Part shown: piece after piece, positions 1-64,000 of the stretch
Layout of the letters: every line of letters begins with the position of its first letter
How positions within the stretch are numbered: position 1 is the first letter of the stretch
NCBI RefSeq assembly: GCF_006716425.1
Contig: NZ_VFOZ01000001.1
Coordinates: 4,340,001 to 4,404,000 of the forward strand
Direction of reading: 5' to 3'
Length of the DNA stretch: 64,000 nucleotides
From: Actinoallomurus bryophytorum
GTDB lineage: Bacteria > Actinomycetota > Actinomycetes > Streptosporangiales > Streptosporangiaceae
Notes under the pieces: generated by a model
Seen by the model: only the letters and a program-made list of their open reading frames with translations
Told to the model about the DNA's origin: nothing
Database searches by the model: none
Translations under genes and position numbers: made by a program

Positions 1-207
1 ATCGGTGATCACTTGCGCGGCGCCGGAAACGTACTCGGAGGAGTACAGCGGCTCGTCGATGGCCACGCACTCTCCCCAGCCCTCGGCCGACGTGCCGAGC
101 ACGCGGACGAGCAGTACCGAACGCTCGGTCTCGGTCGCGAAGGAGGTACGGAACGGGGAGACGAGCGGAAGACGGATGCGCCGCAGCTCCACGGCCGACA
201 GCTTCAT
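1..207 (-). CDS. menC: o-succinylbenzoate synthase-like enolase superfamily protein, N-terminal part
   Basis: Only the first 69 codons lie in the window. They begin MKLSAVELRRIRLPLVSPF and continue through a WGECVA segment, which is the N-terminal capping domain of o-succinylbenzoate synthase / N-acylamino acid racemase (enolase superfamily; menaquinone pathway or racemisation). The catalytic barrel with its KxK and metal-binding acids lies beyond the edge, so OSBS cannot be told from racemase. The start is set by GGAGG 7 nt upstream and by an ATGA overlap with the preceding acetyltransferase gene, so the two are probably co-translated. Confidence 0.8.
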   Translation of the reverse strand, partial: MKLSAVELRRIRLPLVSPFRTSFATETERSVLLVRVLGTSAEGWGECVAIDEPLYSSEYVSGAAQVITD

Positions 208-965
208 GAGCGGACCTCCAGGAGGTAGTGGCCGGACCGGGTGAAGCCGGTGACGCGGTATCCGGCGGCCAGCGCCCCGCCGAGCGAGGCGCGCTGGGCC
301 CGCCGCCAGGCGAGCGCGAGCGGCGGATCGGAGGCACGCAACGCGGCGATGTCGGCAGGCGTACCGACCGCCAGCCGTACGGCCCCGGCCGGATCGTGGG
401 AGAGCGGACGCCCGTCAGCATCCGAGGTGAGCACCGTGAACGTGTCAACCTCGACCGGGGGAGAAGGGATGCCTTCGAGAGCCGCCGCCACCTCCGGACT
501 GTCCAGGTCCCAGACGAGGAGCAGGCGGTCGCTCGGGTCGCCGGCGTTCAGCTCGTCCGGCATCTCGCCGTAGAAGTCGGGCAGGTACTCCGTCGCCCGC
601 GCGGCCAGCTTGACCAGGTTGAAGTACGCGTTGCGCCTTACCAGCGGGTCGAAGGTCCAGCTGATCGTGGAGATGCCCCGCGCGAGCGCCCACGAGCGCT
701 GGTGGCGCTTGATCGCAAAACCCGCGCCCTTGCCGCGAGCCGAGACACCGGTGATGTGAGAGTGCAGCCCGCCATCGGCGGTCGGGAACGCCGCGCAGGC
801 GCCGACCATCGCGCCGCTCTCGTAGACGCCGGAGATGTAGCCGCCCAGGAACCGCAGGACGCGCATCATCTCGTACGGCATCGGGTCGGTCGGCCGCCAG
901 ATCCCGGCGAGCAGCTCCGAGGCCGCACGCAGGTCGTCCGTGGTGGTCAGCTCGCGTACGTCCAT
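204..965 (-). CDS. GNAT-family acetyltransferase coupled to menC
   Basis: A 253-residue protein starting MDVRELTTTDDLRAASELL. It resembles the predicted acetyltransferase group (COG3375-like) found beside OSBS/N-acylamino acid racemase genes. The acetyl-CoA-binding area is around residues 70-85 (VSARGKGAGFAIKRHQR). The C-terminal half carries a long insert that is typical of this group. Its TGA overlaps the menC ATG, so the two products probably act in one step, for example acylating an amino acid that the racemase then uses. The substrate is not known from sequence. Confidence 0.75.
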   Translation of the reverse strand: MDVRELTTTDDLRAASELLAGIWRPTDPMPYEMMRVLRFLGGYISGVYESGAMVGACAAFPTADGGLHSHITGVSARGKGAGFAIKRHQRSWALARGISTISWTFDPLVRRNAYFNLVKLAARATEYLPDFYGEMPDELNAGDPSDRLLLVWDLDSPEVAAALEGIPSPPVEVDTFTVLTSDADGRPLSHDPAGAVRLAVGTPADIAALRASDPPLALAWRRAQRASLGGALAAGYRVTGFTRSGHYLLEVRS

Positions 966-1018
966 ATCCCGATGGTGCCGTGTCCACGGACCGGACGGCC
1001 AACCGGGCGGCCTGCGAG

Positions 1019-2074
1019 CTACTTGATGATCGGCAGCGGGTTGCCGTTGGACGGGGGTGCCGGGGTCGAGGGGGCCAGCGGGTTCGACGGCGGGATCTTG
1101 GTCTGCTTGCCGGACCCGCCGGGGATGTTCACCGACGCGGGCAGCGGGACGATGTTCTGCAGGTAGACGTCGAACCATCGGCCGGTGCCCGTCACGTCGG
1201 CGAACTGGCTCGTGAACGGGGCCATCAGCTTGAAGGTCTTGTCGAGGTTCGTCTGGTTGCGGTTGAGGATGTCCACGACATTGTGGAGGTTCTTCAGCGC
1301 CGGGTTCAGCGTCGCCTGATTCTCCTCGATCGTCCCGGTGATCTGCTGGGACAGGGAGACCGTGCCGGTCAGCAGCTGGCTGATCACCTGGCGGCGGGCG
1401 TTGATCTCCTGCAGCAGCAGGCCGCCGTCGTTGACGAGGGTGGCGAGGTCGCCGCTGCGGTCGGCCAGCAGCTTCGTGACGTTGCTGGAGTGCTTGAGCA
1501 GCTCGTTCAGCTCGTCGTCGCGTGAGGCGACCGCGCGCGAGATCTTCTGCAGTCCGGCCAGGGTGCCGCGGACGTTGGCCGAGGACCCCTGCATGGTCTG
1601 CGACAGCGTGTCGAACGACTTGGCCAGCTGCTTGGTGTCGATCTTGCCGAGCTGGGCGCTGGCGTCCTGCAGCGCGGGCACCACGTCGTACGGCGCGGTG
1701 GTGCGCGACACCGGGATCTCCTGGTGCGCCGGCTGGCGGCCCGGACCCTTGGGCTCCAGCGCCAGGAAGTGCGACCCCAGCAGCGTCTTGATCTTGATCT
1801 GGATGCGCGTGCCGGTCCCGAAGGGCGTGCCGCTGGTGAACTTCACCTTCACGTGGTCGCCCTCGAGGCCCACGCCCTCGACCTTGCCGACCTTCACGCC
1901 CGCGATGCGCACCTCCTCGCCCGCCTTGAGCCCGGCCGCCTCGCTGAAGGCGGCGGAGTAGGTGGTGCCGCCCTCGAAGTGCTGGAGGTTGAAGGCGAGC
2001 AGCGCCATCAGACCGACGGTCGCCAGCCCGGCGATACCGATGGGCAAAGGGTTGCGTTCCCGGAATGGGCGCAT
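1019..2074 (-). CDS. Lone MCE-family protein
   Basis: A 351-residue protein with one N-terminal membrane anchor (about residues 12-30). An MCE/MlaD domain follows (about 38-115, with the GLKAGEEVRIAGVKVGKV stretch), then a long helical region rich in N and Q (about 140-310) and a Pro-rich tail. MCE proteins form the extracytoplasmic channel of lipid or sterol importers and usually lie in operons of two YrbE permeases plus six MCE genes. Here neighbours are an MFS gene upstream and a GNAT gene downstream, with no YrbE or other MCE gene visible. It may work with a distant mce system or be a relic of one. The reading frame is intact. Confidence 0.85.
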   Translation of the reverse strand: MRPFRERNPLPIGIAGLATVGLMALLAFNLQHFEGGTTYSAAFSEAAGLKAGEEVRIAGVKVGKVEGVGLEGDHVKVKFTSGTPFGTGTRIQIKIKTLLGSHFLALEPKGPGRQPAHQEIPVSRTTAPYDVVPALQDASAQLGKIDTKQLAKSFDTLSQTMQGSSANVRGTLAGLQKISRAVASRDDELNELLKHSSNVTKLLADRSGDLATLVNDGGLLLQEINARRQVISQLLTGTVSLSQQITGTIEENQATLNPALKNLHNVVDILNRNQTNLDKTFKLMAPFTSQFADVTGTGRWFDVYLQNIVPLPASVNIPGGSGKQTKIPPSNPLAPSTPAPPSNGNPLPIIK

Positions 2075-2270
2075 CTGCGGGGGTACCTCGCGGTGGGATT
2101 TTGGTGCGTGCGACGCGTTGGGGGACGTGGCTCCCCATCGCGTCTGTGAACCCTACTGACGCGTATTTTCTCACGACAAGAACGTGAGCCCGGCAAAATG
2201 CGTAAGAAAGTCGCCACTCTGCGTCGCTGCAGGTCAGCAATGCCTTACTGACCTGGGCAGGTGACGCACA

Positions 2271-3494
2271 TCACGCTTCCCGAACGCGGGAGGCCACCAC
2301 GGAACGGATGCCCGCCGCCGCCAACAGGGCGACCGAGATCAGGATCAGGCCGTATGCGACGGTCGCCGGCCAGTGTCCGTGCTGGTAGGCGAGGCCGCCC
2401 GCCGATCCGCCGACACTGCTGCCGAGGTAGTAGGAGAACAGGTAGAGCCCGGAGGCCTGTGCCCTGCCGGTGGCCGCGCGCCGCCCGACCCAGCCGCTCG
2501 CGACGGTGTGCGCGGCGAAGAAGCCGGTCGTCATGACCATGAGCCCGGCGGCCACGGCGACCAGTGAGCCAGCCAGGGTCAGCAGGAGCCCGGCCGCGGC
2601 CACGGCGCAGGCTCCCAGGAGTACGGGGCGGCGTCCGACCCGGTCGGCGAGCGAGCCGGCGGCCGGCGAGCTGAACGTGCCCGCGAGGTACATCACGAAC
2701 ACCAGCGTGGCCACCGACTGCGGCACGCCGAACGGCGCCGCGATCAACCGGTACCCGAGGTAGTTGTAGACGGTGACGAACATCGACATCAGCGCGATGG
2801 CGACCAGGTAGAGCCGCCGCATGCCCGGGTCGGCCAGGTGCCGCAGCAGCGAGCCGCCGTGGGCGCGCGAGGGGGTGAAGAACCGCGAGCGTGGCAGCAG
2901 CGCCCAGAACGCCAGGCTCAGCAGCATCGTCACGAGCGCGGTCACGCCCAGCGCCCAGCGCCAGCCCGCCAGGTCGGTCACGAAACCGGGCAGGAGACGC
3001 CCGGCGAGCCCGCCCACGGTGTTGCCGGCGATGTAGCGCCCCATCGCGCCGCCGAGCGCCTCGGGGTGCACCTCGTCGGCCAGGTAGGCCATCGCCACCG
3101 CGGGGACCCCCGCCAGGGCGATCCCCTGGAGCGTGCGCACGGCGACCAGGGCCGGGAACGACGGGCACAGCGGCAACAGCAGGCCGAGTGGCGCCGCGAC
3201 TGCCGAGGAGACCAGCATGACCCGCGTACGGCCGAAGCGCTCCGACAGCGAGCTGACCGGGATCACCGCGAGCGCGAGCGTCCCGGTGGCCGCGGAGACG
3301 AGCAGGCTGGAGGCCGTCGGAGAGACGCCGAAGGCATGGGAGAGCACCGGCAGCAGGGCCTGGGTGCAGTAGAGCGACATGAACGTCGTCAGCCCCGCGA
3401 CGAACAGTGCCAGGTTGACCCGGCGCAGTTCGCGCGAGCCTCTGCGGTACCGCTCGGCCGGGGGCAGGGGGGCGGGAGCGAGCGACCGGAGCAT
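2271..3494 (-). CDS. MFS transporter (YnfM-like efflux family)
   Basis: About 407 residues with some twelve hydrophobic segments and the MFS motif A-like sequences SERFGRTRV (after TM2) and ADRVGRRPV (second half). It resembles the YnfM/arabinose-efflux type of the major facilitator superfamily. It is transcribed away from a LysR gene 71 bp upstream, a pairing common for this family, so the LysR protein is its likely regulator. The start is uncertain: ATG at 3494 has GGAG only 3 nt upstream, and GTG at 3503 is an in-frame alternative adding three residues. Substrate unknown. Confidence 0.85.
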   Translation of the reverse strand: MLRSLAPAPLPPAERYRRGSRELRRVNLALFVAGLTTFMSLYCTQALLPVLSHAFGVSPTASSLLVSAATGTLALAVIPVSSLSERFGRTRVMLVSSAVAAPLGLLLPLCPSFPALVAVRTLQGIALAGVPAVAMAYLADEVHPEALGGAMGRYIAGNTVGGLAGRLLPGFVTDLAGWRWALGVTALVTMLLSLAFWALLPRSRFFTPSRAHGGSLLRHLADPGMRRLYLVAIALMSMFVTVYNYLGYRLIAAPFGVPQSVATLVFVMYLAGTFSSPAAGSLADRVGRRPVLLGACAVAAAGLLLTLAGSLVAVAAGLMVMTTGFFAAHTVASGWVGRRAATGRAQASGLYLFSYYLGSSVGGSAGGLAYQHGHWPATVAYGLILISVALLAAAGIRSVVASRVREA

Positions 3495-3565
3495 GCACTC
3501 CACACTGCGCCGGTGGCGTTGATGCGTCCAATGAAACTTTTACGCGAAAACTATGCTTGGTGAGC
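3495..3565. promoter_or_regulatory. Divergent MFS/LysR promoter region
   Basis: This 71-bp gap between two divergent genes is clearly AT-richer than its surroundings (around 3528-3556, AATGAAACTTTT...AAAACTATGC). It must hold both promoters. The AT-rich imperfect dyad AACTTTTACGCGAAAACT is a plausible LysR binding site, but no exact T-N11-A box was assigned. Confidence 0.45.
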
Positions 3566-4426
3566 ATGGACCTGACTACGGTTCGCTGGTTCCTCACCGT
3601 CGCCGCGGTCGGCAACGTCACGCGAGCCGCCGCCGAGCTACGGATCTCCCAGCCCGGCCTCTCCCGCGCCATCGCCCGCCTCGAACGCGAGCTCCGCGCG
3701 CCGCTCTTCGACCGCGAGGGCCGTACGCTCCGGCTGAACCGCTACGGCGAGATCTTCCGCGAGCACGCCGAACGCCTGGTCTCCACCGAGGACGCGGCAC
3801 GCCGGGCGCTCGCCCAGGCCGCCGACCCCGACCACGGCGAGGTCGGTCTCGCCTTCCTGCACACCCAGGGCACGGTGCTCGTCCCGGAGCTGCTCCGCAG
3901 CTACCGGACCGAGCACCCGCGGGTGACCTTCCGGCTGACCCAGGGCAGCTCCGAGCGCATCGAGGAGGCCGTCTCCGGCGGGCACGCGGACATGGCGATC
4001 ACCTCCCCGCGCCCGGAGGGCCTGGCCTGGCATCCGCTCAGCACCGAACGGCTACGCCTCGCCGTGCCCGCCGACCACCGGATCGCCGGCCGCGCCGAGG
4101 TGGACCTCGCGGAGGTCGCCGCCGAGCCCTTCATCGTGATGCGCCACGGCTACGGCCTGCGGTCCATCACCGAGGAGCTGTTCCACGCCGCCGGCGTACG
4201 GCCGGAGATCGCCTTCGAGGGCGAGGAGGCCACCACGCTGCGCGGCCTGGTCGCCGCGGGTCTCGGCGTCGCGGTCGTGCCTCCCGGCGATCCCGTCGCC
4301 GGGGCAGAGGAGGTGGTCATCGCGGGCGCGCGGCGCACGATCGGCCTCGCCTGGGTGGCCGATCGCACCCGTACGCCCGCGGTGGAGGACTTCCGCCGTT
4401 TCGTCATCCGGCGCTCGGCGCCATGA
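3566..4426 (+). CDS. LysR-family transcriptional regulator
   Basis: A 286-residue regulator starting MDLTTVRWFLTVAAVGNVTRAAAEL. The N-terminal winged HTH (1-60, AAAELRISQPGLSRAIARLE) is followed by a LysR substrate-binding domain (about 90-285). The ATG at 3566 is preferred over in-frame TTG/GTG codons at 3557-3562 because the family normally begins with M-D/E-L. It is divergent from the MFS exporter and probably controls it and itself. Its stop lies 1 bp from the stop of the convergent XRE gene. Confidence 0.9.
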   Translation: MDLTTVRWFLTVAAVGNVTRAAAELRISQPGLSRAIARLERELRAPLFDREGRTLRLNRYGEIFREHAERLVSTEDAARRALAQAADPDHGEVGLAFLHTQGTVLVPELLRSYRTEHPRVTFRLTQGSSERIEEAVSGGHADMAITSPRPEGLAWHPLSTERLRLAVPADHRIAGRAEVDLAEVAAEPFIVMRHGYGLRSITEELFHAAGVRPEIAFEGEEATTLRGLVAAGLGVAVVPPGDPVAGAEEVVIAGARRTIGLAWVADRTRTPAVEDFRRFVIRRSAP

Positions 4427-4427
4427 G

Positions 4428-5267
4428 TCAGCCTTCGAAGGTCTGCTGGCCGAGCACGTCCAGGAACGCGAAGCCGTCCGCCGTGGCCGAACCCGGCTGC
4501 GGCCGGAAGATCACCAGGCGCTGGCCGGTGGTGGAGCTGAGCACGACGTCGCACTGGACGTCCAGCCGGCCGGCATGGGGGTGGACCAGCGTCTTACGGG
4601 TGGACCGCAGGGGGGCGACCTCCATGGCCTCCCAGTAGCCGCGGAACTCCTCGCTGGCCTCGGTGAGGTCGGCGATGAGCCGGTCGCAGGCGGCGTCGCG
4701 GCCTCGCTGCGCCGCGGTGGCGCGCAGGTCCGCCGCGTAGGAACGCCCGATCCTCTCGTGTTCCTCGGGGACGTTGCGGTCACGTGAGGCCGGATCGGTG
4801 AACCAGCGCCAGGTCGCGTTGCCCGCGCGGTCGTCGCCGACGGCCCAGGAGCCGAGGAGCGCGCGATTGAGCCGGTTCTGTGCGAGGACCGTGGTCAGGT
4901 CGTCGGTGACGTGCGCGGGCACCGTGGTCAGCGAGTCCAGCAGGAACATCATCGCCGGGTCGACGTAGCCGGCGGTCGCGCCCGGCCGGGGCGGCGGATA
5001 GCCGGCCAGGCGGTAGAGATGATCGCGCTCGTCCACCGACAGCCGCAGCGCCCGCGCCAGACTCGCCAGAAGCTGCTGGGAGGGGTGGGCGTTGCGTGAC
5101 TGTTCCAGCCGCTCGTAGTAGTCCACGGACACGTCGGCGAGCAGCGCGACCTCGGCACGGCGCAGGCCGGGTGTGCGCCTGCGGCCGCCGGGCACGAGCC
5201 CGACGTCCGCCGGCCGCAGCGCCTCGCGCCTGGCGCGCAGGAAGCTCCCCACTTCGCTGTGCTTCAC
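4428..5267 (-). CDS. XRE-family HTH regulator with MmyB-like ligand domain
   Basis: A 279-residue regulator. The N-terminal HTH_31/XRE domain (about 10-85) has TPGLRRAEVALLADVSVDYYERLEQ. The rest (about 105-265) matches the MmyB-like ligand-binding domain, including AQNRLNRALLG and the WRWFTDP segment. Such proteins are typical actinomycete regulators next to small oxidoreductase genes. It starts with GTG only 7 bp after the stop of the aldo-keto reductase gene, so both form one operon and the regulator probably controls it. Confidence 0.88.
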   Translation of the reverse strand: MKHSEVGSFLRARREALRPADVGLVPGGRRRTPGLRRAEVALLADVSVDYYERLEQSRNAHPSQQLLASLARALRLSVDERDHLYRLAGYPPPRPGATAGYVDPAMMFLLDSLTTVPAHVTDDLTTVLAQNRLNRALLGSWAVGDDRAGNATWRWFTDPASRDRNVPEEHERIGRSYAADLRATAAQRGRDAACDRLIADLTEASEEFRGYWEAMEVAPLRSTRKTLVHPHAGRLDVQCDVVLSSTTGQRLVIFRPQPGSATADGFAFLDVLGQQTFEG

Positions 5268-5274
5268 GGTGCGC

Positions 5275-6264
5275 TCATTCCTGGATGGTGCTCATCCCCA
5301 TCGGAGAATAACGCTCGCCCGCGACGGCGCCGGTGGGCACGGCTTCGTCGAGCGCCGTGAGCGTCCCGGCGTCCAGCACCAGGCCGGCCGCGGCGACGTT
5401 CTCCTCCAGGTAGACCCGCCGCTTGGTGCCGGGGATCGCGGTCGTGCCCTGCGCCAGCACCCAGGCCAGCGCGAGCTGGCCGGAGGTGACGCCCAGCTTG
5501 TCGGCGATCGCCCGGATCCTGTCGACCAGGCCGAGGTTGTGCTCCAGGTTCTCCCCGGCGAAGCGCGGGGCCGAGCGGCGGAAGTCGCCGTCCGGCAGCC
5601 CCTCGACCGACCGCAGCTCACCGGTGAGGAACCCACGGCCCAGCGGCGAGTACGCCACGAACCCGATGCCCAGCTCCCGTACGGTCGCCAGCACACCGTT
5701 GGACTCCACGGTCCGGGTGAACAGGGAGTACTCCGTCTCGACCGCCGACAGCGGCGCGGCGCCGTGCGCCGCGCGGATGCTCTCCGGCGACGCCTCGCTG
5801 ATCCCCAGGTAGCCCAACTTCCCCTCGGCGACCAGCTCTCCCAGAGCCCCGAAGGTCTCCTCGACCGGCACGTCCGGGTCCACCCGGTGCACGTAGTACA
5901 GGTCGATGCGGTCCGTGCCCAGGCGGCGGAGCGATGCCTCGACCGCCCCGCGGAGGTAGTCCGGACGGCCGTTCGGGCCGCCGACGATCCTCCCCTCCTC
6001 GTCGAGGGTCACCCCGCCGCCCTTGCTGGCCACCACGACCTGGTCACGGCGGCCCGACAGCGCACGCCCCAGCAGTTCCTCACCGGTCCACGGGCCGTAG
6101 AAGTCGGCGGTGTCGAACATCGACACCCCCAGCTCGACGGCCCGACGCACGGTGGCGATGGCCTCCGCGTCGTCCGGCGTGCCGTACATCGCGGTCATGC
6201 CCATCGTGCCCAGGCCCTCGACGGAGGTCACCAGGCCCTGACCACCGATCGGATGCGTCCTCAT
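5275..6264 (-). CDS. Aldo/keto reductase
   Basis: A 329-residue AKR of the YakC/AKR13-like group. The catalytic tetrad is visible: Asp and Tyr in DTADFYG, Lys in VVASKGG and His in YYVHRVD. The C-terminal NADPH-binding stretch is GTTAIPGTKRRVYLEEN. It should reduce an aldehyde or ketone with NADPH in the cytosol; the substrate is unknown. The ATG at 6264 is supported by GAGGAG 8-9 nt upstream. It is the first gene of an operon with the XRE regulator. Confidence 0.9.
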   Translation of the reverse strand: MRTHPIGGQGLVTSVEGLGTMGMTAMYGTPDDAEAIATVRRAVELGVSMFDTADFYGPWTGEELLGRALSGRRDQVVVASKGGGVTLDEEGRIVGGPNGRPDYLRGAVEASLRRLGTDRIDLYYVHRVDPDVPVEETFGALGELVAEGKLGYLGISEASPESIRAAHGAAPLSAVETEYSLFTRTVESNGVLATVRELGIGFVAYSPLGRGFLTGELRSVEGLPDGDFRRSAPRFAGENLEHNLGLVDRIRAIADKLGVTSGQLALAWVLAQGTTAIPGTKRRVYLEENVAAAGLVLDAGTLTALDEAVPTGAVAGERYSPMGMSTIQE

Positions 6265-6371
6265 GCTCACCACTCCTCGTGCCGCGCCCCGGGTGGGGCG
6301 GTCACGAGAAGCATGCGGCGGGGGAGGAGACCTTCCAGCGTTCTCCTGAGCCCCGTTCTCGGAGGGCGACG

Positions 6372-7352
6372 CTAGCGGGTGAAGTAGCGGCGGGGGTTGT
6401 CGACCAGCATGGTGTCGATGTCCTTGTCGCTCACGCCTGCCTCGCGGAGGGCGGGGAGCACGTCGTCGTGGATGTGCTCGTAGTGCCAGTTGGGCAGGGC
6501 CGCGTCGCGTACGGCCGTGAAGTCGTCGCCGAACCAGTCGATCCAGCACATCGCGTCGTGGCTCAGCACCATGCGCTCGGCGTAGCCGCGCTCGCACAGC
6601 GAGACGATCGTGGCGACCCGGTCCGCGGTCGAACGGTAGGCGTCGATGCCGAAGCGGTCCATGCCGAGCAGCGCGCCCGCGTCGGCCAGCTCCACCAGGT
6701 AGTCGAGGTCACCCGAGTCGCCGCTGTGCCCGACCACGACCTTGGACAGGTCGGCCTGCTCCGACCGGAGCACGTCGACCACCCAGCGGCCGGTCTGCTG
6801 GTGTGCGTTGGTGTGGACGGTGATCGGAGCGCCGGTCTCCCGGTGGGCGTACGCGACGGCGCGGAGGACACGCTCGACGTCCGGTGTGGGGTCGGCGTGC
6901 TCCACGGCGCACTTGAGGAACGCCGCCTTCACGCCGGTGTCCGCGATGCCCTCGGTGATGTCGCGGACGAAGAGCCCGCCGAGCGGGTCCGGGCTCTCGT
7001 CCAGCAGCAGACCGGGCCCGCGGTTGAGGAACTGCAGCGGGACCGCGGTGTAGTGGTAGTAGCCGGAGGCCACGATGACGTTGAGCTCCGGGACCTGCTC
7101 GCACACCCGCTGAACGCGGGGGATGTAGCGGCCGAGCCCCCACACCGTCGGGTCGACGAGAGTGCGCACGCCCTTGGCCGCGACCGAGCGAAGCCGGGCG
7201 ACCGCGTCCGCTACCTGCTTCTCCTCGTCCCACCAGCCGGCGCCGTAGTTCGCCAGGTATTCGACGCCGACCGCGAACAGATGCTCGTGCATGAGGGTCT
7301 GTCCGAGATCGGAGACGTCGACGGCTCCGCGTACGGTCTCGACGGTGGGCAT
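6372..7352 (-). CDS. Phosphotriesterase-family metal hydrolase (lactonase-like)
   Basis: A 326-residue amidohydrolase-superfamily protein with PTE-type metal ligands: HxH in LMHEHLF near residue 22, a candidate carboxylated Lys in AAFLKCAVEH, then His in VHTNAH, His in VVGHSGD and Asp in LSHDAMCWID. Members hydrolyse lactones or phosphotriesters; the native role is usually a lactonase. Its start has GGGAGG 5 nt upstream. It lies 30 bp behind an SDR gene on the same strand, so the two are probably co-transcribed. The gap holds two interleaved inverted repeats. Confidence 0.85.
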   Translation of the reverse strand: MPTVETVRGAVDVSDLGQTLMHEHLFAVGVEYLANYGAGWWDEEKQVADAVARLRSVAAKGVRTLVDPTVWGLGRYIPRVQRVCEQVPELNVIVASGYYHYTAVPLQFLNRGPGLLLDESPDPLGGLFVRDITEGIADTGVKAAFLKCAVEHADPTPDVERVLRAVAYAHRETGAPITVHTNAHQQTGRWVVDVLRSEQADLSKVVVGHSGDSGDLDYLVELADAGALLGMDRFGIDAYRSTADRVATIVSLCERGYAERMVLSHDAMCWIDWFGDDFTAVRDAALPNWHYEHIHDDVLPALREAGVSDKDIDTMLVDNPRRYFTR

Positions 7353-7363
7353 GAAGGCCTCCC

Positions 7364-7392
7364 TTAGAACCAGAATGAAGTTCTAATTCTGG
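7364..7392. promoter_or_regulatory. Interleaved inverted repeats between SDR and PTE genes
   Basis: TTAGAAC (7364-7370) pairs with GTTCTAA (7380-7386), and CCAGAAT (7370-7376) pairs with ATTCTGG (7386-7392), in the order A-B-A'-B'. It includes the SDR stop codon and ends just before the PTE ribosome-binding site. It could be a double operator or an RNA fold that controls PTE translation. The TAGAAC/GTTCTA half-sites also occur at 59276-59290. Confidence 0.45.
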
Positions 7393-8168
7393 ACCCCGGC
7401 CACCAGTCTGCGTAGCCCTGAGAGCCATCGATCTGGATCACTGGCCTTGCGGCGTACGTACTCGGCCACCTCGGGATGGGGCAGGATCAGGAACTTCTCC
7501 GCCTCCAGCCCGGCGACGACCACCTCGGCCACCTCTTCGGGCTCCAGGATCGTGCCCGCCGCGGCGACGGCCCGGCCGGCCAGGCCCTCCTCGATGCCAC
7601 CGGTGAGCAGCGGCGTGCGCACCCCCTGGGGGCACAGCGCGCTCACCTTGATGCCCCGGTCGCCGTAGGTCAGCGCCAGCCACTCGGCGAACGCCACCGC
7701 GGCGTGCTTGGTCACGGCGTACGGTGCGTCGCCCGGCTGGGTCAGCAGCCCGGCCGCCGAGCAGGTGTTCAGGAGATACCCGGTGCCGCGTTCGAGCATT
7801 CCGGGGATCACGGCACGCGCCGCGTACACGTGGGCCTGGACGTTCACCGCCCAGATGGCGGCCCACTGCTCGGCCGTGGCCTCCAGGCCGGCGCCGGTGC
7901 CGATGCCGGCGTTGGAGCACATGAGGTCGATCGGGCCGAGTTCCGAGGCGGCCTCGACCATCGCCCGCACCTGGGCCTCGTCGCCCACGTCGGTGCGGCG
8001 CACGACCGTACGGCACTCCAGCCCGGCGGCGACCCGTGTCGCGGCGTCTTCGTCGAGGTCGGCGAGGCAGATTCCGGCGGCTCCGTCGGCGGCGAAGCGC
8101 CGGGCCAGCGCGGCCCCGATCCCGCTGGCCGCTCCAGTGATCACGATGTTCTTACCAGTCACCCGCAT
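7383..8168 (-). CDS. SDR-family NAD(P)-dependent oxidoreductase
   Basis: A 261-residue classical SDR. The cofactor motif TGAASGIGAAL is at the N-terminus, NAG follows near residue 84 (CSNAGIG), and the catalytic Ser-Tyr-Lys lies in NTCSAAG and YAVTK. The ADLDED acidic end of beta-2 suggests NAD preference (inference). It is divergent from a second SDR gene, with an 83-bp gap holding a palindrome, and upstream of the PTE-like gene. Substrate unknown. Confidence 0.9.
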   Translation of the reverse strand: MRVTGKNIVITGAASGIGAALARRFAADGAAGICLADLDEDAATRVAAGLECRTVVRRTDVGDEAQVRAMVEAASELGPIDLMCSNAGIGTGAGLEATAEQWAAIWAVNVQAHVYAARAVIPGMLERGTGYLLNTCSAAGLLTQPGDAPYAVTKHAAVAFAEWLALTYGDRGIKVSALCPQGVRTPLLTGGIEEGLAGRAVAAAGTILEPEEVAEVVVAGLEAEKFLILPHPEVAEYVRRKASDPDRWLSGLRRLVAGVQN

Positions 8169-8199
8169 GGCAGGAACGTAACATCTGTCACTAGGGTGA

Positions 8200-8212
8200 A
8201 CCCGATTCGGGT
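8200..8212. promoter_or_regulatory. Palindrome between divergent SDR genes
   Basis: ACCCGATTCGGGT is a perfect 13-bp palindrome (6-bp arms, 1-bp centre). It lies in the short gap shared by two divergent SDR genes, next to a TAGGGT that could serve as a -10 box. It looks like an operator for a dimeric repressor; no regulator gene is adjacent. Confidence 0.4.
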
Positions 8213-8251
8213 ATCAGCGTGGTTCGGCATCACGTAATGAAGGGCGACAGC

Positions 8252-9025
8252 ATGGGACTCGAGACCGGCCTGGCGGGCAGAACCGCGCTCATCACCGGCG
8301 CGTCACGTGGCATCGGCAAGGCGACCGCGGTGGCGCTGGCGGCGGAGGGCTGCAACGTCGTCCTCTCGTCGCGCAAGCAGGGGGCGCTGGACGAGGTGGC
8401 GGCCGAGATCCGCCAGGCACATCCGGGCGTCGGTGTGCTGCCCAAGGCGGCTCACGTGGGCGACGAGGAGGCCGCGCGCGCCTGCGTCGAGGCGGCCGTC
8501 GGCGAGTTCGGCCGCGTGGACATCCTGGTCAACAACGCCGGCACGAACCCCTACTTCGGCCCCATGGTCGACCTCGACGCCGCGCGTGCGTCCAAGATCG
8601 TCCAGGTCAACCAGTTCGCGATCGTGCTGTGGACCCAGCTCGTGTGGAAGGCGTCGATGGCCGAACACGGCGGGTCGATCGTCAACATCGCCTCGGTCGG
8701 CGGCATGGTCACCGAGCCCGGCATCGGGTACTACAACGCGTCAAAAGCCGCCGTCATCCACCTGACCCGGCAGTTCGCGATGGAACTGGCTCCCACCGTA
8801 CGCGTCAACGGCGTCGCCCCCGGCATCGTGAGGACGCATCTGGCCAGGGCACTGTGGGAGGAGAACGAGGCGCAGCTCAACAAGTTCATGCCGCTCGGCC
8901 GGATCGGCGAGCCCGAGGACATCGCGAAGACCATCCTGTTCCTGGCCGGCGACGCGTCGAGCTGGATGACCGGCCAGACCATGGTCATCGACGGTGGCGC
9001 CATCGTCCGTCCGGGTATTGGCTGA
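8252..9025 (+). CDS. SDR-family oxidoreductase
   Basis: A 257-residue classical SDR with TGASRGIGKAT (cofactor), LVNNAGTN, catalytic Ser in NIASVGG and YxxxK in YYNASKAAV, plus the usual C-terminal MTGQTMVIDGG. It resembles FabG/3-ketoacyl or sugar dehydrogenase types. The start at 8252 is chosen because AAGGG lies about 7 nt upstream; ATG at 8237 would add five residues. An LLM oxidoreductase gene follows after 10 bp, so both are probably one operon. Confidence 0.9.
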   Translation: MGLETGLAGRTALITGASRGIGKATAVALAAEGCNVVLSSRKQGALDEVAAEIRQAHPGVGVLPKAAHVGDEEAARACVEAAVGEFGRVDILVNNAGTNPYFGPMVDLDAARASKIVQVNQFAIVLWTQLVWKASMAEHGGSIVNIASVGGMVTEPGIGYYNASKAAVIHLTRQFAMELAPTVRVNGVAPGIVRTHLARALWEENEAQLNKFMPLGRIGEPEDIAKTILFLAGDASSWMTGQTMVIDGGAIVRPGIG

Positions 9026-9035
9026 GGAGGCCTGC

Positions 9036-9980
9036 ATGTCTCGATGGGGACTGACGATTCCACTGACCGGAGTGCCGCTCGCCCGGCACCAGAAGATCGT
9101 GTCGGAGCTGGAGGACCTGGGGTACACCGACGCGTGGTCGGCGGAGACCAACGGCACCGACGCCTTCACCCCGCTCGCGCTCGCGTCGCAGTGGGCGCCC
9201 GGACTGCGGCTGGGGCCGGCCATCGTGCCGGTCTACACCCGCGGGCCCGCGCTGCTGGCGCAGCAGGCCGCGACGCTCGCCGGACTCGCGCCGGGCCGGT
9301 TCGTGCTCGGCATCGGCACGTCCTCGCCGGCGATCGTGGAGCGCTGGAACGCCATCCCGTTCACCGAGCCGTACCAGAAAGTCCGTGACACGCTGCGGTT
9401 CCTCCGGCGCGCGCTCGCCGGGGAGAAGGTCACCGACGAGGCCCTGGGCGTGAAGGGCTTCAAGCTGGACAACCCGCCGGAGACCCCGCCGCCGATCGTG
9501 CTCGCCGCGCTGCGCCCCGGCATGCTGCACCTCGCCGCGCGCGAGGCCGACGGGGCGATCACCAACTGGCTGGCCCCGGACGACGTGCGCCAGGTACGCG
9601 CCGAGCTCGGCGCCGAGAAGGAGCTCATCGCGCGGATCTTCGTCTGCCCGACCCCGGACGCCGAAGCGGCGCGGGCGCTGGGCCGCTGGATGATCGCCGC
9701 GTACCTCACCGTGCCCGTCTACGCGGCCTTCCACGAGTGGCTCGGCCGGGGCGAGAGGCTCGCCGCGATGAACGAGGCCTGGGCCGCTGGTGACCGAAAA
9801 GCCGCTCTGGAGGCGGTTCCGGACGAGGTCGTGGACGAGCTGGTCGTGCACGGCCCCCCGGAGGCGTGCCGCGAGCGGATACGTGAATATGTGGAGAACG
9901 GCCTGGACACACCGGTCCTCGCGGTGGTGCCGGCCGACGGCGTCAAGCTGCCCGAGGCGGTCCGCGCTCTCGCCCCGTGA
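9036..9980 (+). CDS. LLM-class F420-dependent oxidoreductase
   Basis: A 314-residue TIM-barrel protein of the luciferase-like monooxygenase superfamily. It shows GLTIPLTGVPL at the start, LGPAIVPVYTRGP, and GRFVLGIGTSSPAIVERWNG-like sequence typical of F420-dependent enzymes. It probably uses coenzyme F420 for hydride transfer on an unknown substrate. A strong SD (GAGGAGG) lies 5 nt before ATG at 9036. It follows the SDR gene in the same operon, which suggests successive redox steps. Confidence 0.88.
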   Translation: MSRWGLTIPLTGVPLARHQKIVSELEDLGYTDAWSAETNGTDAFTPLALASQWAPGLRLGPAIVPVYTRGPALLAQQAATLAGLAPGRFVLGIGTSSPAIVERWNAIPFTEPYQKVRDTLRFLRRALAGEKVTDEALGVKGFKLDNPPETPPPIVLAALRPGMLHLAAREADGAITNWLAPDDVRQVRAELGAEKELIARIFVCPTPDAEAARALGRWMIAAYLTVPVYAAFHEWLGRGERLAAMNEAWAAGDRKAALEAVPDEVVDELVVHGPPEACRERIREYVENGLDTPVLAVVPADGVKLPEAVRALAP

Positions 9981-10092
9981 AGTCGTCACTTCGTGAATGC
10001 GGACGTTTGCCGGTCGTGATGTGGGGCATGGCAGGCCCAAGCGCGGCCCAGGCCGTGCCCATCACGGAAACCGACAGAAGGAGCTGTTGACA

Positions 10093-10386
10093 GTGCTCAC
10101 GCTGACCGACTCGGCGGTCCAGGTGATTCGTACCGTCACAAGCCAACCCGAGCTTTCACCACAGACCGGGCTGAGGATCGCCACGCAGTCCCAGCCCGAG
10201 GAAACGGGCACTCTCGCCCTCGCGGTCGCCGAAGGCCCTCAGGCCGGAGACGAGGTCGTGGAGGAGCAGGGCGCACGCGTTTACCTGGAACCGGATGCGG
10301 CCTCGATTCTGGACGAGATGACGCTCGACGCCAGCGTCGACGAGCAGGGGGATGTCACTTTCCGCCTCGCTGACAAGGCCGTCTGA
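10093..10386 (+). CDS. HesB/IscA-like fold protein without cysteines
   Basis: A 97-residue protein (VLTLTDSAVQVIRTVTSQPEL...) with the length and pattern of an A-type Fe-S carrier (HesB/IscA), including GLRIA and a final strand region. It has no cysteine at all, so it lacks the C-x(n)-C-x-C ligands and cannot bind a cluster in the known way. Proteins of this kind are often annotated as adhesin or Fe-S assembly protein in actinomycetes. GTG at 10093 is chosen for its 9-nt spacing from AAGGAG; TTG at 10087 is possible. A terminator follows at once. Confidence 0.7.
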   Translation: MLTLTDSAVQVIRTVTSQPELSPQTGLRIATQSQPEETGTLALAVAEGPQAGDEVVEEQGARVYLEPDAASILDEMTLDASVDEQGDVTFRLADKAV

Positions 10387-10392
10387 CCGAGA

Positions 10393-10434
10393 ACACCGAT
10401 CGCCCCGGGACACCACGTCCGGGGCGATCGGTGT
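10393..10434. terminator. Strong stem-loop terminator after HesB-like gene
   Basis: ACACCGATCGCCCCGG and CCGGGGCGATCGGTGT form a perfect 16-bp stem with a 10-nt loop, starting 6 bp after the stop codon. There is no T-tract, as is common for actinomycete terminators. Confidence 0.8.
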
Positions 10435-10554
10435 GTCCGGACCCGTACGCACCGGCCCCGCGAGCCTCCCCTCTCTCGCTAGTTGCCGCCTATCGGGGCA
10501 AAATCCGCTTTACTCCTCCTAGTCACGGTTGGGACCTAGGGGGAGGGTGCCGGG

Positions 10555-12171
10555 ATGCCGGAGAACGACACGCCGGCGTTGGAGCCGCTCAAGCCGCACG
10601 ATCCGGATCGCGTGGGGCGCTTTCGCCTCGCGGGCCGGCTTGGTGCCGGCGGGATGGGCGTGGTCTACGCCGGATCGGGCGCCGATGGCCGCCGCGTCGC
10701 GATCAAGGTCGTCCGGCCCGAACTCGCGCACGACCCGGACTTCCGCGAGCGGTTCTCTCGTGAGGTGTCGCTGCTGGACCGGGTGCGAGGCCGATGCGTT
10801 GCCCGGGTGGTGGACGCCGACCCGGGCGGCGCGCTGCCGTGGTTCGCCACCGAGTTCCTCCCGGGGCCGACACTCGACCGGCGGATCGACCGGCACGGGC
10901 CGATGTCCGGCGACGAGCTGCACGGGCTGGCCGTCGGCCTGGCCGAGGCCCTCGTCGCCCTGCACTCGCGGGAGGTCGTGCACCGGGACCTGAAGCCGTC
11001 GAACCTGATCCTCGCCCCGGACGGGCCCAAGGTCGTGGACTTCGGGATCGCGCGTGCCCTCGACGAGACCACGATGACCCGGACCGGCGTGATCCTCGGC
11101 TCGTCGGGCTGGATCAGTCCCGAGCACTACCGCGGCGATGCGGTCGGTCCGCCGGCCGACGTGTACGCCTGGGGACTGATCCTCTACCTCGCCGCGACCG
11201 GCCGCCGGCCCTACGGCACGGGGCGGCCCGAGGTCCTCGCCGCGCGTGTCCTGAACACCACCGTCGACACGTCCGGTCTCCCGGACCGCTACCGCGAACT
11301 GGTCGAACGGGCCCTGGCGAAGGACCCACAGGCCCGCCCGTCATCGCCCGAGTTGCTCTCCGCCGTCGCCACACCGCTCGGCCACGAGGATCCGCTGATG
11401 GCCGCGACCGCGTTCCTCGACCGCACCTGGGTCATGCCGCCCGGACCCGACGACCCCGCCTGGGAGTCCGCGCGGCGCCGGCCGTCGCGACGGACGTACC
11501 TGCTGGGCGGCGGGGTCGCCGCCGCCGCGGTGACGGCCGCCGTCATCGCCGGGCTCGTGGTGCTCCTCCCCTCCGACTCGCAGGCCGGGAGCGGGCGGGC
11601 CTCGCCACGCGACAAGACGCCGGCGTCCTCCTCGGCCGCTTCGACGAATGAGCTGCGCGGCAGCCGAGTCCACAACGACTCCGGGCTGTCCTACATCGTG
11701 CCGACCGGCTGGACGTCGAACCGGGGGTCCGGCGAGTTCGCGGGCGACGACTGCCTGACGCCCAAGGAGTTCGACCGCTCCATCTGCGCGCACGGCGGCC
11801 TCGCGATCCAGGCGTGGGCCAAGGGCGAGCAGCCGGACTACGACGGGCCGAAAGGCTGGGCCAACTCCGGTGACCCCGGCGACCTGACCAGCTGCATTCC
11901 CGACGCCTCGGGCGACCTGACGAAGGCCATCACGGCGGACGGCGTCACGTTCCGCGGCACGCGTCCCGTGGGCGGCCAAACGGCGATCTACCGCGAGTAC
12001 CGGCTCCAGTGCCGGGACGGCTTCAGCTCCACGCCACGCCTGTGGTGGCAGCCCGAGTCCGGGATCCTGCTGCAGACCGTCGAGCTGCCCGAGCGTTACC
12101 GGGCCACCGTCGACGCGATCACGCGGAGCATCGAGCTGACAGGGTACGAACGCCCGGACCCGACGGGATGA
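10555..12171 (+). CDS. Membrane Ser/Thr protein kinase with extracellular domain
   Basis: A 538-residue PknB-type kinase. The kinase domain (about 20-285) has GAGGMGVVYAG (P-loop), VAIKVV (ATP Lys), VVHRDLKPSN (catalytic loop), VVDFGIA (DFG) and a GSSGWISPEHY activation segment. One membrane helix follows at about 322-345, then an extracellular region of some 190 residues with several cysteines and no recognised PASTA repeats. The external part probably senses a ligand. The SD GGGGGAGG lies upstream of ATG. It stands alone in its transcription unit, just after a terminator. Confidence 0.92.
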   Translation: MPENDTPALEPLKPHDPDRVGRFRLAGRLGAGGMGVVYAGSGADGRRVAIKVVRPELAHDPDFRERFSREVSLLDRVRGRCVARVVDADPGGALPWFATEFLPGPTLDRRIDRHGPMSGDELHGLAVGLAEALVALHSREVVHRDLKPSNLILAPDGPKVVDFGIARALDETTMTRTGVILGSSGWISPEHYRGDAVGPPADVYAWGLILYLAATGRRPYGTGRPEVLAARVLNTTVDTSGLPDRYRELVERALAKDPQARPSSPELLSAVATPLGHEDPLMAATAFLDRTWVMPPGPDDPAWESARRRPSRRTYLLGGGVAAAAVTAAVIAGLVVLLPSDSQAGSGRASPRDKTPASSSAASTNELRGSRVHNDSGLSYIVPTGWTSNRGSGEFAGDDCLTPKEFDRSICAHGGLAIQAWAKGEQPDYDGPKGWANSGDPGDLTSCIPDASGDLTKAITADGVTFRGTRPVGGQTAIYREYRLQCRDGFSSTPRLWWQPESGILLQTVELPERYRATVDAITRSIELTGYERPDPTG

Positions 12172-12269
12172 TCTTCCCCCGTTAGGGATGCGTTAGCGAT
12201 CGTCCCGGCGGTGTGAAGGGTTCGTACGTGACCAGGTGATCGGCGCTGCCCGTCCATAACGTCGTTCTT

Positions 12270-12590
12270 GTGAATGCGATCGCACCATCCGCCGTCCGTC
12301 CCGAGACCGGTCGCGCCGTCCGTCCCGAGACCGGCCGCGAGGCCGCCCTAGAGGCTCTGGTCCGCGTCCGGCTGGTCGGCGGCGCCGAACACGAGCAGTT
12401 CGAGAAGCACCTGCGCGCCGAGGCCACCGTCGTGGACGCGTGGCGGCTCGCCGGCGACTGCGACTACGAAGTGCGCCTGTCCTGCCGGACCCTCGCCGAC
12501 CTCGACATCGCGGTGGGCGAGCTACGGAGCGCGGGCGGCCACACCTCCACCACCCTGGTCCTGCATCGCGTGAACCTGGACGAGCAATGA
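12270..12590 (+). CDS. Stand-alone Lrp/AsnC ligand-binding (RAM) domain protein
   Basis: A 106-residue protein. Residues about 27-105 match the AsnC/Lrp effector-binding RAM domain (VRVRLVGGAEHEQFEKHLRAEATVVDAWRLAGDCDYEVRLS...). The N-terminal HTH is absent and is replaced by a short tail containing AVRPETGR twice, from a 24-bp duplication. Its stop overlaps the ATG of the decarboxylase gene, so it may bind an amino acid and control or assist that enzyme, instead of binding DNA. GTG at 12270 is the only reasonable start. Confidence 0.75.
   Translation: MNAIAPSAVRPETGRAVRPETGREAALEALVRVRLVGGAEHEQFEKHLRAEATVVDAWRLAGDCDYEVRLSCRTLADLDIAVGELRSAGGHTSTTLVLHRVNLDEQ
12291..12338 (+). repeat. 24-bp tandem duplication inside the RAM-domain gene
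   Basis: Two adjacent copies of GCCGTCCGTCCCGAGACCGG plus C/TCGC (24 bp each, one mismatch) encode AVRPETGR twice. The unit length keeps the frame. Confidence 0.85.
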
Positions 12591-13846
12591 ACATCTGGCC
12601 CCTGACCGCCGAGCCGCCCCTGTCCGTGGGCGGCGTGTCCTTCACCGAGATCGCCGAACGCTTCGGCACTCCCGCCTACGTGATCGACGAGGAGCACGTC
12701 CGGCACCGCTGCCGCGAGTACCGCAAGGCGCTGCACCCGCACCGTGTCGCCTACGCCGGCAAGGCGTTCCTTTGCCGCGCCATGGTCCGGTGGGTGGAGG
12801 AGGAGGGACTGTGGCTCGACGTCTGCTCCGAGGGCGAGCTCGCCCTTGCGCGGGCGGTCGGCTTCCCGCCCGAGCGGATCCTGCTGCACGGCAACGGCAA
12901 GACCCCCGCGTACCTGGCCGCGGCGCTCGACTACGGCGTGGCCCGCATCGTGGTCGACTCCGCAGGCGAGGTGGCACGGCTCGCCGCCCTCACCGGCGAC
13001 CGCCACCATCCACAGAAGGTGCTGGTGCGGGTCACCCCCGCGGTGGACCCGCACGTGCACCAGGCGATGGCGACCGGCGTCGAGGACCAGAAGTTCGGCC
13101 TGTCGCTGGCCTCGGGCGCCGCCGCGGACGCCGTACGCCGCGTGCTGGGCCAGCCGTCGCTGACCCTCGCCGGGCTGCACTGTCACATCGGGTCCCAGAT
13201 CGGCGTGCCCGACGGCTACGAGACGGCGGCACGCCGGCTGGTCGCGTTCATGGCCGAGCTGGGCGGTCTGCCGGAGCTGAACCTCGGCGGCGGCCACGCG
13301 GTGGCGTACCGGCCGGGCGATCGCGGGCTGGACGTGCAGACGTTCGCCGAGCGGGTACCGCGCGCCGTCGCCGAAGAGTGCGCGATCCGCGGGATCCCCG
13401 AACCGGACCTGACCGTCGAGCCGGGACGGGCGATCGTCGCCGCCGCCGGAGTGACGCTCTACCGGGTTCTCGCCGTCAAGCACGGAGTGCGCACGTTCGT
13501 CGTCGTGGACGGCGGCATGAGCGACAACCCACGGCCCGCCCTGTACGGCAGCCGGTACACGGTCGCGCGGGTGGGGCACCCCACCGGCGCGAGGGACGTA
13601 CCGGTGACGGTCGTCGGCCGGCACTGCGAGGCCGGCGACGTGATCGCCTCGGACGTGCCGATGCCCGGCGACATCCGCCCGGGCGATCTGCTCGTGGTGC
13701 CCTGCACCGGCGCCTACCACCACTCCATGGCCTCGAACTACAACCTGGTCGCACGGCCACCGGTGATCGCGGTACTCGGCGGGCGTGCCTGGCCGCTGGT
13801 CCGCCGCGAGACCGTCGAGGATCTGCTCCGCCGCGACGTCTGCTGA
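12587..13846 (+). CDS. Diaminopimelate decarboxylase-like fold-III PLP enzyme
   Basis: A 419-residue fold-III PLP decarboxylase. Visible motifs are the PLP Lys in AYAGKAFLC, HIGSQI, GGGHAVAY, EPGRAIVAAAG and the C-terminal CTGAYHHSMASNYN, which places active-site residues as in LysA. It would convert meso-diaminopimelate to L-lysine, or a related amino acid to its amine. Pairing with an AsnC-type effector protein by an ATGA overlap is unusual for the housekeeping lysA. It may be a second, specialised copy; the true lysA could lie elsewhere. Confidence 0.82.
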   Translation: MNIWPLTAEPPLSVGGVSFTEIAERFGTPAYVIDEEHVRHRCREYRKALHPHRVAYAGKAFLCRAMVRWVEEEGLWLDVCSEGELALARAVGFPPERILLHGNGKTPAYLAAALDYGVARIVVDSAGEVARLAALTGDRHHPQKVLVRVTPAVDPHVHQAMATGVEDQKFGLSLASGAAADAVRRVLGQPSLTLAGLHCHIGSQIGVPDGYETAARRLVAFMAELGGLPELNLGGGHAVAYRPGDRGLDVQTFAERVPRAVAEECAIRGIPEPDLTVEPGRAIVAAAGVTLYRVLAVKHGVRTFVVVDGGMSDNPRPALYGSRYTVARVGHPTGARDVPVTVVGRHCEAGDVIASDVPMPGDIRPGDLLVVPCTGAYHHSMASNYNLVARPPVIAVLGGRAWPLVRRETVEDLLRRDVC

Positions 13847-13929
13847 TCGGCTCACGCAGGTCAGAAGGGGCGCTCGGGGCCGGGCGGGCGGCGTGAAACG
13901 ATCGTGGGAGTCGAAGAGAGGTGAGAGGA

Positions 13930-14565
13930 ATGCAGCTGACCAAGCTGGGCCACGCCTGTGTGCGGGTGCGGAAGGACGATCGCACTCTCGTCATCGACCC
14001 CGGTGGGCTCACGCCGGAGGACGACGCGATCGCGGGCGCGGACGCGGTGCTAATCACGCACGAGCACTTCGACCACCTCGAGGCCGCACGTCTGCGCAAG
14101 GCCCTGGCCGAGGACCCGCGCCTCACGGTCCACACCTGCCGTGCCGTCGCCCGGATCCTCGGTGACGTCGGCGACCGCGTACGTACGGTCGGCGAAGGCG
14201 ACGCGCTGGACATCGCCGGCTTCGAGGTCGCCGTCGTCGGCCAGAAGCACGAGATCGTCCACCCGGACGTGCCGGCCGTGGAGAACGTCGGCTTCTTCAT
14301 CGACGGGGAGATCTTCCACCCCGGCGACGCGTTCACCGTGGTGGAGGCGCCGACCCTGCTCGTCCCAGGCCAGGCGCCGTGGATGAAGGCCCCCGAGATG
14401 ATCGAGTACCTTCGGGCGGTCGCCCCGCGGCGCGCGTACGCGGTCCACGACGGCCTGCTGAACGAGTTCGGCCTCGGCCTGCTGGAGAGCCAGCTCACCG
14501 GCGAGGCCGAGGCACAGGACGCCGACTTCCGCCGCCTGAAGCCCGGAGAGTCGATAGAGCTCTGA
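13930..14565 (+). CDS. MBL-fold metallohydrolase (UlaG/YtnP-like)
   Basis: A 211-residue beta-lactamase-fold protein. It begins MQLTKLGHACVRV, shows THEHFDHLE (metal motif HxHxDH), His in VGQKHEIVHP and a later GEIFHPGDAF. It belongs to the compact family near UlaG-type hydrolases; the substrate is unknown. ATG at 13930 has GAGAGG upstream. An 83-bp gap separates it from the decarboxylase gene, so it may be a separate unit. Confidence 0.85.
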   Translation: MQLTKLGHACVRVRKDDRTLVIDPGGLTPEDDAIAGADAVLITHEHFDHLEAARLRKALAEDPRLTVHTCRAVARILGDVGDRVRTVGEGDALDIAGFEVAVVGQKHEIVHPDVPAVENVGFFIDGEIFHPGDAFTVVEAPTLLVPGQAPWMKAPEMIEYLRAVAPRRAYAVHDGLLNEFGLGLLESQLTGEAEAQDADFRRLKPGESIEL

Positions 14566-14569
14566 CGTC

Positions 14570-15154
14570 CTAGGCGGCCTCGCGCCCGGCTGCCGTGGGC
14601 GTGGTGGCGGTGACGACCACCCGGCGCAGCACGCCCGCGCGTGCCGCGGTCTCGCGGCGGTGCGGCGCACGCCAGGCCACCGCCGTGGTGATCGCGGCGG
14701 CCAGCGCGTACGCGACGACCCCGGAGATCCACCCGCCGGTCAGGACCAGCGCGGCGGCAGGCACGCAGGCGAGCGCCGCCAGCGGCGGGACGGTGAGAGC
14801 CGGGTCGGCGGCGGCCCGCCGCGTCCTCGGGTCGCTCGGCCCCCACGGGTCGGTCAGCAGGGTACGGACGAGCTCACTGAGCGGCGGGAGGGCCCGCCAC
14901 AAGGCCATGACGGCGGGCAGGACGAGCAACGGCGCCATCGCGAGCGCACGTGGCACGGACACGAAGCCGGCGGCGACGGCCACGACCGTACCGGCGGCGA
15001 CCCCGCAGAGCAGTGCCGTACGGGCCCGCAGCGCGCCCCGGCGCACCGCCACCCGGCTACGGCGAAGGGCGAGTGAGTAGGTTTGGGCGGCGGCCACGGT
15101 CCAGACCGCAGCGACGGCCCACACGGCTGTGATCAGCGAAGTCATCGGGCTCAC
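14570..15154 (-). CDS. Membrane protein of unknown function
   Basis: A 194-residue protein with about five hydrophobic segments: one at the start, two around residues 45-85, and two around 120-160 (PPLAALACVPAAALVLTGGW and VVAYALAAAITTAVAW). I do not recognise a family. The start may be GTG at 15154 or ATG at 15145. It converges on the MBL gene with a 4-bp gap. Its upstream side is the repeat-rich region. Confidence 0.6.
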   Translation of the reverse strand: MSPMTSLITAVWAVAAVWTVAAAQTYSLALRRSRVAVRRGALRARTALLCGVAAGTVVAVAAGFVSVPRALAMAPLLVLPAVMALWRALPPLSELVRTLLTDPWGPSDPRTRRAAADPALTVPPLAALACVPAAALVLTGGWISGVVAYALAAAITTAVAWRAPHRRETAARAGVLRRVVVTATTPTAAGREAA

Positions 15155-15288
15155 ACCTTGAGAATGCGCGCGCCAGGCGACGGGGAGAAGACGTTCGGCC
15201 TCATATCAGGGGAAGCTACGGGCTCCACCCCGAGAAATCGCTGGGGTCGTCCCCCGAGATGGGGTAGGGCTGGCTCCACTGTGTCCGC

Positions 15289-15337
15289 CCGGGGGGTGAC
15301 CCCCGGAACCCCCAATGTGGGGGGCTCCGCCCCCCAC
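15289..15337. terminator. Two adjacent G/C-tract hairpins
   Basis: CCGGGGG-GTGA-CCCCCGG (15289-15306) and GTGGGGGGC-TCC-GCCCCCCAC (15317-15337) are perfect hairpins next to each other. Such G-tract stems are common in actinomycete intergenic DNA and could act as terminators or as REP-like repeats. They lie upstream of the membrane protein gene, not after a gene end. Confidence 0.5.
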
Positions 15338-15359
15338 GCCCCCCGCGGGCTGGGGTCGG

Positions 15360-15655
15360 TCCTACGGCCTGTCTCGAAGTCCTCGGCCGGAGTCCGCCCG
15401 CGTGGGGTCCGTCCGCGTGGGGTCCGTCCGCGTGGGGTCCGTCCGCGTGGGGTCCGTCCGCGTGGAGCCCACCCGCGTGGAGCCCACCCGCGTGGAGCCC
15501 ACCCGCGTGGAGCCCACCCGCCCGGGGGTGCCATCCCACTCTCATTGTCCAGCGGGAACAGCGGCGGGCGGAAGTAGAGCGGGGTTCTGTGGATAACCCC
15601 GGGTGGCGCCGCCCAGACGGCGCCACGGCAACAGCATGACTTTGAGACAGGACCC
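15360..15655. mobile_element. MITE-like dispersed repeat, copy 1 (intact)
   Basis: The ends carry inverted TGTCTCGAAGTC (15370-15381) and GACTTTGAGACA (15638-15649), 11 of 12 matching. The inside holds nine 15-bp tandem units and then a conserved core of about 110 bp. In the core, GGGGTT/AACCCC (15581-15600) encloses TGTGGATAA, a DnaA-box-like word, and TGGCGCCG/CGGCGCCA forms a second hairpin. A second, inverted copy at 50380-52035 is split by an IS110 element. There is no transposase gene, so it would be non-autonomous. It ends 2 bp before the stop codon of the hydrolase gene. Open frames across the tandem repeat are not credible genes. Confidence 0.7.
15392..15526 (+). repeat. Nine 15-bp tandem repeats
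   Basis: Units 1-5 read GTCCGTCCGCGTGGG (unit 1 has one change, unit 5 ends GGA). Units 6-9 read GCCCACCCGCGTGGA (the last ends CCCGGG). The array is perfectly periodic at 15 bp and shifts from one unit type to the other in the middle. Confidence 0.9.
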
Positions 15656-15657
15656 AG

Positions 15658-16467
15658 CTAGGGGATGGCCAGCGCGGCGGTCAGGGTCGCCGCGAACTCG
15701 GCGGGCCGGGACCAGTAGCCCGTGTGGTCGCCGGGGAAGTCGGCCACGTGCGTGTCCCAGCGGGTCGCCAGCGTGGCGGCCGGGCGGTACGGGAAGTGCT
15801 GGCGCGACTCGTGGCCGCCGGCCATCACGATCCGGGCCCGCTCGGCGTCCAGGGCGTCGAGGTCGGGGCGGTACCCGGGTGCCTGGCGTACCTCGTGGGA
15901 GAGGAAGAAGTCGAGGTTGCCCGACAGCCGGCCGGTCAGTCCGGGGTCGATGACGGCCGGTCTCTCGACCTCGTCCAGCCCGATGCCGGTCATGAACAGG
16001 CGCATGGCCGGTCCGACACCCTCTTGCAGGTAGGTGGCATGGACCTTCGCGAAGAACGCGCGCCACTCCGCGGCGTCCGGCAGCACCTCCGCCAGCGGCG
16101 GCTCGTGGGCGACCAGCGTGGTCACCAGGCCGGGATGGCGGCTCACGAGGTCGAGCCCGATGACGGCACCCGCGCTGCTGCCGAAGACGTGCGCCGGCCC
16201 GGCGGCGACGGTCTCGATCAGGCGATGGGCGTCGCCGGTGTGGACGTCGCTCCAGTCACCCGTGACGGGCCCGTCGAGAGAGCTGCGGGAGAAACCGCGC
16301 CGGTCATAGGTGATGACCGTGTAGGCGTCGGCGAGCAGGTCCGCGACGCCGTCGTACAGGCCGGCGTCGCCGTTGCTGCCGGGGATCATGAGGAGCGTGG
16401 GCCCCGAGCCGCGTACCTCGTAGTGAAGCCGGCCACCAGGTATCTGAAGCGTGCGAACCCTGTTCAA
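15658..16467 (-). CDS. Alpha/beta hydrolase
   Basis: A 269-residue alpha/beta-hydrolase-fold protein. It has the oxyanion region MIPGSNGDAG, the nucleophile elbow FGSSAGAV (Ser) and a C-terminal His in GDHTGYW; the acid is probably Asp in the preceding strand. It is the last gene of the leftward unit GntR regulator - mutarotase - hydrolase beside the fucose operon. It may act on an ester or lactone in that pathway, but this is inference from position only. Confidence 0.85.
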   Translation of the reverse strand: MNRVRTLQIPGGRLHYEVRGSGPTLLMIPGSNGDAGLYDGVADLLADAYTVITYDRRGFSRSSLDGPVTGDWSDVHTGDAHRLIETVAAGPAHVFGSSAGAVIGLDLVSRHPGLVTTLVAHEPPLAEVLPDAAEWRAFFAKVHATYLQEGVGPAMRLFMTGIGLDEVERPAVIDPGLTGRLSGNLDFFLSHEVRQAPGYRPDLDALDAERARIVMAGGHESRQHFPYRPAATLATRWDTHVADFPGDHTGYWSRPAEFAATLTAALAIP

Positions 16468-16488
16468 CGGATCTCCTCGGCAGACCGG

Positions 16489-16806
16489 TCAGGACCGGAC
16501 GGGCAGGTGCCAGGCCACCGGCAGGCCCGTGTCCGCGTCAGAGTAGTCGTGCACGACGTCGAGGTAGCCGGCCATCCGTGCCTGCCAGGCCACGTTGACC
16601 GGCAGGTCCGCCAGAGCGGCCAGGAGGGCCGCGTAGTCGTCGCAGTCGATCACGTGGAACAGCTCCAGCCCGCTGCGCCAGATGGTCCACTCGTGTGCGC
16701 CGGCGGCCCTGATGGCCGCGACCAGCTCGGCCGGCACCTCACGGTGCGCCTGTTCGTAGGCTTCCTCGCGCCCGGGAGCCAGGCGGGTGTGCAGGGCGAC
16801 GCGCAT
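16489..16806 (-). CDS. L-rhamnose/L-fucose mutarotase family protein
   Basis: A 105-residue member of the RhaM/RhaU mutarotase family (dimeric alpha-beta barrel). It shows MRVALHTRLAPGREEAYEQAH, the internal FHVIDCDDYA and a C-terminal WQARM region. It interconverts alpha and beta anomers of a 6-deoxy-sugar so that the sugar dehydrogenase receives the right one. It is located between the GntR regulator and the hydrolase on the strand opposite the catabolic operon, which fits an L-fucose or L-rhamnose substrate. Confidence 0.85.
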   Translation of the reverse strand: MRVALHTRLAPGREEAYEQAHREVPAELVAAIRAAGAHEWTIWRSGLELFHVIDCDDYAALLAALADLPVNVAWQARMAGYLDVVHDYSDADTGLPVAWHLPVRS

Positions 16807-16835
16807 GTTCGGTCCTCTCAGATCCGGGGGCCGGC

Positions 16836-17561
16836 TCAGTCGCCCGGCCGGGCCCAGTCGTCGTCGGCCGCCTGGCGGCGTGCCCAGTCCTCGACCGCGC
16901 CGATGTGGACCGCGGCGGCGACGCGGGCGCCGTCCGGGTCGCGCTCGACCAGCGCGCGGTAGATCTGGTCGTGCTCGGAGAACGTGCGGGGGAAGACGCC
17001 CTCCTCGCGGTAGCCGCGCCAGACGCGTGCGCGGAACGTACGGCTGTTCAGCCCGCCCAGGATCGCTCCGAGGACGGGGTTGCCGGCGGCCTCGGTGATG
17101 ATCCGGTGGAACTCCAGGTCATGGCCGACGATCTCCTCGGCGGTCGTCCCGCGTTCCATGGCGGTCATCTCGGCGCGCAGGTGGGTCAGGCCCTCCTCGT
17201 CGATGCGCGCCGCCGCGGCGGCCGCGGCGGCCGGTTCGAGGATCTTGCGGACCTGTACGAGGTGCATCAGGGTCTCGCCCCGCGAGATCTCGGCCACCAC
17301 GCCGAACGTCTCCAGCAGGTCGCCGGGCTCCAGCTGGGTCACGTAGATGCCGGCGCCGTGCCGGGCCTCCAGCACGCCCATGACCGTCAGCGCGCGGATC
17401 GCCTCGCGCATCGAGCTGCGCGACAGGCCCAGCTCGGTGGCGAGGTCGCGTTCGGTCGGCAGCCGCTGTCCCGGCTCCAGCTCCCCGGTGGCGATCTTGG
17501 CCTTGATCTCCTCGACGGCTCGCTGGGTAACGGTCACTCTGGCGGCGGTCTCGTCCGGCAC
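16836..17561 (-). CDS. GntR/FadR-type regulator of the deoxy-sugar operon
   Basis: A 241-residue FadR-subfamily GntR protein. The wHTH (about 5-75) includes GQRLPTERDLATELGLSRSSMREAI, and an FCD ligand domain (about 85-225) follows, with metal-binding His candidates in HDLEFH and the late SEHDQIYRAL. GTG at 17561 is chosen for GGAGG 8 nt upstream; ATG at 17600 would start only 14 nt from the operator. It is divergent from the catabolic operon and should repress it, with a pathway sugar acid as likely inducer. Confidence 0.88.
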   Translation of the reverse strand: MPDETAARVTVTQRAVEEIKAKIATGELEPGQRLPTERDLATELGLSRSSMREAIRALTVMGVLEARHGAGIYVTQLEPGDLLETFGVVAEISRGETLMHLVQVRKILEPAAAAAAAARIDEEGLTHLRAEMTAMERGTTAEEIVGHDLEFHRIITEAAGNPVLGAILGGLNSRTFRARVWRGYREEGVFPRTFSEHDQIYRALVERDPDGARVAAAVHIGAVEDWARRQAADDDWARPGD

Positions 17562-17613
17562 GCGGTCTTCCTCCCCGTCTCCCAGTGGCTGCCAGGTCAT
17601 TGTGTATGAACCC

Positions 17614-17630
17614 GATTGGTCGTACCAATC
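17614..17630. promoter_or_regulatory. FadR-type operator palindrome
   Basis: GATTGGTCGTACCAATC has perfect 7-bp arms around CGT. Its core TGGTCGTACCA fits the GntR/FadR consensus TNGTNNNACNA exactly. It lies in the divergent gap between the GntR gene and the catabolic operon, so it is the probable autoregulatory and operon operator. Confidence 0.75.
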
Positions 17631-17703
17631 GGAAGTTCGTAACAAGTCCGTAACAGGGTATTGCCAGGACATCGCCCAGTAATGGTCTCATTGTCCCCGT
17701 GAG

Positions 17704-17734
17704 TGGTCCGATGAATGACCGAGAGGTCGGACCA
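17704..17734 (+). promoter_or_regulatory. Inverted repeat in the leader of the catabolic operon
   Basis: TGGTCCGA (17704-17711) and TCGGACCA (17727-17734) are perfect inverted 8-bp arms with a 15-nt spacer, which itself holds GACC/GGTC arms. It lies 13-45 nt upstream of the SD of the first gene. It could be a second operator (half-site TGGTC is shared with the 17614 site) or a leader hairpin. Confidence 0.4.
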
Positions 17735-17762
17735 GCCTGAGACCCAGAGGGGGTACGGCTCC

Positions 17763-18602
17763 GTGAAGTTGCTGCGTGTCGGACCGGAAGGTGCCGAGCG
17801 GCCTGCCGTCCTGGCCGAGGACGGAACGCTCCTCGACCTGTCCGGAGTGACCCGCGACATCGATCCCGGCTTCCTCGCGACGGGCCTGGAGGACCTCAGG
17901 ACGGCGTACGAGGGCGGCGAGCTGTCACCGATCCAGAACACCAAGCGGGTCGGCGCACCCGTCGCGCGGCCCGGCAAGGTCGTCTGCATCGGCCTGAACT
18001 ACCGCGACCACGCCGCGGAGACCAAGGACGAGCTCCCGGCCGAGCCGATCATCTTCATGAAGGCCGTCAACACGGTCGTGGGCCCCACCGACGACGTGCT
18101 CATCCCGCGCGGCAGCCAGAAGACCGACTACGAGGTCGAACTCGCCGTCGTTCTCAAGGGGCGCGCCCGCTACCTGGACTCTCCGGGCGAGGCTCGCGAC
18201 CTCATCGCCGGCTACGCGATCAGCAACGACGTCTCCGAGCGGGAGTACCAGCTCGAGCGCGGCGGCACCTGGGACAAGGGCAAGTCGTGTGAGACCTTCA
18301 ACCCCCTCGGACCTCACCTCGTCACCGCCGACGAGATCGCCGACCCCCAGGACCTCGGCCTGCGCCTGTGGGTCAACGGCGAGCTCCGCCAGGACGGCAG
18401 CACCAAGGACATGATCTTCGGCGTTGACCATCTGATCTGGTACCTCAGCCAGTTCATGGTCCTGGAACCCGGCGACATCATCAACACCGGCACCCCCGCC
18501 GGAGTCGCCATGGGCCGCCCCGGCACGCCCTACCTTCGCAGGGGCGACGTCGTCGAGATCGAGATCGACGGTCTCGGCCGGCAGCACCAGAGGCTCGTAT
18601 GA
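17763..18602 (+). CDS. Fumarylacetoacetate hydrolase-family protein, probable 2,4-diketo-3-deoxy-L-fuconate hydrolase
   Basis: A 279-residue FAH-family enzyme. The metal-binding acids are in [11 protein letters not shown] (ExE) and in ISNDVSERE, with the family sequence [10 protein letters not shown] and the late [12 protein letters not shown]. In this cluster its expected reaction is cleavage of 2,4-diketo-3-deoxy-L-fuconate to pyruvate and L-lactate. GTG at 17763 follows GAGGGGGT by 8-9 nt. An upstream in-frame ATG at 17715 would add MTERSDQPETQRGYGS. First gene of the operon; its TGA overlaps the next ATG. Confidence 0.85.
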
Positions 18603-19882
18603 AGGTCATCGCGCTCGACGTGCACGACGTCAGGTTCCCGACGTCACGGCGGCTCGACGGCTCGGACGCGATGAACCCCGACCCCGACTACTCCGCCGCG
18701 TACGTGGTGATCCGCACCGACACCGGCGCGGAGGGGCACGGGTTCTGCTTCACCATCGGGCGCGGTAACGAGCTGTGCACCGCCGCGATCGAGGCGTACG
18801 CACCGCTGGTGGTCGGTCACGACCTCGACCTCGCCGACCTGGGCGAGTTCGGCCGTCGCCTGGGCCACGACTCGCAGCTGCGGTGGCTCGGGCCCGAGAA
18901 GGGCGTCGTGCACATGGCCGCGGCCGCGCTCATCAACGCGGCGTTCGACCTGGCCGGCCGCGTGGCGGGTGTCCCGGTCTGGCGGTTGCTGTCCGACATG
19001 ACGCCCGAGGAGATCGTCGACCTCGCCGACTGGCGCTACCTGACCGACGCGCTGCGCCCGGCCGAGGCCGTCGACCTGCTCAAGGCCGCCAGGAGCGGCC
19101 GGGCCGAGCGGGAGGCGACGCTGCTGAGCACCGGGTATCCCGCCTACGCCACCACGCCCGGCTGGCTCGGCTACACCGACGACAAGCTCACGCGGCTGTC
19201 CCGCGAGGCGGTCGAGGACGGCTTCACCCAGATCAAGCTCAAGGTCGGCGGCGACCTCGACGACGACATACGCCGCATGCGGCTGGCCCGCGAGGCCGTG
19301 GGACCGGACATCCGGATCGCGGTCGACGCCAACCAGCGCTGGGACGTCGCGCAGGCGATCGACTGGGTCCGGGCGCTCACGCCGTACGACCCGTGGTGGA
19401 TCGAGGAGCCGACCAGCCCCGACGACATCCTCGGGCACGCCGCCATCCGCGCGGGCGTACGCCCGGTGCGGGTGGCGACCGGCGAGCACGTGGCCAACCG
19501 CGTCGTCTTCAAGCAGATGCTGCAGGCCGAGGCCATCGACATCCTGCAGCTGGACGCCTGCCGCGTCGCCGGCGTCACCGAGAACGTCGCGATCCTGCTG
19601 CTCGCCGCCAAGTACGGCGTTCCGGTCTGCCCGCACGCGGGTGGTGTCGGGCTGTGCGAGGTCGTGCAGCACCTGTCGATGTTCGACTACCTCGCGGTCA
19701 GCGGCTCCACCGAGGACCGCGTCATCGAGTACGTCGACCATCTGCACGAGCACTTCACCGACCCGGTACGGGTACGCGAGGGCCACTACCTCGCGCCGTC
19801 CGCCCCGGGCATGTCGGCGGAGATCAAGGCCGAGAGCCTCGCCGAATATTCCTATCCCGACGGCCCTGCCTGGAGGTCATGA
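18599..19882 (+). CDS. L-fuconate dehydratase
   Basis: A 427-residue enolase-superfamily acid-sugar dehydratase. The N-terminal [20 protein letters not shown] sequence is typical of L-fuconate dehydratase. Catalytic and metal residues are visible: KxK in QIKLKVGGD, Asp in [10 protein letters not shown], Glu in WWIEEPT, Glu in ATGEHV and His in [10 protein letters not shown]. It converts L-fuconate to 2-keto-3-deoxy-L-fuconate. It is coupled to the FAH gene by an ATGA overlap and is 1 bp from the next gene. Confidence 0.9.
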
Positions 19883-19883
19883 C

Positions 19884-20630
19884 GTGGAGTTCACCGGTAT
19901 CCGAGCACTCGTCACCGGCGGCGCGTCCGGCATCGGGCTGGCCACCGCCCGCCTGCTCACCGAACGCGGCGCCACCGTCGCCTGCCTCGACCTCGAGGGC
20001 CCGCCCGAGCCGCTGTACGGCGTCCGTGCCGACATCCGCGACGACGGGCAGGTACGGCCGGCCGTCGCGCAGGCCGTCGAGCACCTCGGCGGTCTGGACG
20101 TCCTCGTCAACAACGCCGGCATCGGCGCGCAGGGCACCGTCGAGGACAACGACGACGCCGAGTGGAGCAACGTCTTCGAAGTGAACGTGTTCGGCATGAT
20201 GCGGATGGCCCGCGCGGCCCTCCCGCACCTGCGCCGATCCGAGCACGCCGCGATCGTCAACACCTGTTCGATCGCGGCCACCGTCGGTCTGCCGAGCCGA
20301 GCGCTCTACTCGGCGACCAAAGGCGCCGTGCTGTCGCTCACCCTCGCGATGGCCGCGGACCACATACGTGAGGGGATTCGCGTCACGTGCGTGAATCCCG
20401 GCACGGCTGACACCCCCTGGATCGGCCGGCTGCTGGACGCGGCGGCCGACCCGGAGGCGGAGCGGGCCGCACTTGAGGCCCGCCAGCCGAGCGGACGACT
20501 GGTCAGCGCATCGGAGGTCGCCGCCGCGATCGCCTACCTGGCCAGTCCGCTCGCCTCGGCTACGACAGGAACCGCGCTGGCGGTCGACGGGGGCATGGAC
20601 GGCCTGCGAATTCGACCAGAAACACCTTGA
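19884..20630 (+). CDS. SDR, probable 2-keto-3-deoxy-L-fuconate dehydrogenase
   Basis: A 248-residue SDR with TGGASGIGLAT, VNNAGIGAQG, catalytic Ser in NTCSIAATVG and YxxxK in YSATKGAV. By position between the dehydratase and the diketo-acid hydrolase in the pathway, it should oxidise C4 of 2-keto-3-deoxy-L-fuconate to the 2,4-diketo compound with NAD+. GTG at 19884 has GGAGG 7 nt upstream. A gap of 10 bp leads to the ABC transporter genes. Confidence 0.85.
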   Translation: MEFTGIRALVTGGASGIGLATARLLTERGATVACLDLEGPPEPLYGVRADIRDDGQVRPAVAQAVEHLGGLDVLVNNAGIGAQGTVEDNDDAEWSNVFEVNVFGMMRMARAALPHLRRSEHAAIVNTCSIAATVGLPSRALYSATKGAVLSLTLAMAADHIREGIRVTCVNPGTADTPWIGRLLDAAADPEAERAALEARQPSGRLVSASEVAAAIAYLASPLASATTGTALAVDGGMDGLRIRPETP

Positions 20631-20640
20631 GAGGAACGCG

Positions 20641-21696
20641 ATGAAGCGTAAGACCCTCGCGGCCGGCGCCGCGCTCGCCACCGCCGCGTTGCTGGTGTCC
20701 GCCTGCAACAACGACAAGACCAGTAGTGGTGGCGGTGGGGGCGGGAAGGTCATCGGAGTCGACTACCCCCGCTCCGACACCGACTTCTGGAACTCCTACA
20801 TCAAGTACGTCCCGCAGTACGGCAAGGAGCTGGGGCTGGACCTCAAGACGTCCAACTCCGAGAACGACATCGCCAAGCTGACCGCCAACGTGCAGGCGCT
20901 CGTCGGCCAGGGGGTCAAGGGCGTCGTGCTGGCCCCGCAGGACACCGCGGCGGTCACCCCCACGCTCGACCAGCTGAAGCAGAAGAAGATCCCCGTCGTC
21001 ACCGTGGACACCCGCCCCGACAAGGGCGACGTCTACATGGTCGTACGCGCCGACAACAAGGCGTACGGCGAGAAGGCGTGCAGGTTCCTCGGCGACACGC
21101 TCAAGGGCAAGGGCAAGGTCGCCATGCTCGAGGGCGACCTGGCCTCGATCAACGGCCGTGACCGCACCGACGCGTTCAACGCGTGTATGGCGGCGAACTA
21201 CAAGGGCATCAAGGTCATCGGCCTGCCCACCGAGTGGAAGGGCGACGTCGGGGCGAACAAGCTGCAGACGACGCTCGCGGCCAACCCCGATCTCAACGGG
21301 ATCTACATGCAGGCCGGCGGCGCGTTCCTCGCCCCGACGCTCAACGTGCTCAAGCAGAAGGGCCGGCTGGTCCCGCCGGGCGACCCGAAGCACATCACGA
21401 TCATCTCCAACGACGGGATCCCGGAGGAGATGAAGGCGATCGCCGCGGGCCAGATCGACGCGACCGTCTCCCAGCCGGCCGACCTGTACGCCAAGTACGC
21501 GCTCTACTACATCAAGGCCGCCGTCGCCGGACAGAAGTTCGCCCCCGGAAAGACCGACCACGACTCGACGATCGTCCAGCCGAGGCCGGGCCTGCTGGAG
21601 GACCAGCTGCCGGCGCCGCTGGTCACCAAGGACGGCGCGTACCCGAACTCCCTGAAGTCGACCGACACCTCGCTCTGGGGCAACCAGATCAAATGA
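20641..21696 (+). CDS. Sugar ABC transporter substrate-binding lipoprotein
   Basis: A 351-residue lipoprotein with a signal peptide and lipobox LVSAC (Cys about 22), then a Gly-rich linker. The rest is a periplasmic-binding-protein type-1 (RbsB-like) domain: GVDYPRSDTDFW, GVVLAPQDTAA, VVTVDTRPD, and the late NDGIPEEMKAIAAGQ. It should capture a free sugar outside the membrane, by context L-fucose or a related 6-deoxy-sugar. It overlaps the ATPase gene by ATGA. There is a GAGAGG-type SD 5 nt before ATG. Confidence 0.92.
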   Translation: MKRKTLAAGAALATAALLVSACNNDKTSSGGGGGGKVIGVDYPRSDTDFWNSYIKYVPQYGKELGLDLKTSNSENDIAKLTANVQALVGQGVKGVVLAPQDTAAVTPTLDQLKQKKIPVVTVDTRPDKGDVYMVVRADNKAYGEKACRFLGDTLKGKGKVAMLEGDLASINGRDRTDAFNACMAANYKGIKVIGLPTEWKGDVGANKLQTTLAANPDLNGIYMQAGGAFLAPTLNVLKQKGRLVPPGDPKHITIISNDGIPEEMKAIAAGQIDATVSQPADLYAKYALYYIKAAVAGQKFAPGKTDHDSTIVQPRPGLLEDQLPAPLVTKDGAYPNSLKSTDTSLWGNQIK

Positions 21697-23234
21697 CCGT
21701 TCCGGAGAACGCCGCGGCCGACCGTACCCCCCTACGGCCGGTCGCGGCGGTACACGCGATCACCAAGCGGTTCGGGGTGACCGTCGCGCTGGACGAGGTG
21801 TCGCTGGAGGTGACCGGCGGGGAGGTCCACGCGCTCGTCGGCCGCAACGGCGCGGGCAAGTCGACGCTCGTCTCGGTGCTCACCGGCCTGACGCCGCCGG
21901 ACTCGGGCACGGTCGAGTTCGGCGGTGAGCCCGCGCCGGCGATCGCCGACCGCGAGGCGTGGCGGAGCCGGGTCGCCTGCGTCTACCAGAAGTCCACGAT
22001 CATCCCCTCGCTGTCCGTCGCGGAGAACCTGTTCTTGAACAGGCAGGGCCTGAACAGGCAGGGTTCGGGGCTGATCTCCTGGGACGGGCTCCGCCGCAAG
22101 GCACGGAACCTGCTCGACGCGTGGGAGGTCGACGTCGACGTACGTGTCCCGGCCGAACGCCTCACCGTCGAGCAGCGCCAGCTCGTGGAGATCGCTCGTG
22201 CGCTGTCGCACGGCTCGCGGTTCATCGTCTTGGACGAGCCGACCGCGCAGCTGGACGGCGGTGCGATCGAGCGGTTGTTCGCCCGGATGCGCTCCCTGCG
22301 GGAGTCCGGCGTGACGTTCCTGTTCATCAGCCACCATCTCGACGAGGTCTACGAGGTCTGCGACACCGTCACGGTGATGCGCGACGCACGGCACATCGTC
22401 ACCTCACCGGTCGCCGAGCTGGACAAGACGGCGCTGGTCGCCGCGATGACCGGCGAGGCGACGGGACTGATCGAGCCGTCCTCGGACCGGTCCGCGCCGC
22501 CGGAAGGCAGCGCCCCGGCGCTCCAGGTGAGCGGGCTCGGCCTGCCGGGCGTCTTCACCGACGTGTCGCTGACGGTCGCCCCCGGCGAGGTGGTCGGCCT
22601 GGCCGGATCGGGCGGGTCGGGGAAGATGGCCGTCGGCGAGGTCATCGTCGGCCTTCGCCGCGCCGTCCAGGGCACGGTCGAGGTCGGCGGCGTACGTCCG
22701 CGGCCGGGCAGCGTGCCCGCCGCGCTCCGCGCCGGTGTGGGCTTCGTCCCCCAGGACCGGCACCGCGAGGGTCTCGTGCCGGACCTGTCGATCGCCGAGA
22801 ACGCCACGCTCACGGTTCCCCACCGGCTCGGCCGCTTCGGGTTCGTCGGGTCGCGGCGCCGTGCCGCGCTGGGCGCCGAGGCGATCGAGACGCTGACCAT
22901 CAAGGCGGCCGGCCCCGAACAGCCGGTCTCCGCGCTGTCCGGCGGCAACCAGCAGAAGGTCGTGATGGCCCGCGCCCTCGTCAGCGACCCGACGGCGCTG
23001 GTGCTGATGCAGCCGACCGCGGGCGTCGACGTACGGGCCAAGGAGACGCTGCTGGGCGCGGCCTCGGCCGCCGCCGACCGTGGCGCCGGCGTACTCGTCG
23101 TCTCCGACGACCTCGATGACCTGAGGCCCTGCGACCGGGTGATCGTCCTGTTCAAGGGCGAGATCGTCACCGAGGTGGCGCGGGGCTGGACCGACCATGA
23201 GCTGATCGCCGCAATGGAGGGCATCCGTGACTGA
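21693..23234 (+). CDS. Sugar ABC transporter ATP-binding protein with degenerate second domain
   Basis: A 513-residue RbsA/MglA-type protein with two ABC domains. Domain 1 is complete: Walker A GRNGAGKST, signature region LTVEQRQLVEIARAL and Walker B VLDEPTAQLD. Domain 2 has GSGGSGKMAV and LSGGNQQKVVMARAL, but its Walker B is LVLMQPTAGVDV, where Met and Gln replace the usual Asp-Glu. ATP hydrolysis probably occurs at one site only. Residues around 113-122 hold a small duplication (LNRQGLNRQG). It overlaps the permease gene by 8 nt. Confidence 0.9.
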   Translation: MTVPENAAADRTPLRPVAAVHAITKRFGVTVALDEVSLEVTGGEVHALVGRNGAGKSTLVSVLTGLTPPDSGTVEFGGEPAPAIADREAWRSRVACVYQKSTIIPSLSVAENLFLNRQGLNRQGSGLISWDGLRRKARNLLDAWEVDVDVRVPAERLTVEQRQLVEIARALSHGSRFIVLDEPTAQLDGGAIERLFARMRSLRESGVTFLFISHHLDEVYEVCDTVTVMRDARHIVTSPVAELDKTALVAAMTGEATGLIEPSSDRSAPPEGSAPALQVSGLGLPGVFTDVSLTVAPGEVVGLAGSGGSGKMAVGEVIVGLRRAVQGTVEVGGVRPRPGSVPAALRAGVGFVPQDRHREGLVPDLSIAENATLTVPHRLGRFGFVGSRRRAALGAEAIETLTIKAAGPEQPVSALSGGNQQKVVMARALVSDPTALVLMQPTAGVDVRAKETLLGAASAAADRGAGVLVVSDDLDDLRPCDRVIVLFKGEIVTEVARGWTDHELIAAMEGIRD

Positions 23235-24249
23235 GACCCAGACGGCCGGTCCGGAGCAGACCGCACCGGCCCGTGGCCGGATCGCCGCACCCCGGCTGGC
23301 GCGCCTGCGCGACCTCGCGCTGGTGCCCGCGATCATCGTGATCGCGATCGTCGGCTACTTCGTCAGCCCGGTGTTCCTGCACTGGGACAACCTCGTCAAC
23401 GTCCTGCAGCAGCAGTCGGAGATCTCGCTCCTGGTGCTGGCCGAGGCGCTGGTACTGATCTGCGGGCGAATGGACCTGTCGCTGGAGTCGACGTTCGGCC
23501 TGGCCCCGGGCGTGGCCGCGCTGTTCGTCCTCGAGCCCGGCATCGCGCACGGGCTGGGCTGGCTGTCCGGCGCCTGGTCGATCCCGCTGACGCTGGTCGC
23601 CGGTGCGGTCATCGGCTGGATCAACGGCCTGCTGATCGTGCGGTTCCGGCTCAACGGCTTCATCGTCACGCTCGGCATGCTGATCGTGCTGCGCGGCCTG
23701 CTGACCGGCATCACCGGCGGCAAGACGTTCTTCAACCTGCCGAGCTCGATGATCTACCTCGGCAACGCGGTGTGGTTCGGACTGCCGGCCTCGGTCTGGA
23801 TCTGCCTGATCCTGTACGCCGTGGCGATCGCGGTGACCGGCTACACGAGGTTCGGGCGGTCGCTGTACGCCATCGGCGGCAACCCGGACGCCGCACGCGC
23901 GGCGGGCATCCGCGTCAGCCGCGTGCTGTGGGCCACGCTCATCATCGGCAGCATGCTCGCCGCCCTCGGTGGCCTGCTGCTGACCGGACGTCTCGCCTCG
24001 GTCGCCGCCAGCCAGGGCAACGGCGCGATCTTCACGGTGTTCGCGGCGGCGGTGATCGGTGGCGTGTCGCTGAACGGCGGGCGCGGCACGGTCTTCGGCG
24101 CCTTCACCGGCATCCTGCTGCTCTACATGATCCAGAACGTGCTGACCCTGGCCGGTGTCCCGGCGCAGTGGATCAACGCGCTGAATGGAGGGATCATCTT
24201 GATCGCCCTCATCATCAGCCGGATCACCTCGGGACAGGCACAGGAATAG
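23227..24249 (+). CDS. Sugar ABC transporter permease (RbsC/AraH family)
   Basis: A 340-residue inner-membrane permease with about nine to ten hydrophobic segments and the BPD_transp_2 signature stretches ALVLICGRMDLSLEST and IGGNPDAARAAGIRV, plus AAVIGGVSLNGGRGTVFG. It would work as a homodimer with the RbsA-like ATPase. GTG start inside the end of the ATPase gene indicates coupling. Confidence 0.92.
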   Translation: MTETQTAGPEQTAPARGRIAAPRLARLRDLALVPAIIVIAIVGYFVSPVFLHWDNLVNVLQQQSEISLLVLAEALVLICGRMDLSLESTFGLAPGVAALFVLEPGIAHGLGWLSGAWSIPLTLVAGAVIGWINGLLIVRFRLNGFIVTLGMLIVLRGLLTGITGGKTFFNLPSSMIYLGNAVWFGLPASVWICLILYAVAIAVTGYTRFGRSLYAIGGNPDAARAAGIRVSRVLWATLIIGSMLAALGGLLLTGRLASVAASQGNGAIFTVFAAAVIGGVSLNGGRGTVFGAFTGILLLYMIQNVLTLAGVPAQWINALNGGIILIALIISRITSGQAQE

Positions 24250-24251
24250 CG

Positions 24252-25169
24252 ATGGAACTGCGCAGGCTCGGCAGTACCACGGTCGAGGTCACCACGCTTG
24301 GGCTCGGCGGCGCCGGCATCGCGGGTCTGTACGACCCGGTGCCGGACGCCGAGGCCACGGCGGCCGTACGGCGGGCGTTCGACCGGGGGATCCGTTACTT
24401 CGACACGGCGCCGCACTATGGTGCGGGCCGTGGTGAGCGGCTCATGGGCGCGGCACTGCCCGGCGGCTGCGTGATCTCCACGAAGGTCGGGCGCCTGCTG
24501 GTCCCGCTGGCCGCGGGGGAGCCGCCCGAAGCGGGCGGGTTCGCCGACCCGCCGCCGTACCGCCGTGAGTGGGACTGGAGTGCCGAGGGCATCCTGCGCT
24601 CGCTCAACGAGTCGCTCGAACGCCTCGGCGCCGACCACGTGGACATCGTCTACATGCACGACCCCGACCGGCACGAAGAGCAGGTGTACGCCTCGGCGTA
24701 CCCGGCACTGGCCGCGCTCCGCGACGAGGGTGTCGTCCGTGCGATCGGGGCGGGGATGAACCAGTCGGCCATGCTGACCCGGCTCGTCGAGCGCCTCGAC
24801 CTCGACGTGGTGCTGTGCGCCGGCCGCTACACGTTGCTGGACCGGCCGGCGCTGGAGGACCTGCTGCCGGCCTGCGAACGCCGTGGCACCTCGGTGGTGG
24901 TGGGCGGCGCGTACAACTCGGGTCTGCTCGCGGGCGGCACGACGTTCGACTACCGGCCGGCACCGCCGGAGATGCTGGCGCGCGTGGCACGGCTGGAGGA
25001 GATCTGCGCGGGCCACGGGGTGCCGCTGCGCGCCGCGGCCCTGAGGTTCCCGCTCCGGCATCCGGCCGTGGCCTCCGTCGTGGTCGGCTGCCGGTCCGCA
25101 GCGGAGGTGGACGACAACGCCGACATGTTCGAACTGGACATCCCCGAGGCCCTGTGGGATGAGCTGTGA
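24252..25169 (+). CDS. Aldo/keto reductase, probable L-fucose dehydrogenase
   Basis: A 305-residue AKR (COG0667 type). Catalytic residues: Asp and Tyr in YFDTAPHYGAG, Lys in VISTKVG and His in IVYMHDPDR. In non-phosphorylating fucose clusters this family oxidises L-fucose to L-fuconolactone with NAD(P)+. It starts 2 bp after the permease stop and overlaps the lactonase gene by GTGA. Alternative substrates such as D-arabinose or L-galactose cannot be excluded. Confidence 0.85.
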   Translation: MELRRLGSTTVEVTTLGLGGAGIAGLYDPVPDAEATAAVRRAFDRGIRYFDTAPHYGAGRGERLMGAALPGGCVISTKVGRLLVPLAAGEPPEAGGFADPPPYRREWDWSAEGILRSLNESLERLGADHVDIVYMHDPDRHEEQVYASAYPALAALRDEGVVRAIGAGMNQSAMLTRLVERLDLDVVLCAGRYTLLDRPALEDLLPACERRGTSVVVGGAYNSGLLAGGTTFDYRPAPPEMLARVARLEEICAGHGVPLRAAALRFPLRHPAVASVVVGCRSAAEVDDNADMFELDIPEALWDEL

Positions 25170-25975
25170 TCTACGTTGACGCGCACCATCACCTGTGGGA
25201 CACGGCCACGCGTGAGTACGCCTGGATGGACGGGCCGTGGGCGGACCCGATCCGCGGCCGCTTCGACATCGCACGCTACGCCGCGGCCACGGAGGCCTCG
25301 CAGAGCATCGTCGTGCAGGCGGTCATGGACGAGTCGGAGACGCTCGAACTGCTCGCGGGTGCCGCGAGGCCGGTCGCGGGTGTGGTCGGCTGGACCGACC
25401 TGACCGCGCCGGACGTGGGCGAGCGGCTGGCCGCGCTCCGGGAGGCCGGGCCGCTCGTCGGCATCCGCCACCAGGTGCAGGACGAGCCCGACCCCGAATG
25501 GCTGAACCGCCCGCCGGTGGTCCGCGGCATCGCGGCCGTCGGTGCCGCCGGGCTGGTCTACGACCTGCTGGTCAAGCCGCCGCAGGCGGCCGCCGCCCTC
25601 GACGTCGCGCGCCGGCTGCCCGAGGTGTCCTTCGTCCTCGACCACGCCGGCAAGCCGGACATCGCGGGCGGTATGTGGGAGCCGTGGGCGACCTGGATCA
25701 CCGACCTGGCCGCGCTGCCGAACGTCTCGGTCAAGCTGTCCGGCCTGGTCACCGAGGCCGGCCCGGACTGGAAACCGGACGAGATCCTGCCGTACGCACG
25801 GCATGTGCTGGCCGCCTTCGGCCCGAGCCGGACGATGTACGGCTCGGACTGGCCGGTGTGCACGCTGGCGGCGACGCCCGGCCAGGTGACCGCCCTCGCC
25901 GAGGAGGCGCTGTCGCCCGGTGACCGGTTCGAGGTACACGGGGCGACCGCGAAGCGGATCTACGGACTAAGTTGA
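25166..25975 (+). CDS. Amidohydrolase-family lactonase, probable L-fuconolactonase
   Basis: A 269-residue amidohydrolase_2 protein (COG3618). It begins IYVDAHHHLWD (metal-site His), then has GIRHQVQDEPD, VLDHAGKPDI and YGSDWPVCTL, which supply the other active-site residues. It should open L-fuconolactone to L-fuconate. GTG start overlaps the dehydrogenase stop. LutA begins 4 bp after its stop. Confidence 0.88.
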   Translation: MIYVDAHHHLWDTATREYAWMDGPWADPIRGRFDIARYAAATEASQSIVVQAVMDESETLELLAGAARPVAGVVGWTDLTAPDVGERLAALREAGPLVGIRHQVQDEPDPEWLNRPPVVRGIAAVGAAGLVYDLLVKPPQAAAALDVARRLPEVSFVLDHAGKPDIAGGMWEPWATWITDLAALPNVSVKLSGLVTEAGPDWKPDEILPYARHVLAAFGPSRTMYGSDWPVCTLAATPGQVTALAEEALSPGDRFEVHGATAKRIYGLS

Positions 25976-25979
25976 GGCC

Positions 25980-26681
25980 ATGCGCGTCGCGCTTTTCATC
26001 ACCTGCGTCAATGACACGCTCTTCCCCGGCACGGGGAAGGCGGTCGTTCGCCTGCTGGAGCGGCTCGGCTGCACCGTCGACTTCCCGGCGGAGCAGAGCT
26101 GCTGCGGCCAGATGCACTTCAACACCGGCTACCGCGACGACGCGAAGCCACTCGCGAGCCGTTTCGTCTCGACGTTCAGCGGCTACGAGGCCGTGGTCGT
26201 GCCGTCCGGCTCGTGCGCGGCGATGGTCCGCGAGTGGTATCCCTCACTCGGCATCTCACCGCCGGGCGGGGTCTTCGAGCTGACGGAGTTCCTCGTCGAC
26301 GTGCTCGGCGTGACCGATGTCGGCGCGTACTTCCCGCACACGGTGACCTACCACCCGACCTGCCACTCCCTGCGCTCCCTCAAGGTGGGCTCGCGCCCGC
26401 TGGACCTGCTCTCGGAGGTACGCGGCCTGACGCTGGTGCCGCTCGGCGGCGCGGAGGAGTGCTGTGGTTTCGGCGGGACGTTCTCGCTCAAGAACCCCGC
26501 GGTGTCGGCCGCGATGTGCTCGGACAAGGTGCGCAGCGTGCTGGACACCGGCGCCGAGGTGCTCTGCGCCGCCGACAACTCCTGCCTGATGCACATCGGC
26601 GGCGCGCTGTCGCGGCAGCGTACGGGCGTGCGGGTCATGCACCTGGCAGAGATCCTCGCGGCCACGGAGGGGGACACGTGA
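25980..26681 (+). CDS. lutA: L-lactate utilisation protein LutA (Fe-S protein)
   Basis: A 233-residue protein with two cysteine-rich CCG modules: SCCGQMH near residue 41 and ECCGFGGTF near 161, each preceded by further Cys (CVND, PTCHS, NSCLM). This is LutA/YkgE, part of the LutABC complex that oxidises L-lactate to pyruvate. Here it follows a pathway that yields lactate. Its TGA overlaps the GTG of a repeat-encoded mini-ORF. Confidence 0.92.
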   Translation: MRVALFITCVNDTLFPGTGKAVVRLLERLGCTVDFPAEQSCCGQMHFNTGYRDDAKPLASRFVSTFSGYEAVVVPSGSCAAMVREWYPSLGISPPGGVFELTEFLVDVLGVTDVGAYFPHTVTYHPTCHSLRSLKVGSRPLDLLSEVRGLTLVPLGGAEECCGFGGTFSLKNPAVSAAMCSDKVRSVLDTGAEVLCAADNSCLMHIGGALSRQRTGVRVMHLAEILAATEGDT

Positions 26682-26749
26682 CCGAGCGGAGCGAGGGAAC
26701 CGGAAGGCACAGCACCATGGTCGCCTCTCCGACGAAGGAGGCCCCGTGA
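26678..26749 (+). CDS. 23-codon mini-ORF of MIRU-like repeat, unit 1
   Basis: GTG-started ORF encoding VTERSEGTGRHSTMVASPTK then EAP. Its GTG overlaps the lutA stop (GTGA) and its own TGA overlaps the next GTG. The last codons carry GAAGGAGG, the ribosome-binding site of the next ORF. The peptide itself may have no role; the reading frame probably keeps ribosomes moving between lutA and lutB. Confidence 0.6.
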   Translation: MTERSEGTGRHSTMVASPTKEAP

Positions 26750-26813
26750 GCGAGCGGAGCGAGGGCACAGTCAGGCACAGCACTAGGTTCGCGCGCCCGA
26801 CGAAGGAGGCCTC
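26678..26813 (+). repeat. Tandem pair of 68-bp MIRU-like repeats in the lut operon
   Basis: Two units (26678-26745 and 26746-26813) fill the lutA-lutB gap exactly. Each begins GTGA(C/G)CGAGCGGAGCGAGGG, contains GGCACAGCAC and ends CGACGAAGGAGGCC. Start-to-start distance is 68 bp both times, which shifts the frame and restores a stop/start overlap. Related copies are at 55584-55836 and 62149-62217. Confidence 0.85.
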
Positions 26814-26817
26814 ATGA
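26746..26817 (+). CDS. 23-codon mini-ORF of MIRU-like repeat, unit 2
   Basis: Encodes VSERSEGTVRHSTRFARPTK then EAS. It starts at the GTG overlapping unit 1's stop and ends with a TGA overlapping the lutB ATG. It has the same length and layout as unit 1, with divergence mostly in the middle. Peptide function is doubtful; coupling is the likely role. Confidence 0.6.
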   Translation: MSERSEGTVRHSTRFARPTKEAS

Positions 26818-28208
26818 ACGCCTTTGTCGGGATGCCGAGTTTTCCGAAGGCGTCGTCGAAGTCGGTCTCGGACGCGCAGCTGCGGCACAACCTGCGCAAG
26901 GCCACCCACACGATCCGCGCCAAGCGCGCCCTCGTCGTCGACGAGCAGCCGGACTGGGCCGCCCTGCGCTCGGCCGGCGCCGCGATCAAGGACCGTACGC
27001 TCCGGCACCTGGACGTCTACCTCGAACGGCTGGAAGAGGCCGTGACGGCGGCGGGCGGCACGGTGCACTGGGCCGCCGACGCGGCCGAGGCCAACCGGAT
27101 CGTCACCGGCCTGGTGAAGGCCACCGGCGAGACCGAGGTCGTCAAGGTCAAGTCCATGGCCACCCAGGAGATCGACCTGAACTCCGCGCTAGAGGCCGAG
27201 GGCATCACGGCGTACGAGACCGACCTCGCGGAGCTGATCGTGCAGCTCGGCGACGACTGGCCCTCCCACATCCTGGTCCCGGCCATCCACCGGAACCGCG
27301 CGGAGATCCGCGAGATCTTCCTGTCGAAGATGGCGGCATGGGGCCGGCCCGCACCGGCGGACCTCAAGGACGACCCGCGCGCCCTGGCCGACGCCGCCCG
27401 GCTGCACCTGCGCGAACGCTTCCTGTCCGCGCGTGTGGGCATCTCGGGCGCCAACTTCGCCGTCGCCGAGACGGGCACCCTCGTCGTCCTGGAGTCCGAG
27501 GGCAACGGGCGGATGTGCCTCACGCTCCCCGAGACGCTGATCTCGGTGGTCGGCATCGAGAAGATCGTGCCGACCTGGCAGGACCTCGAGGTCTTCATGC
27601 AGCTGCTGCCGCGTTCGTCCACCGGTGAGCGGATGAACCCGTACACCTCGATGTGGACCGGCGCGACCGAGGGCCAGACGTTCCATCTCGTGCTCCTCGA
27701 CAACGGCCGCACGTCGGTGCTCGCGGACGAGGTCGGCCGTCAGGCGCTGCGCTGTATCCGCTGCTCGGCCTGCCTGAACGTCTGCCCGGTGTACGAACGG
27801 GCGGGCGGCCACGCGTACGGCTCGGTGTACCCGGGTCCGATCGGCGCGATCCTGACCCCGCAGCTGAAGGGGATGGCCGGTCCGCTGGAGGAGTCGCTGC
27901 CGTACGCCTCGACGCTCTGCGGCGCCTGCTACGACGTGTGCCCGGTCGCCATCAACATCCCCGAGGTGCTGCTCGACCTGCGCTCGAAGGTCGTGACCCG
28001 CGGACACCACGGCCAGCGCCTCGCGATGGGCGCGGCCCGGCGGGTGCTGGACTCGCCCCGCTGGCTGGCGGTGGCGCAGAACTCGGCGGGCCGCCTGCGA
28101 CACTGGACCCCGCGCCGCCTGCCCGGCCCGCTGTCGGCCTGGTCCGACACCCGAGACGTCCCCCGGCCCCCGAAGGAGTCCTTCCGCCAATGGTGGGCGA
28201 CCCGATGA
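26814..28208 (+). CDS. lutB: L-lactate utilisation protein LutB (Fe-S protein)
   Basis: A 464-residue LutB/YkgF protein. The LUD domain occupies about 60-300 (SGANFAVAETGTLVVLESEGNG), followed by two 4Fe-4S motifs, CIRCSACLNVCPVYE near 316 and CGACYDVCPVAINIPE near 370, and a C-terminal DUF3390-like tail. It carries electrons during L-lactate oxidation. ATG at 26814 has AAGGAGG from the repeat unit immediately upstream. ATGA overlap with lutC. Confidence 0.93.
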   Translation: MNAFVGMPSFPKASSKSVSDAQLRHNLRKATHTIRAKRALVVDEQPDWAALRSAGAAIKDRTLRHLDVYLERLEEAVTAAGGTVHWAADAAEANRIVTGLVKATGETEVVKVKSMATQEIDLNSALEAEGITAYETDLAELIVQLGDDWPSHILVPAIHRNRAEIREIFLSKMAAWGRPAPADLKDDPRALADAARLHLRERFLSARVGISGANFAVAETGTLVVLESEGNGRMCLTLPETLISVVGIEKIVPTWQDLEVFMQLLPRSSTGERMNPYTSMWTGATEGQTFHLVLLDNGRTSVLADEVGRQALRCIRCSACLNVCPVYERAGGHAYGSVYPGPIGAILTPQLKGMAGPLEESLPYASTLCGACYDVCPVAINIPEVLLDLRSKVVTRGHHGQRLAMGAARRVLDSPRWLAVAQNSAGRLRHWTPRRLPGPLSAWSDTRDVPRPPKESFRQWWATR

Positions 28209-28822
28209 CCTCCCGCGACCGCATATTGGCCCGCGTACGGTCGGCGCTCTCGGACGTGCCGCGTGGAGAGGGCCCGGAGGACTTCACGGTGCCCCGCGAG
28301 TACGAACGCACCCGTACGGGCCCGGACGTGGTCGAGCTGCTGGTGGACCGCCTGGTCGACTACAAGGCGCTGGTCCACCAGGTGGACGACATCGGCAACG
28401 CCGTGGACGAGGCCCTGGCCCGCCGAGGCGCCCGCCGCCTGGCGATCCCCGCCGGCGTGCCGTCCTCGTGGCTGGGCGAGTCGGAGGTGATCCGCGACGA
28501 GCCGCCACTGCCGAACGTCGAGCTGAGCGGCTTCGACGGCGTACTCACCGGCTGCGCGGTCGCGATCGCCGAGACCGGCACGATCATCCTGGACGCGGGC
28601 CCGGAGCAGGGCCGCCGCGCCCTGACCCTGGTCCCGGACTACCACCTGTGCGTCGTACGCCGCGACCAGATCGTCCGTACGGTCCCCGAAGCCCTGGAGC
28701 GCCTCGACCCGACCCGCCCCCTGACCTGGATCAGCGGCCCGTCGGCGACGAGCGACATCGAGCTGAACCGCGTCGAGGGCGTCCACGGCCCCCGCACGCT
28801 GGAGGTCCTCATCACCCCCTGA
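28205..28822 (+). CDS. lutC: L-lactate utilisation protein LutC
   Basis: A 205-residue LUD-domain protein (LutC/YkgG) with GCAVAIAETGTIILDAG, DYHLCVV and the terminal SGPSATSDIELNRVEGVHGP. It completes LutABC. It is the last gene of the run that starts at 17763, where no gap exceeds 10 bp apart from the repeat-filled one. Confidence 0.92.
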   Translation: MTSRDRILARVRSALSDVPRGEGPEDFTVPREYERTRTGPDVVELLVDRLVDYKALVHQVDDIGNAVDEALARRGARRLAIPAGVPSSWLGESEVIRDEPPLPNVELSGFDGVLTGCAVAIAETGTIILDAGPEQGRRALTLVPDYHLCVVRRDQIVRTVPEALERLDPTRPLTWISGPSATSDIELNRVEGVHGPRTLEVLITP

Positions 28823-29203
28823 GGCTCCCGCCGGCCTCACCAGGCGTGCGGCCGGAACCTTCGGGCAGCCTCCCCGACGCCGCCGCTTCCTCGTCGCCGC
28901 CACCGCGCAGCCTGAACATCGCCAGCGCGTGCTCCGGCTTCACGGCGTCCGCGTCACCGACGATGACCATCGTCTTCGCGGAGATCGAACGCATCTGCGC
29001 GTCGCTGATGTCCTGGTCGTCGATGCTCAGGACCTTCATCTTCTCGAGGTAGGCGTCGAACGCCGCGACGTCCGGCGTGTGCTCCTTGAACGCTTGAGCA
29101 GCAACGGAGACGTTCTCGACCTGCCGAGCTCGCCGTACACCTCGTGATAGAGGCTCAGACCGTTGATCGGCAGGTGACCACTGCTCGAAGGCTCCGTTGC
29201 CAT
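28812..29203 (-). pseudogene. Alpha/beta hydrolase remnant with internal deletion
   Basis: The start encodes MATEPSSSGHLPINGLSLYH followed by EVYGELG, a hydrolase N-terminus. A shift of frame near 29118 joins it to a C-terminal part (VAAQAFKEHTPDVAAFDAYL..., then AKTMVIVGDADAVKPEHALAMF). The catalytic Ser elbow and most of the fold are missing. After FRLRGGG the frame is again wrong and runs into the lutC 3' end. So at least one large deletion and one or two frameshifts have occurred. Confidence 0.75.
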
Positions 29204-29213
29204 CACTTCGACC

Positions 29214-29930
29214 TCACGATCTCGCGGGCCTGGCGTCTTCGTCCGGGCCGTAGAGCCTGGCGACGTCGGGAGAGTCGAGCCAGTTGGAGTAGGTGGGAGA
29301 CATCGGCCAGCCTTCGGGCGAATCCTGCCATTCCTCCTGGCGGCCCCACGGCAGGAGGTCGATCAACGCGAACGTGTGGCTGAGCTGTTCGGTACCGCGG
29401 CCGTCGGTGTGCCAGGTGCGGTAGACCTTGTCGCCGTCGCGGAGGAACACGTTCACCGCGAAGCCCCCGCCGGGCGCCGCGCCCACGTCGGCGCCGAAGT
29501 CACTTTCCGACGACGAGTACCAGTCCATTCTGTTGCCGACTTTGGCCTTGTAGGCCAAGGCCTCTTCGATGGGCCCGTTGGTGACGATGACGAAGCGGGC
29601 ATCGTAGTTGTCGAGGAAGCCCAGCCGGACGTACTGCGACGTCAGCCCTGTACAGCCGCCGCACTGCCACTCCGCGCCATCGGACCACATGTGGTTGTAG
29701 ACGATGAGCTGGGAGCGCTCGCCGAACACATCGGCCAGCCGGACGGGGCCGTCTGGGCCGATCAGCGTGTAGTCCGGAAGCTCGACCATCGGCAGTCGGC
29801 GGCGTTGTGCGGCGATGGCGTCGAGTTCACGGGTGGCGGCCTTCTCCCGCGTACGCAGCTCGTCGATCGCGGCCTGCCAGGCCTGCCGGTCGACGACGGG
29901 GGGTAGGGCGCCGGCGGTCTTCTCGGTCAT
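29214..29930 (-). CDS. DUF899 thioredoxin-like fold protein
   Basis: A 238-residue DUF899 protein. It has a helical start (AWQAAIDELRTREKAATREL), then a thioredoxin-like domain with FGERSQLIVYNHMW, CGGCTGL (CxxC) and YSSSESDFGADVG, and the C-terminal RGTEQLSHTFALIDLLPWGRQ stretch. The family is found widely in actinomycetes; activity is not established, though a redox role is plausible from CxxC. ATG at 29930 has AGGAGG 4-5 nt upstream. Confidence 0.88.
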   Translation of the reverse strand: MTEKTAGALPPVVDRQAWQAAIDELRTREKAATRELDAIAAQRRRLPMVELPDYTLIGPDGPVRLADVFGERSQLIVYNHMWSDGAEWQCGGCTGLTSQYVRLGFLDNYDARFVIVTNGPIEEALAYKAKVGNRMDWYSSSESDFGADVGAAPGGGFAVNVFLRDGDKVYRTWHTDGRGTEQLSHTFALIDLLPWGRQEEWQDSPEGWPMSPTYSNWLDSPDVARLYGPDEDARPARS

Positions 29931-30033
29931 GGTTCCTCCTGGGCTCGGATGGACTGCTCTGAGGTGTTGACCGGAGCCGGCCGCGGAAATCATCGCCCTC
30001 GGCTTAATTCAGGAGAACTTTTCGCCATCGCCG

Positions 30034-30873
30034 TCAGCAGGTTCTGAAGGCGTAGTGAGGGCTGCCGGGTGGGCTCACCTCGCGGTCGCGGAGGACGATG
30101 GACATCGTCGTGCCTGAGTGGTGGCAGGCCCTCGTGAAGTCGTTCGTCCGGTACTCGATGTCGAAGACGCGGTTCGCGTACGCCGACGCGTACCGCTCGC
30201 ACTCCCCGTAGCGGCCGCACTCCTCGGTGACGGCGAAGTCGAAGCCGATGCTCGCGTGCCGGGGCAGCAGCTCGGCGGCGTTCTTCTGCCCGATCGCCAG
30301 ACCCGCGGCATGGGCGCGGCGGGCCAGGAGACCCGCGAACGCCGCGTTGTCGGACCTGGTGAGGTGGCCGTCCGACCGCTCGTAGGAGTCGAGGTTGTCC
30401 GGTTCCACCGCTTGGAAGCCGCGCCGCGCGCAGCCGTCGATCCAGCCGCCCACGATGGTGGCCGCTTCGGTCCGCTTGGCGGGGGTCGAGAGGTCCAGCA
30501 ACGCCTCGTTCCAGTCTTCGTCCACGACCGGGCCGCCCGGGCCGCGTAGCAGCAGGTCCGGGTGCGTGCCTTTCCACCAGCCCAGCTCCGACGGCTGGAC
30601 CTGGAACGCGTTGACGTAGCAGATGGAGTACAGGCCGGCGGCCGGGCTGCTCGAACGGTCACGCGAGACCACGCGCACGCCGTGGGCCGGCGGGTACGCG
30701 GCACCGATCTGGTAGTCGAAACTCGCTCCCGGCGGGGGTGCGACGGGAGGAGAGGCCGACGCGGAAGGGACTGGTGGCGGTGAGGTGTCGTTCGCCCGCG
30801 GCAGCACCACGGCGGCCACCACCGCACCGGCCAGCACCACACCCAGGACGATCGCCGAGCGGAGCGGGGTCAC
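30034..30873 (-). CDS. Secreted GH114-like glycoside hydrolase (TM1410 superfamily)
   Basis: A 279-residue protein with an N-terminal hydrophobic signal/anchor (about 5-25) and a Pro/Ser-rich linker. The catalytic barrel shows YQIGAAYPPAHGVRVVSRDR, YSICYVNAFQ, GCARRGFQAVEPDNLDSYE (acid pair region) and IGQKNAAEL. It matches the endo-alpha-1,4-polygalactosaminidase (GH114) group, so it may cut a galactosamine-containing polymer outside the cell. GTG start overlaps the stop of the MazG-like gene (GTGA). Confidence 0.82.
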   Translation of the reverse strand: MTPLRSAIVLGVVLAGAVVAAVVLPRANDTSPPPVPSASASPPVAPPPGASFDYQIGAAYPPAHGVRVVSRDRSSSPAAGLYSICYVNAFQVQPSELGWWKGTHPDLLLRGPGGPVVDEDWNEALLDLSTPAKRTEAATIVGGWIDGCARRGFQAVEPDNLDSYERSDGHLTRSDNAAFAGLLARRAHAAGLAIGQKNAAELLPRHASIGFDFAVTEECGRYGECERYASAYANRVFDIEYRTNDFTRACHHSGTTMSIVLRDREVSPPGSPHYAFRTC

Positions 30874-31229
30874 GGCAGCGGGGGAGCCTTGCGGGCGATG
30901 CCCCGGTACGTGGCGACGTCGTAGCGGCGCTCGCCCTCGTCCAGTTTGGCGTGGGCGGCCTCGACGACGTCGATGCCCAGTGTGTCGGCCAGGCGGAAAA
31001 GGTAGATGGCGACGTCGGCCACCTCCGCGCGTACGCGGGCCCCGGCCGTCTCGTCCGCCATGACCTGGGCGGACTCCTCGGCGGTGAGCCACTGTAGCTC
31101 CGCCAGGAGCTCGCCCGCCTCGCCGGCCAGGGCCATGGCGAGGTTCTTCGGTGTGTGGAACCGTTCCCAGTCGCGGGCCGCGACGAACCCCCGCAGGCGG
31201 AGGGTGAGATCTTCGATCGGCGTTGTCAC
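30870..31229 (-). CDS. MazG-like nucleotide pyrophosphohydrolase
   Basis: A 119-residue all-alpha NTP-PPase of the MazG-like/RS21-C6 (dCTPase-type) group. The metal motif is ALAGEAGELLAELQW (ExxE) with EVADVAIYLFRLAD (ExxD). It should hydrolyse a nucleoside triphosphate to the monophosphate, for example damaged or non-canonical dNTPs. It is translationally coupled to the GH114-like gene, which has no obvious functional link. Confidence 0.85.
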   Translation of the reverse strand: MTTPIEDLTLRLRGFVAARDWERFHTPKNLAMALAGEAGELLAELQWLTAEESAQVMADETAGARVRAEVADVAIYLFRLADTLGIDVVEAAHAKLDEGERRYDVATYRGIARKAPPLP

Positions 31230-31335
31230 AGAGCCACCGTACGACTGGCGGAGGCGGACCCTGGGTACGGACGCGGCGTGGACTGGAGCCCGGGTGTCGC
31301 GGCGCCGGCCCGTGCATCGCGGCACACTGAGTCCC

Positions 31336-32544
31336 ATGGCTGAGTTCGACGAGCTGCGCGGGGAAGAATGGCGGCGGCTGCTGGCCGCGGCTCGTCGCAG
31401 GCTGGACAGGACCGGTGGCGAGGTGACCGGCTCCATCGCGCTCGCCTACCCCTCCGGCGAGGAGCTCCGGGTCGTCGAGCGGATCACCGGCCGCGACGCC
31501 GCGTCCAACCGGCCCGCCGTCACGCTGGTCGCGCTGGACGGCATGCTGCGAGAGGCGTACGGCGTGGGCCTGTGCAAGGCGCTGGCCTGGCTCGACCGGC
31601 CGGGCCGGCCCTCCGACATGCGTGAGGCGCTGGAGGCCGCCATGCGCTGCCGGTACGCGGGGGAGGGCTGGTTCACGGGCTGGCTCGGCGAGTTGTCGCG
31701 GGACGGCACGGTCATGCGGCTGGTACGGAGCGGTGATGGCGACCTGCTCGGCTGGGCGGCGGCGGTGCTCGACCGGCTGCCCGCCAAGGACGTGCCGCTG
31801 CCGGTGCTCGCCGAGTGGGCGACCGGCGACGCGACCGCACTGTCCGGCAAACCGCTGGCAGGTCTGGTCATGCGGGCGCTCGTGCTCTGGCAGGGCGCGC
31901 CGCCGCCGGTGGGCCGCCAGGACGAGCGCCGGGTCTGGAGCGACGCGGGCGTGCTCGCCGACGACCTGTCCAGCCAGGTGCTGGTGCTCGCCCTGCGGGC
32001 ACGCGAGGAGAACATCGTCGCCGGCTGGCTGGACGGCGCCGCGTCAGCGGGCATCCCGTTCCGGCTCACGCTGCAGCAGCTGGTGGCCGCGCCGGTCACA
32101 CCGCGGGCGGATGAGATCTTCGTCTGCGAGAGTCCGGCGGTGCTGCGTGCGGCGGCGGCCGAGCTCGGGGCAGGCAGCGCCCCGCTCGTCTGTACGGAGG
32201 GCCACCTGTCCGCGGCGTGCGACCGGCTGCTCGGCGCGGCGACCGGGGCCCGGATCCGGTGGCGCAACGACTTCGACTGGCCCGGCCTGCGGACGACTGC
32301 GGCGGCGACCGAGCGCTACGGCGCGGTCCCGTGGCGAATGAGCACCGAGGACTACCTCGAGGCTCTGGAGACCGGGACCGATGACCCCCTGGAGGGCACT
32401 CGTACGGCCGCTCCCTGGGATGCCCGCCTTACGACGACGATGGCCCGCGAACACCGGGCGGCACGGGAGGAGTGGCTGCTCCCGACGCTCCTCGCCGACC
32501 TTCACCGGGGAGCCACGGACGCCGCGGACGCCGCGGAACGCTAG
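31336..32544 (+). CDS. Orphan Wadjet JetD-like protein (TIGR02679/DUF2399)
   Basis: A 402-residue protein matching the TIGR02679 family: an N-terminal DUF3323-like region (about 1-200) and a C-terminal DUF2399 Toprim-like nuclease region. Visible are EIFVCESPAVLRAAAAELG, PLVCTEGHLSAA, RWRNDFDWPGLR and VPWRMSTEDYLEAL, giving the Glu and Asp residues of the Toprim-like centre. In type II Wadjet anti-plasmid systems this is JetD, which cleaves DNA held by the JetABC SMC complex. JetA, JetB and JetC are absent here, so it is an orphan. Its stop overlaps the convergent gene by 4 nt. Confidence 0.78.
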   Translation: MAEFDELRGEEWRRLLAAARRRLDRTGGEVTGSIALAYPSGEELRVVERITGRDAASNRPAVTLVALDGMLREAYGVGLCKALAWLDRPGRPSDMREALEAAMRCRYAGEGWFTGWLGELSRDGTVMRLVRSGDGDLLGWAAAVLDRLPAKDVPLPVLAEWATGDATALSGKPLAGLVMRALVLWQGAPPPVGRQDERRVWSDAGVLADDLSSQVLVLALRAREENIVAGWLDGAASAGIPFRLTLQQLVAAPVTPRADEIFVCESPAVLRAAAAELGAGSAPLVCTEGHLSAACDRLLGAATGARIRWRNDFDWPGLRTTAAATERYGAVPWRMSTEDYLEALETGTDDPLEGTRTAAPWDARLTTTMAREHRAAREEWLLPTLLADLHRGATDAADAAER

Positions 32545-33773
32545 TGCGGTGACCGCCGGCGCTCCGAACGTGGCGATGTCCTCCGTCCGCGCAGCCGCAA
32601 TGCCGCGTACGCGAGGAGGAGGACGGTGAAGACCGAGCCGGAGACGAGGTTCGTGGTCCTGCCACCGTGCCACGGTGAGATCCGCAGTTGCCGTCCCACC
32701 GCGGCGGTGGCCGGGTGCCGGGGGTCGTAGACCACCGTCACGTCTCGCGCGGCCAGGTTGGTGTAGGTGACCCCGCCGATCGATCGGTCGGAGGTGGTGA
32801 CGTACCGGCCGTCACGGGTCGTGAACGTCAGCTCGACGTGGTGGGTGATGGAGGTGCCGTGGCCTCCGGTCGAGACCGCCGGTCTGTCCTCCACCGTGCC
32901 GGAGGTGCTCACGCCGTGCCGGTTCAGCCGGTCGATCAGGTGTTCGTCGCGGACACCGCTCACGATCGTCACGGTGAGCACGATGGGCCCGAAGATCGCC
33001 AGAACCGGCACGGCGAGACCCGCGAACCCGGGCGGGCGCCTCCGGGAACGGCCGAGGCTCGGTGGTGCGGGCGGCGTGTCGGGCACGTCGTGCCCGAGGC
33101 GCCGGGCGACCCACCGTGCCAGCCACTTCACCGCCGTGTCCGCGGCCTTCAGCAGATACACGGAGGCGGTCAGGCCGGCGGCCGTTCCGGCGAGCAGCGC
33201 CACGATGTCGATGAGGACGCGCACCGCTCCGAACGAGCGCGGCACCGTCTGTGTCGCGAGGAGCAGGGCGATCGCCCCGCCGAACACGAGACATCCCAAC
33301 AGGGCGACGGTGGCGAAAACGCTGACCAGCCATGACCCGCGCGGCGCCGTTCGCAGCCGCCGACAGCCCTTGGCCCGGCGCAGGCGGCGGCGGCCGCCCG
33401 GCCGGTACCCGGGAGACGGCAGCCCGGCCTTACGGGCGAAGTCCCCCAGCGCGTCGGCCGGCCAGTCGCCGCGAGCCTTCAGCAACACCCGGTCCTCGGC
33501 ATCGAGGACGACGAGTCCTCGGCGGGGAGCCCCGCGAGTCCGCGGGGAGAAGTAGGTGCCCAGCGCTTTGACCGACGACAGGGGGATCACCACTCGCTGG
33601 TGCCCGAACCCGTGGCCGAGGAACAGGTCGCCTTCGACCTGCAGCCGTACCGGTGCCCGGCCGAGCAGGTCACGCTCGGGGTCGATGGGACGCAGTAGGG
33701 CCGACCCGCCATCGTGCGGCTCGGCACCGGCAGGCGAGCGGTGCCGCTTCTTTCCCTTACGTCGCCCCGTCAC
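32541..33773 (-). CDS. DUF3592-type membrane protein
   Basis: A 410-residue protein with a cytosolic N-terminal part (about 1-145, basic), three to four membrane helices (about 150-215 and 255-275, then near 385) and a DUF3592-like extracytoplasmic domain (about 280-370) with ELTFTTRDGRYVTTSDRS and VTVVYDPRHPATA. Function unknown. It converges with the JetD-like gene. Confidence 0.7.
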   Translation of the reverse strand: MTGRRKGKKRHRSPAGAEPHDGGSALLRPIDPERDLLGRAPVRLQVEGDLFLGHGFGHQRVVIPLSSVKALGTYFSPRTRGAPRRGLVVLDAEDRVLLKARGDWPADALGDFARKAGLPSPGYRPGGRRRLRRAKGCRRLRTAPRGSWLVSVFATVALLGCLVFGGAIALLLATQTVPRSFGAVRVLIDIVALLAGTAAGLTASVYLLKAADTAVKWLARWVARRLGHDVPDTPPAPPSLGRSRRRPPGFAGLAVPVLAIFGPIVLTVTIVSGVRDEHLIDRLNRHGVSTSGTVEDRPAVSTGGHGTSITHHVELTFTTRDGRYVTTSDRSIGGVTYTNLAARDVTVVYDPRHPATAAVGRQLRISPWHGGRTTNLVSGSVFTVLLLAYAALRLRGRRTSPRSERRRSPH

Positions 33774-34251
33774 CGTCGCATGCTATTTGTCCGATCAGTC
33801 GCAGGGAGCATGCCGAACGGCTTCCCGGCGTCGCGAACCGGCCCACACCGGCCTGGAGACGCTCCCCGCGTCCGAGCCGGCCCGCACACGGGACGCGGAC
33901 GGCCTCATCGACCGCACCCGCGACCCCAGCACCAGCGGCGACACGTGCGGCCCGGCCGCCGCCACCGTCAGGGTGCTCCTGGAGCGCCTCCTGGCCCCGC
34001 TGAGAGGCGGGAACGACCCGCGGGGCCGAGGAGCTCGACGGTGCCCTGACGACCCTCCTGGGCGCCCCACTCGCCCCGCCGGCCCGGGCGACCGAGGGAA
34101 CCATCCTGCCCCCATCTGGGCGCGGCGGTCCCGGGCACGCCACGGAGGGCCGGCCGGAAGAGATCACTGCGGCGGTGCCGGCCTGGGTGGACCGGCACGG
34201 CCTCTGGGGGGCCATGGCGTCTGCCATGACCCCGCTACGGGCGTCCGGCGG
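33774..34251. other. 478-bp gap without intact gene, possible gene remnant
   Basis: No convincing complete gene is seen. On the plus strand a coding-like stretch VRVLLERLLAPLRGGND (about 33970-34018) is followed in another frame by GAEELDGALTTLLGAPLAPP and EEITAAVPAWVDRHGLWGAM (about 34022-34215). The two pieces would need a frameshift to join, so this may be a decayed gene of unknown family. Confidence 0.3.
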
Positions 34252-34908
34252 CTACCCCTCGTCCAGAGAGCCGTCCCAGGCCCAGGCGAGGGCGCGGGGC
34301 AGGCCCCAGTGGCCGAGCGGGGTCAGCCGGCGGTGCTCGTCCAGGGCGCCGACGGCCTCCCAGACCGGGACCATCAGGCCGAAGGCGAACTCGATCGGCT
34401 CACGGTCGTCGGCCTCGTAGGAGCCCTCGATCTCCGGGCACTTGTCGGCGAGCTGGAAGAGGTCCTCCGCCCACGCGCGAGTGCCGACGCCCGCACGTGC
34501 GAGGCCGATCACCGCGCCCGCCCAGTCGCCGTGCTGCAGGGTCATCAGGGAGGTCTCCTCGTGACTCCCCAGCCCCGACTCGCCGTTCATCGACACGAGC
34601 GCGCCGGCCGCCTGGATCCACAGCGTCTCGTCGTCGGCCGGAGGCTGCTTGCCCCAGTCGGCCGCCGAGGCGAGGTGGCGGTGCGGCCACTCGGTCAGTT
34701 GGGTGCGGATGCGCTGAACCGCCTCGGCGAGCTGCTCCTCGGGGACCCGTGCCGCGACGACGTCGGGAAGCGCCTCGCGGAGCAGGTCGACCGCCGCGCG
34801 GTCGGCCTCCTGCCACTCGTTCAGGAACCCTTCGGCATCGAAGTCCATCAGGTCGTCGTAGCCTTCGACGTCGGGCTGCCGTGTGACGTTCTGATTGGTG
34901 TCACTCAC
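34252..34908 (-). CDS. Conserved hypothetical protein
   Basis: A 218-residue acidic soluble protein (VSDTNQNVTRQPDVEGYDDL...). It has no signal peptide or membrane segment. Trp-rich parts such as LTEWPHRHLASAADWGKQPP and LGHWGLPRALAWAWDG are notable, but I recognise no family. GTG at 34908 is chosen; TACAGT about 12 nt upstream could be a -10 box for a nearly leaderless transcript. It is transcribed away from the gap and towards it ends 343 bp from the nearest leftward neighbour. Confidence 0.6.
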   Translation of the reverse strand: MSDTNQNVTRQPDVEGYDDLMDFDAEGFLNEWQEADRAAVDLLREALPDVVAARVPEEQLAEAVQRIRTQLTEWPHRHLASAADWGKQPPADDETLWIQAAGALVSMNGESGLGSHEETSLMTLQHGDWAGAVIGLARAGVGTRAWAEDLFQLADKCPEIEGSYEADDREPIEFAFGLMVPVWEAVGALDEHRRLTPLGHWGLPRALAWAWDGSLDEG

Positions 34909-34965
34909 GCCTAACGACTGTAGTGGCGTTCGGGGCATGCTGCGTGCGGCCTGAACCGGCCGTTT

Positions 34966-37900
34966 TCAGGACCCGGGGCGAAGTAGCGGGAACGGGATGG
35001 TGTCGCGGATGTTGCGGCCGGTAAGGGTCATGATGAGCCGGTCGACGCCCATGCCCATGCCGCCGGCGGGCGGCATGCCGTACTCCAGGGCACGCAGGAA
35101 GTCCTGGTCAAGGTCCATCGCCTCGGGGTCGCCGCCGGCCGCGAGCAGAGACTGCGCGGTCAGGTTGCGGCGCTGGACGATCGGGTCGATCAGCTCGGAG
35201 TACGCCGTGCCGAGTTCGAGGCCGAACACGATCAGGTCCCACTTTTCGGCCAGGCACGGCGAGTCGCGGTGCGGCCGGGTCAGCGGCGAGGTGGCCGCCG
35301 GATAGTCGCGGACGAACGTCGGGGAGCGCAGCGAGGACTCCACCAGCGTCTCGAAGAGCTCCTGGGTGAGCTTTCCCTGCTCCCATTCGGGATTGTGGTT
35401 GAGCCCCACCCGGTCGGCGTGTTTCTGCAGAGTGCGCAGCGAGGTCGCAGGGGTGACCTGTTCGCCCAGAGCCTCCGAGACCGAGTCGTACACCGTGATC
35501 TCCCGCCACGGCTCCGCGAGGTCGTACTCCACGCCGTCCCGCACCACGACCGTCCCGCCCGTCCCGGCACGCGCGGACGCGAGGACGAGGTCACGGGTGA
35601 GCGTGGCCATCGTGTTGTAGTCGCCGTACGGTTCGTAGGCCTCCAGCATCGTGAACTCGGGATTGTGCCGCGGCGACACGCCCTCGTTGCGGAAGTTGCG
35701 GTTGATCTCGAAGACCTTGCCGACGCCGCCGACGAGCAGCCGCTTGAGGTAGAGCTCGGGCGCGATCCGCAGGTAGAGGTCCAGGTTGTAGGCGTTCATC
35801 CGGGTCGTGAACGGCCGGGCGGCGGCACCGCCGTGCACCGGCTGCAGCATCGGCGTCTCGACCTCGAGGTAGCCGTGCTCCCGCAGATGGTCGCGCAGAG
35901 CCGTCACGACGTCGCCGCGCAGCCGCAGCATCCGCCGCGCGTCGTCGTTGACGATGAGATCGACGTGCCGCTGGCGGACCCGTGACTCGTCGGTCAGCGA
36001 GCCCGGGAGGTAGGCCGGGAGCGGGTGCAGGCACTTGGCGGTGAGCTCCCATGAGGCCACGAGCACCGAGAGTTCACCGGTACGGGAGGTGATGACCTCG
36101 CCGCGCACGCCGACCTGGTCGCCCAGGTCGACCAGCTGTTTCCAGCGCCGCAGCGCGTCCGGCCCGACGGAGTCGGCCGCCAGCATGAGCTGGATGTCGC
36201 CGGACTCGTCGCGGAGCCGTACGAAGACCAGCTTGCCGTGCTCGCGCGCCAGCACGACCCGGCCCGCGACCGCCACGGTCTCGCCCGTGTGCGCGTCCGG
36301 CGCCAGCGCCCCGAACCGCTCGCGCACCTCGGACGCGACCGCCGTACGGTCGAAGCCGAGAGGGTACGGGTCGATGCCGGCCTCGCGCAGGCGCTCCAGC
36401 TTGTCGTGGCGGACGCGTTCCTGCTCGGTCAGGCGCCGTGCGGGCAGCCGGGCCGCCTCCGCGGACTCCTCGATCTCCTTGATCTTGGCGACGAGCGTGG
36501 GCGACGGCGACGGCGTGTCCAGCCGCGGCTTGAACAGGGTCGGGAGGAAACCCTCGGCCCGCGCGGCGGCGAGCCCGATGCGTACGAGGTCGCGGCTCTG
36601 CGGGAAGCACATGAAGCGCGGCGTCCACACCGGGTTGTACTTGGCGTTGGCCAGGAACAGCGACTCCAGCTGCCAGAACTTCGAGGCGACCGACAGCAGC
36701 CGGTACGCCAGCCGGGAGATCGGGCCGGCGCCGATCGCCGAGCCGCGTTCGAACACCGACCGGAGCATGGCGAAGTTCAGCGAAACCCGGGTGACCCCGA
36801 CGGTGGCGGCGTTCTCGGCGAGCTTGGCCACCATGAACTCGTTGAGGCCGTTCTCGGCGTCACGGTCGCGGCGCATCAGGTCGAGGGAGAGGCCCGGCCG
36901 GCCCCAGGGCACGAAGCTCAGCAGCCCCCGTCGCTCTCCCGCGCCGTCGAACGCCTCGACCATCACGCAGCGCTCGTCGGTCGGGTCGCCGAGGCGCCCC
37001 AGGGCCATCGAGAAGCCGCGCTCGGTGTGGCCGTCGCGCCAGCGGTCGGCGTCCGCGATCAGCTCGGACATCTCCTCGCGGCTGATCGCGCCGTGCCGCC
37101 GGATGCGTACGCTGTAGCCCGCGCGCTCGACCCGGCGTACGGCCTGGCGCACCTGCCGCATGTCACGGCCGTCGAGGTTGAAGTCGCGCAGGTCCAGGAT
37201 CGCCTCGTCGCCGAGCTCGAGGGCGTCGAGCCCGCAGCGGCCGAACGCCGCGGCGGCGCGCTCACTGGCGCCCAGGACGCCGGGGATCCACGCGTGTGCC
37301 CGGCACTCGGCGAGCCAGGCGCTGATGGCGGCGTCCCAGGCCTCGGGGTCGCCGAGCGGGTCGCCGCTGGCCAGGCTGACCGAGCCCTCGACCCGGTACG
37401 CGATGCCGCCCCGCCCGTTCGGGGAGAGGATGACGTCCTTGTCGCGGCGGAGCGCGAAGTAGCCGAGGGAGTCGCGGTCGCCCCATTCGGCCAGGAAGGC
37501 GCGCGCGGGCAGCTCCTCGTCGGGGGTGAGCACGGCGAGCCGCTGCCCCGGGCGGAAGAGCGCCCACACGGTGGTCACGAGCAGTCCGCTGCCGAGGATG
37601 CCGAGGATGCCGTCGACCCAGATCGGCACGTTGACCTGGAGGTCCCAGCCGTTGTCGCCCGCGCCCAGGAGGGTCTGCAGCCCGGCGTAGACCAGATGGG
37701 TCCAGGCGGGACCGCGAGGGTCGCGGTCGGTCAGGAAGACGAGGGTGGTGCCGATGACACCGCCGACGACCACGAGCACGGAGGCGACCACGAGCGCGAG
37801 CCGCCGGTTGGCGCGGTCCGGCAGCGCATAGAACTCCTTGCGCGCGGCGACCAGCAGCGCGACGACGAGACCGAAGGCACCCGCCGTGATCAGCTCGCCC

Positions 37901-38235
37901 CAGCCACCCCAGTCCGACAGCCCGGCCAGGGCCCAGACCGCGAAGAACAGCAGGAACAGGACGACGCTGATCCGCCACGCGGCACGCTTGCGGCGGCGGA
38001 CGCCGACCGAGACCAGGATCAGGAGCAGGCCGTACGGCAGGCTCGGGTACCAGCCGAAGTAGTTGATGGAGCGCAGCACCCAGACGTTGAACATCCACTC
38101 GATCAGGCCGTAGGAGAGCCAGGCCAGGACGGAGAGGACACCGGAGATCCGGAGGTACCAGAAGAGGACGGCCGGCACGGCTTCGATCGCCCGCCGGGTC
38201 ACCGACCCGCCCGCATCCGTCACCTTCGTCGCCAT
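34966..38235 (-). CDS. lysX: Bifunctional lysylphosphatidylglycerol synthetase / lysine-tRNA ligase
   Basis: A 1089-residue LysX. The N-terminal part has about six to seven membrane helices (residues 20-240). A DUF2156/GNAT-like lysyl transfer domain follows (about 290-580, [14 protein letters not shown]). The C-terminal class II LysRS has an OB fold (about 645-735), motif 2 [20 protein letters not shown] and motif 3 [11 protein letters not shown]. It charges lysine to tRNA and transfers it to phosphatidylglycerol, making the membrane less negative. ATG at 38235 has AGGAG 5-6 nt upstream; ATG at 38259 lacks an SD. It is divergent from two kinase genes. Confidence 0.94.
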
Positions 38236-38334
38236 GTCGCTCCTGAGATCGTGCGCCATATTCTTTCTTTGTACCGGTGATTGGGTGTGCGTCAGGCCAA
38301 CGAAAGGCCTCGCGGTGGGTATCGTGGGCGAACT

Positions 38335-39396
38335 ATGCCGGAAAACCCCCTTCTTGCGCAGCGCTATCGCCTGCTCACCGAGGTAGGCCGCGGCGGTATG
38401 GGCACCGTCTGGCATGCCCGTGACGAGGTCCTCGGCCGTGACGTCGCGGTCAAGGAAGTGATCTTGCCGCACGGCTTCTCCGACGAGGAGCGCGAGATCC
38501 AGCACAAGCGGACCTTTCGTGAGGCGAGGACCGCCGCGCGGCTGAGCCACCCAGGCGTCGTCACCGTCTATGACGTCGTCGAGGAGGACGGCCGCCCCTG
38601 GATCGTCATGGAGCTCATCCGCGCCAAGTCGCTGCATGAGCAGATCAAGAAGGACGGCGTGCTCGATCCGCGAACGGTCGCCGACATCGGGCGGCAGATG
38701 GCGGGCGCCCTGCGTGTCGCGCACGAGGCGGGCATCCTGCACCGTGACGTCAAGCCGAGCAACGTCCTGGTCAGCGGCTCACGCGCCGTGCTCACCGACT
38801 TCGGCATCGCACGTGCGCAGAGCGACGCGACCCTCACCCAGACGGGCATGCTCATCGGCTCGCCGGCCTACATCGCACCCGAACGGGCGCGCGGACGGGT
38901 CGCCGTACCCGCCTCCGACATGTGGTCGCTGGGCGTGACGATGTACGCCGCGGTGGAGGGCAAGTCGCCGTTCGAGCGTCCGGACGCGATGGCGAGCCTG
39001 GTCGCCGTGCTCACCGACGAACCCGCGTCCGCGCCCAACGCCGGGCCGCTGCGGCCGGTCATCGAGGGCCTGCTGCGCAAGGATCCCGCCGAGCGCCTGA
39101 CCGTCGACGAGGTCGCCTCGATGCTGGACCGCATCCTGGCGGGCGGCGCGGACGAGCCGGTCGACGACGCACTGGACGGGGCGACGAGGCGGCTGCCCTC
39201 CAGTGTCGTCACCGCGGTGGACGATCCCGGTCAGGGGCATGTCGCGGAGCCCCTCGCCGACGCGCTGACTCAGGTGACCACACCGGACGACACGGACGGG
39301 GCGGAGTCGGCGGGTTATCCGATCCGCTCGATCGTTATCGTCGCCGTAGTGCTGCTCGTCCTTTTCGCTGTGTTCGTTTTCGCGACATTTAGCTGA
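38335..39396 (+). CDS. Tail-anchored Ser/Thr protein kinase
   Basis: A 353-residue PknB-like kinase. The kinase domain (10-270) has GRGGMGTVWHA, VAVKEVIL, LHRDVKPSN and LTDFGIA, and the activation loop TLTQTGMLIGSPAYIAPER carries likely autophosphorylation Thr residues. A juxtamembrane tail ends in one C-terminal helix (about 330-350), with nothing outside, so it has no external sensor. It is 54 bp upstream of a paralogous kinase and divergent from lysX. Confidence 0.93.
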   Translation: MPENPLLAQRYRLLTEVGRGGMGTVWHARDEVLGRDVAVKEVILPHGFSDEEREIQHKRTFREARTAARLSHPGVVTVYDVVEEDGRPWIVMELIRAKSLHEQIKKDGVLDPRTVADIGRQMAGALRVAHEAGILHRDVKPSNVLVSGSRAVLTDFGIARAQSDATLTQTGMLIGSPAYIAPERARGRVAVPASDMWSLGVTMYAAVEGKSPFERPDAMASLVAVLTDEPASAPNAGPLRPVIEGLLRKDPAERLTVDEVASMLDRILAGGADEPVDDALDGATRRLPSSVVTAVDDPGQGHVAEPLADALTQVTTPDDTDGAESAGYPIRSIVIVAVVLLVLFAVFVFATFS

Positions 39397-39450
39397 ATTA
39401 CTCGGCTAACACCACCGATCCGTCACCGGCGGTCGGTATGGTCCTCAGCT

Positions 39451-41091
39451 ATGCCGTTCGGGGAGGGATCGGTGCTCGGACGTCGCTACCGCCTGCTGAG
39501 TCAGGTGGGTCGCGGCGGCATGGGCAGGGTCTGGCAAGCACACGATGATCTGCTGCACCGCGATGTCGCGGTGAAGGAGGTCATCTTTCCGCCGGGGTTG
39601 ACCGACTCCGATCGCGAGGTGCTCTACGAGCGCACCCTGCGTGAGGCCCGGTCGGCCGCACGGCTGTCCCATCCGGGCATCGTGACCGTCCACGACGTCG
39701 TCGAGGAGGACGGACGGCCCTGGATCGTCATGGAGTACGTCCGCGCGCGGTCGCTGCAGGAGATCCTCGACAGCGACGGCAGGCTGCCGGCCGCTCGGGT
39801 CGCCGACATCGGCGTCCAGATGCTCGCGGCACTGCGGGTGGCGCACGCGGCCGGTGTCCTGCACCGCGACGTCAAGCCCGCCAACGTCCTGCTGGACATG
39901 CGCGGGCGCGAGGGCGGGGACGCGCGGGTCGTGATCACCGACTTCGGCATCGCGCGGATGGACGGCGACGCCACCCTCACCCAGACCGGGGTGGTGCTGG
40001 GCTCACCCGCGTTCATCGCCCCGGAGCGGGCACGCGGCGAGCTGGCGAGTCCCGCCTCCGACCTGTGGGCGCTCGGCGCGACGCTGTACGCGGCGTGTGA
40101 GGGGCGCAGCCCGCACGACCGCGTCGAGGCCATGGCCGCGCTCACCGCGGTCCTGCACGAGGAGCCCGCCCCGCCGCGCAACGCCGGGCCGATCGCCTCG
40201 GTGCTGATGGGCCTGCTGGTCAAGGACCCGGCCCAGCGCATGACGGCCGACGAGGCGAACAGAGATCTCGCCCGCGCCGCACGCGGAGAGCTCACCGAGA
40301 CCAACGGCATCGCCGAGACCTGGCGCGACATACCGGACACCCCACGGGCCGCAGGCCCGTGGACGGCCGAGTTCGGAGGCCGCGGACCCGCTACCGACGA
40401 GACCGTGCAGGAGCTCAACGGGTCCGTCCCGGGACCGGACCCGGCCCCGGCACGGCAGGACGCCACGACGAGCCGGAGGCCGAGGGTGATCCTGCTGATC
40501 GTCCTGGTCTTCCTGCTCGTGGTCGCCGCGTGTGCGGTGGTGCTCCTGACGCGCCATTCCGCCGACGGCGCTTCGGGCTCCACGTCGCCCACGCCCACGC
40601 CCACCACGCCCCTCACTCCCCGGTCGACGCCCAGCGCCCGCGTCCCGGCCGGCTACCAGCGCTCCCCGGGTCCGGGCGGGGCGTCGTTGCTCGTACCCAC
40701 CGGCTGGACCCGGCAGGTTCGGAAGAACTCCGTGCTGTGGACGCAGCCCTCGACGGGGGCACAGATCCAGCTGGACACGACTCCCTGGGACTACGCCGAC
40801 CCCGTGGCGCACTGGAGGGAGTTCGAGCGCCAGGTCAGGGCCAGGAACCTCCCGCCCGGCTTCCGCGAGGTGCGCCTGAGCGACCGCTTCACCGCGCCCG
40901 GTGGCTGGCCGGCGTCCGACCTGGCGTTCACCTACCTGACCAAGGACCACGGCATCATGACGGCCACCGACCGCGGCCTCACCGCGAACGGCCGCCAGTA
41001 CGCGATCTTCGTCGCCTACCCGGGGGGCAAGAACCGCTACCCCCCCGATCTCGCGGACCGGGTCATCGGTTCGTTCCAGCCGCCGGCCTAG
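39451..41091 (+). CDS. Membrane Ser/Thr protein kinase with extracellular domain
   Basis: A 546-residue kinase closely similar to its upstream neighbour in the kinase domain (RPWIVMEYVRARSLQE, LHRDVKPANVL, ITDFGIA, TLTQTGVVLGSPAFIAPER), showing tandem duplication. A linker rich in Pro/Thr, one membrane helix (about 346-366) and an extracellular domain of about 160 residues follow (GYQRSPGPGGASLLVPTGWT...), similar in style to the end of the kinase at 10555. The external domain probably senses a signal. Confidence 0.93.
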   Translation: MPFGEGSVLGRRYRLLSQVGRGGMGRVWQAHDDLLHRDVAVKEVIFPPGLTDSDREVLYERTLREARSAARLSHPGIVTVHDVVEEDGRPWIVMEYVRARSLQEILDSDGRLPAARVADIGVQMLAALRVAHAAGVLHRDVKPANVLLDMRGREGGDARVVITDFGIARMDGDATLTQTGVVLGSPAFIAPERARGELASPASDLWALGATLYAACEGRSPHDRVEAMAALTAVLHEEPAPPRNAGPIASVLMGLLVKDPAQRMTADEANRDLARAARGELTETNGIAETWRDIPDTPRAAGPWTAEFGGRGPATDETVQELNGSVPGPDPAPARQDATTSRRPRVILLIVLVFLLVVAACAVVLLTRHSADGASGSTSPTPTPTTPLTPRSTPSARVPAGYQRSPGPGGASLLVPTGWTRQVRKNSVLWTQPSTGAQIQLDTTPWDYADPVAHWREFERQVRARNLPPGFREVRLSDRFTAPGGWPASDLAFTYLTKDHGIMTATDRGLTANGRQYAIFVAYPGGKNRYPPDLADRVIGSFQPPA

Positions 41092-41244
41092 GCCACCCGA
41101 GTTCGCACGGAAAGTAATCATGTGGCGGCTCTCTCGGGGCCCGGCCGATACGTTTTCCTCGCAATGTGTAATCGCGCGACTGCTCTCTGTCACGATGGGG
41201 CGGAAGAGGTCGAGCGAGCGGCACAACTCGCGAAGGGAGCTCCC

Positions 41245-42348
41245 GTGCATCCGATCGTGCGGGCGGCCTACCCGGCGGACCGGACCGCGGTCGCGCAGGC
41301 TCGCCGGTTCGTCCGGGAGACGCTCATCGGGTGGGGCGCCGACGCCGCGATAGACGACGCGGTCCTGCTGACGAGTGAGCTGGCGACCAACGCCGTCATC
41401 CACGCGCGCACCCCGTTCGAGGTCATCTGCCGCACCGCCGGCACGTCGGTGCAGGTCGAGGTGGTCGACGGCGACTCCACCCGGGTGCTCCCGGCCCCCG
41501 GCGACGGCGACGACCCCGACCGCATCAGCGGCCGGGGGCTGCTCATGCCCGTGATGCTCGCCGCCGAGTGGGGCGTGTCGTACGCCGCGGCCTCCAAGAC
41601 GGTCTGGTTCCGGCTGTGCACCGACGCCGCGCCGGTGCCCGCCCCGCCGCAGCCGTACGCGACACCGGACATCCCCGGCGTCGAGTACGGCCTCGTGCAC
41701 CGGCCCGCCGGCGAGGCGTACGACGGGGACCTCTACGACGTCTTCGAGGCGGCACCGGGCCGCTGGCGCTTCGCGATCGGCGACGTGAGCGGCACCGGCC
41801 CCGAGGCGGCCACGGTCGCCGGCCTGGCCCGGCACGGCCTGCGCCTCCTGGCCGCGGAGGGACATGGCGTGGCCGACGTCATCACCCGGCTCAACCGGGC
41901 GGTCGTCCGCGAGGGCGCGCACGGGCGGCTGATGACGCTGCTCCACGGCGAGCTCGTCCACCGGCCGGGAGCGGGCATACGCCTCGCCCTGGTGTCGGCG
42001 GGCCACCCGCCGCCGCTGCGGCTGACCCTGTCGGGCGAGGTCACCTCCGTGTCCGGGACCCAGTCCTCGCTCGGCGCGGTGCGCGACACAAGGTTCGAGG
42101 AGGAGACCGTCGACCTAGACCCGGGCGACGTGCTCCTGTGCGTCACCGGCCGGGCGGTCGACGGGATCGCTCCGGGCGCCATCGGCCGGCCGTCGGCCCG
42201 CCACGCCGGCGCGGGCGCGGACGGCCTGGCCCGGCTGCTCGCCGACTGGACCGACCTCACCGCCAAGGCGGTGGCCGACCACCTGCGCCGGTCGGCCGTC
42301 GAGGCCGGCGAGGTGGCCGTCCTCATGCTGCGCGTGGGCGCGGGTTAG
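41245..42348 (+). CDS. RsbW-like ATPase fused to SpoIIE-type phosphatase domain (degenerate)
   Basis: A 367-residue protein. The N-terminal HATPase_c_2 domain (about 5-135) has ELATNAVIHA and GRGLLMPVM. The C-terminal SpoIIE/PP2C domain (about 150-365) has DGDLYDVFEAAPGRWRF, IGDVSGTGPEAATVAG and LVSAGHPPPLRL. Two metal-site motifs are altered: the usual TDG region reads CVTGRAVDG, and the final DD region reads GEVAVL. So phosphatase activity is uncertain. Proteins of this kind regulate anti-sigma/anti-anti-sigma switches. GTG at 41245 has AAGGGAG upstream. It follows two kinase genes, in the same direction. Confidence 0.8.
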   Translation: MHPIVRAAYPADRTAVAQARRFVRETLIGWGADAAIDDAVLLTSELATNAVIHARTPFEVICRTAGTSVQVEVVDGDSTRVLPAPGDGDDPDRISGRGLLMPVMLAAEWGVSYAAASKTVWFRLCTDAAPVPAPPQPYATPDIPGVEYGLVHRPAGEAYDGDLYDVFEAAPGRWRFAIGDVSGTGPEAATVAGLARHGLRLLAAEGHGVADVITRLNRAVVREGAHGRLMTLLHGELVHRPGAGIRLALVSAGHPPPLRLTLSGEVTSVSGTQSSLGAVRDTRFEEETVDLDPGDVLLCVTGRAVDGIAPGAIGRPSARHAGAGADGLARLLADWTDLTAKAVADHLRRSAVEAGEVAVLMLRVGAG

Positions 42349-43310
42349 CCCGTGGCCGTGGCCGCGGCGAAGTCCGTCAGCGCGGCGTTCACCTCCGCGG
42401 GGCGTTCCTGCTGGAGCCAGTGCCCGGCGCCCGGAATGAGCTCGAACCCGCGAAGATCACGGATGTGCGCCCGCATCGACCCCCTGAGCCGCCTGAGGTC
42501 GAACGCGGCGATCACCGGGTCCAGGTCGCCGGCGAGCAGCAGGGCGGGCATGGTGATCGGCGCGCCGTCCCACGCGGCGGTCAGGGCCCAGTTCCGGTCG
42601 AGGTTGCGATACCAGTTGAGCGGGCCCGTGAAGCCCCCTGCGGAGTACTCACGCACGTAGGTGGCGATGTCATCCTCTGTCAGCCAGGCGGGCAACCGCC
42701 CGGGCCGGGGCCACGACTCCACCAGGCGCCCGCCCTCCGGGACGAGCATCGGCCAGACCCGCGGGCTGTCTCCGGACAGGCCGTACAGGGCGCGCCGGAA
42801 CGTCTCGTCGAGGTCGGCCCCGAGCTCGGCCTCGGCGACCCCCGGCCGCTGGAAGTAGACCTGGTAGTGGGCATCGCCGTAGGCGGCGCGCAGCGCGGCC
42901 ATCGGCGGCCTCGACCCCCGCGGCATGTAGGGCACGCTCAGCGCCGCGACGCCGCGCACCCGTTCCGGTCGCAACAACGCGGTCTGCCAGGCGACGATGG
43001 CGCCCCAGTCGTGTCCGACGACGGTGGCCGTTCGTTCGCCTAGAGCATCGATCAGCGCCACCACGTCACCGACCAGATGCAGGATCGTGTAGTCCTCGGT
43101 CGCGGCGGGCCGGTCCGTACCGGCGTAGCCGCGCTGGTCCGGCGCCACGGCGTGGAAGCCGGCCTCGGCGAGCGCGGTCAGCTGCGAACGCCAGGAGTAG
43201 GCGGATTCGGGAAAGCCGTGCAGCAGGAGCACCAGCGGGCCCGTACCGGCCTCGGCGAGGTGCATCCGCAGCCCGTTGACCTCAAGGTGACGTCGTGTGA
43301 TCCCGGTCAT
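42345..43310 (-). CDS. Alpha/beta hydrolase, epoxide hydrolase-like
   Basis: A 321-residue epoxide hydrolase/haloalkane dehalogenase-type protein. It has the oxyanion motif HGFPESAYSWR, the nucleophile in VVGHDWGAIVAW (Asp), cap-domain Tyr candidates (YQVYFQRPG, NWYRNLDRN) and a late His in PGAGHWLQQERP. The Asp nucleophile fits epoxide hydrolysis. ATG at 43310 fits family starts; ATG at 43355 would add 15 residues. It overlaps the convergent phosphatase-like gene by 4 nt. Confidence 0.87.
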   Translation of the reverse strand: MTGITRRHLEVNGLRMHLAEAGTGPLVLLLHGFPESAYSWRSQLTALAEAGFHAVAPDQRGYAGTDRPAATEDYTILHLVGDVVALIDALGERTATVVGHDWGAIVAWQTALLRPERVRGVAALSVPYMPRGSRPPMAALRAAYGDAHYQVYFQRPGVAEAELGADLDETFRRALYGLSGDSPRVWPMLVPEGGRLVESWPRPGRLPAWLTEDDIATYVREYSAGGFTGPLNWYRNLDRNWALTAAWDGAPITMPALLLAGDLDPVIAAFDLRRLRGSMRAHIRDLRGFELIPGAGHWLQQERPAEVNAALTDFAAATATG

Positions 43311-43372
43311 GCTGGGCCCCGTTCTCCAGGCGTCCCCGAGGACGTGGTCGGCCATGCCCAGGCAGTATCTCC

Positions 43373-44041
43373 CTAGTCGAGCCAGCCGGGCTTGACGAGA
43401 CCGGTCTCATAGGCGATGACGACGAGCTGGGCGCGATCGCGGGCGTGCAGTTTGACCATGGCGCGGCTCACGTGCGTCTTGGCCGTCGCCGGGCTGACCA
43501 CCAGGCGGGCGGCGATCTCGTCGTTCGACAGGCCCTCGGCCGCCAGGGCCATGACCTCGCGTTCGCGATCGGTGAGGGCGGTCAGCTCGACGCCGGCCCT
43601 CGGCTTCTTCGCCTTGGCGGCGAACTCCGCGATCAACCGGCGGGTCACGCTCGGGGACAGCAGGGCGTCGCCGCTGGCGACCTCGCGGACCCCGCGTACG
43701 AGGTCGGCGGGCTCCGTGTCCTTGACGAGGAAGCCGCTGGCGCCGCCGCGCAGCGCCTCGAAGACGTATTCGTCCAGCTCGAACGTGGTCAGAATGATGA
43801 TCTTCGTGCCGGTGAGCCGGTCATCGCCGACGATCTGCCGGGCCGCGGCCAGGCCGTCCATCACCGGCATGCGGATGTCCATCAGGACGATGTCGGGGCG
43901 ATGCCGCCGGGCGAGCATCACGGCCTGCTGTCCGTCGGCGGCCTCGCCGACCACATCGATGTCCGGCTGGGCGTCCAGCAGCGCACGAAAGCCGGCACGT
44001 ACGAGTGCCTGGTCGTCGGCGAGGAGTACACGGATCTTCAT
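43373..44041 (-). CDS. NarL/LuxR-type response regulator
   Basis: A 222-residue regulator. The receiver domain (1-120) has acidic pair DD at 9-10, phosphoacceptor Asp in IVLMDIRMP and Lys in LVKDTEP. The LuxR HTH is LTDREREVMALAAEGLSNDE (about 155-215). It is coupled to the histidine kinase by an ATGA overlap, so the two form one system. A likely binding site is the repeat at 45337-45370 upstream of the kinase. Confidence 0.93.
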   Translation of the reverse strand: MKIRVLLADDQALVRAGFRALLDAQPDIDVVGEAADGQQAVMLARRHRPDIVLMDIRMPVMDGLAAARQIVGDDRLTGTKIIILTTFELDEYVFEALRGGASGFLVKDTEPADLVRGVREVASGDALLSPSVTRRLIAEFAAKAKKPRAGVELTALTDREREVMALAAEGLSNDEIAARLVVSPATAKTHVSRAMVKLHARDRAQLVVIAYETGLVKPGWLD

Positions 44042-45282
44042 GGGGTGTTCGTCTCGTCCGTCTCGTGCGGGGTCTCCGGGCCGGGCGGCGGGACCTGCTC
44101 GACCGTGGGCGGCGAGCGCACCGGGAGCCGGGCACGGACGCGAAAGCCGTCGACGCCGTTTCGGGGGCCGGCGGAGATCTCACCGCCCAGCGAGGCGACA
44201 CGTTCGCGCATCCCGGGGATGCCGTTGCCGCCGCCGCCCGGCGGCTCTCCGGGGAGACCGTGTCCGTCGTCCTGGACCTCGACGAGCACGTGGTCCTCCC
44301 TGTACTCGAGCCTGATGTTCGCCGTCACGTCCGGTCCGGCGTGACGGGTGACGTTCGTCAGCGCCTCCTGGATGATCCGGAACGCGGCGAGGTCGACACC
44401 CGCCGGAAGCGGACGCGGCTTACCGATCGTTCGCATGCGCACGGTGAGACCGGCCACCTCGGCGCGGGCGAGCAGGTCGTCCAGGCGCGCCAGCCCGGCG
44501 GCGGGCGAACGCGGCGCGCCCTCGTTGACCTGACGGAGGACGCCGAGGACCGAACGCACCTCGCTCAGCGCCTCCTTGCTCGCGTCCTTGATCGCGCTGA
44601 GCGCCGTTCGTACCTGCTCGGGACGCTCGTCCATGAGGTGCAGCGCGACGCCCGCCTGAACGTTGATCATCGAGATGTTGTGCGCGAGGACGTCGTGCAG
44701 CTCGCGGGCGATGCGAAGCCGCTCCTCGCTGGCCTGGCGCCGCTCCTCCTCGACGCGCGCGCGGCGCACCTCGGCGGCACGCTCGTGCCGGATCCGTACC
44801 ACCTCGGCCCCGGCGAGCACGAGCAGCAGCCAGGTGAACATGGCCACCGCGTGGCCGAGTGTCCAGTAGCCCAGCCGGAACGGCCCGAACGGGGTGAGCA
44901 GGCCCAGCGTGCTGAGGACGACGAGTGCGATGCCCGTCACGGTGCACGCGGCGGCACGCCGGCCGGCGGTCACGGCCGCGATGATCGCGACGAGCGGGCT
45001 GAGGAAGACCGGGCCGAAGACGTATCCGCGCAGAACGAACACCACGGTGATCGCCATGATCACGGCCAGGACCGCAGACGGGTGGCGACGGCGGAAAAGG
45101 AGCGCGACCGGGCCCGCGACGAGTAGTGAGTACGCCAGAATGTCGAGATGCAGGGACTGGTAGCGCACGTGGGCGTCGGCGCCGGATGAGGCCGTGAGCT
45201 GGATGAAGGCGACGACGAGAGGCACGACGAAGGACGGCAGGTCACTCGGCCGCCATCGCGAGGTCGTGCGTTCGCCGGTCAC
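44038..45282 (-). CDS. Sensor histidine kinase (HisKA_3 type)
   Basis: A 414-residue kinase with about five to six membrane helices (about 15-170) and no large sensor domain. The HisKA_3 box is ERLRIARELHDVLAHNISMI (His phosphosite), and HATPase motifs are NVTRHAG (N-box) and DDGHGLPG/GNGIPGMRERV (G-boxes). The tail after residue 390 is Pro/Glu-rich. GTG start. Together with the overlapping response regulator it forms a typical actinomycete two-component pair. Confidence 0.93.
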   Translation of the reverse strand: MTGERTTSRWRPSDLPSFVVPLVVAFIQLTASSGADAHVRYQSLHLDILAYSLLVAGPVALLFRRRHPSAVLAVIMAITVVFVLRGYVFGPVFLSPLVAIIAAVTAGRRAAACTVTGIALVVLSTLGLLTPFGPFRLGYWTLGHAVAMFTWLLLVLAGAEVVRIRHERAAEVRRARVEEERRQASEERLRIARELHDVLAHNISMINVQAGVALHLMDERPEQVRTALSAIKDASKEALSEVRSVLGVLRQVNEGAPRSPAAGLARLDDLLARAEVAGLTVRMRTIGKPRPLPAGVDLAAFRIIQEALTNVTRHAGPDVTANIRLEYREDHVLVEVQDDGHGLPGEPPGGGGNGIPGMRERVASLGGEISAGPRNGVDGFRVRARLPVRSPPTVEQVPPPGPETPHETDETNTP

Positions 45283-45601
45283 ATCTGAACCCTAGGAGAT
45301 CCGGTGTGCGTACTACATCGTGCGCCGGTGGACACCGTGACTACGTCAGCGGGAGTAGTCACCCGCTGACCTGGCATTTACCGAGCGTTTGCCGATCATC
45401 CACAACACTGTGGCGGCAACGCGTGTGGCCCAAAGGGGAGGTGCGTGCACTTTTTACGCGACTCGGGCGTCATAAGTGGGCGGGGGCAGTCGGTTTGACA
45501 GATACCGTAAACCGGCCGGGGCGTGTCATCGACCGCCCCACACCCTTCCTGAACCCTGGTGCGTTCCCGTACGGGACGGGCCGGATCTTGAGAGGACATC
45601 G
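45283..45601. other. 319-bp divergent intergenic region
   Basis: This gap separates the leftward kinase operon from the rightward esterase gene. It holds the interleaved inverted repeats at 45337-45370 and AT-richer stretches near 45380-45400 and 45450-45470. The esterase SD, GAGAGGA, lies 6 nt before its GTG. No gene is seen in it. Confidence 0.6.
45337..45370. promoter_or_regulatory. Interleaved inverted repeats upstream of the HK/RR operon
   Basis: Order A-B-ga-A'-B': GTGACTAC (45337-45344), GTCAGCGG (45345-45352), GTAGTCAC (45355-45362), CCGCTGAC (45363-45370). All arms are perfect. It lies 55-88 bp upstream of the kinase start. It could bind the cognate NarL-type regulator or, if transcribed, fold as a pseudoknot or two alternative hairpins. 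Confidence 0.55.
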
Positions 45602-46747
45602 GTGGGACTGACGAGCGGGGGGCTCCTCGCCTTTGTGGTCTTGGTGGCCATCGGCCTGGGCGTGGCCACGATCTGGTGGTGGCCGAGATTCGCCGGGGCC
45701 GGAGCCCGCATGCTGCTCTCCCGGATCGGGCTGTTCGCAGGCGCCCAGTTCACGCTGATGATGGTGCTGCTGCTGGCGGTGAACAACTACTTCCTGTTCT
45801 ATGCCTCCTGGGCGGACCTGCTGGGGACCAACCACCAGCCGGTGCACATCCAGGCCAACAACAGCCTGGTCATCACCAAGCCCAAGGGCACGGGGCAGCC
45901 GCTGGCCCGCCAGACGACCGCCTTTGACAACAAGAAAAAGCCCGACCCGACTCACGACGGTCAGATCGAGCAGGTACAGATCCAGGGAGCGCGCACCGGC
46001 CTCACCACCCAGGCGTACGTCTTCCTGCCCCCGCAGTACTTCCAGAAGCAGTTCGCCAAGCGCCATTTCCCGGTGATGTATGACTTCACCGGCTTTCCCG
46101 GCCTGCCCGAACAACTCGTCACGCGGCTCAAGGTGCCGTCCACCGCGGCCACGGAGATGAACGCCGGCCAGATCCAGCCGATGATCATCGTGATGATGCG
46201 GCCGTCACCGACCTCGGTGATGCCCAAGGACACCGAGTGCACGGACGTGCCGGGCGGCCCGCAGGTGCTGTCCTTCTACACGCAGGACGTCGCCGAGGCC
46301 CTCATGTCCACGTACCGCGTGGCGAGCAACCCGCACGCATGGGGCGCGATGGGCGACTCGACCGGCGGCTACTGCGCGGTGAAGCTGGCGATGAAGGCGT
46401 CCGACCGGTTCACCGCAGCGGTGTCGATGGCGGGGTACTTCTACCCCCGGCAGGACTGGCAGACCGGCGATCTGTACGCGGGCAGCAAGCAGGTCAAGAA
46501 CGACAACAGTCTGATCTGGCGGCTCCAGCACCTCCCGCCGCCCCCGATCTCAGTGCTGATCACCACCAGCCCGGACGGCGAGCGGGACTTCGGTGAGGCC
46601 AGGAAGTTCCTCCAGACGGCACGGGCGCCGCTGACGACCGACAAGATCCTCGTACCGGGCGGAGGGCACAACCCCCGTACCTGGCGGCGCGTGCTGCCCA
46701 GCGCCCTGCTCTGGATGAGCCAGCACCTGCAGCACGAGGACGCCTGA
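45602..46747 (+). CDS. Membrane-anchored esterase, antigen 85/esterase D-like
   Basis: A 381-residue protein with two N-terminal membrane helices (about 5-25 and 40-65) and an extracytoplasmic alpha/beta-hydrolase domain. The nucleophile elbow is WGAMGDSTGGYCAVKLA (Ser) and the late His is GGGHNPRTWR. It matches the esterase family that includes mycolyltransferases, common in actinomycetes; acyl transfer on the cell envelope is plausible. GTG at 45602 has GAGAGGA upstream. Confidence 0.85.
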   Translation: MGLTSGGLLAFVVLVAIGLGVATIWWWPRFAGAGARMLLSRIGLFAGAQFTLMMVLLLAVNNYFLFYASWADLLGTNHQPVHIQANNSLVITKPKGTGQPLARQTTAFDNKKKPDPTHDGQIEQVQIQGARTGLTTQAYVFLPPQYFQKQFAKRHFPVMYDFTGFPGLPEQLVTRLKVPSTAATEMNAGQIQPMIIVMMRPSPTSVMPKDTECTDVPGGPQVLSFYTQDVAEALMSTYRVASNPHAWGAMGDSTGGYCAVKLAMKASDRFTAAVSMAGYFYPRQDWQTGDLYAGSKQVKNDNSLIWRLQHLPPPPISVLITTSPDGERDFGEARKFLQTARAPLTTDKILVPGGGHNPRTWRRVLPSALLWMSQHLQHEDA

Positions 46748-46752
46748 GCTCC

Positions 46753-47223
46753 TCACCGGCGTAGCGGCGCCCCCGGCGGCGCGGGGACGAGCGCGTCGAG
46801 GAGCCGCTGGAGCACCCGGGCGAAGGTCTCGATCTCCTCGGGCTCGGACGTGCTCAGGGCCTCGGCGAGGATCGACTCGAGGGCGGTGCGCATGGTCTGG
46901 ACGGCCTGCCGGCCCTCGGGTGTCAGTGAGAGGCGGGTCGCCCGCGCGTCGTCGGCGTCGGCGGCCCTCGTCACCAGCCCGGCCTGTTCGAGCCGCGTGG
47001 CGTACCGCGTGGCCACCGTGCGGTCGAGGCCGATGAGGTCCGCGAGCCGGCTCGCCGTCGCGGGCCCGGCGCGGGCCAGTCCGGACAGCACCGGGTACGT
47101 GGTGCTGTCGACGCCGACGACCCCTTCGGTGAGCCGGTCGTACAGGTGAGCGCGGTTGCCGCGCAGCAGCAGGGCTCCGAGGTCGGCGGCGATCTGTTCG
47201 GCGGGCACGGTCACGGCCCTCAT
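46753..47223 (-). CDS. MarR-family transcriptional regulator
   Basis: A 156-residue MarR protein. The wHTH shows AGPATASRLADLIGLDRTVATRYATRLEQAG and the wing ADADDARATRLSLTPEGR. ATG at 47223 is preferred; GTG at 47241 lies inside the operator. It is divergent from a small gene, with two palindromes between them, so it probably represses both. Confidence 0.9.
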   Translation of the reverse strand: MRAVTVPAEQIAADLGALLLRGNRAHLYDRLTEGVVGVDSTTYPVLSGLARAGPATASRLADLIGLDRTVATRYATRLEQAGLVTRAADADDARATRLSLTPEGRQAVQTMRTALESILAEALSTSEPEEIETFARVLQRLLDALVPAPPGAPLRR

Positions 47224-47227
47224 GATA

Positions 47228-47279
47228 CGTGCAAAAAGCACGCATCTCGGCTAGGGTAAGAAGCGTGCAGATTGCACGC
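47228..47279. promoter_or_regulatory. Twin MarR operator palindromes
   Basis: CGTGCAAAAAGCACG (47228-47242) and GCGTGCAGATTGCACGC (47263-47279) share CGTGC/GCACG half-sites and are centred 36 bp apart. TAGGGT between them (47252-47257) fits a -10 box for the rightward small gene, so a MarR dimer on the second site would block it. Confidence 0.7.
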
Positions 47280-47294
47280 TCTTTAGGAGGGGTC

Positions 47295-47561
47295 ATGGTC
47301 GACGACATCGTGAGTCCCGAGGACGTCCTGCCCGACGGTGTGGACGGCACCGTGCTGAACGGCGTCCAGGTTCGCAAGGGCTCGGTGGCGGCCTTCGTGG
47401 CCAACGCCAAGAACCTCCAGCGCCTCGCTCCCGGTACCGAGGAACACGGCCGCGTGTCCGACCAGTTGCGCGCGCTGGCCCCGGCCGTGGCGGCGGTGGG
47501 GCTGTTCGACGTCTTCGAGGCGCGCTCACCCGAACTCCGGAAGATCATCGCTGCGGGTTGA
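47295..47561 (+). CDS. Small conserved hypothetical protein under MarR control
   Basis: An 88-residue protein (MVDDIVSPEDVLPDGVDGT...) without Cys or membrane segment. It has a helical middle (KGSVAAFVANAKNLQRLAP). I do not recognise the family. A strong SD (AGGAGGGG) lies 4-5 nt before ATG. It is the only gene rightward of the MarR operators, so it is the probable regulated target. Confidence 0.7.
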   Translation: MVDDIVSPEDVLPDGVDGTVLNGVQVRKGSVAAFVANAKNLQRLAPGTEEHGRVSDQLRALAPAVAAVGLFDVFEARSPELRKIIAAG

Positions 47562-47643
47562 CCCTCAGCGATGATCCGGCACCTCCAGGCCAAAGGCCGC
47601 TAGGGCCCCGGGGCCTGTTGCCGTAGCTGTGCCCGCGGTGACC

Positions 47644-48039
47644 TCAGCGGCCGCTCGTCACCATCCAGACGTGTCCGTCGGGGTCGGCGAAGGCACCGGC
47701 GTAGCCCCACGGTTGCGGTCCGGGCTTGGTCACGAGCTCCGCACCCGCCTCGTGCGCGCGCCGCATCAGCTCGTCGACACCCTCGTCGCTGCCGGCGTCG
47801 AAGTTGACGACGCATTCGCTGTGCCCACGCGGTGCGACCTCGCGGTCCCCGATGACCCAGCCGAAGCCGCCCGTCGGAACCAGCATGATCCCCATGCCCT
47901 CGTTCAGGGCGAACCGCAGGGGTTCGGGGACCCCGTCCTCGGCGGGCTCTCCCTCGGCCATCCAGCCCAGTCCGTCTTGGTAGAAGCGGTACGACACCTG
48001 CCGGTCGGCGATCGGCAGGGCGACGATGACGGGCCTCAT
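47644..48039 (-). CDS. VOC-family (glyoxalase/bleomycin-resistance fold) protein
   Basis: A 131-residue VOC protein starting MRPVIVALPIADRQVSYRFY, with GLGWMAEGEP, NEGMGIMLVP and the final FADPDGHVWMV. The second half lacks an obvious full metal set, so it may be a binding protein or an enzyme of unknown substrate. It stands between the small MarR target gene and the P450 gene. Confidence 0.88.
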   Translation of the reverse strand: MRPVIVALPIADRQVSYRFYQDGLGWMAEGEPAEDGVPEPLRFALNEGMGIMLVPTGGFGWVIGDREVAPRGHSECVVNFDAGSDEGVDELMRRAHEAGAELVTKPGPQPWGYAGAFADPDGHVWMVTSGR

Positions 48040-48137
48040 TGGATGCTCCTCCGGTGGGGGGTCTTCCTCGCCTCAGACCGTACGGGAGGGCGGAACTCAT
48101 CGGCCGGCCGCTGCCACCCACGACCTCGGCGGTCTCA

Positions 48138-49451
48138 CTACGGCCCCGGGTTCCAGCGGATCGGCAGGCGTTTGATGCCGTTCTGGAAGTTGGAGCGGAG
48201 CCGGATCGGCTCGCCGGCGAGTTCGATGTGGTGGAGCCGGTCGAGCACCGCGCCGAACATCGCGCGCATCTGCAGCCGGGCCAGGTGCGCGCCCAGGCAG
48301 AAGTGCGGGCCGTGCCCGAAGGTCAGGTGGTCGTTCTCGGTCCGCCCGACGTCGAATCGCGTCGGGCGGTCGAAGACCTCCTCGTCCCGGTTGGCCGAGG
48401 AGAACCACACGACGACCTTCTCGCCCTTGCGTACCGGGACGTTGCCGACGACGGTGTCGGCCGTCGCCGTACGCCGGAAGTTCATCACCGGGGTCCACCA
48501 GCGCAGCATCTCCTCCACGGCGCCGTCGAGGAGAGAGCGGTCGGCGCGCAGCCTGGCGAGCTGGTCGGGGTTCTTGAGCAGCGCGAACATCCCACCGGGC
48601 AGGCCGTTGCGCACCGTTTCGTTGCCGGCCACCGCGAACAGCCAGAAGAGGTTCTCGAACTCCTCGATCGCGATGGTGCCGTCCTCGTCGTTGCGCATGA
48701 GCGCGGTCATGACGTCGTCGCCGGGATGGCGCCGTTTGTACTCACCCAGCTCGTGCGCGTAGGCGTACAGGTCGGGCATGCCTGCGCGTGAGCGGGGGTT
48801 CACCGGGCCCGTGGGGCGCAGCGCGATCGCCCGCTTGGCCATGTCCGTGGCCCGCGACGCCTCGAACGACGCGCTGGCGGAGTACTCCGCGTCCTGGTAG
48901 CCGATGACCCGGTTGGACCAGTCGAACAGCAGCCACCGGTCGGACTCGGGGATGCCGAACACGTCGGCCAGGGTCAGCAGCGGCAGGTCGGCGGAGATCT
49001 CCTTGGCGAAGTCCGCCTCGCCCTTCTCGACGACCTCGTCGACCAGGGCGCGTGCCCGTCGTTCGATGCGCGCCGCCAGCCGGGCCACCGCGCGTGGCGT
49101 GAACGCCTTGGTCAGCAGCCCGCGGAGACGTGAGTGGTCCGGGGGATCCATGTTGAGCATCATGCGGCGCACGTAGTCCAGGTCCTCGGCGTCCCTGATC
49201 TGCGTGGCACCCAGGTGCGAGGAGAACAACCGCGGGTTGCGCAGCACGTGGCGTACGTCGGCGTGCCGCAGCACCGCCCAGAACCCCGGGCCGGCCGGCC
49301 AGTCGTCGACGGGTCGCTCCTCGACCCAGGCGACCGGTGTCGACTGACGCAGCCGGGTCAGCGCGTCGTGCGGCACGGAGCGTACGTAGGTGTCCGGGCT
49401 GTAGATCAGCTCCGTGTCCGAGACCGGACCACTGACTCGTCGTTGAGTCAT
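48138..49451 (-). CDS. Cytochrome P450
   Basis: A 437-residue P450 with the I-helix AVAGNETVRNG, ExxR in VEEMLRWW, and heme loop FGHGPHFCLGAHLARLQ (Cys ligand). MLNMDPPDHSRLRGLLTKAF is typical of class I actinobacterial P450s of the CYP125/CYP142 clan type (tentative). It should hydroxylate a hydrophobic substrate with ferredoxin partners, none of which is adjacent. ATG at 49451 has GGGAGG upstream. Confidence 0.92.
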   Translation of the reverse strand: MTQRRVSGPVSDTELIYSPDTYVRSVPHDALTRLRQSTPVAWVEERPVDDWPAGPGFWAVLRHADVRHVLRNPRLFSSHLGATQIRDAEDLDYVRRMMLNMDPPDHSRLRGLLTKAFTPRAVARLAARIERRARALVDEVVEKGEADFAKEISADLPLLTLADVFGIPESDRWLLFDWSNRVIGYQDAEYSASASFEASRATDMAKRAIALRPTGPVNPRSRAGMPDLYAYAHELGEYKRRHPGDDVMTALMRNDEDGTIAIEEFENLFWLFAVAGNETVRNGLPGGMFALLKNPDQLARLRADRSLLDGAVEEMLRWWTPVMNFRRTATADTVVGNVPVRKGEKVVVWFSSANRDEEVFDRPTRFDVGRTENDHLTFGHGPHFCLGAHLARLQMRAMFGAVLDRLHHIELAGEPIRLRSNFQNGIKRLPIRWNPGP

Positions 49452-49574
49452 TTTGCCTCCCGCGTATGGACCGTAACTCTGTCCCGCGGTCGAGGGAAGG
49501 CCGGTATCGGCCGCTCCGGGCGTACCGCGTGCGTTGTATGGAATGCGGCGCGGGCCGATGGGGTTGCCGCTGCC

Positions 49575-50360
49575 ATGAGCCTGACCATGCCTGGAGCACC
49601 CCTGTCCGGACGGCCCGCGGGAGTGTTCAACGGAGACGTACGGGCCCCTGAGCACCTTCTCTACTCCGAGCCGGTGCACAAGCGGATCCGCGTGGAGTTC
49701 GGCGGCGAGACGATCGCCGACACGACGGGCGCGCGCCTGCTGTTCGAGACCGCGCACCTGCCCATCTACTACATCCCCGAGTCCGACGTCCGGATGGACC
49801 TGCTGGAGCGCACTGACCACTCGACGCACTGCCCGGTGAAGGGCGACGCCGCGTACTGGACGGTGTCGGCCGGCGGGCGTACGGCGGAGAACGCCGTCTG
49901 GGGCTACCCGGAACCCATCGCGCCCTGGCTCGAGGGCTACGTCTCCTTCTACTGGAACGCCATGGACGCCTGGTACGAGGAGGACGAGCAGGTCTTCGGG
50001 CATCCGCACGACCCGTACCACCGCGTCGACGCGCTGAGGAGCTCGCGGCACGTCAAGGTGAGCGTGGACGGCACGGTGCTCGCGGAGTCGTCGCGACCGG
50101 TGATCCTGTTCGAGACCGGCCTGCCGGTCCGCTACTACCTCCCGCGCGAGGACGTGCGCCTGGACGCGCTGAAGCCGTCCGAGACCACGAGCTACTGCGC
50201 GTACAAGGGCGAGGCGGGTTACTGGAGCCACGGCCCCGAGGACATCGCCTGGACGTACGAAACGCCGCTGCACGAGGCCGAGCCGGTACGCGACCTCGTG
50301 TGCTTCTTCAACGAGAGGACCGACATCGAGGTCGACGGCGAGCCACAGGAACGCCCCTGA
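49575..50360 (+). CDS. Protein with two DUF427 domains
   Basis: A 261-residue protein with two tandem DUF427 domains (about 30-125 and 150-245). Each has a VxxGGxxIADT/VDGTVLAESS start, a PIYYIP or VRYYLP segment and a CPVKGDAAYW or CAYKGEAGYW segment. Function is unknown. ATG at 49575 lies 123 bp from the divergent P450 start. No strong SD is visible, so the start is less sure. Confidence 0.8.
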   Translation: MSLTMPGAPLSGRPAGVFNGDVRAPEHLLYSEPVHKRIRVEFGGETIADTTGARLLFETAHLPIYYIPESDVRMDLLERTDHSTHCPVKGDAAYWTVSAGGRTAENAVWGYPEPIAPWLEGYVSFYWNAMDAWYEEDEQVFGHPHDPYHRVDALRSSRHVKVSVDGTVLAESSRPVILFETGLPVRYYLPREDVRLDALKPSETTSYCAYKGEAGYWSHGPEDIAWTYETPLHEAEPVRDLVCFFNERTDIEVDGEPQERP

Positions 50361-50515
50361 GCCGAGGCCTGGACCCTGGGGCCTGCCGCATAGTCACGCT
50401 GTTGCCGTGTGGCGCCACACGGGGTTATCCACAGAACCCCGCTCCACTTCCGCCCGCAGTTGTTGCCGCTGGACAATGAGAGTGGGATGGCACCCCCGGA
50501 TGCTCTTATGTGGTG

Positions 50516-51598
50516 TCAAGTGGCGGCTGGTAGCTGTTTGTTGGTGGTGTTTGTGCTGGTGAGGGCTTTGAAGAGTTCGCGTGCGAGGTAGCGTTTGAGG
50601 CAGCGGATGATCTCGGGTTTGGGTTTGCCTTGGCTGGTGCGGCGTTGGACGTAGGTTCGGGTTCGGGCGCAGTGGCTCATGCGGGTGATGGTGATCAGGT
50701 AGAGGGCGCGGTTGGCTTGGCGGTCTCCGCCGCGTGAGAGCCGGTGCCGGGTGGTCTTGCCACTGGAAGCAGGGATCGGGGCCACCCCGCACAGAGCGGC
50801 GAAGGCGGCTGGGGTGGTGAGGCGGTCGGGGTTGTCGCCGCAGGTGATCAGCAGCTGTGCGGCGGTCTCGACCCCGACGCCGTAAATGGCGAGCAGGTCG
50901 GGGCGGGTCTGGGTGATCAAGGCTTTCAGGTGCAGGTTGAGACCATCGATTTCGGTGGTCAGGTGCTGGTGGCGGTGGGCCAGCGCGCGGAGGGCGTGTT
51001 TGGTGGCGTGGAGCGGGTCGGTCAGGTCGGTGCCTGGGCGCAGCCGTGCGCATGCGCTGATCAGTGCCGGGGTGGGTTTGCCGGTGAGGTGTTCGCGAAG
51101 TTGTGCCGGTGCGGTGACCAGCACGGCTCGTAGTTCGTTGATGGCTGCGGTGCGGGCCTTGATGGCTCCGGTCCGGGTCAGGTGCAGCACCCGGATCGAT
51201 TCGGCGATCCCGTCGTTGCCTTTGGGCAGTGCGCGGGCGCGGCCGGCCAGCACCGCATCAGCGGCGGCATAAGCATCCAACGGATCGGACTTACCGACAC
51301 TGCGGCGCTGACGGCGGTCGGGCCGGTTCACCTCCACCACGGTGACACCTTGACCGCGCAGGTACCGGGTCAGGCCCGCTCCGTAGGAGCCGGTGCCCTC
51401 CACCCCGACCGCGTGGATCCGGCCGAAGCCTTCCATCCAGGCCAGCAACCGCGCATAGCCCTCAACCGTGGCGGGAAACTGCGCGTCCGCGATCCGGCCG
51501 CCGTTCATCAACTCCACCGCGGCGTGATGGGTGTCGTGGTGGGTGTCGACCCCACCCACGACCCGCCGCTTGTCCGGTCGCCTGCTCCTGCGTGCCAT
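50516..51598 (-). CDS. IS110-family transposase (DEDD recombinase)
   Basis: A 360-residue DEDD transposase. The RuvC-like domain has VGGVDTHHDTHHAAV (first Asp), GVEGTGSYGAGL (Glu) and GKSDPLDAYAAA (Asp pair). The C-terminal transposase_20 domain has AIYGVGVETAAQLLITCGDN, AFAALCGVAPIPASSG and RLSRGGDRQANRALY, with its conserved Ser. All key residues are present and the frame is intact, so the element may be active. Confidence 0.93.
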   Translation of the reverse strand: MARRSRRPDKRRVVGGVDTHHDTHHAAVELMNGGRIADAQFPATVEGYARLLAWMEGFGRIHAVGVEGTGSYGAGLTRYLRGQGVTVVEVNRPDRRQRRSVGKSDPLDAYAAADAVLAGRARALPKGNDGIAESIRVLHLTRTGAIKARTAAINELRAVLVTAPAQLREHLTGKPTPALISACARLRPGTDLTDPLHATKHALRALAHRHQHLTTEIDGLNLHLKALITQTRPDLLAIYGVGVETAAQLLITCGDNPDRLTTPAAFAALCGVAPIPASSGKTTRHRLSRGGDRQANRALYLITITRMSHCARTRTYVQRRTSQGKPKPEIIRCLKRYLARELFKALTSTNTTNKQLPAAT

Positions 51599-51640
51599 CC
51601 TGAACCTGCCAATCCTCGTGAGGGAAACGAGACGTGGCAC

Positions 51641-51721
51641 GCGCTGGGCCGGTGCATCGGACAGACCAGTGATGAGGCTCCTAGGCCGAGCTCTTATCAA
51701 GTCACGGCACCGGCCCAGCGC
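51641..51721 (-). ncRNA. Candidate bridge RNA region in the IS110 upstream end
   Basis: GCGCTGGGCCGGTGC (51641-51655) and GCACCGGCCCAGCGC (51707-51721) are perfect 15-bp inverted arms with a 51-nt loop, inside the 238-bp non-coding part upstream of the transposase. In IS110-group elements this end encodes a bridge RNA that pairs with target and donor DNA. The exact RNA limits and guide loops cannot be set from one copy. Confidence 0.45.
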
Positions 51722-51837
51722 ACACCCCGCAGACACACCAGCACGGCCGACAGATCCGGGGAAAGACACTCACTCACGAGGTCGGGCGGGCAAAGAGCCA
51801 AACCACACCAGCATCGCCTGCCCCACCATTCTCACTG

Positions 51838-52000
51838 GCGGGTGGGCTCCAGGGGGGTGGGCTCCAGGGGGTGGGCTCCAGGGGGGTGGGCTCCACGACG
51901 GGGCGGGCTCCACGACGGGGCGGGCTCCACGACGGGGCGGGCTCCACGACGGGGCGGGCTCCACGACGGGGCAGGACCCACGACGGGGCGCGGCTCAGGT
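51838..52000. repeat. Tandem repeat array of MITE-like copy 2
   Basis: About four units close to GGGTGGGCTCCAGGG (13-16 bp, uneven) are followed by five units of GGGGCGGGCTCCACGAC (17 bp) and degenerate ones. They correspond to the 15-bp array of copy 1 on the opposite strand but differ in unit length, so each array has evolved separately. Confidence 0.85.
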
Positions 52001-52036
52001 AGGGCGCGGCCCGGACCGAGGACTTCGAGACGGACC

Positions 52037-52813
52037 CTAGGCGCGGACGACCTTGATGCCGGCCTCCTCGTACGCGCGGACGTCCGCGTCCGTGTCGGTG
52101 ACCAGGAGGTCGACCTCGCCGATGCCGCAGATCCGGGCGAACGCACGCTGGCCGAGCTTGGAGCCGTCCGCGACGACGACGACGCGCTCGGCGCGTACCG
52201 CCATCTGCCGGTTGATGCTCGCCTCGTCCTCGTTGGCGCAGGTCGCCCCGCGCTCGATGTCGAGGCCGCTGACGCCGAGGAAGGCCATGTCCAGTGTCAC
52301 CTGGTCGAACACGCCGTTCGCCAGTGGGCCGACCAGCTCGTAGGACTGCGGGAGCGCCACGCCTCCGCTCAGGACGATCTTGATGTGCGGGCGTACGACC
52401 AGCTCGCCCGCGATGTTGAGGGCGTTCGTCACGACGGTCACCGCGGGTGAGGCGCCCTCCGTGTGCAGGTCGGCGCGGGTGGCCAGCGCGCGTGCGACCT
52501 CGGTCGTGGTCGTGCCGCCGTTGACGCCGACGACCGCCCCGGAGGGTACGAGGTCGGCGGCGACCGCCGCGATGCGCTGCTTCTCCGAGGCGCGCCGCGC
52601 GCTCTTGTAGCGCAGGGGCAGGTCGTAGGTGACGGTATGGGCGACGGCGCCGCCGCGCGTACGGGTCAGCATCTGCTGCTGGGCGAGCTGGTCGAAGTCG
52701 CGGCGAATGGTCGCCGCGGACACCGTCAGCTCGGCGGCGGCCTCCTCGACACTGAGCCGGCCACGGCTCGCGAGCAGGGAGAGCAGGCCGTTCCACCGCT
52801 CATATCGGCTCAT
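52037..52813 (-). CDS. DeoR/GlpR-family transcriptional regulator
   Basis: A 258-residue DeoR regulator. The HTH is LSVEEAAAELTVSAATIRRDFDQL (about 25-55) and the DeoRC sensor domain (about 75-235) has GVNGGTTTTEVARAL, LSGGVALPQSYELVG, DMAFLGVSGLD and VVVADGSKLGQRAF. It should sense a phosphorylated sugar, but no sugar gene is adjacent. The start may be ATG at 52813 or GTG at 52828. Its stop touches the MITE-like repeat. Confidence 0.88.
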   Translation of the reverse strand: MSRYERWNGLLSLLASRGRLSVEEAAAELTVSAATIRRDFDQLAQQQMLTRTRGGAVAHTVTYDLPLRYKSARRASEKQRIAAVAADLVPSGAVVGVNGGTTTTEVARALATRADLHTEGASPAVTVVTNALNIAGELVVRPHIKIVLSGGVALPQSYELVGPLANGVFDQVTLDMAFLGVSGLDIERGATCANEDEASINRQMAVRAERVVVVADGSKLGQRAFARICGIGEVDLLVTDTDADVRAYEEAGIKVVRA

Positions 52814-53002
52814 CCGGCGTTCAACCACGTCTTTCGTCGCCCATTTGCACGCTCGCGGAGGCAGGGTGCAGGTCAGCGGTTAGACCAGCTGCCGCCCGTG
52901 AGTTTTACTGATCGTACATCGCTCGCACCGCGCACGAATGTGCACGCGCGGGAAGTCATTGGTTTCAATGCCGAGAGAAACGATTTATCGGCGCATTGGT
53001 GG

Positions 53003-53653
53003 CTAAGTGAGGAGCCATTCGCCGGTATTCACGCTGACGAGGCCATGACGGGCCGCGGCGATCACCGCCTCGCGCTGCGAGTGCACGCCCAGCTTGGTCA
53101 GCACGCTCTGGACGTGGCTGCGGGCGGTGCTCCGGGTGATCTTCATGGAGCGCGCGAGAGTGGCGGTGTTCTCGCCGCGGACCAGCCGGGTCAGCACCTC
53201 GCGTTCGCGCGGCGTGAGGTAGTGCGCGAGCCGCTGCGCCTCGCTGCGCGGGCGCGGCGGCATGGGGGAGCCGGTGGTCGGGTCGATCACCACGTCGCCC
53301 GCGTGCACGCGGGCCAGCATGGCGACGATCTCGCCGGCCTGCTGGCCCTTGTGGGCGAAGCCCCGCACGCCGGCGGCGAGGGCGGCCTCGAGCAGCTCGG
53401 CGTCGATCGAGCCCGACAGCACGACGAACCGCGTCGACGGCGCGGCACGTACAAGTCCGGGCAGGCTCTCCAGCACCGAACCGGTGGGGAACTGCAGATC
53501 GAGCAGGCACACGTCGGCCGCGGCCGACCGGAGCAGGCGCAAAGCCGCCTCGGGGGAGTAGACGACGCCGACCACGTCGTGTCCCGACTCGCGCAGCACC
53601 ATCGCCAGCGAGTCCGCGAACACCGCGTGGTCGTCGCAGATCAGCACTTTCAC
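53003..53653 (-). CDS. NarL/LuxR-type response regulator
   Basis: A 216-residue regulator. The receiver has DD at 7-8, phosphoacceptor Asp in VCLLDLQFP and Lys in FAHKGQQ. The LuxR HTH is LTPREREVLTRLVRGENTAT with VHSQREAV. GTG start overlaps the stop of the kinase-like gene (GTGA), so the two form a pair. Confidence 0.92.
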   Translation of the reverse strand: MKVLICDDHAVFADSLAMVLRESGHDVVGVVYSPEAALRLLRSAAADVCLLDLQFPTGSVLESLPGLVRAAPSTRFVVLSGSIDAELLEAALAAGVRGFAHKGQQAGEIVAMLARVHAGDVVIDPTTGSPMPPRPRSEAQRLAHYLTPREREVLTRLVRGENTATLARSMKITRSTARSHVQSVLTKLGVHSQREAVIAAARHGLVSVNTGEWLLT

Positions 53654-54366
53654 GGACAGACCGCCGAGGGCAGCAGGATGCGCACCCGTGCGCCGCCCAG
53701 CTCACACCTGCGCACCTCGAGTCCGCCCCCGTAGCCGGAGACGAGGTCGTGCACGATGCCCAGCCCGAGCGAGGCGAGGCCGGCCGCCCCGCCGCCGAAC
53801 CCCGGCCCGTCATCGTCGACCTGCACGACCGTCCATCCGTCCTCGCAGGCCACGCTCACGTCGACGCGCTCGACGGCGACCCGGCACGCGTTGTCGAGGA
53901 TGTTGCGCACGGCACGCCACAGCGCCAGCGGGTCGATGTGCGCCCACGCCGGGCCCGAGTCGTAGCCGACCCGGCGGATCGAGGCGAGCCGCAGCCCGGC
54001 GACGATCTCACCGACGAGCTCGTCCACGCGGACGCGCTCGGGACTCGGAGGGCCCTCCTCGGGCCGGTCGTCGTCCTCGTCGAGGCGCCGGAGCAGGTGG
54101 TCCAGCCAGCGCGTCTCGCCGAGCAGCGCGTCGACGCGCTTGCGGCTGGCCGGGCCGACGTCGTCGGCGACCGACATCGCGGAGGCCAGCATGATGATGG
54201 TGCCGAGCTCGTGACGGATGTCGTGCCGGATCCTGCGCCGCCACAGGTCCGGGTCGCCGGCCGGACGTGCCGGCAGGACCACCGCGTCGGTGGTCGCGGC
54301 CCCCGCGCCGCGATCCAGTAGCGGTGCTGTAGCGGAGGGTGATGAGCGTGATTGCCCTTCGACCAT
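53650..54366 (-). CDS. Soluble histidine kinase-like ATPase
   Basis: A 238-residue protein with no membrane segment. A short dimerisation/phosphotransfer helix has RHDIRHELGTIIMLASAMS (His candidate), followed by a HATPase domain with NILDNACRV, DDDGPGFGGG and LGLGIVHDLVSG. It lacks a sensor domain, so input must come from a partner or a soluble signal. ATG at 54366 follows a GGGGG stretch. It is coupled to the response regulator. Confidence 0.85.
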   Translation of the reverse strand: MVEGQSRSSPSATAPLLDRGAGAATTDAVVLPARPAGDPDLWRRRIRHDIRHELGTIIMLASAMSVADDVGPASRKRVDALLGETRWLDHLLRRLDEDDDRPEEGPPSPERVRVDELVGEIVAGLRLASIRRVGYDSGPAWAHIDPLALWRAVRNILDNACRVAVERVDVSVACEDGWTVVQVDDDGPGFGGGAAGLASLGLGIVHDLVSGYGGGLEVRRCELGGARVRILLPSAVCP

Positions 54367-54519
54367 GACAGACCCCCGTCTTCGGAAAACATGAACCAAC
54401 GTTGTCGACCGTCACTCTCTACGACGCCGGTGTCCAGGTAGGCGGCGGTAAAGACAGGGTTGCTGGCCGGAGGTGGTCATGTGGTCACTGAGGGTAAACT
54501 AATCTTGAATTCGGAGCGT

Positions 54520-55587
54520 CTACGTGCAATCAAGGTGCGACGATGCACGTTGGTAAACCTCGTCCAAAGTCACCGATAGTGACCTCGGACTGCAACGGTC
54601 CGCCACCCGCTTCAGCGCCGCGCGGCCCATTCTGCGCGCTTCGGCCGGATTATCCAGAAGATATGTGATCGCGTCGGCGAGCTGTGCCGGATCGCCCGGC
54701 GCGGTGAGAAGACCCGTCTCACCGGCGCGGATGATGTCCGGGCCGCTCGGCGCGACGGTCCCCACCAGCGGCACGCCGGCCGCGGCGGCCTGGACGGCGG
54801 CGTACGGCACTCCCTCGTGCCGGCCGGTCATCGCGAGCACGTCGAAGCCGGGCAGCAGGTCGGCCACGTCGTCGCGCCGCCCCAGCCAGATCAGCCGCTC
54901 GCCGCCGACGCGCTCGGTGAACCTCTGGCCGAGCCGTCCCGGCAGCCGCGCCGCGGGGCCGCCGTCGCCGTCCGCCCAGACGCCGTAGACGCTCGAGGGC
55001 AGCCGGGCGATGGCCCGCGCGAACACGTCCGGCCGCCGCGCACCGCGCGCCGGACCGATCCCCCCGACCACCTGTGCGCCCAGGGGAAGCCCGAGCAGCC
55101 GCCGGGCGCGGGTACGCGTGCCCGCCAGGTTCGGCAGGTCCACGGCCGGCCAGATCGCCCGCAGCCGCCCCGGTGACGCCAGGCCGAGCCGGAGGGCGCG
55201 CGAGGCGGTACGTGCGCCCACGGCGAGGAACACGTCGGTGTGCCGTGCGGCCCGGCGCTCGGCGAGGGTGGGGCCGGGTGGGGCGTACCAGGTGTGGACG
55301 ATCCGCGGGACGCCGGCACGTACGGCGGCGAACCGCCCGGCCGTCCCCACGTGGGTGTGGGCGATGTCGTACCCGCCGCCCATGGCCTCGGCCAGCGCGC
55401 GCGGCCCGTGCGCGTGGATCACCGCGATCCCGGACTCCCGTGCCCACGCGTCGAGGGCGCCCGGCTCACCGGCGACCACGGTGTGCGCGTACGCCTCCGG
55501 GTCGAGCGCGAGCGCCGCGGTCAGCGCGGCGCGCGCCGGTCCTCCCTCGAACCGGTCGAGCACCAGCGCGACGCGCACGGGAGTCAC
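54520..55587 (-). CDS. GT4-type glycosyltransferase
   Basis: A 355-residue GT-B glycosyltransferase. The N-terminal half has VALVLDRFEGGPARAAL, IAHTHVGTAGRF and IVHTWYAP, and the C-terminal half has VVGGIGPARGARRPD, LIWLGRRDDV and RHEGVPYAAVQAAAAGVPLVGT. The second Glu of the EX7E motif is Gln here. It probably adds a sugar to a polysaccharide or lipid carrier. GTG start overlaps the third repeat-encoded ORF and is thereby coupled to the upstream epimerase-like gene. Confidence 0.85.
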   Translation of the reverse strand: MTPVRVALVLDRFEGGPARAALTAALALDPEAYAHTVVAGEPGALDAWARESGIAVIHAHGPRALAEAMGGGYDIAHTHVGTAGRFAAVRAGVPRIVHTWYAPPGPTLAERRAARHTDVFLAVGARTASRALRLGLASPGRLRAIWPAVDLPNLAGTRTRARRLLGLPLGAQVVGGIGPARGARRPDVFARAIARLPSSVYGVWADGDGGPAARLPGRLGQRFTERVGGERLIWLGRRDDVADLLPGFDVLAMTGRHEGVPYAAVQAAAAGVPLVGTVAPSGPDIIRAGETGLLTAPGDPAQLADAITYLLDNPAEARRMGRAALKRVADRCSPRSLSVTLDEVYQRASSHLDCT

Positions 55588-55700
55588 GTGACCTCCTCTT
55601 CCACCGGCGGTGCGAGCAGGCGCTCGCCGCTTCGCTCGGTCATGCGGCCAGTGGCGATCGGGGGACTGTGCCTTCTGGTTCCCTCGCTCCGCTCGGTCAC
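55584..55700 (-). CDS. 38-codon mini-ORF of MIRU-like repeat (fused unit)
   Basis: It encodes VTERSEGTRRHSPPIATGRM and continues TERSGERLLAPPVEEEVT. So one unit runs in frame into a second partial copy. Its TGA overlaps the glycosyltransferase GTG, and GAGGAGG near its end is the SD for that gene. Confidence 0.6.
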   Translation of the reverse strand: MTERSEGTRRHSPPIATGRMTERSGERLLAPPVEEEVT

Positions 55701-55768
55701 GGGCCCTCCTGCGTCGGGGGAGTGACCGGGGGACTGTGCCTTCTGGTTCCCTCGCTTCGCTCGGTCAC
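55697..55768 (-). CDS. 23-codon mini-ORF of MIRU-like repeat
   Basis: It encodes VTERSEGTRRHSPPVTPPTQ then EGP. It is linked by GTGA overlaps on both sides. Its sequence differs from the preceding unit by very few bases, which points to recent duplication by slippage or unequal crossing-over. Confidence 0.6.
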   Translation of the reverse strand: MTERSEGTRRHSPPVTPPTQEGP

Positions 55769-55836
55769 GGGCCCTCCCGCGTCGGGGGAGTGACCGGGGG
55801 ACTGTGCCTTCTGGTTCCCTCGCTTCGCTCGGTCAC
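55765..55836 (-). CDS. 23-codon mini-ORF of MIRU-like repeat
   Basis: It encodes VTERSEGTRRHSPPVTPPTR then EGP. Its GTG overlaps the stop of the epimerase-like gene (GTGA). The first 12 residues match the lut-operon units (V-T/S-ERSEGT-x-RHS). Confidence 0.6.
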   Translation of the reverse strand: MTERSEGTRRHSPPVTPPTREGP

Positions 55837-57224
55837 GGGCGTTCCTCCTGCGGCCGGTACTCCGGCAGGATGCGGCGCATCAGCGCGCGTACTTCGTCGT
55901 CGGCGTCACGCGCGGCCGCGTCGAGCAGCGCGGTGAGGGGTTCGTTCCGCCAGTGCGAGGGCATGGTGCCGCGCGTCGCGTAGATGAGGGGGTGCGCCGT
56001 ACGTGTCATCGCCTCCGAGTCGGCGAAGGACCGGGCGCGCAGCCGCTCGCCCGGTCCCAGGCCGGTGAACCGGATCGTCACGTCGGGCAGGCGCAGCCCG
56101 TCGACGAGCGCGCCCACCACGCCGAGCACCGAGGACGGCGGCCCGGTGTCGAGCGCGAACGTCTCCGCGTCCTCGGCCATCGCGGTGGCCTCCAGGACGA
56201 GTTCGGCCGCCTCCCGCGCGCTCATGAGATGCCGCGCGGCGTCGGGGTGGGTGACGGTGACCGGCTGTCCGGCCGCGAGCTGGCCGGCGACCGCGCCGAG
56301 GGGCGACGTGCCCGACCCCAGCACGCTGCCGACCCGTACCGCCGCGAAGCAGGTCTGCCCGCCCGCCTCCGCCTGCAGCACCAGCTCCGAGAGCCGGCGG
56401 GTGGCGCCGAGCACGGAGACGGGCTCGGCGGCCTGGTCGGTGGAGACCAGCACGAACCGCTCCACGTCCTGGCGTACGGCCGCGCGTACGAGGTTGCGCG
56501 TGCCGAGCACGTTGGCACGCACCGCCGCGCACGGCTGCCGTTCCAGCCACCGGGGATCGTGGTTGAACCCGGCCGCGTGCAGCACCAGCTCGGGGCGTAC
56601 CTCCTCGAACAGCGCGTCGACCCGGGAGGCGTCCCTGATGTCGACGACCGCCGGCCGGCCGGTCTCGCTCTCGGCGGTCAGCCGGGCCAGGGCCTTCTCG
56701 TCGTTGTCGAGCTGGATGAGCGCCGCCGGGCGCAGGGTGCGCAGCCGGCGGCACAGCCGGGCGCCGACCGTGCCGCACGCCCCGGTGACCAGGACGCGGC
56801 GCCCGGACACGAACCGCCGCGCCCGGATGCTCGCCACCGCCAGCTCGTCGCGGCCGAGCAGCCGCAGCGGATCGGTGCCGGCGGCGGCCCCCGGCGGCAC
56901 GTAGCGTACGTCCAGGCCGGCCTCGGCGACCCGGCCGACCAGGCTCGCGACGCGTACGGGCGGCAGCGACGGGATCGCGACGACGACGACCTGGGTGCGG
57001 GCGGGCCAGGTCGCGGCCGTGATGTCGACGGTGCCGCCGAGCACGGGCAGGCCGGACACCGTCTCACCGGTGAGGGCGTCGTCGAGGAACCCGACCGGAG
57101 TCAGGTCGCCCTCGGCCTCCAGCAGCGCGCGCGCCAGAGCGCGGCCGGCGTCGCCGGCCCCGATGATCACGGCGCGGACGCCGGAGCAGCGGCCCTCGCC
57201 GCCGTGGCATCTCCGCCTTCGCAA
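55833..57224 (-). CDS. CapD-like NDP-sugar epimerase/dehydratase family protein with altered active site
   Basis: A 463-residue soluble protein. The N-terminal CoA-binding-like domain (about 15-135, VRAVIIGAGDAGRALARAL) precedes an extended SDR domain (about 140-420) with VLVTGACGTVGARLCRRL and HAAGFNHDPR. In CapD/FlaA1 enzymes the active site reads STDKA...MGA(T/S)KR; here it is STDQAAEP...LGATRRLSE, so the catalytic Lys and the later Lys are changed. The membrane segment of large CapD proteins is missing. TTG at 57224 with GAGG upstream is the only start that covers the first domain. It is coupled to the glycosyltransferase through the repeat array. Confidence 0.78.
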   Translation of the reverse strand: MRRRRCHGGEGRCSGVRAVIIGAGDAGRALARALLEAEGDLTPVGFLDDALTGETVSGLPVLGGTVDITAATWPARTQVVVVAIPSLPPVRVASLVGRVAEAGLDVRYVPPGAAAGTDPLRLLGRDELAVASIRARRFVSGRRVLVTGACGTVGARLCRRLRTLRPAALIQLDNDEKALARLTAESETGRPAVVDIRDASRVDALFEEVRPELVLHAAGFNHDPRWLERQPCAAVRANVLGTRNLVRAAVRQDVERFVLVSTDQAAEPVSVLGATRRLSELVLQAEAGGQTCFAAVRVGSVLGSGTSPLGAVAGQLAAGQPVTVTHPDAARHLMSAREAAELVLEATAMAEDAETFALDTGPPSSVLGVVGALVDGLRLPDVTIRFTGLGPGERLRARSFADSEAMTRTAHPLIYATRGTMPSHWRNEPLTALLDAAARDADDEVRALMRRILPEYRPQEERP

Positions 57225-57344
57225 GGTCAGCCTCGCCCGATTTCCACGACTGCCCCTCTCGCCTGGGCCGAGAGTACGGGCGTCGTCACAGCGCCTGAAC
57301 GCGCATCGGGACGATGACGACCTACGCCATATGGGGGACTCCGT

Positions 57345-58016
57345 TCACATCGGGGGATCATCACCGGGATTCGACGGACGCATTCCCGCACGCATCGCCA
57401 CCGTGATCGCCTCCAGCGCGGAGTGCGCGTCGAGCTTGGCGAGGAGGTTCTGGGTGTGGGTGCGCACGGTGTTGGCCGACAGGCCGAGCCGGTCGGCGAT
57501 CTCCGGGCGGCTCTGGCCGTCGACCATGCACCGCAGGACCTCGCGTTCGCGCGGTGTCAGCTCGGCCAGATCGTCGACGTCCGGTCCGCCGTCGGCCAGC
57601 AGGCGGCGCAACACCTCACCGAGGACCGCCGGCGGGATCCAGCCGCCGCGCCCGGCCGCCCCGCGGATCACCTGGGAGACGAGGTCGGCGCTCTCGGTCT
57701 TGGGCAGCCAGCCCACCGCGCCCCGGCGCAGCGCGGTGACCATCGGGTCGATGTCGGTGATGCCGCTCAGGACCACCACGCGGACGTCGGGGTACCGCCG
57801 GCGCATGATGTCGAGGGCGTCCAGCCCGCTCTCCTCTCCGAGCACGAGATCGAGCACGACGACCTGCGGTGCCTCGGTCGCGATGAGCGCGGTGGCACGC
57901 CGGATGTCGTGGGCGACGGGGAGCACCTCAAGGTCGGGTTCGGCGCTGAGCCGGGCGGCGAGCGCCTCGGCGAACAGTGCCTGGTCATCGACGATGAGGA
58001 CGCGGATGGGCCTCAT
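57345..58016 (-). CDS. NarL/LuxR-type response regulator (orphan)
   Basis: A 223-residue regulator. The receiver has DD at 10-11, Asp in VVVLDLVLGEESG and Lys in WLPKTESADL. The LuxR HTH is LTPREREVLRCMVDGQSRPE. No kinase gene is adjacent; the nearest lone kinase is at 60205-61542 but belongs to the HisKA/EnvZ type, which normally pairs with OmpR-type regulators. Confidence 0.92.
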   Translation of the reverse strand: MRPIRVLIVDDQALFAEALAARLSAEPDLEVLPVAHDIRRATALIATEAPQVVVLDLVLGEESGLDALDIMRRRYPDVRVVVLSGITDIDPMVTALRRGAVGWLPKTESADLVSQVIRGAAGRGGWIPPAVLGEVLRRLLADGGPDVDDLAELTPREREVLRCMVDGQSRPEIADRLGLSANTVRTHTQNLLAKLDAHSALEAITVAMRAGMRPSNPGDDPPM

Positions 58017-58110
58017 GGGCACAGGATGACGCACACCCCGCGGTACGGGATCGTGCATTTGGCGGAGAGCGGCGAAGAATGGCCGGGTCAGGCCGGGCCG
58101 CAGGTGGGGT

Positions 58111-59241
58111 TCAGGCGACTGCTCCCCGTTCGCGCAGGTCCGCGATCTCCGCCGCGGAAAGGCCGATCTCGGCCAGCGCCGCCTCGGTGTGCTCACCCGG
58201 GCGTACGGGCGGGGCGGGCGTCTCGGCGGCGGTGCGGCTGAAGCGCGGCGCGGGCGCGGGCTGGGTGAGGCCGCCGACGTCGACGAACCCGGTCCGCGCG
58301 GTGGCGTGCGGATGGGCCGGCGCCTCACCGAGACCGAGCACGGGGGCGACGCAGGCGTCGGTGCCGTCGAAGATCCGCGTCCACTCGTCCCGCGTCTTGG
58401 CCTTGAACACCTCGGTGAACCGCGCGCGCATCTCCGGCCAGCGGGCCTGGTCGTTCTGGGCGGGCAGGTCCTCGCCCTCGAGCCCGAGGCCGCGCAGCAG
58501 CGCGGCGTAGAACTGCGGCTCGAGCGCGCCGACGCTCATGTGGAGCCCGTCGGCCGTCTCGTAGGTGTCATAGAACGGCGCACCGCCGTCGAGCAGGTTG
58601 GTGCCACGTGCGTCCTGCCAGAGGCCCTGGCCGCGCATGCCGTGGATGAAGGAGGTCAGGAGCGCGGCCCCGTCGACCATGGCCGCGTCCACGACCTGCC
58701 CCCGGCCGGAGCGCGAGCGTTCGAACAGCGCCGCGAGCACGCCGACCGCCAGCAGCATGCCGCCGCCCCCGAAGTCGCCCACGAGGTTGAGCGGGGGCAG
58801 GGGACGCTCGCCGGCGCGGCCGATCGGGTCCAGTGCGCCGGCGATGGCGATGTAGTTGATGTCGTGCCCGGCCATCTGGGCCATCGGGCCTTCCTGCCCC
58901 CAGCCGGTCATCCGGCCGTAGACGAGGCCGCGATTGCGCTCCAGGCAGATGTCCGGGCCGAAGCCCAGCCGTTCGGTGACTCCGGGACGGAAGCCCTCGA
59001 TCAGGACGTCGGCGGTGTCCAGGAGGCGCAGCAGCACCTCGACCCCCGCCGGGTCCTTGAGGTTGAGGCCGATGGACCGACGGCCGCGGCCCAGCGGGTC
59101 GATCGCGGCCTCGCGGCCCACACTGGTCGGGCGGTCGACGCGGAGCACGTCGGCGCCCAGGTCGGACAGCACCATGCAGGCGAAGGGCGCGGGCGCGAGG
59201 CTCGCGATCTCGACGACGCGTACACCGTGCAGCGGTCCCAT
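58111..59241 (-). CDS. Alpha-methylacyl-CoA racemase-like CoA transferase family protein
   Basis: A 376-residue family III CoA-transferase-fold protein of the AMACR/MCR type. The racemase residues are visible: His in MAGHDINYIA and Asp in LVGDFGGGGM, with Glu region FYDTYETADG. It would epimerise 2-methylacyl-CoA esters so that beta-oxidation of branched fatty acids or sterol side chains can go on. ATG at 59241 is chosen; ATG at 59271 adds ten residues. An operator-like palindrome lies 35 bp upstream. Confidence 0.9.
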   Translation of the reverse strand: MGPLHGVRVVEIASLAPAPFACMVLSDLGADVLRVDRPTSVGREAAIDPLGRGRRSIGLNLKDPAGVEVLLRLLDTADVLIEGFRPGVTERLGFGPDICLERNRGLVYGRMTGWGQEGPMAQMAGHDINYIAIAGALDPIGRAGERPLPPLNLVGDFGGGGMLLAVGVLAALFERSRSGRGQVVDAAMVDGAALLTSFIHGMRGQGLWQDARGTNLLDGGAPFYDTYETADGLHMSVGALEPQFYAALLRGLGLEGEDLPAQNDQARWPEMRARFTEVFKAKTRDEWTRIFDGTDACVAPVLGLGEAPAHPHATARTGFVDVGGLTQPAPAPRFSRTAAETPAPPVRPGEHTEAALAEIGLSAAEIADLRERGAVA

Positions 59242-59275
59242 GCCCACCCCTTTGATCGGTCGCTGCGGCACACTC

Positions 59276-59290
59276 TAGAACGTCGTTCTA
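59276..59290. promoter_or_regulatory. Operator-like palindrome upstream of racemase gene
   Basis: TAGAACGTCGTTCTA has perfect 6-bp arms and a 3-bp centre, 35 bp upstream of the racemase start. TAGAAC/GTTCTA half-sites are typical for TetR-type regulators of lipid genes in actinomycetes (family-level knowledge), and the same half-sites occur at 7364-7386. Confidence 0.6.
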
Positions 59291-59423
59291 CGGTGCCGTG
59301 CACCGCCTCCGGGGAAGGGGAGCACGAGAAACCGGGCCGACCATGGGAGTTCCATGGCTGATCACAGCGGAATGGTCCGCCGGAATGCGTTCGAAGCGGC
59401 GCGGCGGGGAGCCGCGCCGAGGG

Positions 59424-59573
59424 TCACAATGCGTTCACGAACCTCGACAGTGAGTCGCCCGCCGATGTCAGGGTTCCAAGGGCGTTGTGCACCACGTGAG
59501 CCGCGCCTGCCGGAGACTTCAGCAGGTAGAAAACAACAAAGGCCCCGAGTGCCCAGGTAAGGTACTTCTTCAT
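59424..59573 (-). CDS. 49-residue membrane protein
   Basis: It reads MKKYLTWALGAFVVFYLLKS at the start, one membrane helix, then PAGAAHVVHNALG and TLTSAGDSLSRFVNAL. GGGAG lies about 6 nt before the ATG. Small proteins with this layout and a GDSLSxFVNAL-like end recur in actinomycetes, so it is probably real despite its size. Function unknown. It follows a region with no other leftward gene. Confidence 0.78.
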   Translation of the reverse strand: MKKYLTWALGAFVVFYLLKSPAGAAHVVHNALGTLTSAGDSLSRFVNAL

Positions 59574-60204
59574 TGGCGCTCCCGCCTCCAAACGAACGCC
59601 GATTTGCCGCCAACCTGTGGCGAGGACGGCATCCTTCCGGTTTCAGTTGTTCTGGTGCGAGCCGCCCGGCGGGCGGCCGTCATCGCGACCGTGTGTCTCC
59701 CATGTTGAGTATCACCGCTTCGCTGCATTCTGTCGCGTGTCAACTTTGACACACATCGGTGCGAAGGCACGACCGAGAGCCGAGACCCCGTGCCAGGTTT
59801 CGCATATGCGATCAAATGTACTGGTCACGGCGGTGTCGTAGTGGTTCACGCGTTCCGTCGTGGCCGCGGGGAGAATGCGAACGAGACGACGTGAGACGGC
59901 GATATATACCGACGGTTTCGTCGCTGAGTGTGGCCATCGGTCACTCGCGGTCGGCCGTCCGCTTCCGTCGCCGCACCGGGCCTGCGGAAACGCATTCGTC
60001 AGGGCGCGGCCCACTTCGCAAGACGCGATGGGACTTGCGCCGTCCGCATCCGGACACATCCGCGCGGAGCGGCGTGCCGGATCCTGTCGGAAAGATCCGA
60101 GAACAAGGCTGTGGCCTGCGCAAATGCGTAGAGGGAGCGTTCGCCGGGTAATTCTTTCGTTGCCGTGCGCGACCGTCAGGAGGCGGCGTTCGCGGAGGAA
60201 AATC
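59574..60204. other. 631-bp gene-poor, AT-richer region with palindromes
   Basis: No convincing gene is seen; small open frames show no actinomycete third-position GC bias. GTGTCAACTTTGACAC (59737-59752) is a perfect palindrome with a 2-bp centre and contains TTGACA on both strands. TCGCATATGCGA (59800-59811) is a perfect 12-bp palindrome. GATATATACC near 59902 is an AT-rich island. These may be operators and promoters for the small protein and the kinase. Confidence 0.55.
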
Positions 60205-61542
60205 GTGCGGCTTCCCAATGAGCAACTGATCAGAGTGCGCGTCACGGTCATCGCGATGGTCGTGACGGGCTTCATCGCCATGCTCGGGTACGGCGCGCTG
60301 CTCGCCTTCATCCGCTTTCAGGCGGGCACCCAGCTCACCAACCAGCTGACGTTCACCGCGCGCCAGGTCGCCACGATCGCACGCGCCGGCCACCTCACGA
60401 GCCCGATCGTCAGCGGCAACCCCGGCCTGATCCAGGTGCAGAACGAGCGCCGCCAGGTCGTGGCCGCCAGCCGTTCGCTGGTCGGCCTGTCGGCACTGCG
60501 GGCACCGAGGCCGACCAGCGAGAGCCCGCTCTTCCAGCACATCTGCCCCGGCAGCCGGTGCTTCACCGCCGTCGTCACACGTGTGGACGCACCGTCCGGG
60601 CCGCTCACGGTGTACGTCCTCGCCCCGGAGCTGGGGCTGTTCCCCCGGCCCGGCCTGGCGGTGCTCCTCGCACTGGGCATCCCGGTCAGCATCGGGGCGG
60701 CCGGGGTCTGGCGGTGGTGGCTCGCGGGGCGGCGCCTGCGGCCGCTGGAGCTCATCCGCGCCGAGCTCGACGAGATCAACGCCGCCGACCTGCATCGCCG
60801 GGTGTCGGTCCCGCCCAAGCGCGACGAGTTCCACTGGCTGGTGATGGCCGTCAACGCCACCCTGGACCGGCTCGAGGCCGCGGTGGACCAGCAGCGGCAG
60901 CTCGTCTCGGACGTCTCCCACGACCTGCGCAGCCCGATCGCCGGGCTGCGGGCCGAACTGGAGGCCGCCCTGATCGACCCGGAGGGCACCGATCTGCGGG
61001 CCGCGCTCGGCAAGACCCTCAAGAACACCGAGCGGCTGCAGAACATCGTCACCGAGCTCCTCGTGCTCGCACGCCGGGAGGCCGGCCTGCCCGGCCGGGC
61101 CGAGCGCGTCGACCTGGGCGACCTGGCCGAACGGGAGGTCGCCCGCCGGCCCCGCCGCGTCGCGGCGAAGGTGGACGCCGAACCCGGTGTGGTCGCCCGG
61201 GTGAACAACGTCGACATCGGCCGGGTGCTCACCAACCTGCTCGACAACGCCGCCCGGCACGCCGACTCCGAGGTGATCGTGACCGTGCGCCGCGAGGACG
61301 ACGAGGCGGTCGTGGAGGTCTTCAACGACGGCGAGGCCATCGCGCCGGAGGACCGCGGGCGGATCTTCGAGCGGTTCATCCGGCTGCCCGCGTCCAGGAA
61401 ACGCGACTCCGGCGGCAGCGGGCTCGGCCTGGCCATCTCACGTGACATCGCGGACTCGTACGGTGGCTCGCTGACGCTTGCCGACGACGATCTCGGCACC
61501 CGCTTCGTCCTCACGCTTCCGCTGCTCGACGATCCGTCGTGA
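60205..61542 (+). CDS. Orphan sensor histidine kinase with HAMP domain
   Basis: A 445-residue kinase. TM1 is at about 15-37, an extracytoplasmic sensor of about 120 residues follows (with a Cys pair in HICPGSRCF), TM2 is at about 152-175, then HAMP (RRLRPLELIRAELDEI), HisKA with VSDVSHDLRSPIAGLR (His) and HATPase with NLLDNAARHAD and GGSGLGLAIS. GTG at 60205 has GGAGG 6 nt upstream. It is of EnvZ/PhoR type but no OmpR-type regulator is next to it. Confidence 0.92.
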   Translation: MRLPNEQLIRVRVTVIAMVVTGFIAMLGYGALLAFIRFQAGTQLTNQLTFTARQVATIARAGHLTSPIVSGNPGLIQVQNERRQVVAASRSLVGLSALRAPRPTSESPLFQHICPGSRCFTAVVTRVDAPSGPLTVYVLAPELGLFPRPGLAVLLALGIPVSIGAAGVWRWWLAGRRLRPLELIRAELDEINAADLHRRVSVPPKRDEFHWLVMAVNATLDRLEAAVDQQRQLVSDVSHDLRSPIAGLRAELEAALIDPEGTDLRAALGKTLKNTERLQNIVTELLVLARREAGLPGRAERVDLGDLAEREVARRPRRVAAKVDAEPGVVARVNNVDIGRVLTNLLDNAARHADSEVIVTVRREDDEAVVEVFNDGEAIAPEDRGRIFERFIRLPASRKRDSGGSGLGLAISRDIADSYGGSLTLADDDLGTRFVLTLPLLDDPS

Positions 61543-61557
61543 GGCCCTTCGCGGCGG

Positions 61558-62148
61558 TTACTGGGGGTTCCGCCACATAGGCCACACGCGCGGACCGCCG
61601 CCGGGTACGCGGATCTCGCCGGTCACCCGGAAGCCGAAGCGCTCGTAGTAGGAGACGTTGCTCTCCTTGGAGGACTCCAGGTACGCCGGGAACCGCCGGT
61701 CGTCACAGCGGGACAGCCGCGACCGCAGCAGGGCCGAGCCGAGCCCCCGGCCCTGGGCGGACGGATCGGTGCCCAGGACGGCCAGGTACCAGTGCGGCTC
61801 GATCGGGTGCTCGCGTTCGATCTCGCCGAGCCCGTACATGACGGTGAAGGTCCTGGTGCCCAGCACCCGCAGCAGGCCGGGGAGCTGACGGAGCTGGGTG
61901 GCGAGCGAGATCCTCCACCGGCCCGGCGGATCCCAGAGCGCGCCGGCCAGGATCCGTCCGTCCTGTTCGGCCAGCTCGCTGACGCCGTTCGGCAGCCGGG
62001 CGTGGTGGAGCAGCAGCCCGAACATGGCGGCCATCCGCTCCGGGTGCCGGGGGAACATCCACAGCCAGACCGGGTCGTCGGCGAAGGCACGGCCGAGCAC
62101 CGCCGCCAGGGAGTCGGCATCGGGGGCGGTGACGTCGCGGACCTTCAC
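61558..62148 (-). CDS. GNAT-family acetyltransferase
   Basis: A 196-residue GNAT protein. It begins VKVRDVTAPDADSLAAVL, has LAVLGTDPSAQGRGLGSALL (acetyl-CoA motif A) and ESSKESNVSYYERFGFRV. GTG at 62148 is set by GAAGGAGG 5 nt upstream. The 23 codons before it, from ATG 62217, are in frame and derive from a MIRU-like repeat, so a longer protein of 219 residues is possible. It is divergent from the holin-like gene. Confidence 0.88.
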   Translation of the reverse strand: MKVRDVTAPDADSLAAVLGRAFADDPVWLWMFPRHPERMAAMFGLLLHHARLPNGVSELAEQDGRILAGALWDPPGRWRISLATQLRQLPGLLRVLGTRTFTVMYGLGEIEREHPIEPHWYLAVLGTDPSAQGRGLGSALLRSRLSRCDDRRFPAYLESSKESNVSYYERFGFRVTGEIRVPGGGPRVWPMWRNPQ

Positions 62149-62217
62149 GAGTCCTCCTTCGCCGGAGGGGGTGGCCGAGCGCGCTGGGTCTCCGGTTCGC
62201 TCGCTCGGCTCACTCAT
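62149..62217 (-). repeat. MIRU-like unit joined in frame to a GNAT gene
   Basis: From ATG 62217 the frame reads MSEPSERTGDPARSATPSGE then GGL before the GNAT GTG: exactly 23 codons (69 bp), one base longer than the coupled units. It keeps the M-S/T-E-x-S-E-x-T start and the GAAGGAGG end. The extra base (or base-pair drift) removes the stop/start overlap and makes an N-terminal extension possible. Confidence 0.6.
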
Positions 62218-62247
62218 GCGCAGAGTGTTTCGTGCAACGATCGGTAT

Positions 62248-62631
62248 GTGAAGATCCTGATTCGGGTAGTTACGACCGCAATTGCACTTTGGGTGGCGAC
62301 GCTGATCGTCAGCGGCATCGACCTGACGGCCGCCTCCATGCCCCGCAAGGTGGGCACCCTGATCGTCGTCGCAGTCGTCTTCGGACTGATCAACGCCTTC
62401 CTCAAGCCGATCATCAAGACGCTCGGCTGTGTTTTCTACATCCTCACGCTGGGGCTTTTCGCCTTCGTGGTGAACGGCTTGCTGCTGTGGCTGGCGAGCT
62501 GGGCCGCGGACAAGATGAACCTGCCCTTCCACGTGTCCGGATTCTGGGCGGCGTTCTGGGGCGCCATCGTCGTCGGCCTGGTGAGCTGGCTGCTCAACCT
62601 GTTCGTCCACGACGACCGGAGTGAGGAGTAG
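62248..62631 (+). CDS. Phage holin family 4-type membrane protein
   Basis: A 127-residue protein with four membrane helices (about 5-25, 38-52, 58-80, 98-120), matching the mycobacteriophage-type holin family 4 (DUF360) that is common as a chromosomal gene. KTLGCVFYILTLGLFAFVVN is characteristic. There is no phage context, so a lytic role is unlikely. GTG at 62248 has no clear SD; the mRNA may be leaderless. Its stop is 4 bp from the convergent phosphatase stop. Confidence 0.85.
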   Translation: MKILIRVVTTAIALWVATLIVSGIDLTAASMPRKVGTLIVVAVVFGLINAFLKPIIKTLGCVFYILTLGLFAFVVNGLLLWLASWAADKMNLPFHVSGFWAAFWGAIVVGLVSWLLNLFVHDDRSEE

Positions 62632-62635
62632 GGGC

Positions 62636-63334
62636 TCAGGCCGGCAGGCCGGCGCCGTCCTCGAGGTGGTCGGTGCTGTTGAAGGTGACGAGACGCATCT
62701 CGCCCTCCCGGCGTGACCAGATCGCGAGCGAGGCGTTCGGTACGAGCGTGCGCTCGATCTCGAGCAGCTGCTGCTCGGTGAGCTGCTCCACGATGTAGCG
62801 GAAGAGCATCACGACCGCGTCGTGGGCCACGATGAGCACCCGGCCGCCCGGATGGTCGCGTTCGATATCGGACATCGCGCTGCGGAGCCGCAGGGCGACG
62901 TCCGCCCAGGACTCGCCGCCGGGCGGCCGGTAGTAGAACTTTCCGGTCAGCCGCTTGCGCGCCGCCTCCTCGGGGAACCGGGCCGCGATGCCACGCCCGG
63001 TCAGCGCGTAGAGGATGCCGGTCTCCCGGTCGCGCAACCGCTCGTCGTAGCGGATCGGGGGACCGGCGATCTCGGCCAGCGCGATGCGCGCGGTCTCCGC
63101 GGCGCGGAGGTACGGCGAGGAGATCACCGCCGTGGGGCGTTCGGCGGCCGGCAGCGAGGCCAGTCTGCGGCCCAGTGCCACCGCCTGTCGTCTGCCGGTC
63201 TCCGAGAGGGGGACGTCCGGGTCGCGCAGGCCGACGTCGATTTCTTCAAGCTCGTTCGTCTCGGCAGTGCGCCAGGCGACATTGCCGATGCTTTCCCCAT
63301 GCCGGGCGATCGCCAGCCACTCGAGTGAACTCAC
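62636..63334 (-). CDS. Histidine phosphatase superfamily protein
   Basis: A 232-residue phosphoglycerate-mutase-like phosphatase. The RHG motif is IARHGESIGN, with a second Arg in SSPYLRAAETA, acid in LRDRETG and the second His in VLIVAHDAVVM. It dephosphorylates a small molecule or peptide of unknown identity. GTG start, with the VWA gene 23 bp downstream end-to-start on the same strand, so they may be one operon. Confidence 0.9.
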   Translation of the reverse strand: MSSLEWLAIARHGESIGNVAWRTAETNELEEIDVGLRDPDVPLSETGRRQAVALGRRLASLPAAERPTAVISSPYLRAAETARIALAEIAGPPIRYDERLRDRETGILYALTGRGIAARFPEEAARKRLTGKFYYRPPGGESWADVALRLRSAMSDIERDHPGGRVLIVAHDAVVMLFRYIVEQLTEQQLLEIERTLVPNASLAIWSRREGEMRLVTFNSTDHLEDGAGLPA

Positions 63335-63357
63335 AGCACCCCGACCTTACCGGGCGC

Positions 63358-64000
63358 TCATGACATGGGACACGCCTGCCCACAGGTCAGGCGTATGAGC
63401 ATCTCCAGGAACACCTCCTGGATCTGTCGGGGGTCGAGGGTGACGAAGGCCTGCCCGCCGGTCGCCTTGGCGATCTGCTGCAGGGGTTCGGGATCGATGT
63501 CGGGGCCGAACGCGATCGGCACGACCGCGACCGGCTTGAGCGGGTCGGCGGACCGTCCGAGCTGCTTCAGCAGGTCCTGCAGGATGATCGTGTGCCCGGG
63601 GTCGTAGTTCATGCCGTCGGTGAGCACGACCAGCACGTTGTTGCGGTCCGGCTGGTAGGTCCGCACCGCCTCGCGGTAGGCGGCGAGGACGGAGTCATAA
63701 AGGGCCGTCCGCGTGCCCAGGGCGGGCTGCGCGGCGTTGAACGCGCCGATCAGGGTGTCGCGCTGGGTCTGCGCGCCGACCTTCTGCGTCAGCGGCCGGT
63801 ACGGCACGAGCTGCCGGTAGTCGTGGTCGCGGTCCAGCCGGGTGGCGAACTCCCAGAGCGCGACCTGGGAGTTGTCGCTGAGAATCCGGGTGCCGCCGAT
63901 GGCCGCACGCGTCGTCGCCCGGATGCGCGTGTCCTTCGTCCGCGGCACCGGGTCGCCCATCGAGGGCGAGACGTCGAGCAGGATCAGCATGCGCGCGCCG
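63358..64000 (-). CDS. VWA-domain protein, C-terminal part
   Basis: The gene continues past the right edge; 213 codons are visible. The MIDAS motif is LILLDVSPSMGD (DxSxS), with a later Thr (TRTALYDSV) and VVLTDGMNYD, all needed for metal binding. A Ca/Mg-dependent protein-interaction role is likely, possibly extracytoplasmic as in substrate-binding-VWA fusions, but the N-terminal part is not seen. Confidence 0.85.
   Translation of the reverse strand, partial: GARMLILLDVSPSMGDPVPRTKDTRIRATTRAAIGGTRILSDNSQVALWEFATRLDRDHDYRQLVPYRPLTQKVGAQTQRDTLIGAFNAAQPALGTRTALYDSVLAAYREAVRTYQPDRNNVLVVLTDGMNYDPGHTIILQDLLKQLGRSADPLKPVAVVPIAFGPDIDPEPLQQIAKATGGQAFVTLDPRQIQEVFLEMLIRLTCGQACPMS

Follow-up and report, generated by a model that had tools for sequence, protein, structure and literature searches.

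How can a repeated DNA element come to lie between the stop codon of one gene and the start codon of the next without breaking the operon? The question is raised by the lutA-lutB junction of Actinoallomurus bryophytorum, which falls within a 64,000-nucleotide stretch of its genome (contig NZ_VFOZ01000001.1, positions 4,340,001 to 4,404,000 of the forward strand; hereafter the window). An earlier inspection of the letters alone (the sequence-only reading) had noticed in this gap two units that resemble mycobacterial interspersed repetitive units (MIRUs). Here, these units are followed through the window, the host genome and the genomes of other members of the class.

Repeat units in the window

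The upstream gene, lutA, is an open reading frame at 25980-26681 on the plus strand (Pfam CCG, PF02754, E 1.5e-33), the TGA of which lies within the GTGA at 26678-26681. The downstream gene, lutB (26814-28208, plus strand; Pfam LUD_dom, 1.3e-42, and LutB_C, 5.7e-9), starts at an ATGA and is followed at 28205 by a further LUD-domain gene. As the sequence-only reading had stated, the gap is filled by two 68-bp units on the plus strand, at 26678-26745 and 26746-26813, each extending from an RTGA to the base before the next one and matching a sequence model of the family with 62.7 and 48.0 bits, respectively. Its description of one 23-codon frame per unit and of GTGA or ATGA at every joint was likewise accurate: mini-ORF 1 (VTERSEGTGRHSTMVASPTKEAP, 26678-26749) and mini-ORF 2 (VSERSEGTVRHSTRFARPTKEAS, 26746-26817) comprise 23 codons plus a stop each, the stops lie within the GTGA at 26746-26749 and the ATGA at 26814-26817, and the three joints read GTGA, GTGA and ATGA. 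Toward its 3′ end, each unit carries the motif GACGAAGGA (26731-26739 and 26799-26807), recognized in the sequence and placed in a loop by the predicted fold. The AAGGAGG at 26736-26742 in unit 1 is the presumed ribosome-binding site for the next frame, and that at 26804-26810 in unit 2 presumably serves lutB.

A second array of four units occupies 55588-55836 on the minus strand, between a polysaccharide-biosynthesis/epimerase gene and a glycosyltransferase gene starting at 55587. It consists of two intact 68-bp units (55836-55769 and 55768-55701) and two shortened ones with borders drawn by eye, one of 57 bp (55700-55644) and a diverged one of 56 bp (55643-55588). The model search also found a diverged 69-bp unit at 62149-62217 (minus strand), which precedes a GNAT acetyltransferase gene starting with GTGA at 62148 and is in frame with it. 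With up to three mismatches allowed, the motif occurs five times in the window (two lut copies and three minus-strand copies within 55681-55836), compared with 0.05 expected from shuffled sequences. No Rfam covariance model matched positions 26500-27000 of the window up to an E value of 1, and a known RNA family was rejected as the identity of the lut units.

Size and distribution of the family

Against the possibility of few genomic copies that had been raised for the sequence-only reading, the 9.47-Mb host genome contains 34 exact copies of RTGASCGAGCGNAGCGAG and a further 24 with one mismatch, while the reversed control pattern has none; CGAGCGNAGCGAGGG occurs in 25 exact copies. A sequence model derived from 28 units, of which it covers the 59 inner positions and omits the ends, gave at least 78 matches at E ≤ 0.01, a lower bound since scoring extended to 150 of 16945 first-look candidates. 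The exact pattern is present in seven of eight Actinoallomurus genomes, with 21 copies in the host and 23 in a second genome (G001); a third genome of the genus (G002, 5.8 Mb) has zero copies, and its lut site is empty (L216). Among the 80 records listed, a two-part pattern was found in Actinoallomurus, Nonomuraea, Planomonospora, Planobispora, Streptosporangium, Actinomadura, Thermocatellispora, Flexivirga, Leekyejoonella and Actinopolymorpha, together with a few unrelated chance matches; the 153 pattern matches include about ten chance hits or unrelated repeats (e.g., L144, L182, L201 and L209).

The 5′ core is present in 34 of 296 genomes of the class and in 16 of 115 genera, a count of cores rather than of proven units, because it includes a feature at L269-L276. 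This is a frame starting MSERSER, apparently at one conserved locus in a large genus (g87) that we take to be Streptomyces, with variable sequence after it and an end, where found, at 122 or 128. The feature is probably an ordinary gene start, or perhaps an ancient unit that has become fixed. Other high-GC sequences (L114, L205 and L209) carry the core GAGCGCAGCGAG away from start codons, and at L209 this core adjoins a long GC palindrome.

Across the host and the other genomes, 137 arrays were collected, of which 108 are single, 26 double, 2 triple and 1 quadruple. Decayed units are under-represented among them, because units were picked by an exact 5′ core and a loop ending in GGAGG.

Placement at start codons and empty sites

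Since the model omits the unit ends, the ends themselves are open to testing. Complete host matches begin with RTGA in 54 of 60 cases and end at a DTGA with the expected spacing in 60 of 70, a preference for stop/start overlaps the lack of which would have told against the sequence-only reading. Of these 70 3′ ends, 51 are joined directly by a coding ORF of 90 or more codons and 11 by a short ORF or a further unit; seven have no DTGA nearby. In the wider collection, DTGA opens 125 of the 137 arrays; the stop codon of the upstream gene lies inside it in 70 of the 125, and a coding frame follows in 104. Some units occupy leader positions, where the upstream gene does not overlap.

The lut junctions of the eight Actinoallomurus genomes provide a direct comparison. 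The host has two units and L218 one, L217 retains a 44-bp copy that is partly deleted and has kept its frame, and L215 has an enlarged and decayed copy. (The L215 gap also contains three copies of a 9-bp sequence, GAGCGAATC, an in-frame expansion.) At L214 and L216 there is no unit, and the two genes simply overlap, in GTGA and in ATGA, respectively; L219 reads TGACCATG, and L220 is too divergent to call. The unit is thus absent in three of the seven other Actinoallomurus genomes, two of which have a plain RTGA overlap, and unit number, a comparison that had been suggested earlier between strains, varies at lut between Actinoallomurus species. The units sit at RTGA, and the corresponding sites are empty in relatives. 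Chance or local duplication as their origin is ruled out by the genome-wide counts and the empty sites.

Maintenance of the reading frame

Unit lengths range from 41 to 107 bp. In a set of 175 units, one for each distinct downstream protein, 151 lengths are 2 mod 3, 22 are 0 and two are 1; unit ends were sought up to 111 bp in this set, and lengths of 87, 103 (itself 1 mod 3), 105 and 111 were dropped as wrong ends. Three samples that have units in common give 130, 35 and 0 (165 units), 80, 8 and 0 (the 88 of 109 starts with a defined end; the 109 contain the L269-L276 feature) and 36, 9 and 1 (the 46 complete host units) in the same order. A length of 2 mod 3 means that the stop of the mini-ORF falls in the next RTGA, and a length of 0 mod 3 that the mini-ORF is fused in frame to the gene, as in the 69-bp units, which yield a fusion instead of a separate peptide. 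The mini-ORF is open in 164 of 165 units, with an internal stop in the remaining one. This suggests that translation of the units may be the target of selection. In annotation, units can be mistaken for N-terminal extensions starting MSERSE or MTERSE.

A predicted hairpin arm matched to the downstream gene

What the sequence-only reading missed is a predicted hairpin arm that matches the first codons of the downstream gene. In the predicted fold, the unit turns back on its own 3′ end and on the gene, part of AAGGAGG lies in the loop (GACGNAGGA), and the 5′ arm is complementary to the opening codons of whichever gene follows. In 71-bp units, the match extends over nine nucleotides of the gene and then ends; in 68-bp units, it extends over six. 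Often, the 71-bp arm is the reverse complement of the first nine nucleotides of its gene, as in ATGAACGTG (L211), GTGAGCGTT (L119), ATGAACGAC (L105), ATGAGCGCG (L126), ATGAGCGAG (L099) and ATGAGCGGG (L123). The matched letters belong to the gene and lie outside the repeat.

Covariation was assessed on terminal units with a recognized start (112 units from the 137 arrays); for the permutation sets of 17 (71-bp) and 67 (68-bp) units, L166, L185 and rows with identical gene starts were excluded. In the 71-bp set, 75 of 85 cells are paired at gene nucleotides 5-9, as against 48.7 on permutation of the genes (maximum 64 in 5000 permutations), and 25 of 85 are paired at nucleotides 10-14, which is the chance level (27.4). 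All nine positions are paired in eight of the 17 units, and G·U pairs and mismatches are equally frequent in this set (10 and 10). By position, among 19 units of 71 bp, P is 0.012 at nucleotide 5, <0.001 at 7, <0.001 at 8 and 0.004 at 9; neither nucleotide 6 (P = 0.107) nor the first base of the start codon (P = 0.337) exceeds permutation in these 19 units. The 68-bp set shows 109 of 134 cells paired at nucleotides 5-6 (89.0 permuted, maximum 103 in 5000 permutations) and 209 of 536 at nucleotides 7-14, again at chance (220.4). Pairing is frequent through nucleotide 6 and falls beyond it, all six positions are paired in 24 of the 67 units, and covariation is confined to nucleotide 5 (nucleotide 6 is paired at 0.82, compared with 0.81 permuted); the first base of the start codon shows no significant covariation in the 68-bp units (P = 0.098), and no significant covariation with the gene was found in 13 units of 69 bp. 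In both intervals that exceed chance, the observed pairing lies beyond all 5000 permutations. The duplex energy between arm and start region also surpasses all permutations, even when genes are swapped only among those sharing the same RTGA and next base. With this restricted swap, the effect over the gene's own eight bases is small (-7.83 compared with -7.51 kcal/mol, z = -3.1). These comparisons show a predicted pairing that is specific to the gene.

The match is far from universal. In 39 of the 112 units, no helix longer than four is formed with the start region, and many Actinoallomurus units have no match to their gene. The common Actinoallomurus type (arm GGTCACTCCTCC) can pair with the binding site (CCTCC with GGAGG), not with the start codon. 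The lut units of the window belong to the weakly gene-matched part of the family: for lut unit 2, folding predicts that most of the binding-site region is paired (unpaired 0.23), to judge by eye with codons of lutB itself, and that the start codon is mostly free (0.71). The 77-, 80- and 83-bp units of other lineages have unrelated 3′ halves, and many of them (e.g., L281, L287, L314 and L324) form a stem containing the start codon.

The median predicted probability that the start codon is unpaired is 0.14 in 161 units, compared with 0.49 at 57 native RTGA junctions (P = 1.6e-7); units do not conceal the binding-site region more than these junctions do (median unpaired 0.45 and 0.40, respectively). 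Swapping genes between units weakens the predicted local fold from -22.35 to -20.35 kcal/mol overall. Within the 68-, 71- and 77-bp classes, none of 100 swaps gave a fold as strong as the real one; this did not hold within the 69- and 80-bp classes.

The ribBA-ribH locus of Nonomuraea

The gene behind the unit at L123 and L166 is ribH, encoding lumazine synthase, which lies downstream of ribBA. Among the 54 Nonomuraea (g4) loci of 70 ribH loci, tallied by eye with the total checked, an intact unit is present in five (L435, L445, L462, L464 and L469), a decayed unit in three (L437, L448 and L450) and no recognized unit in 46. An RTGA overlap between ribBA and ribH is found in 39 of these 46 and not in the other seven (L442, L443, L446, L449, L453, L459 and L466), some of which have other short inserts; L459, in one genome, carries tandem 16-bp repeats (GAGCCGGATGAGCGAG and variants) immediately before ribH. 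The remaining 16 of the 70 loci belong to other genera outside the tally, and several have unit-like sequences (e.g., L482, L496 and L501). A filled site and an empty site can be aligned directly: the compared upstream flanks of L435 and L436 are identical up to the start codon, L435 has 71 additional bp before ATGAGCGGGG, and the two ribH genes are 99% identical. In a comparison at the species level, unit number varies at ribH as it does at lut.

Of 15 pairs, G·U included, each of the five intact units retains 14 or all 15 by way of compensatory changes. An inner pair of the stem, internal to the element, reads C-G in L435 but T-A in both L462 and L469. The pair at the last base of codon 3 is G-C in L469 and A-T in L464 and is a mismatch in L435 and L462. 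In L445, three of the pairs are G·U, and there are no mismatches. The outermost pair is broken in two of the five. The three decayed units have 2, 3 and 9 mismatches. The pair changes favour selection on the predicted folded RNA after insertion; they may also reflect independent insertions at one site.

How the units may act

We consider it moderately probable that the unit is a start-codon insert of the MIRU type, probably mobile, which relays ribosomes to the gene and carries a hairpin that blocks independent initiation. Each copy of the repeat would take its place precisely within the RTGA of a start codon. Translation of its mini-ORF, about 23 codons long and closed by a new RTGA, would begin from the ribosome-binding site that was there before, in many cases inside the upstream gene; the unit would supply a fresh AAGGAGG before the start codon of the gene, and the ribosome would pass to the gene by termination and reinitiation; in a minority of units, it would instead read in frame into the gene. 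In many units, the loop of the hairpin would hold part of the binding site and the stem the start codon and the next codon or codons, and in others the binding site itself would be paired. Only a ribosome arriving through the mini-ORF would open this hairpin, which would bar other ribosomes from independent use of the unit's own strong site. Because the hairpin would open only by way of the mini-ORF, the gene would keep its original start, upstream control and dose, and the insert would be nearly silent. Such a scheme would suit insertion within operons and at leader positions alike. For lut itself, the sequence-only reading had suggested that ribosome coupling may tune the lutA:lutB ratio, a hypothesis that goes beyond the present results. 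Mobility as such, opening by the ribosome, reinitiation and near-silence are steps that we infer, and confidence in the relay and the hairpin is tempered because the 68-bp units covary at a single position and two of the five intact ribH units have lost the outer pair.

The same pairing could have arisen from movement of the DNA and have no role in mRNA, if the arm selects its landing site by pairing or is a reverse-complement copy made from the target. The guides of IS200/IS605 elements choose their targets by pairing, and the sharp end of the 71-bp match to gene-owned letters after nucleotide 9, the use of RTGA targets with or without an upstream gene and the exactness of insertion at lut and ribH are all as this explanation would have them. 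However, the Y1 transposase (PF01797), which is encoded in two of eight Actinoallomurus genomes, is absent from both the host and G001, with their 21 and 23 exact copies, which leaves Y1 unsupported as the mover. Moreover, at ribH a stem pair internal to the element and the wobble pair of codon 3 change on both sides, G·U pairs occur (although 10 G·U pairs to 10 mismatches in the 71-bp set is close to what neutral decay could give), and many Actinoallomurus units have no gene match. We regard a guide or template in DNA as an unlikely source of the pairing.

It is also conceivable that the units are selfish filler, which merely avoids harm by keeping frame, the hairpin being a by-product of mobility with no effect on translation. 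Scattered presence and absence at the orthologous lut and ribH sites would fit, as would decayed and partly deleted copies that are still in frame, such as the 44-bp lut copy of L217; yet gene-specific pairing with compensatory changes and the lowered predicted accessibility of the start codon speak against it, and we think it quite improbable. Least credible of all, in our estimation, is that the encoded peptide is the functional product. The peptide start, MSERSE or MTERSE, is nearly invariant, and the one variable base of the core falls at a fourfold-degenerate arginine position (minor fraction 0.58, compared with at most 0.08 elsewhere in the core, a figure biased by a model built from units with an exact core). 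On the other hand, the synonymous third positions of two GAG codons are conserved as well (0.05 and 0.07), which implies that the core is held at the level of DNA or RNA; beyond its first half, the peptide varies from lineage to lineage (PTKEGS, RRRRGPA and others); and the 69-bp units make a fusion instead. Conserved GAG third positions and a lineage-variable second half thus disfavour a peptide function.

Returning to the relay with its closing hairpin, it is tempting to speculate further that the repeat fits itself to its host gene, acquiring on or after landing an antisense copy of the first six or nine nucleotides (by templating, guided choice or rapid selection) that would serve as a private lid on the start of that gene, to be opened only by the unit's own mini-ORF. 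The family would then be a portable coupling cassette across Actinobacteria, of which mycobacterial MIRUs would be a related branch. We offer this as a tentative possibility. If the relay is real, it would explain how repeats enter operons, such as that for riboflavin synthesis, without breaking them, it would provide a testable function for start-codon repeats in general, MIRUs included, and it would supply a ready-made coupling module for the design of actinobacterial expression systems.

Comparison with known systems

A review (PMC12548453) cites Supply (1997) for the insertion of MIRUs at start codons and for their coupling. MIRUs such as those of senX3-regX3 and the present units are both direct repeats of roughly 50-100 bp that are scattered through the genome and in part arranged in tandem, and the evidence supports the MIRU-like layout in a non-mycobacterial host that the sequence-only reading had recognized. 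The present units keep frame, their small ORF overlaps the upstream stop and the downstream start by -4 (a minority read in frame instead), and they are inserted at start codons, the corresponding lut and ribH sites being empty in relatives. The sequence-only reading had also stated that the sequence family is different; this is correct for the unit as a whole, and the short core GAGCGNAGCGA, which we take to be the MIRU core, is common to both. The shared part amounts to an 11-nt core; GAGCGNAGCGATGAGGAG was found in eight of the 296 class genomes, all of one genus, presumably Mycobacterium, and not in the host. Two of the mycobacterial-type units (L244 and L250) have a direct repeat of start-region sequence on either side (ATGAGC and ATGATC), which looks like a 6-nt target duplication. 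The two groups differ in host (Actinoallomurus as opposed to mycobacteria) and in the position of the core, which is at the 5′ end in the present units and just before a GAGGAG stretch in MIRUs. They differ, too, in the gene-matched arm, for which no counterpart was spotted by eye in ten MIRU-type loci. According to the review, MIRUs are short, apparently mobile direct repeats that insert at start codons, carry a small ORF, couple at a spacing of -4 and have little effect on the gene (PMC12548453). The MIRU sizes of 77 and 53 bp given elsewhere (PMC4213456) are, like most of those of the present units, 2 mod 3.

IS200/IS605 and REP elements are small hairpin repeats as well. Unlike them, the present units target start codons, and the host genome has no Y1 transposase. 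A further small repeated element, BRE of Bordetella, is listed beside MIRUs by its authors with no function assigned; it is betaproteobacterial, and the part of the report drawn on here describes no start-codon relay (PMC3110155). Leader genes in Actinobacteria are the subject of another study, the consulted portion of which names no such repeat (PMC4833913). Closer in mechanism is the translational coupling of genes VII and IX of phage f1, ascribed in the text excerpted from PMC12548453 to RNA unfolding: both would have a hairpin near the downstream start that is opened by translation of the upstream frame, as is here proposed. By contrast, the present hairpin is part of a repeat, and in many cases it fits the individual host gene. 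In bicistronic design cassettes, as summarized in the same excerpt, a short leader ORF delivers ribosomes and the structure at the start matters less (PMC12548453); the present units differ in being natural, repeated and equipped with a built-in closing hairpin. In the open-licence literature (titles and abstract openings, preprints excluded), neither such units outside mycobacteria nor a gene-matched arm came to light. Since MIRUs have already been described, the kind of element is known; what was not found described in that literature is a family of it outside mycobacteria, together with an arm matched to the gene that it precedes.

Follow-up and report, generated by a model that had tools for sequence, protein, structure and literature searches.

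A MIRU-like mobile element, probably acting as a translational coupler, forms the repeat array before a glycosyltransferase gene of Actinoallomurus bryophytorum

What is the short tandem array that separates an epimerase-like gene from a glycosyltransferase gene in Actinoallomurus bryophytorum, how did it arise and what may it do there? The array is found in a window of 64,000 nt (the whole stretch of DNA analysed) and consists of four head-to-tail units on the minus strand, of 68, 68, 57 and 56 bp, in which every joint reads RTGA. The gene upstream encodes a nucleotide-sugar epimerase/dehydratase (55833..57224, minus strand; Polysacc_synt_2/Epimerase, E 1.8e-63), with its TGA stop within the first GTGA, and the gene downstream a group 1 glycosyltransferase (54520..55587, minus strand; E 3.4e-19), and these domain matches agree with the functions proposed in the first-pass annotation. 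Unit 1 (55769..55836, 68 bp) has a GTG start that overlaps the epimerase stop as GTGA, a mini-ORF reading VTERSEGTRRHSPPVTPPTREGP followed by a stop (55836-55765), and a GGAGG at 55777-55773, 4 nt 5′ of the next RTGA, whereas unit 2 (55701..55768, 68 bp), which matches unit 1 at 67 of 68 positions, has the mini-ORF VTERSEGTRRHSPPVTPPTQEGP, also with its stop (55768-55697), and a GGAGG at 55709-55705. Unit 3 (55644..55700) is truncated to 57 bp, has lost its SD tail and is fused in frame to unit 4 (55588..55643), a degenerate copy of 56 bp that begins ATGACCGAGCGAAGCGGCG, matches our covariance model at E 0.155, which is weak alone, and has its own GGAGG (55596-55592) 4 nt 5′ of the glycosyltransferase GTGA. 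The fusion yields a 38-codon ORF (55700-55584, minus strand), whose TGA overlaps the glycosyltransferase GTG. Units 1, 2 and 4 share a mini-cistron layout with GGAGG.

This anatomy largely confirms the earlier description of three units starting 68 bp apart (at 55836, 55768 and 55700), two of them almost identical and the third joined to a partial copy. The statement that each joint is GTGA holds at 55836, 55768, 55700 and 55587, but where unit 3 meets unit 4 (55643), inside the fused ORF, the joint is ATGA. In Tandem Repeats Finder the array gave a period of 68 with 98% matches and a score of 350, the top score in the window, and the window contains 11 occurrences of the 18-bp core of the repeat, where 0.79 would be expected; shuffles and a reversed-pattern control rule out chance or low complexity as its source. 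No curated Rfam family matched in the window at gathering scores, and a riboswitch or leader family was rejected on this basis. Two further GC-rich tandem arrays of the window are unrelated to the element, one at 51840-51996 (17-bp period, TRF score 193), adjoining an IS110-family transposase (50516-51769), and another at 15389-15521 (15/45-bp period, TRF score 182).

The first-pass annotation left out a genome-wide family, including two further sites in the window. The first of these (26678-26817, plus strand) carries two 68-bp units, one (26678..26745) beginning at the stop of the upstream ORF and the other (26746..26813) running up to the ATGA with which a LutB-like gene (26814-28208) starts, and the other site is a diverged copy of a 69-bp class on the minus strand (62145..62217; genome 4402145-4402217, E 3.2e-10), 5′ of an ORF at 61558-62148. 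In the whole genome (9.47 Mb, 3 contigs), the 18-bp core gave 53 matches and the reversed pattern 2. A covariance model based on 26 units, with which the best 150 candidates were scored, so that copy counts are lower bounds, found at least 98 matches, at least 78 of them at E<=0.001, and this Actinoallomurus genome contains about 80-100 dispersed copies of the element.

All eight Actinoallomurus genomes, including those of A. soli, A. iriomotensis, A. spadix and A. purpureus, carry between 9 and 122 copies each. The element is also present in Nonomuraea, Streptosporangium, Planobispora, Planomonospora, Thermocatellispora and Microtetraspora, as well as in Actinomadura, Actinopolymorpha, Flexivirga and Leekyejoonella, and across the class its head motif is patchy (30 of 247 genomes, with 1 reversed-control match over the whole set). 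Tandem heads spaced 77, 80, 81 and 107 bp in four other-family genomes (G135, G113, G178 and G115, respectively) represent other length classes. The pattern was also seen in two MAG contigs assigned to the distant taxa Chitinophagales (L184) and Acidimicrobiales (L208), which may reflect mis-binning or horizontal spread. Neither the phage nor the plasmid collection contained any match to the element, and carriage by phages or plasmids was rejected.

A complete unit of 68 bp runs RTGA-SCGAGCGNAGCGAGSGAAYC, about 28 variable nt, CCGACGAAGGAGG and 4 nt up to the next RTGA, and the consensus of 131 distinct 68-bp units gives its beginning as RTGA SCGAGCGNAGCGAGS GAAYC. Read from RTG, the full unit is a 23-codon ORF (typically MTERSEG..KHS.LVTPPTKEG.), whose start codon overlaps the upstream stop and whose TGA lies inside the next RTGA, with GGAGG 4 nt before the next RTG. 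Because of this ORF and the position of its GGAGG, the full unit can be regarded as a predicted self-contained mini-cistron that bears the ribosome-binding site of the next gene. The upstream coding frame ends at the TGA of the unit in 109 of 130 units with a defined joint (P 2e-32), and of 159 downstream starts, 148 are ATGA or GTGA.

The lengths of the units point the same way. An untranslated spacer could have any length modulo 3, yet among 215 distinct units the joint-to-joint length leaves a remainder of 2, which gives the stop/start overlap, in 162, of 0, an in-frame fusion to what follows, in 50, and of 1 in only 3; these units share ancestry and are not fully independent, yet many distinct lengths (50 to 95) comply. 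When units of 68 bp, the ancestral length, are set aside (n=84 left), the three classes count 31, 50 and 3, the last departing from one third at P 2e-11. An overlapping xTGA ends 159 of the 162 distinct units of remainder 2, and no in-frame stop interrupts the body of any of the 131 68-bp units, whereas 15 and 23 of them contain stops when the two remaining frames are read. This bias in length, together with the lack of body stops in full-length units, argues that the reading frame of the unit is under selection. The leader peptide is not clearly conserved at the protein level, and the conservation is that of the nucleotides. About a quarter of the units continue in frame into the gene downstream, which they extend at the N-terminus instead of forming a separate cistron. 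Tail-less heads fused in frame to genes were also noted in the same genome at L048, L050 and L029 (each near 2500), L047 (near 6584) and L007 (near 2511), where the encoded proteins, a peptide-synthetase-like one among them, begin with MTERSEG- or MSERSE-type sequences, and annotation pipelines probably take such starts as native.

Comparison of orthologous junctions shows that the element is mobile. Between korA and korB, the A. bryophytorum genome reads ...AGCTC, then the insert ATGAGCGAGCGAAGCG...GGAGGACTC, then ATGAGCGATCCC..., where the seven congeners read ...CTCATGA..., that is, an exact 68-bp insertion facing a plain ATGA overlap in 7 of 7; since all seven congeners are without the insertion, 68 bp were gained precisely at the ATGA. 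Between nuoM and nuoN there are two units here (56 + 68), one in the congener G006 and none in the six others, the empty sites being a plain ...CGATGAT... overlap in five congeners and a nearby variant in A. iriomotensis (G003). At the epimerase-glycosyltransferase junction, A. iriomotensis has, in place of the four units found here, a degenerate head and three units that belong to a different subfamily, G004 has a fused head remnant and G006 no unit or a trace; the last was dropped as a clean empty site, as its ATGACCGACGGAGCG start may be a decayed head. In these three comparisons units can be seen to have been gained, lost, multiplied in tandem and eroded into N-terminal fusions, with arrays homogenised within a species and differing between species. 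Of the earlier suggestions, recent unit gain, with recent homogenisation inside the array as an alternative, and a variable copy number are supported, the latter between species, at this junction and at nuoM-nuoN (2/1/0).

At the insertion junctions R1 equals R69 (Fisher P 6e-11 in units without a neighbour), and the junction bases at offsets -1, 0, 1 and 5 match above expectation (z 2.8-7.1). Either the element chooses sites similar to its own ends, or part of the target is duplicated on insertion, as these matches suggest. A fixed 7-bp target-site duplication was unsupported, as the G006 nuoM-nuoN insertion has only ATGA in common. The idea that the match arises from a downstream start that is itself an old element remnant was rejected, since no such match is seen at the variable positions 12, 19 and 23.

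The 5′ end of the element forms a covarying hairpin (GAGCGNAGCGAG), for which RNAalifold, unprompted, proposed the pairs R1-Y23, T2-A22, S5-S19, C6-G18, G9-C15 and C10-G14, with G.A/A.G steps between the pairs and a GNA loop. In the larger set, pair 5-19 (C-G/G-C) has the highest corrected mutual information and 1-23 (A-T/G-C) comes next among the non-adjacent pairs that do not involve the variable middle, and both change in the Watson-Crick sense. The A1 covariation score is 0.240, as compared to 0.122 +/- 0.021 in shuffles, none of 500 of which reach it (relatedness not removed). In thermodynamic folding with standard energy rules the 5′ hairpin gains no advantage over shuffles, so that only covariation supports it. 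A CCTCC-GGAGG hairpin that would hide the SD and act as a coupling switch looked attractive in the window and in the A. bryophytorum genome, but was discarded as the pairing shows no covariation and decays outside the genus. A guide-RNA-like recognition of the target by Y23/S19 was also rejected, because these bases follow the element's own 5′ end when element and target differ: among the units whose R1 and R69 disagree, Y23 goes with R1 19 times and with R69 4 times.

Taken together, we consider it highly likely that copies of a small MIRU-like mobile element, acting as a translational coupler, have stacked up locally to form the array. The direct observations on the element behind this reading are its anatomy, dispersal, precise insertion as compared to empty sites, frame constraint, hairpin covariation and between-species differences in copy number. 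It inserts precisely at RTGA, the 4-nt overlap of the stop of one gene with the start of the next, in such a way that the upstream gene still stops at the first RTGA and the downstream gene still starts at the last; a putative enzyme recognising the 5′ hairpin may be responsible for the movement. At the junction studied here, ribosomes finishing the epimerase would reinitiate at the overlapping GTG and translate each mini-cistron in turn (mini-ORF 1, mini-ORF 2 and the 38-codon ORF), and the internal GGAGG and stop/start overlap would pass them on to the GTG of the glycosyltransferase. Translation of the mini-ORFs is suggested by the frame bias, and the ribosomes would presumably be delivered by reinitiation rather than by fresh initiation. 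Overlapping stop/start codons are known to couple translation through termination-reinitiation (PMC6728339; review PMC12548453). The insertion would thus be nearly harmless and would spread, the element being tolerated because coupling is preserved.

The element could also be an inert insertion, a neutral mobile unit whose mini-ORF is a by-product of the choice of RTGA as target and whose coupling only spares the host gene. The patchy gain and loss between species, the decay into N-terminal fusions and the lack of clear constraint at the protein level all fit such a unit, and what has to be set against it, the frame bias and the conserved SD, shows only selection against disruption. We hold this possible, with confidence well under even, and it is not opposed to the mobile coupler. 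Quite different is the view of the first-pass annotation, a locus-specific minisatellite in which an envelope-sugar spacer changes by slippage and tunes glycosyltransferase expression. The near-identity of neighbouring units and the different unit numbers at this junction between species would be expected from it, but the unit also stands alone at dozens of other, unrelated gene junctions, congeners show precise empty sites, and slippage accounts at most for the growth of an array, not for dispersal. Moreover, copies also precede nuoN, korB, hemB and lutB-like genes, as well as ABC-transporter, anti-sigma and regulator genes, so that specificity for an envelope-sugar operon is not supported, and the unit lengths hold the frame that gives a stop/start overlap or an in-frame fusion, so that a slipping spacer is not supported either. 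We regard this mechanism as very unlikely and replace it with a mobile translational coupler found throughout the genome.

REP elements and their RAYTs offer another precedent, since REPs are likewise small, dispersed hairpins whose target is short and fixed. By analogy, a Y1 (IS200/IS605-type) transposase could act in trans on the hairpin of the element and move it as single-stranded DNA. Its small, non-coding size, conserved 5′ hairpin and fixed 4-nt target, together with a guide-like foot (GAAY) facing RTGA, recall such systems, but the element sits at start codons, not outside genes, and the behaviour of Y23 indicates an internal stem and not a target guide. Moreover, no Y1_Tnp domain (PF01797) was found in the A. 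bryophytorum genome nor in 5 of the 7 congeners, among them A. soli (G001, 75 copies) and G004 (48 copies), and because this genome lacks a Y1 transposase a RAYT-type mover is unlikely. As for a family of regulatory leader peptides, that is, attenuators sensing an amino acid or an antibiotic, the element does provide short leader ORFs 5′ of genes with an SD near a hairpin, and leader genes near structural genes are common in actinobacteria (PMC4833913). However, the units show no run of regulatory codons and no Rfam match, their downstream genes have no common pathway, they lie mostly inside operons and not at the operon 5′ end, and tandem copies stand in series, which leaves this explanation extremely unlikely.

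A last question is what the mobile coupler may mean beyond this genome. In the open PMC papers searched in full text, there was no report of MIRU-like elements outside mycobacteria and nothing relevant on the core sequence, and the papers found gave no account of how MIRUs move or what their mini-ORFs do. With confidence slightly short of even, we propose that MIRUs and the present element form two branches of one actinobacterial superfamily, whose members would be hairpins with tandem G.A mismatches and a GNA triloop that insert at start codons. A putative recombinase or nuclease, acting in trans, would move them by reading the hairpin and the RTGA overlap, and they would be tolerated as self-contained translational couplers. 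With clean empty sites and actinomycete hosts that can be cultured, this second, abundant family puts the target rule, the mobiliser and any effect on downstream expression within reach of experiments. The family is also a source of mis-annotated gene starts, since MTERSEG- or MSERSER- N-termini in these genomes often represent the element and not the native protein.

Among known systems, leader genes and natural uORF coupling (PMC4833913, PMC6728339) resemble the element in having a short ORF that ends at the next start, and delivery of ribosomes by termination-reinitiation is expected in both; leader genes and uORFs, however, are unrelated one-off ORFs, whereas the element is one repeated mobile sequence. 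Bicistronic design (BCD) cassettes (PMC10367133) are alike in that a short first cistron holds the SD of the second, with stop and start adjacent or overlapping, but they are engineered, and the element would be their natural mobile counterpart. Its many copies would provide high-GC hosts with ready-made bicistronic couplers of natural origin.

The closest parallel is that of the MIRUs, which underlie tuberculosis strain typing and whose insertion sites were reportedly given as DTGA by Supply et al. in 1997. A MIRU-like pattern was searched in 198 genomes of one genus of the class, which we take to be Mycobacterium, and matched 94 of them, with up to 53 copies and none for the reversed control; the mycobacterial loci read RTGA...CGACGATGCAGAGCGNAGCGATGAGGAGGAG...RTGA. 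MIRU-like arrays with a spacing of 50-53 bp were also noted in other species of what is presumably the same genus (L272-L301), where all three frames are present, unlike the strict frame rule of Actinoallomurus. According to a review (PMC12548453), MIRUs are mobile and insert into start codons, with -4 coupling. Like the Actinoallomurus element, they are short, dispersed and apparently mobile, lie at RTGA stop/start overlaps in the orientation of the operon, have GGAGG before the next start, form tandem arrays of variable number and share a GAGCGNAGCGA core with variable N and a CGACGA...GGAGG tail. The comparison with MIRUs made in the first-pass annotation was therefore well founded, given the common RTGA target sites, coupled mini-ORF, core and SD tail.

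The two are nevertheless built differently, as the GAGCGNAGCGA core, CGACGA and GGAGG are common to the element and the mycobacterial consensus, but the order and the remaining sequence differ. In MIRUs the core lies between CGACGA and GGAGG near the 3′ end, whereas in Actinoallomurus it is the 5′ end itself and contains the RTGA, with about 30 variable nt before CCGACGAAGGAGG. The outer stem pairs are CA/TG in MIRUs and SC/GS in the element, the tandem spacing is 50-53 bp in mycobacterial loci as compared to 68-69 bp, and the hosts are Streptosporangiales plus scattered other actinobacteria and not mycobacteria only; the host genus here is Actinoallomurus and not Mycobacterium, in which the MIRU sequence family proper occurs, though the element may or may not belong to that family by sequence. 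As to its kind, it is dispersed in many copies, inserted at RTGA overlaps along the direction of translation with an overlapping small ORF, mobile by its occupied and empty sites, and variable in tandem copy number, in this case between species. The element works like a MIRU and is of the same kind, in another actinobacterial order.
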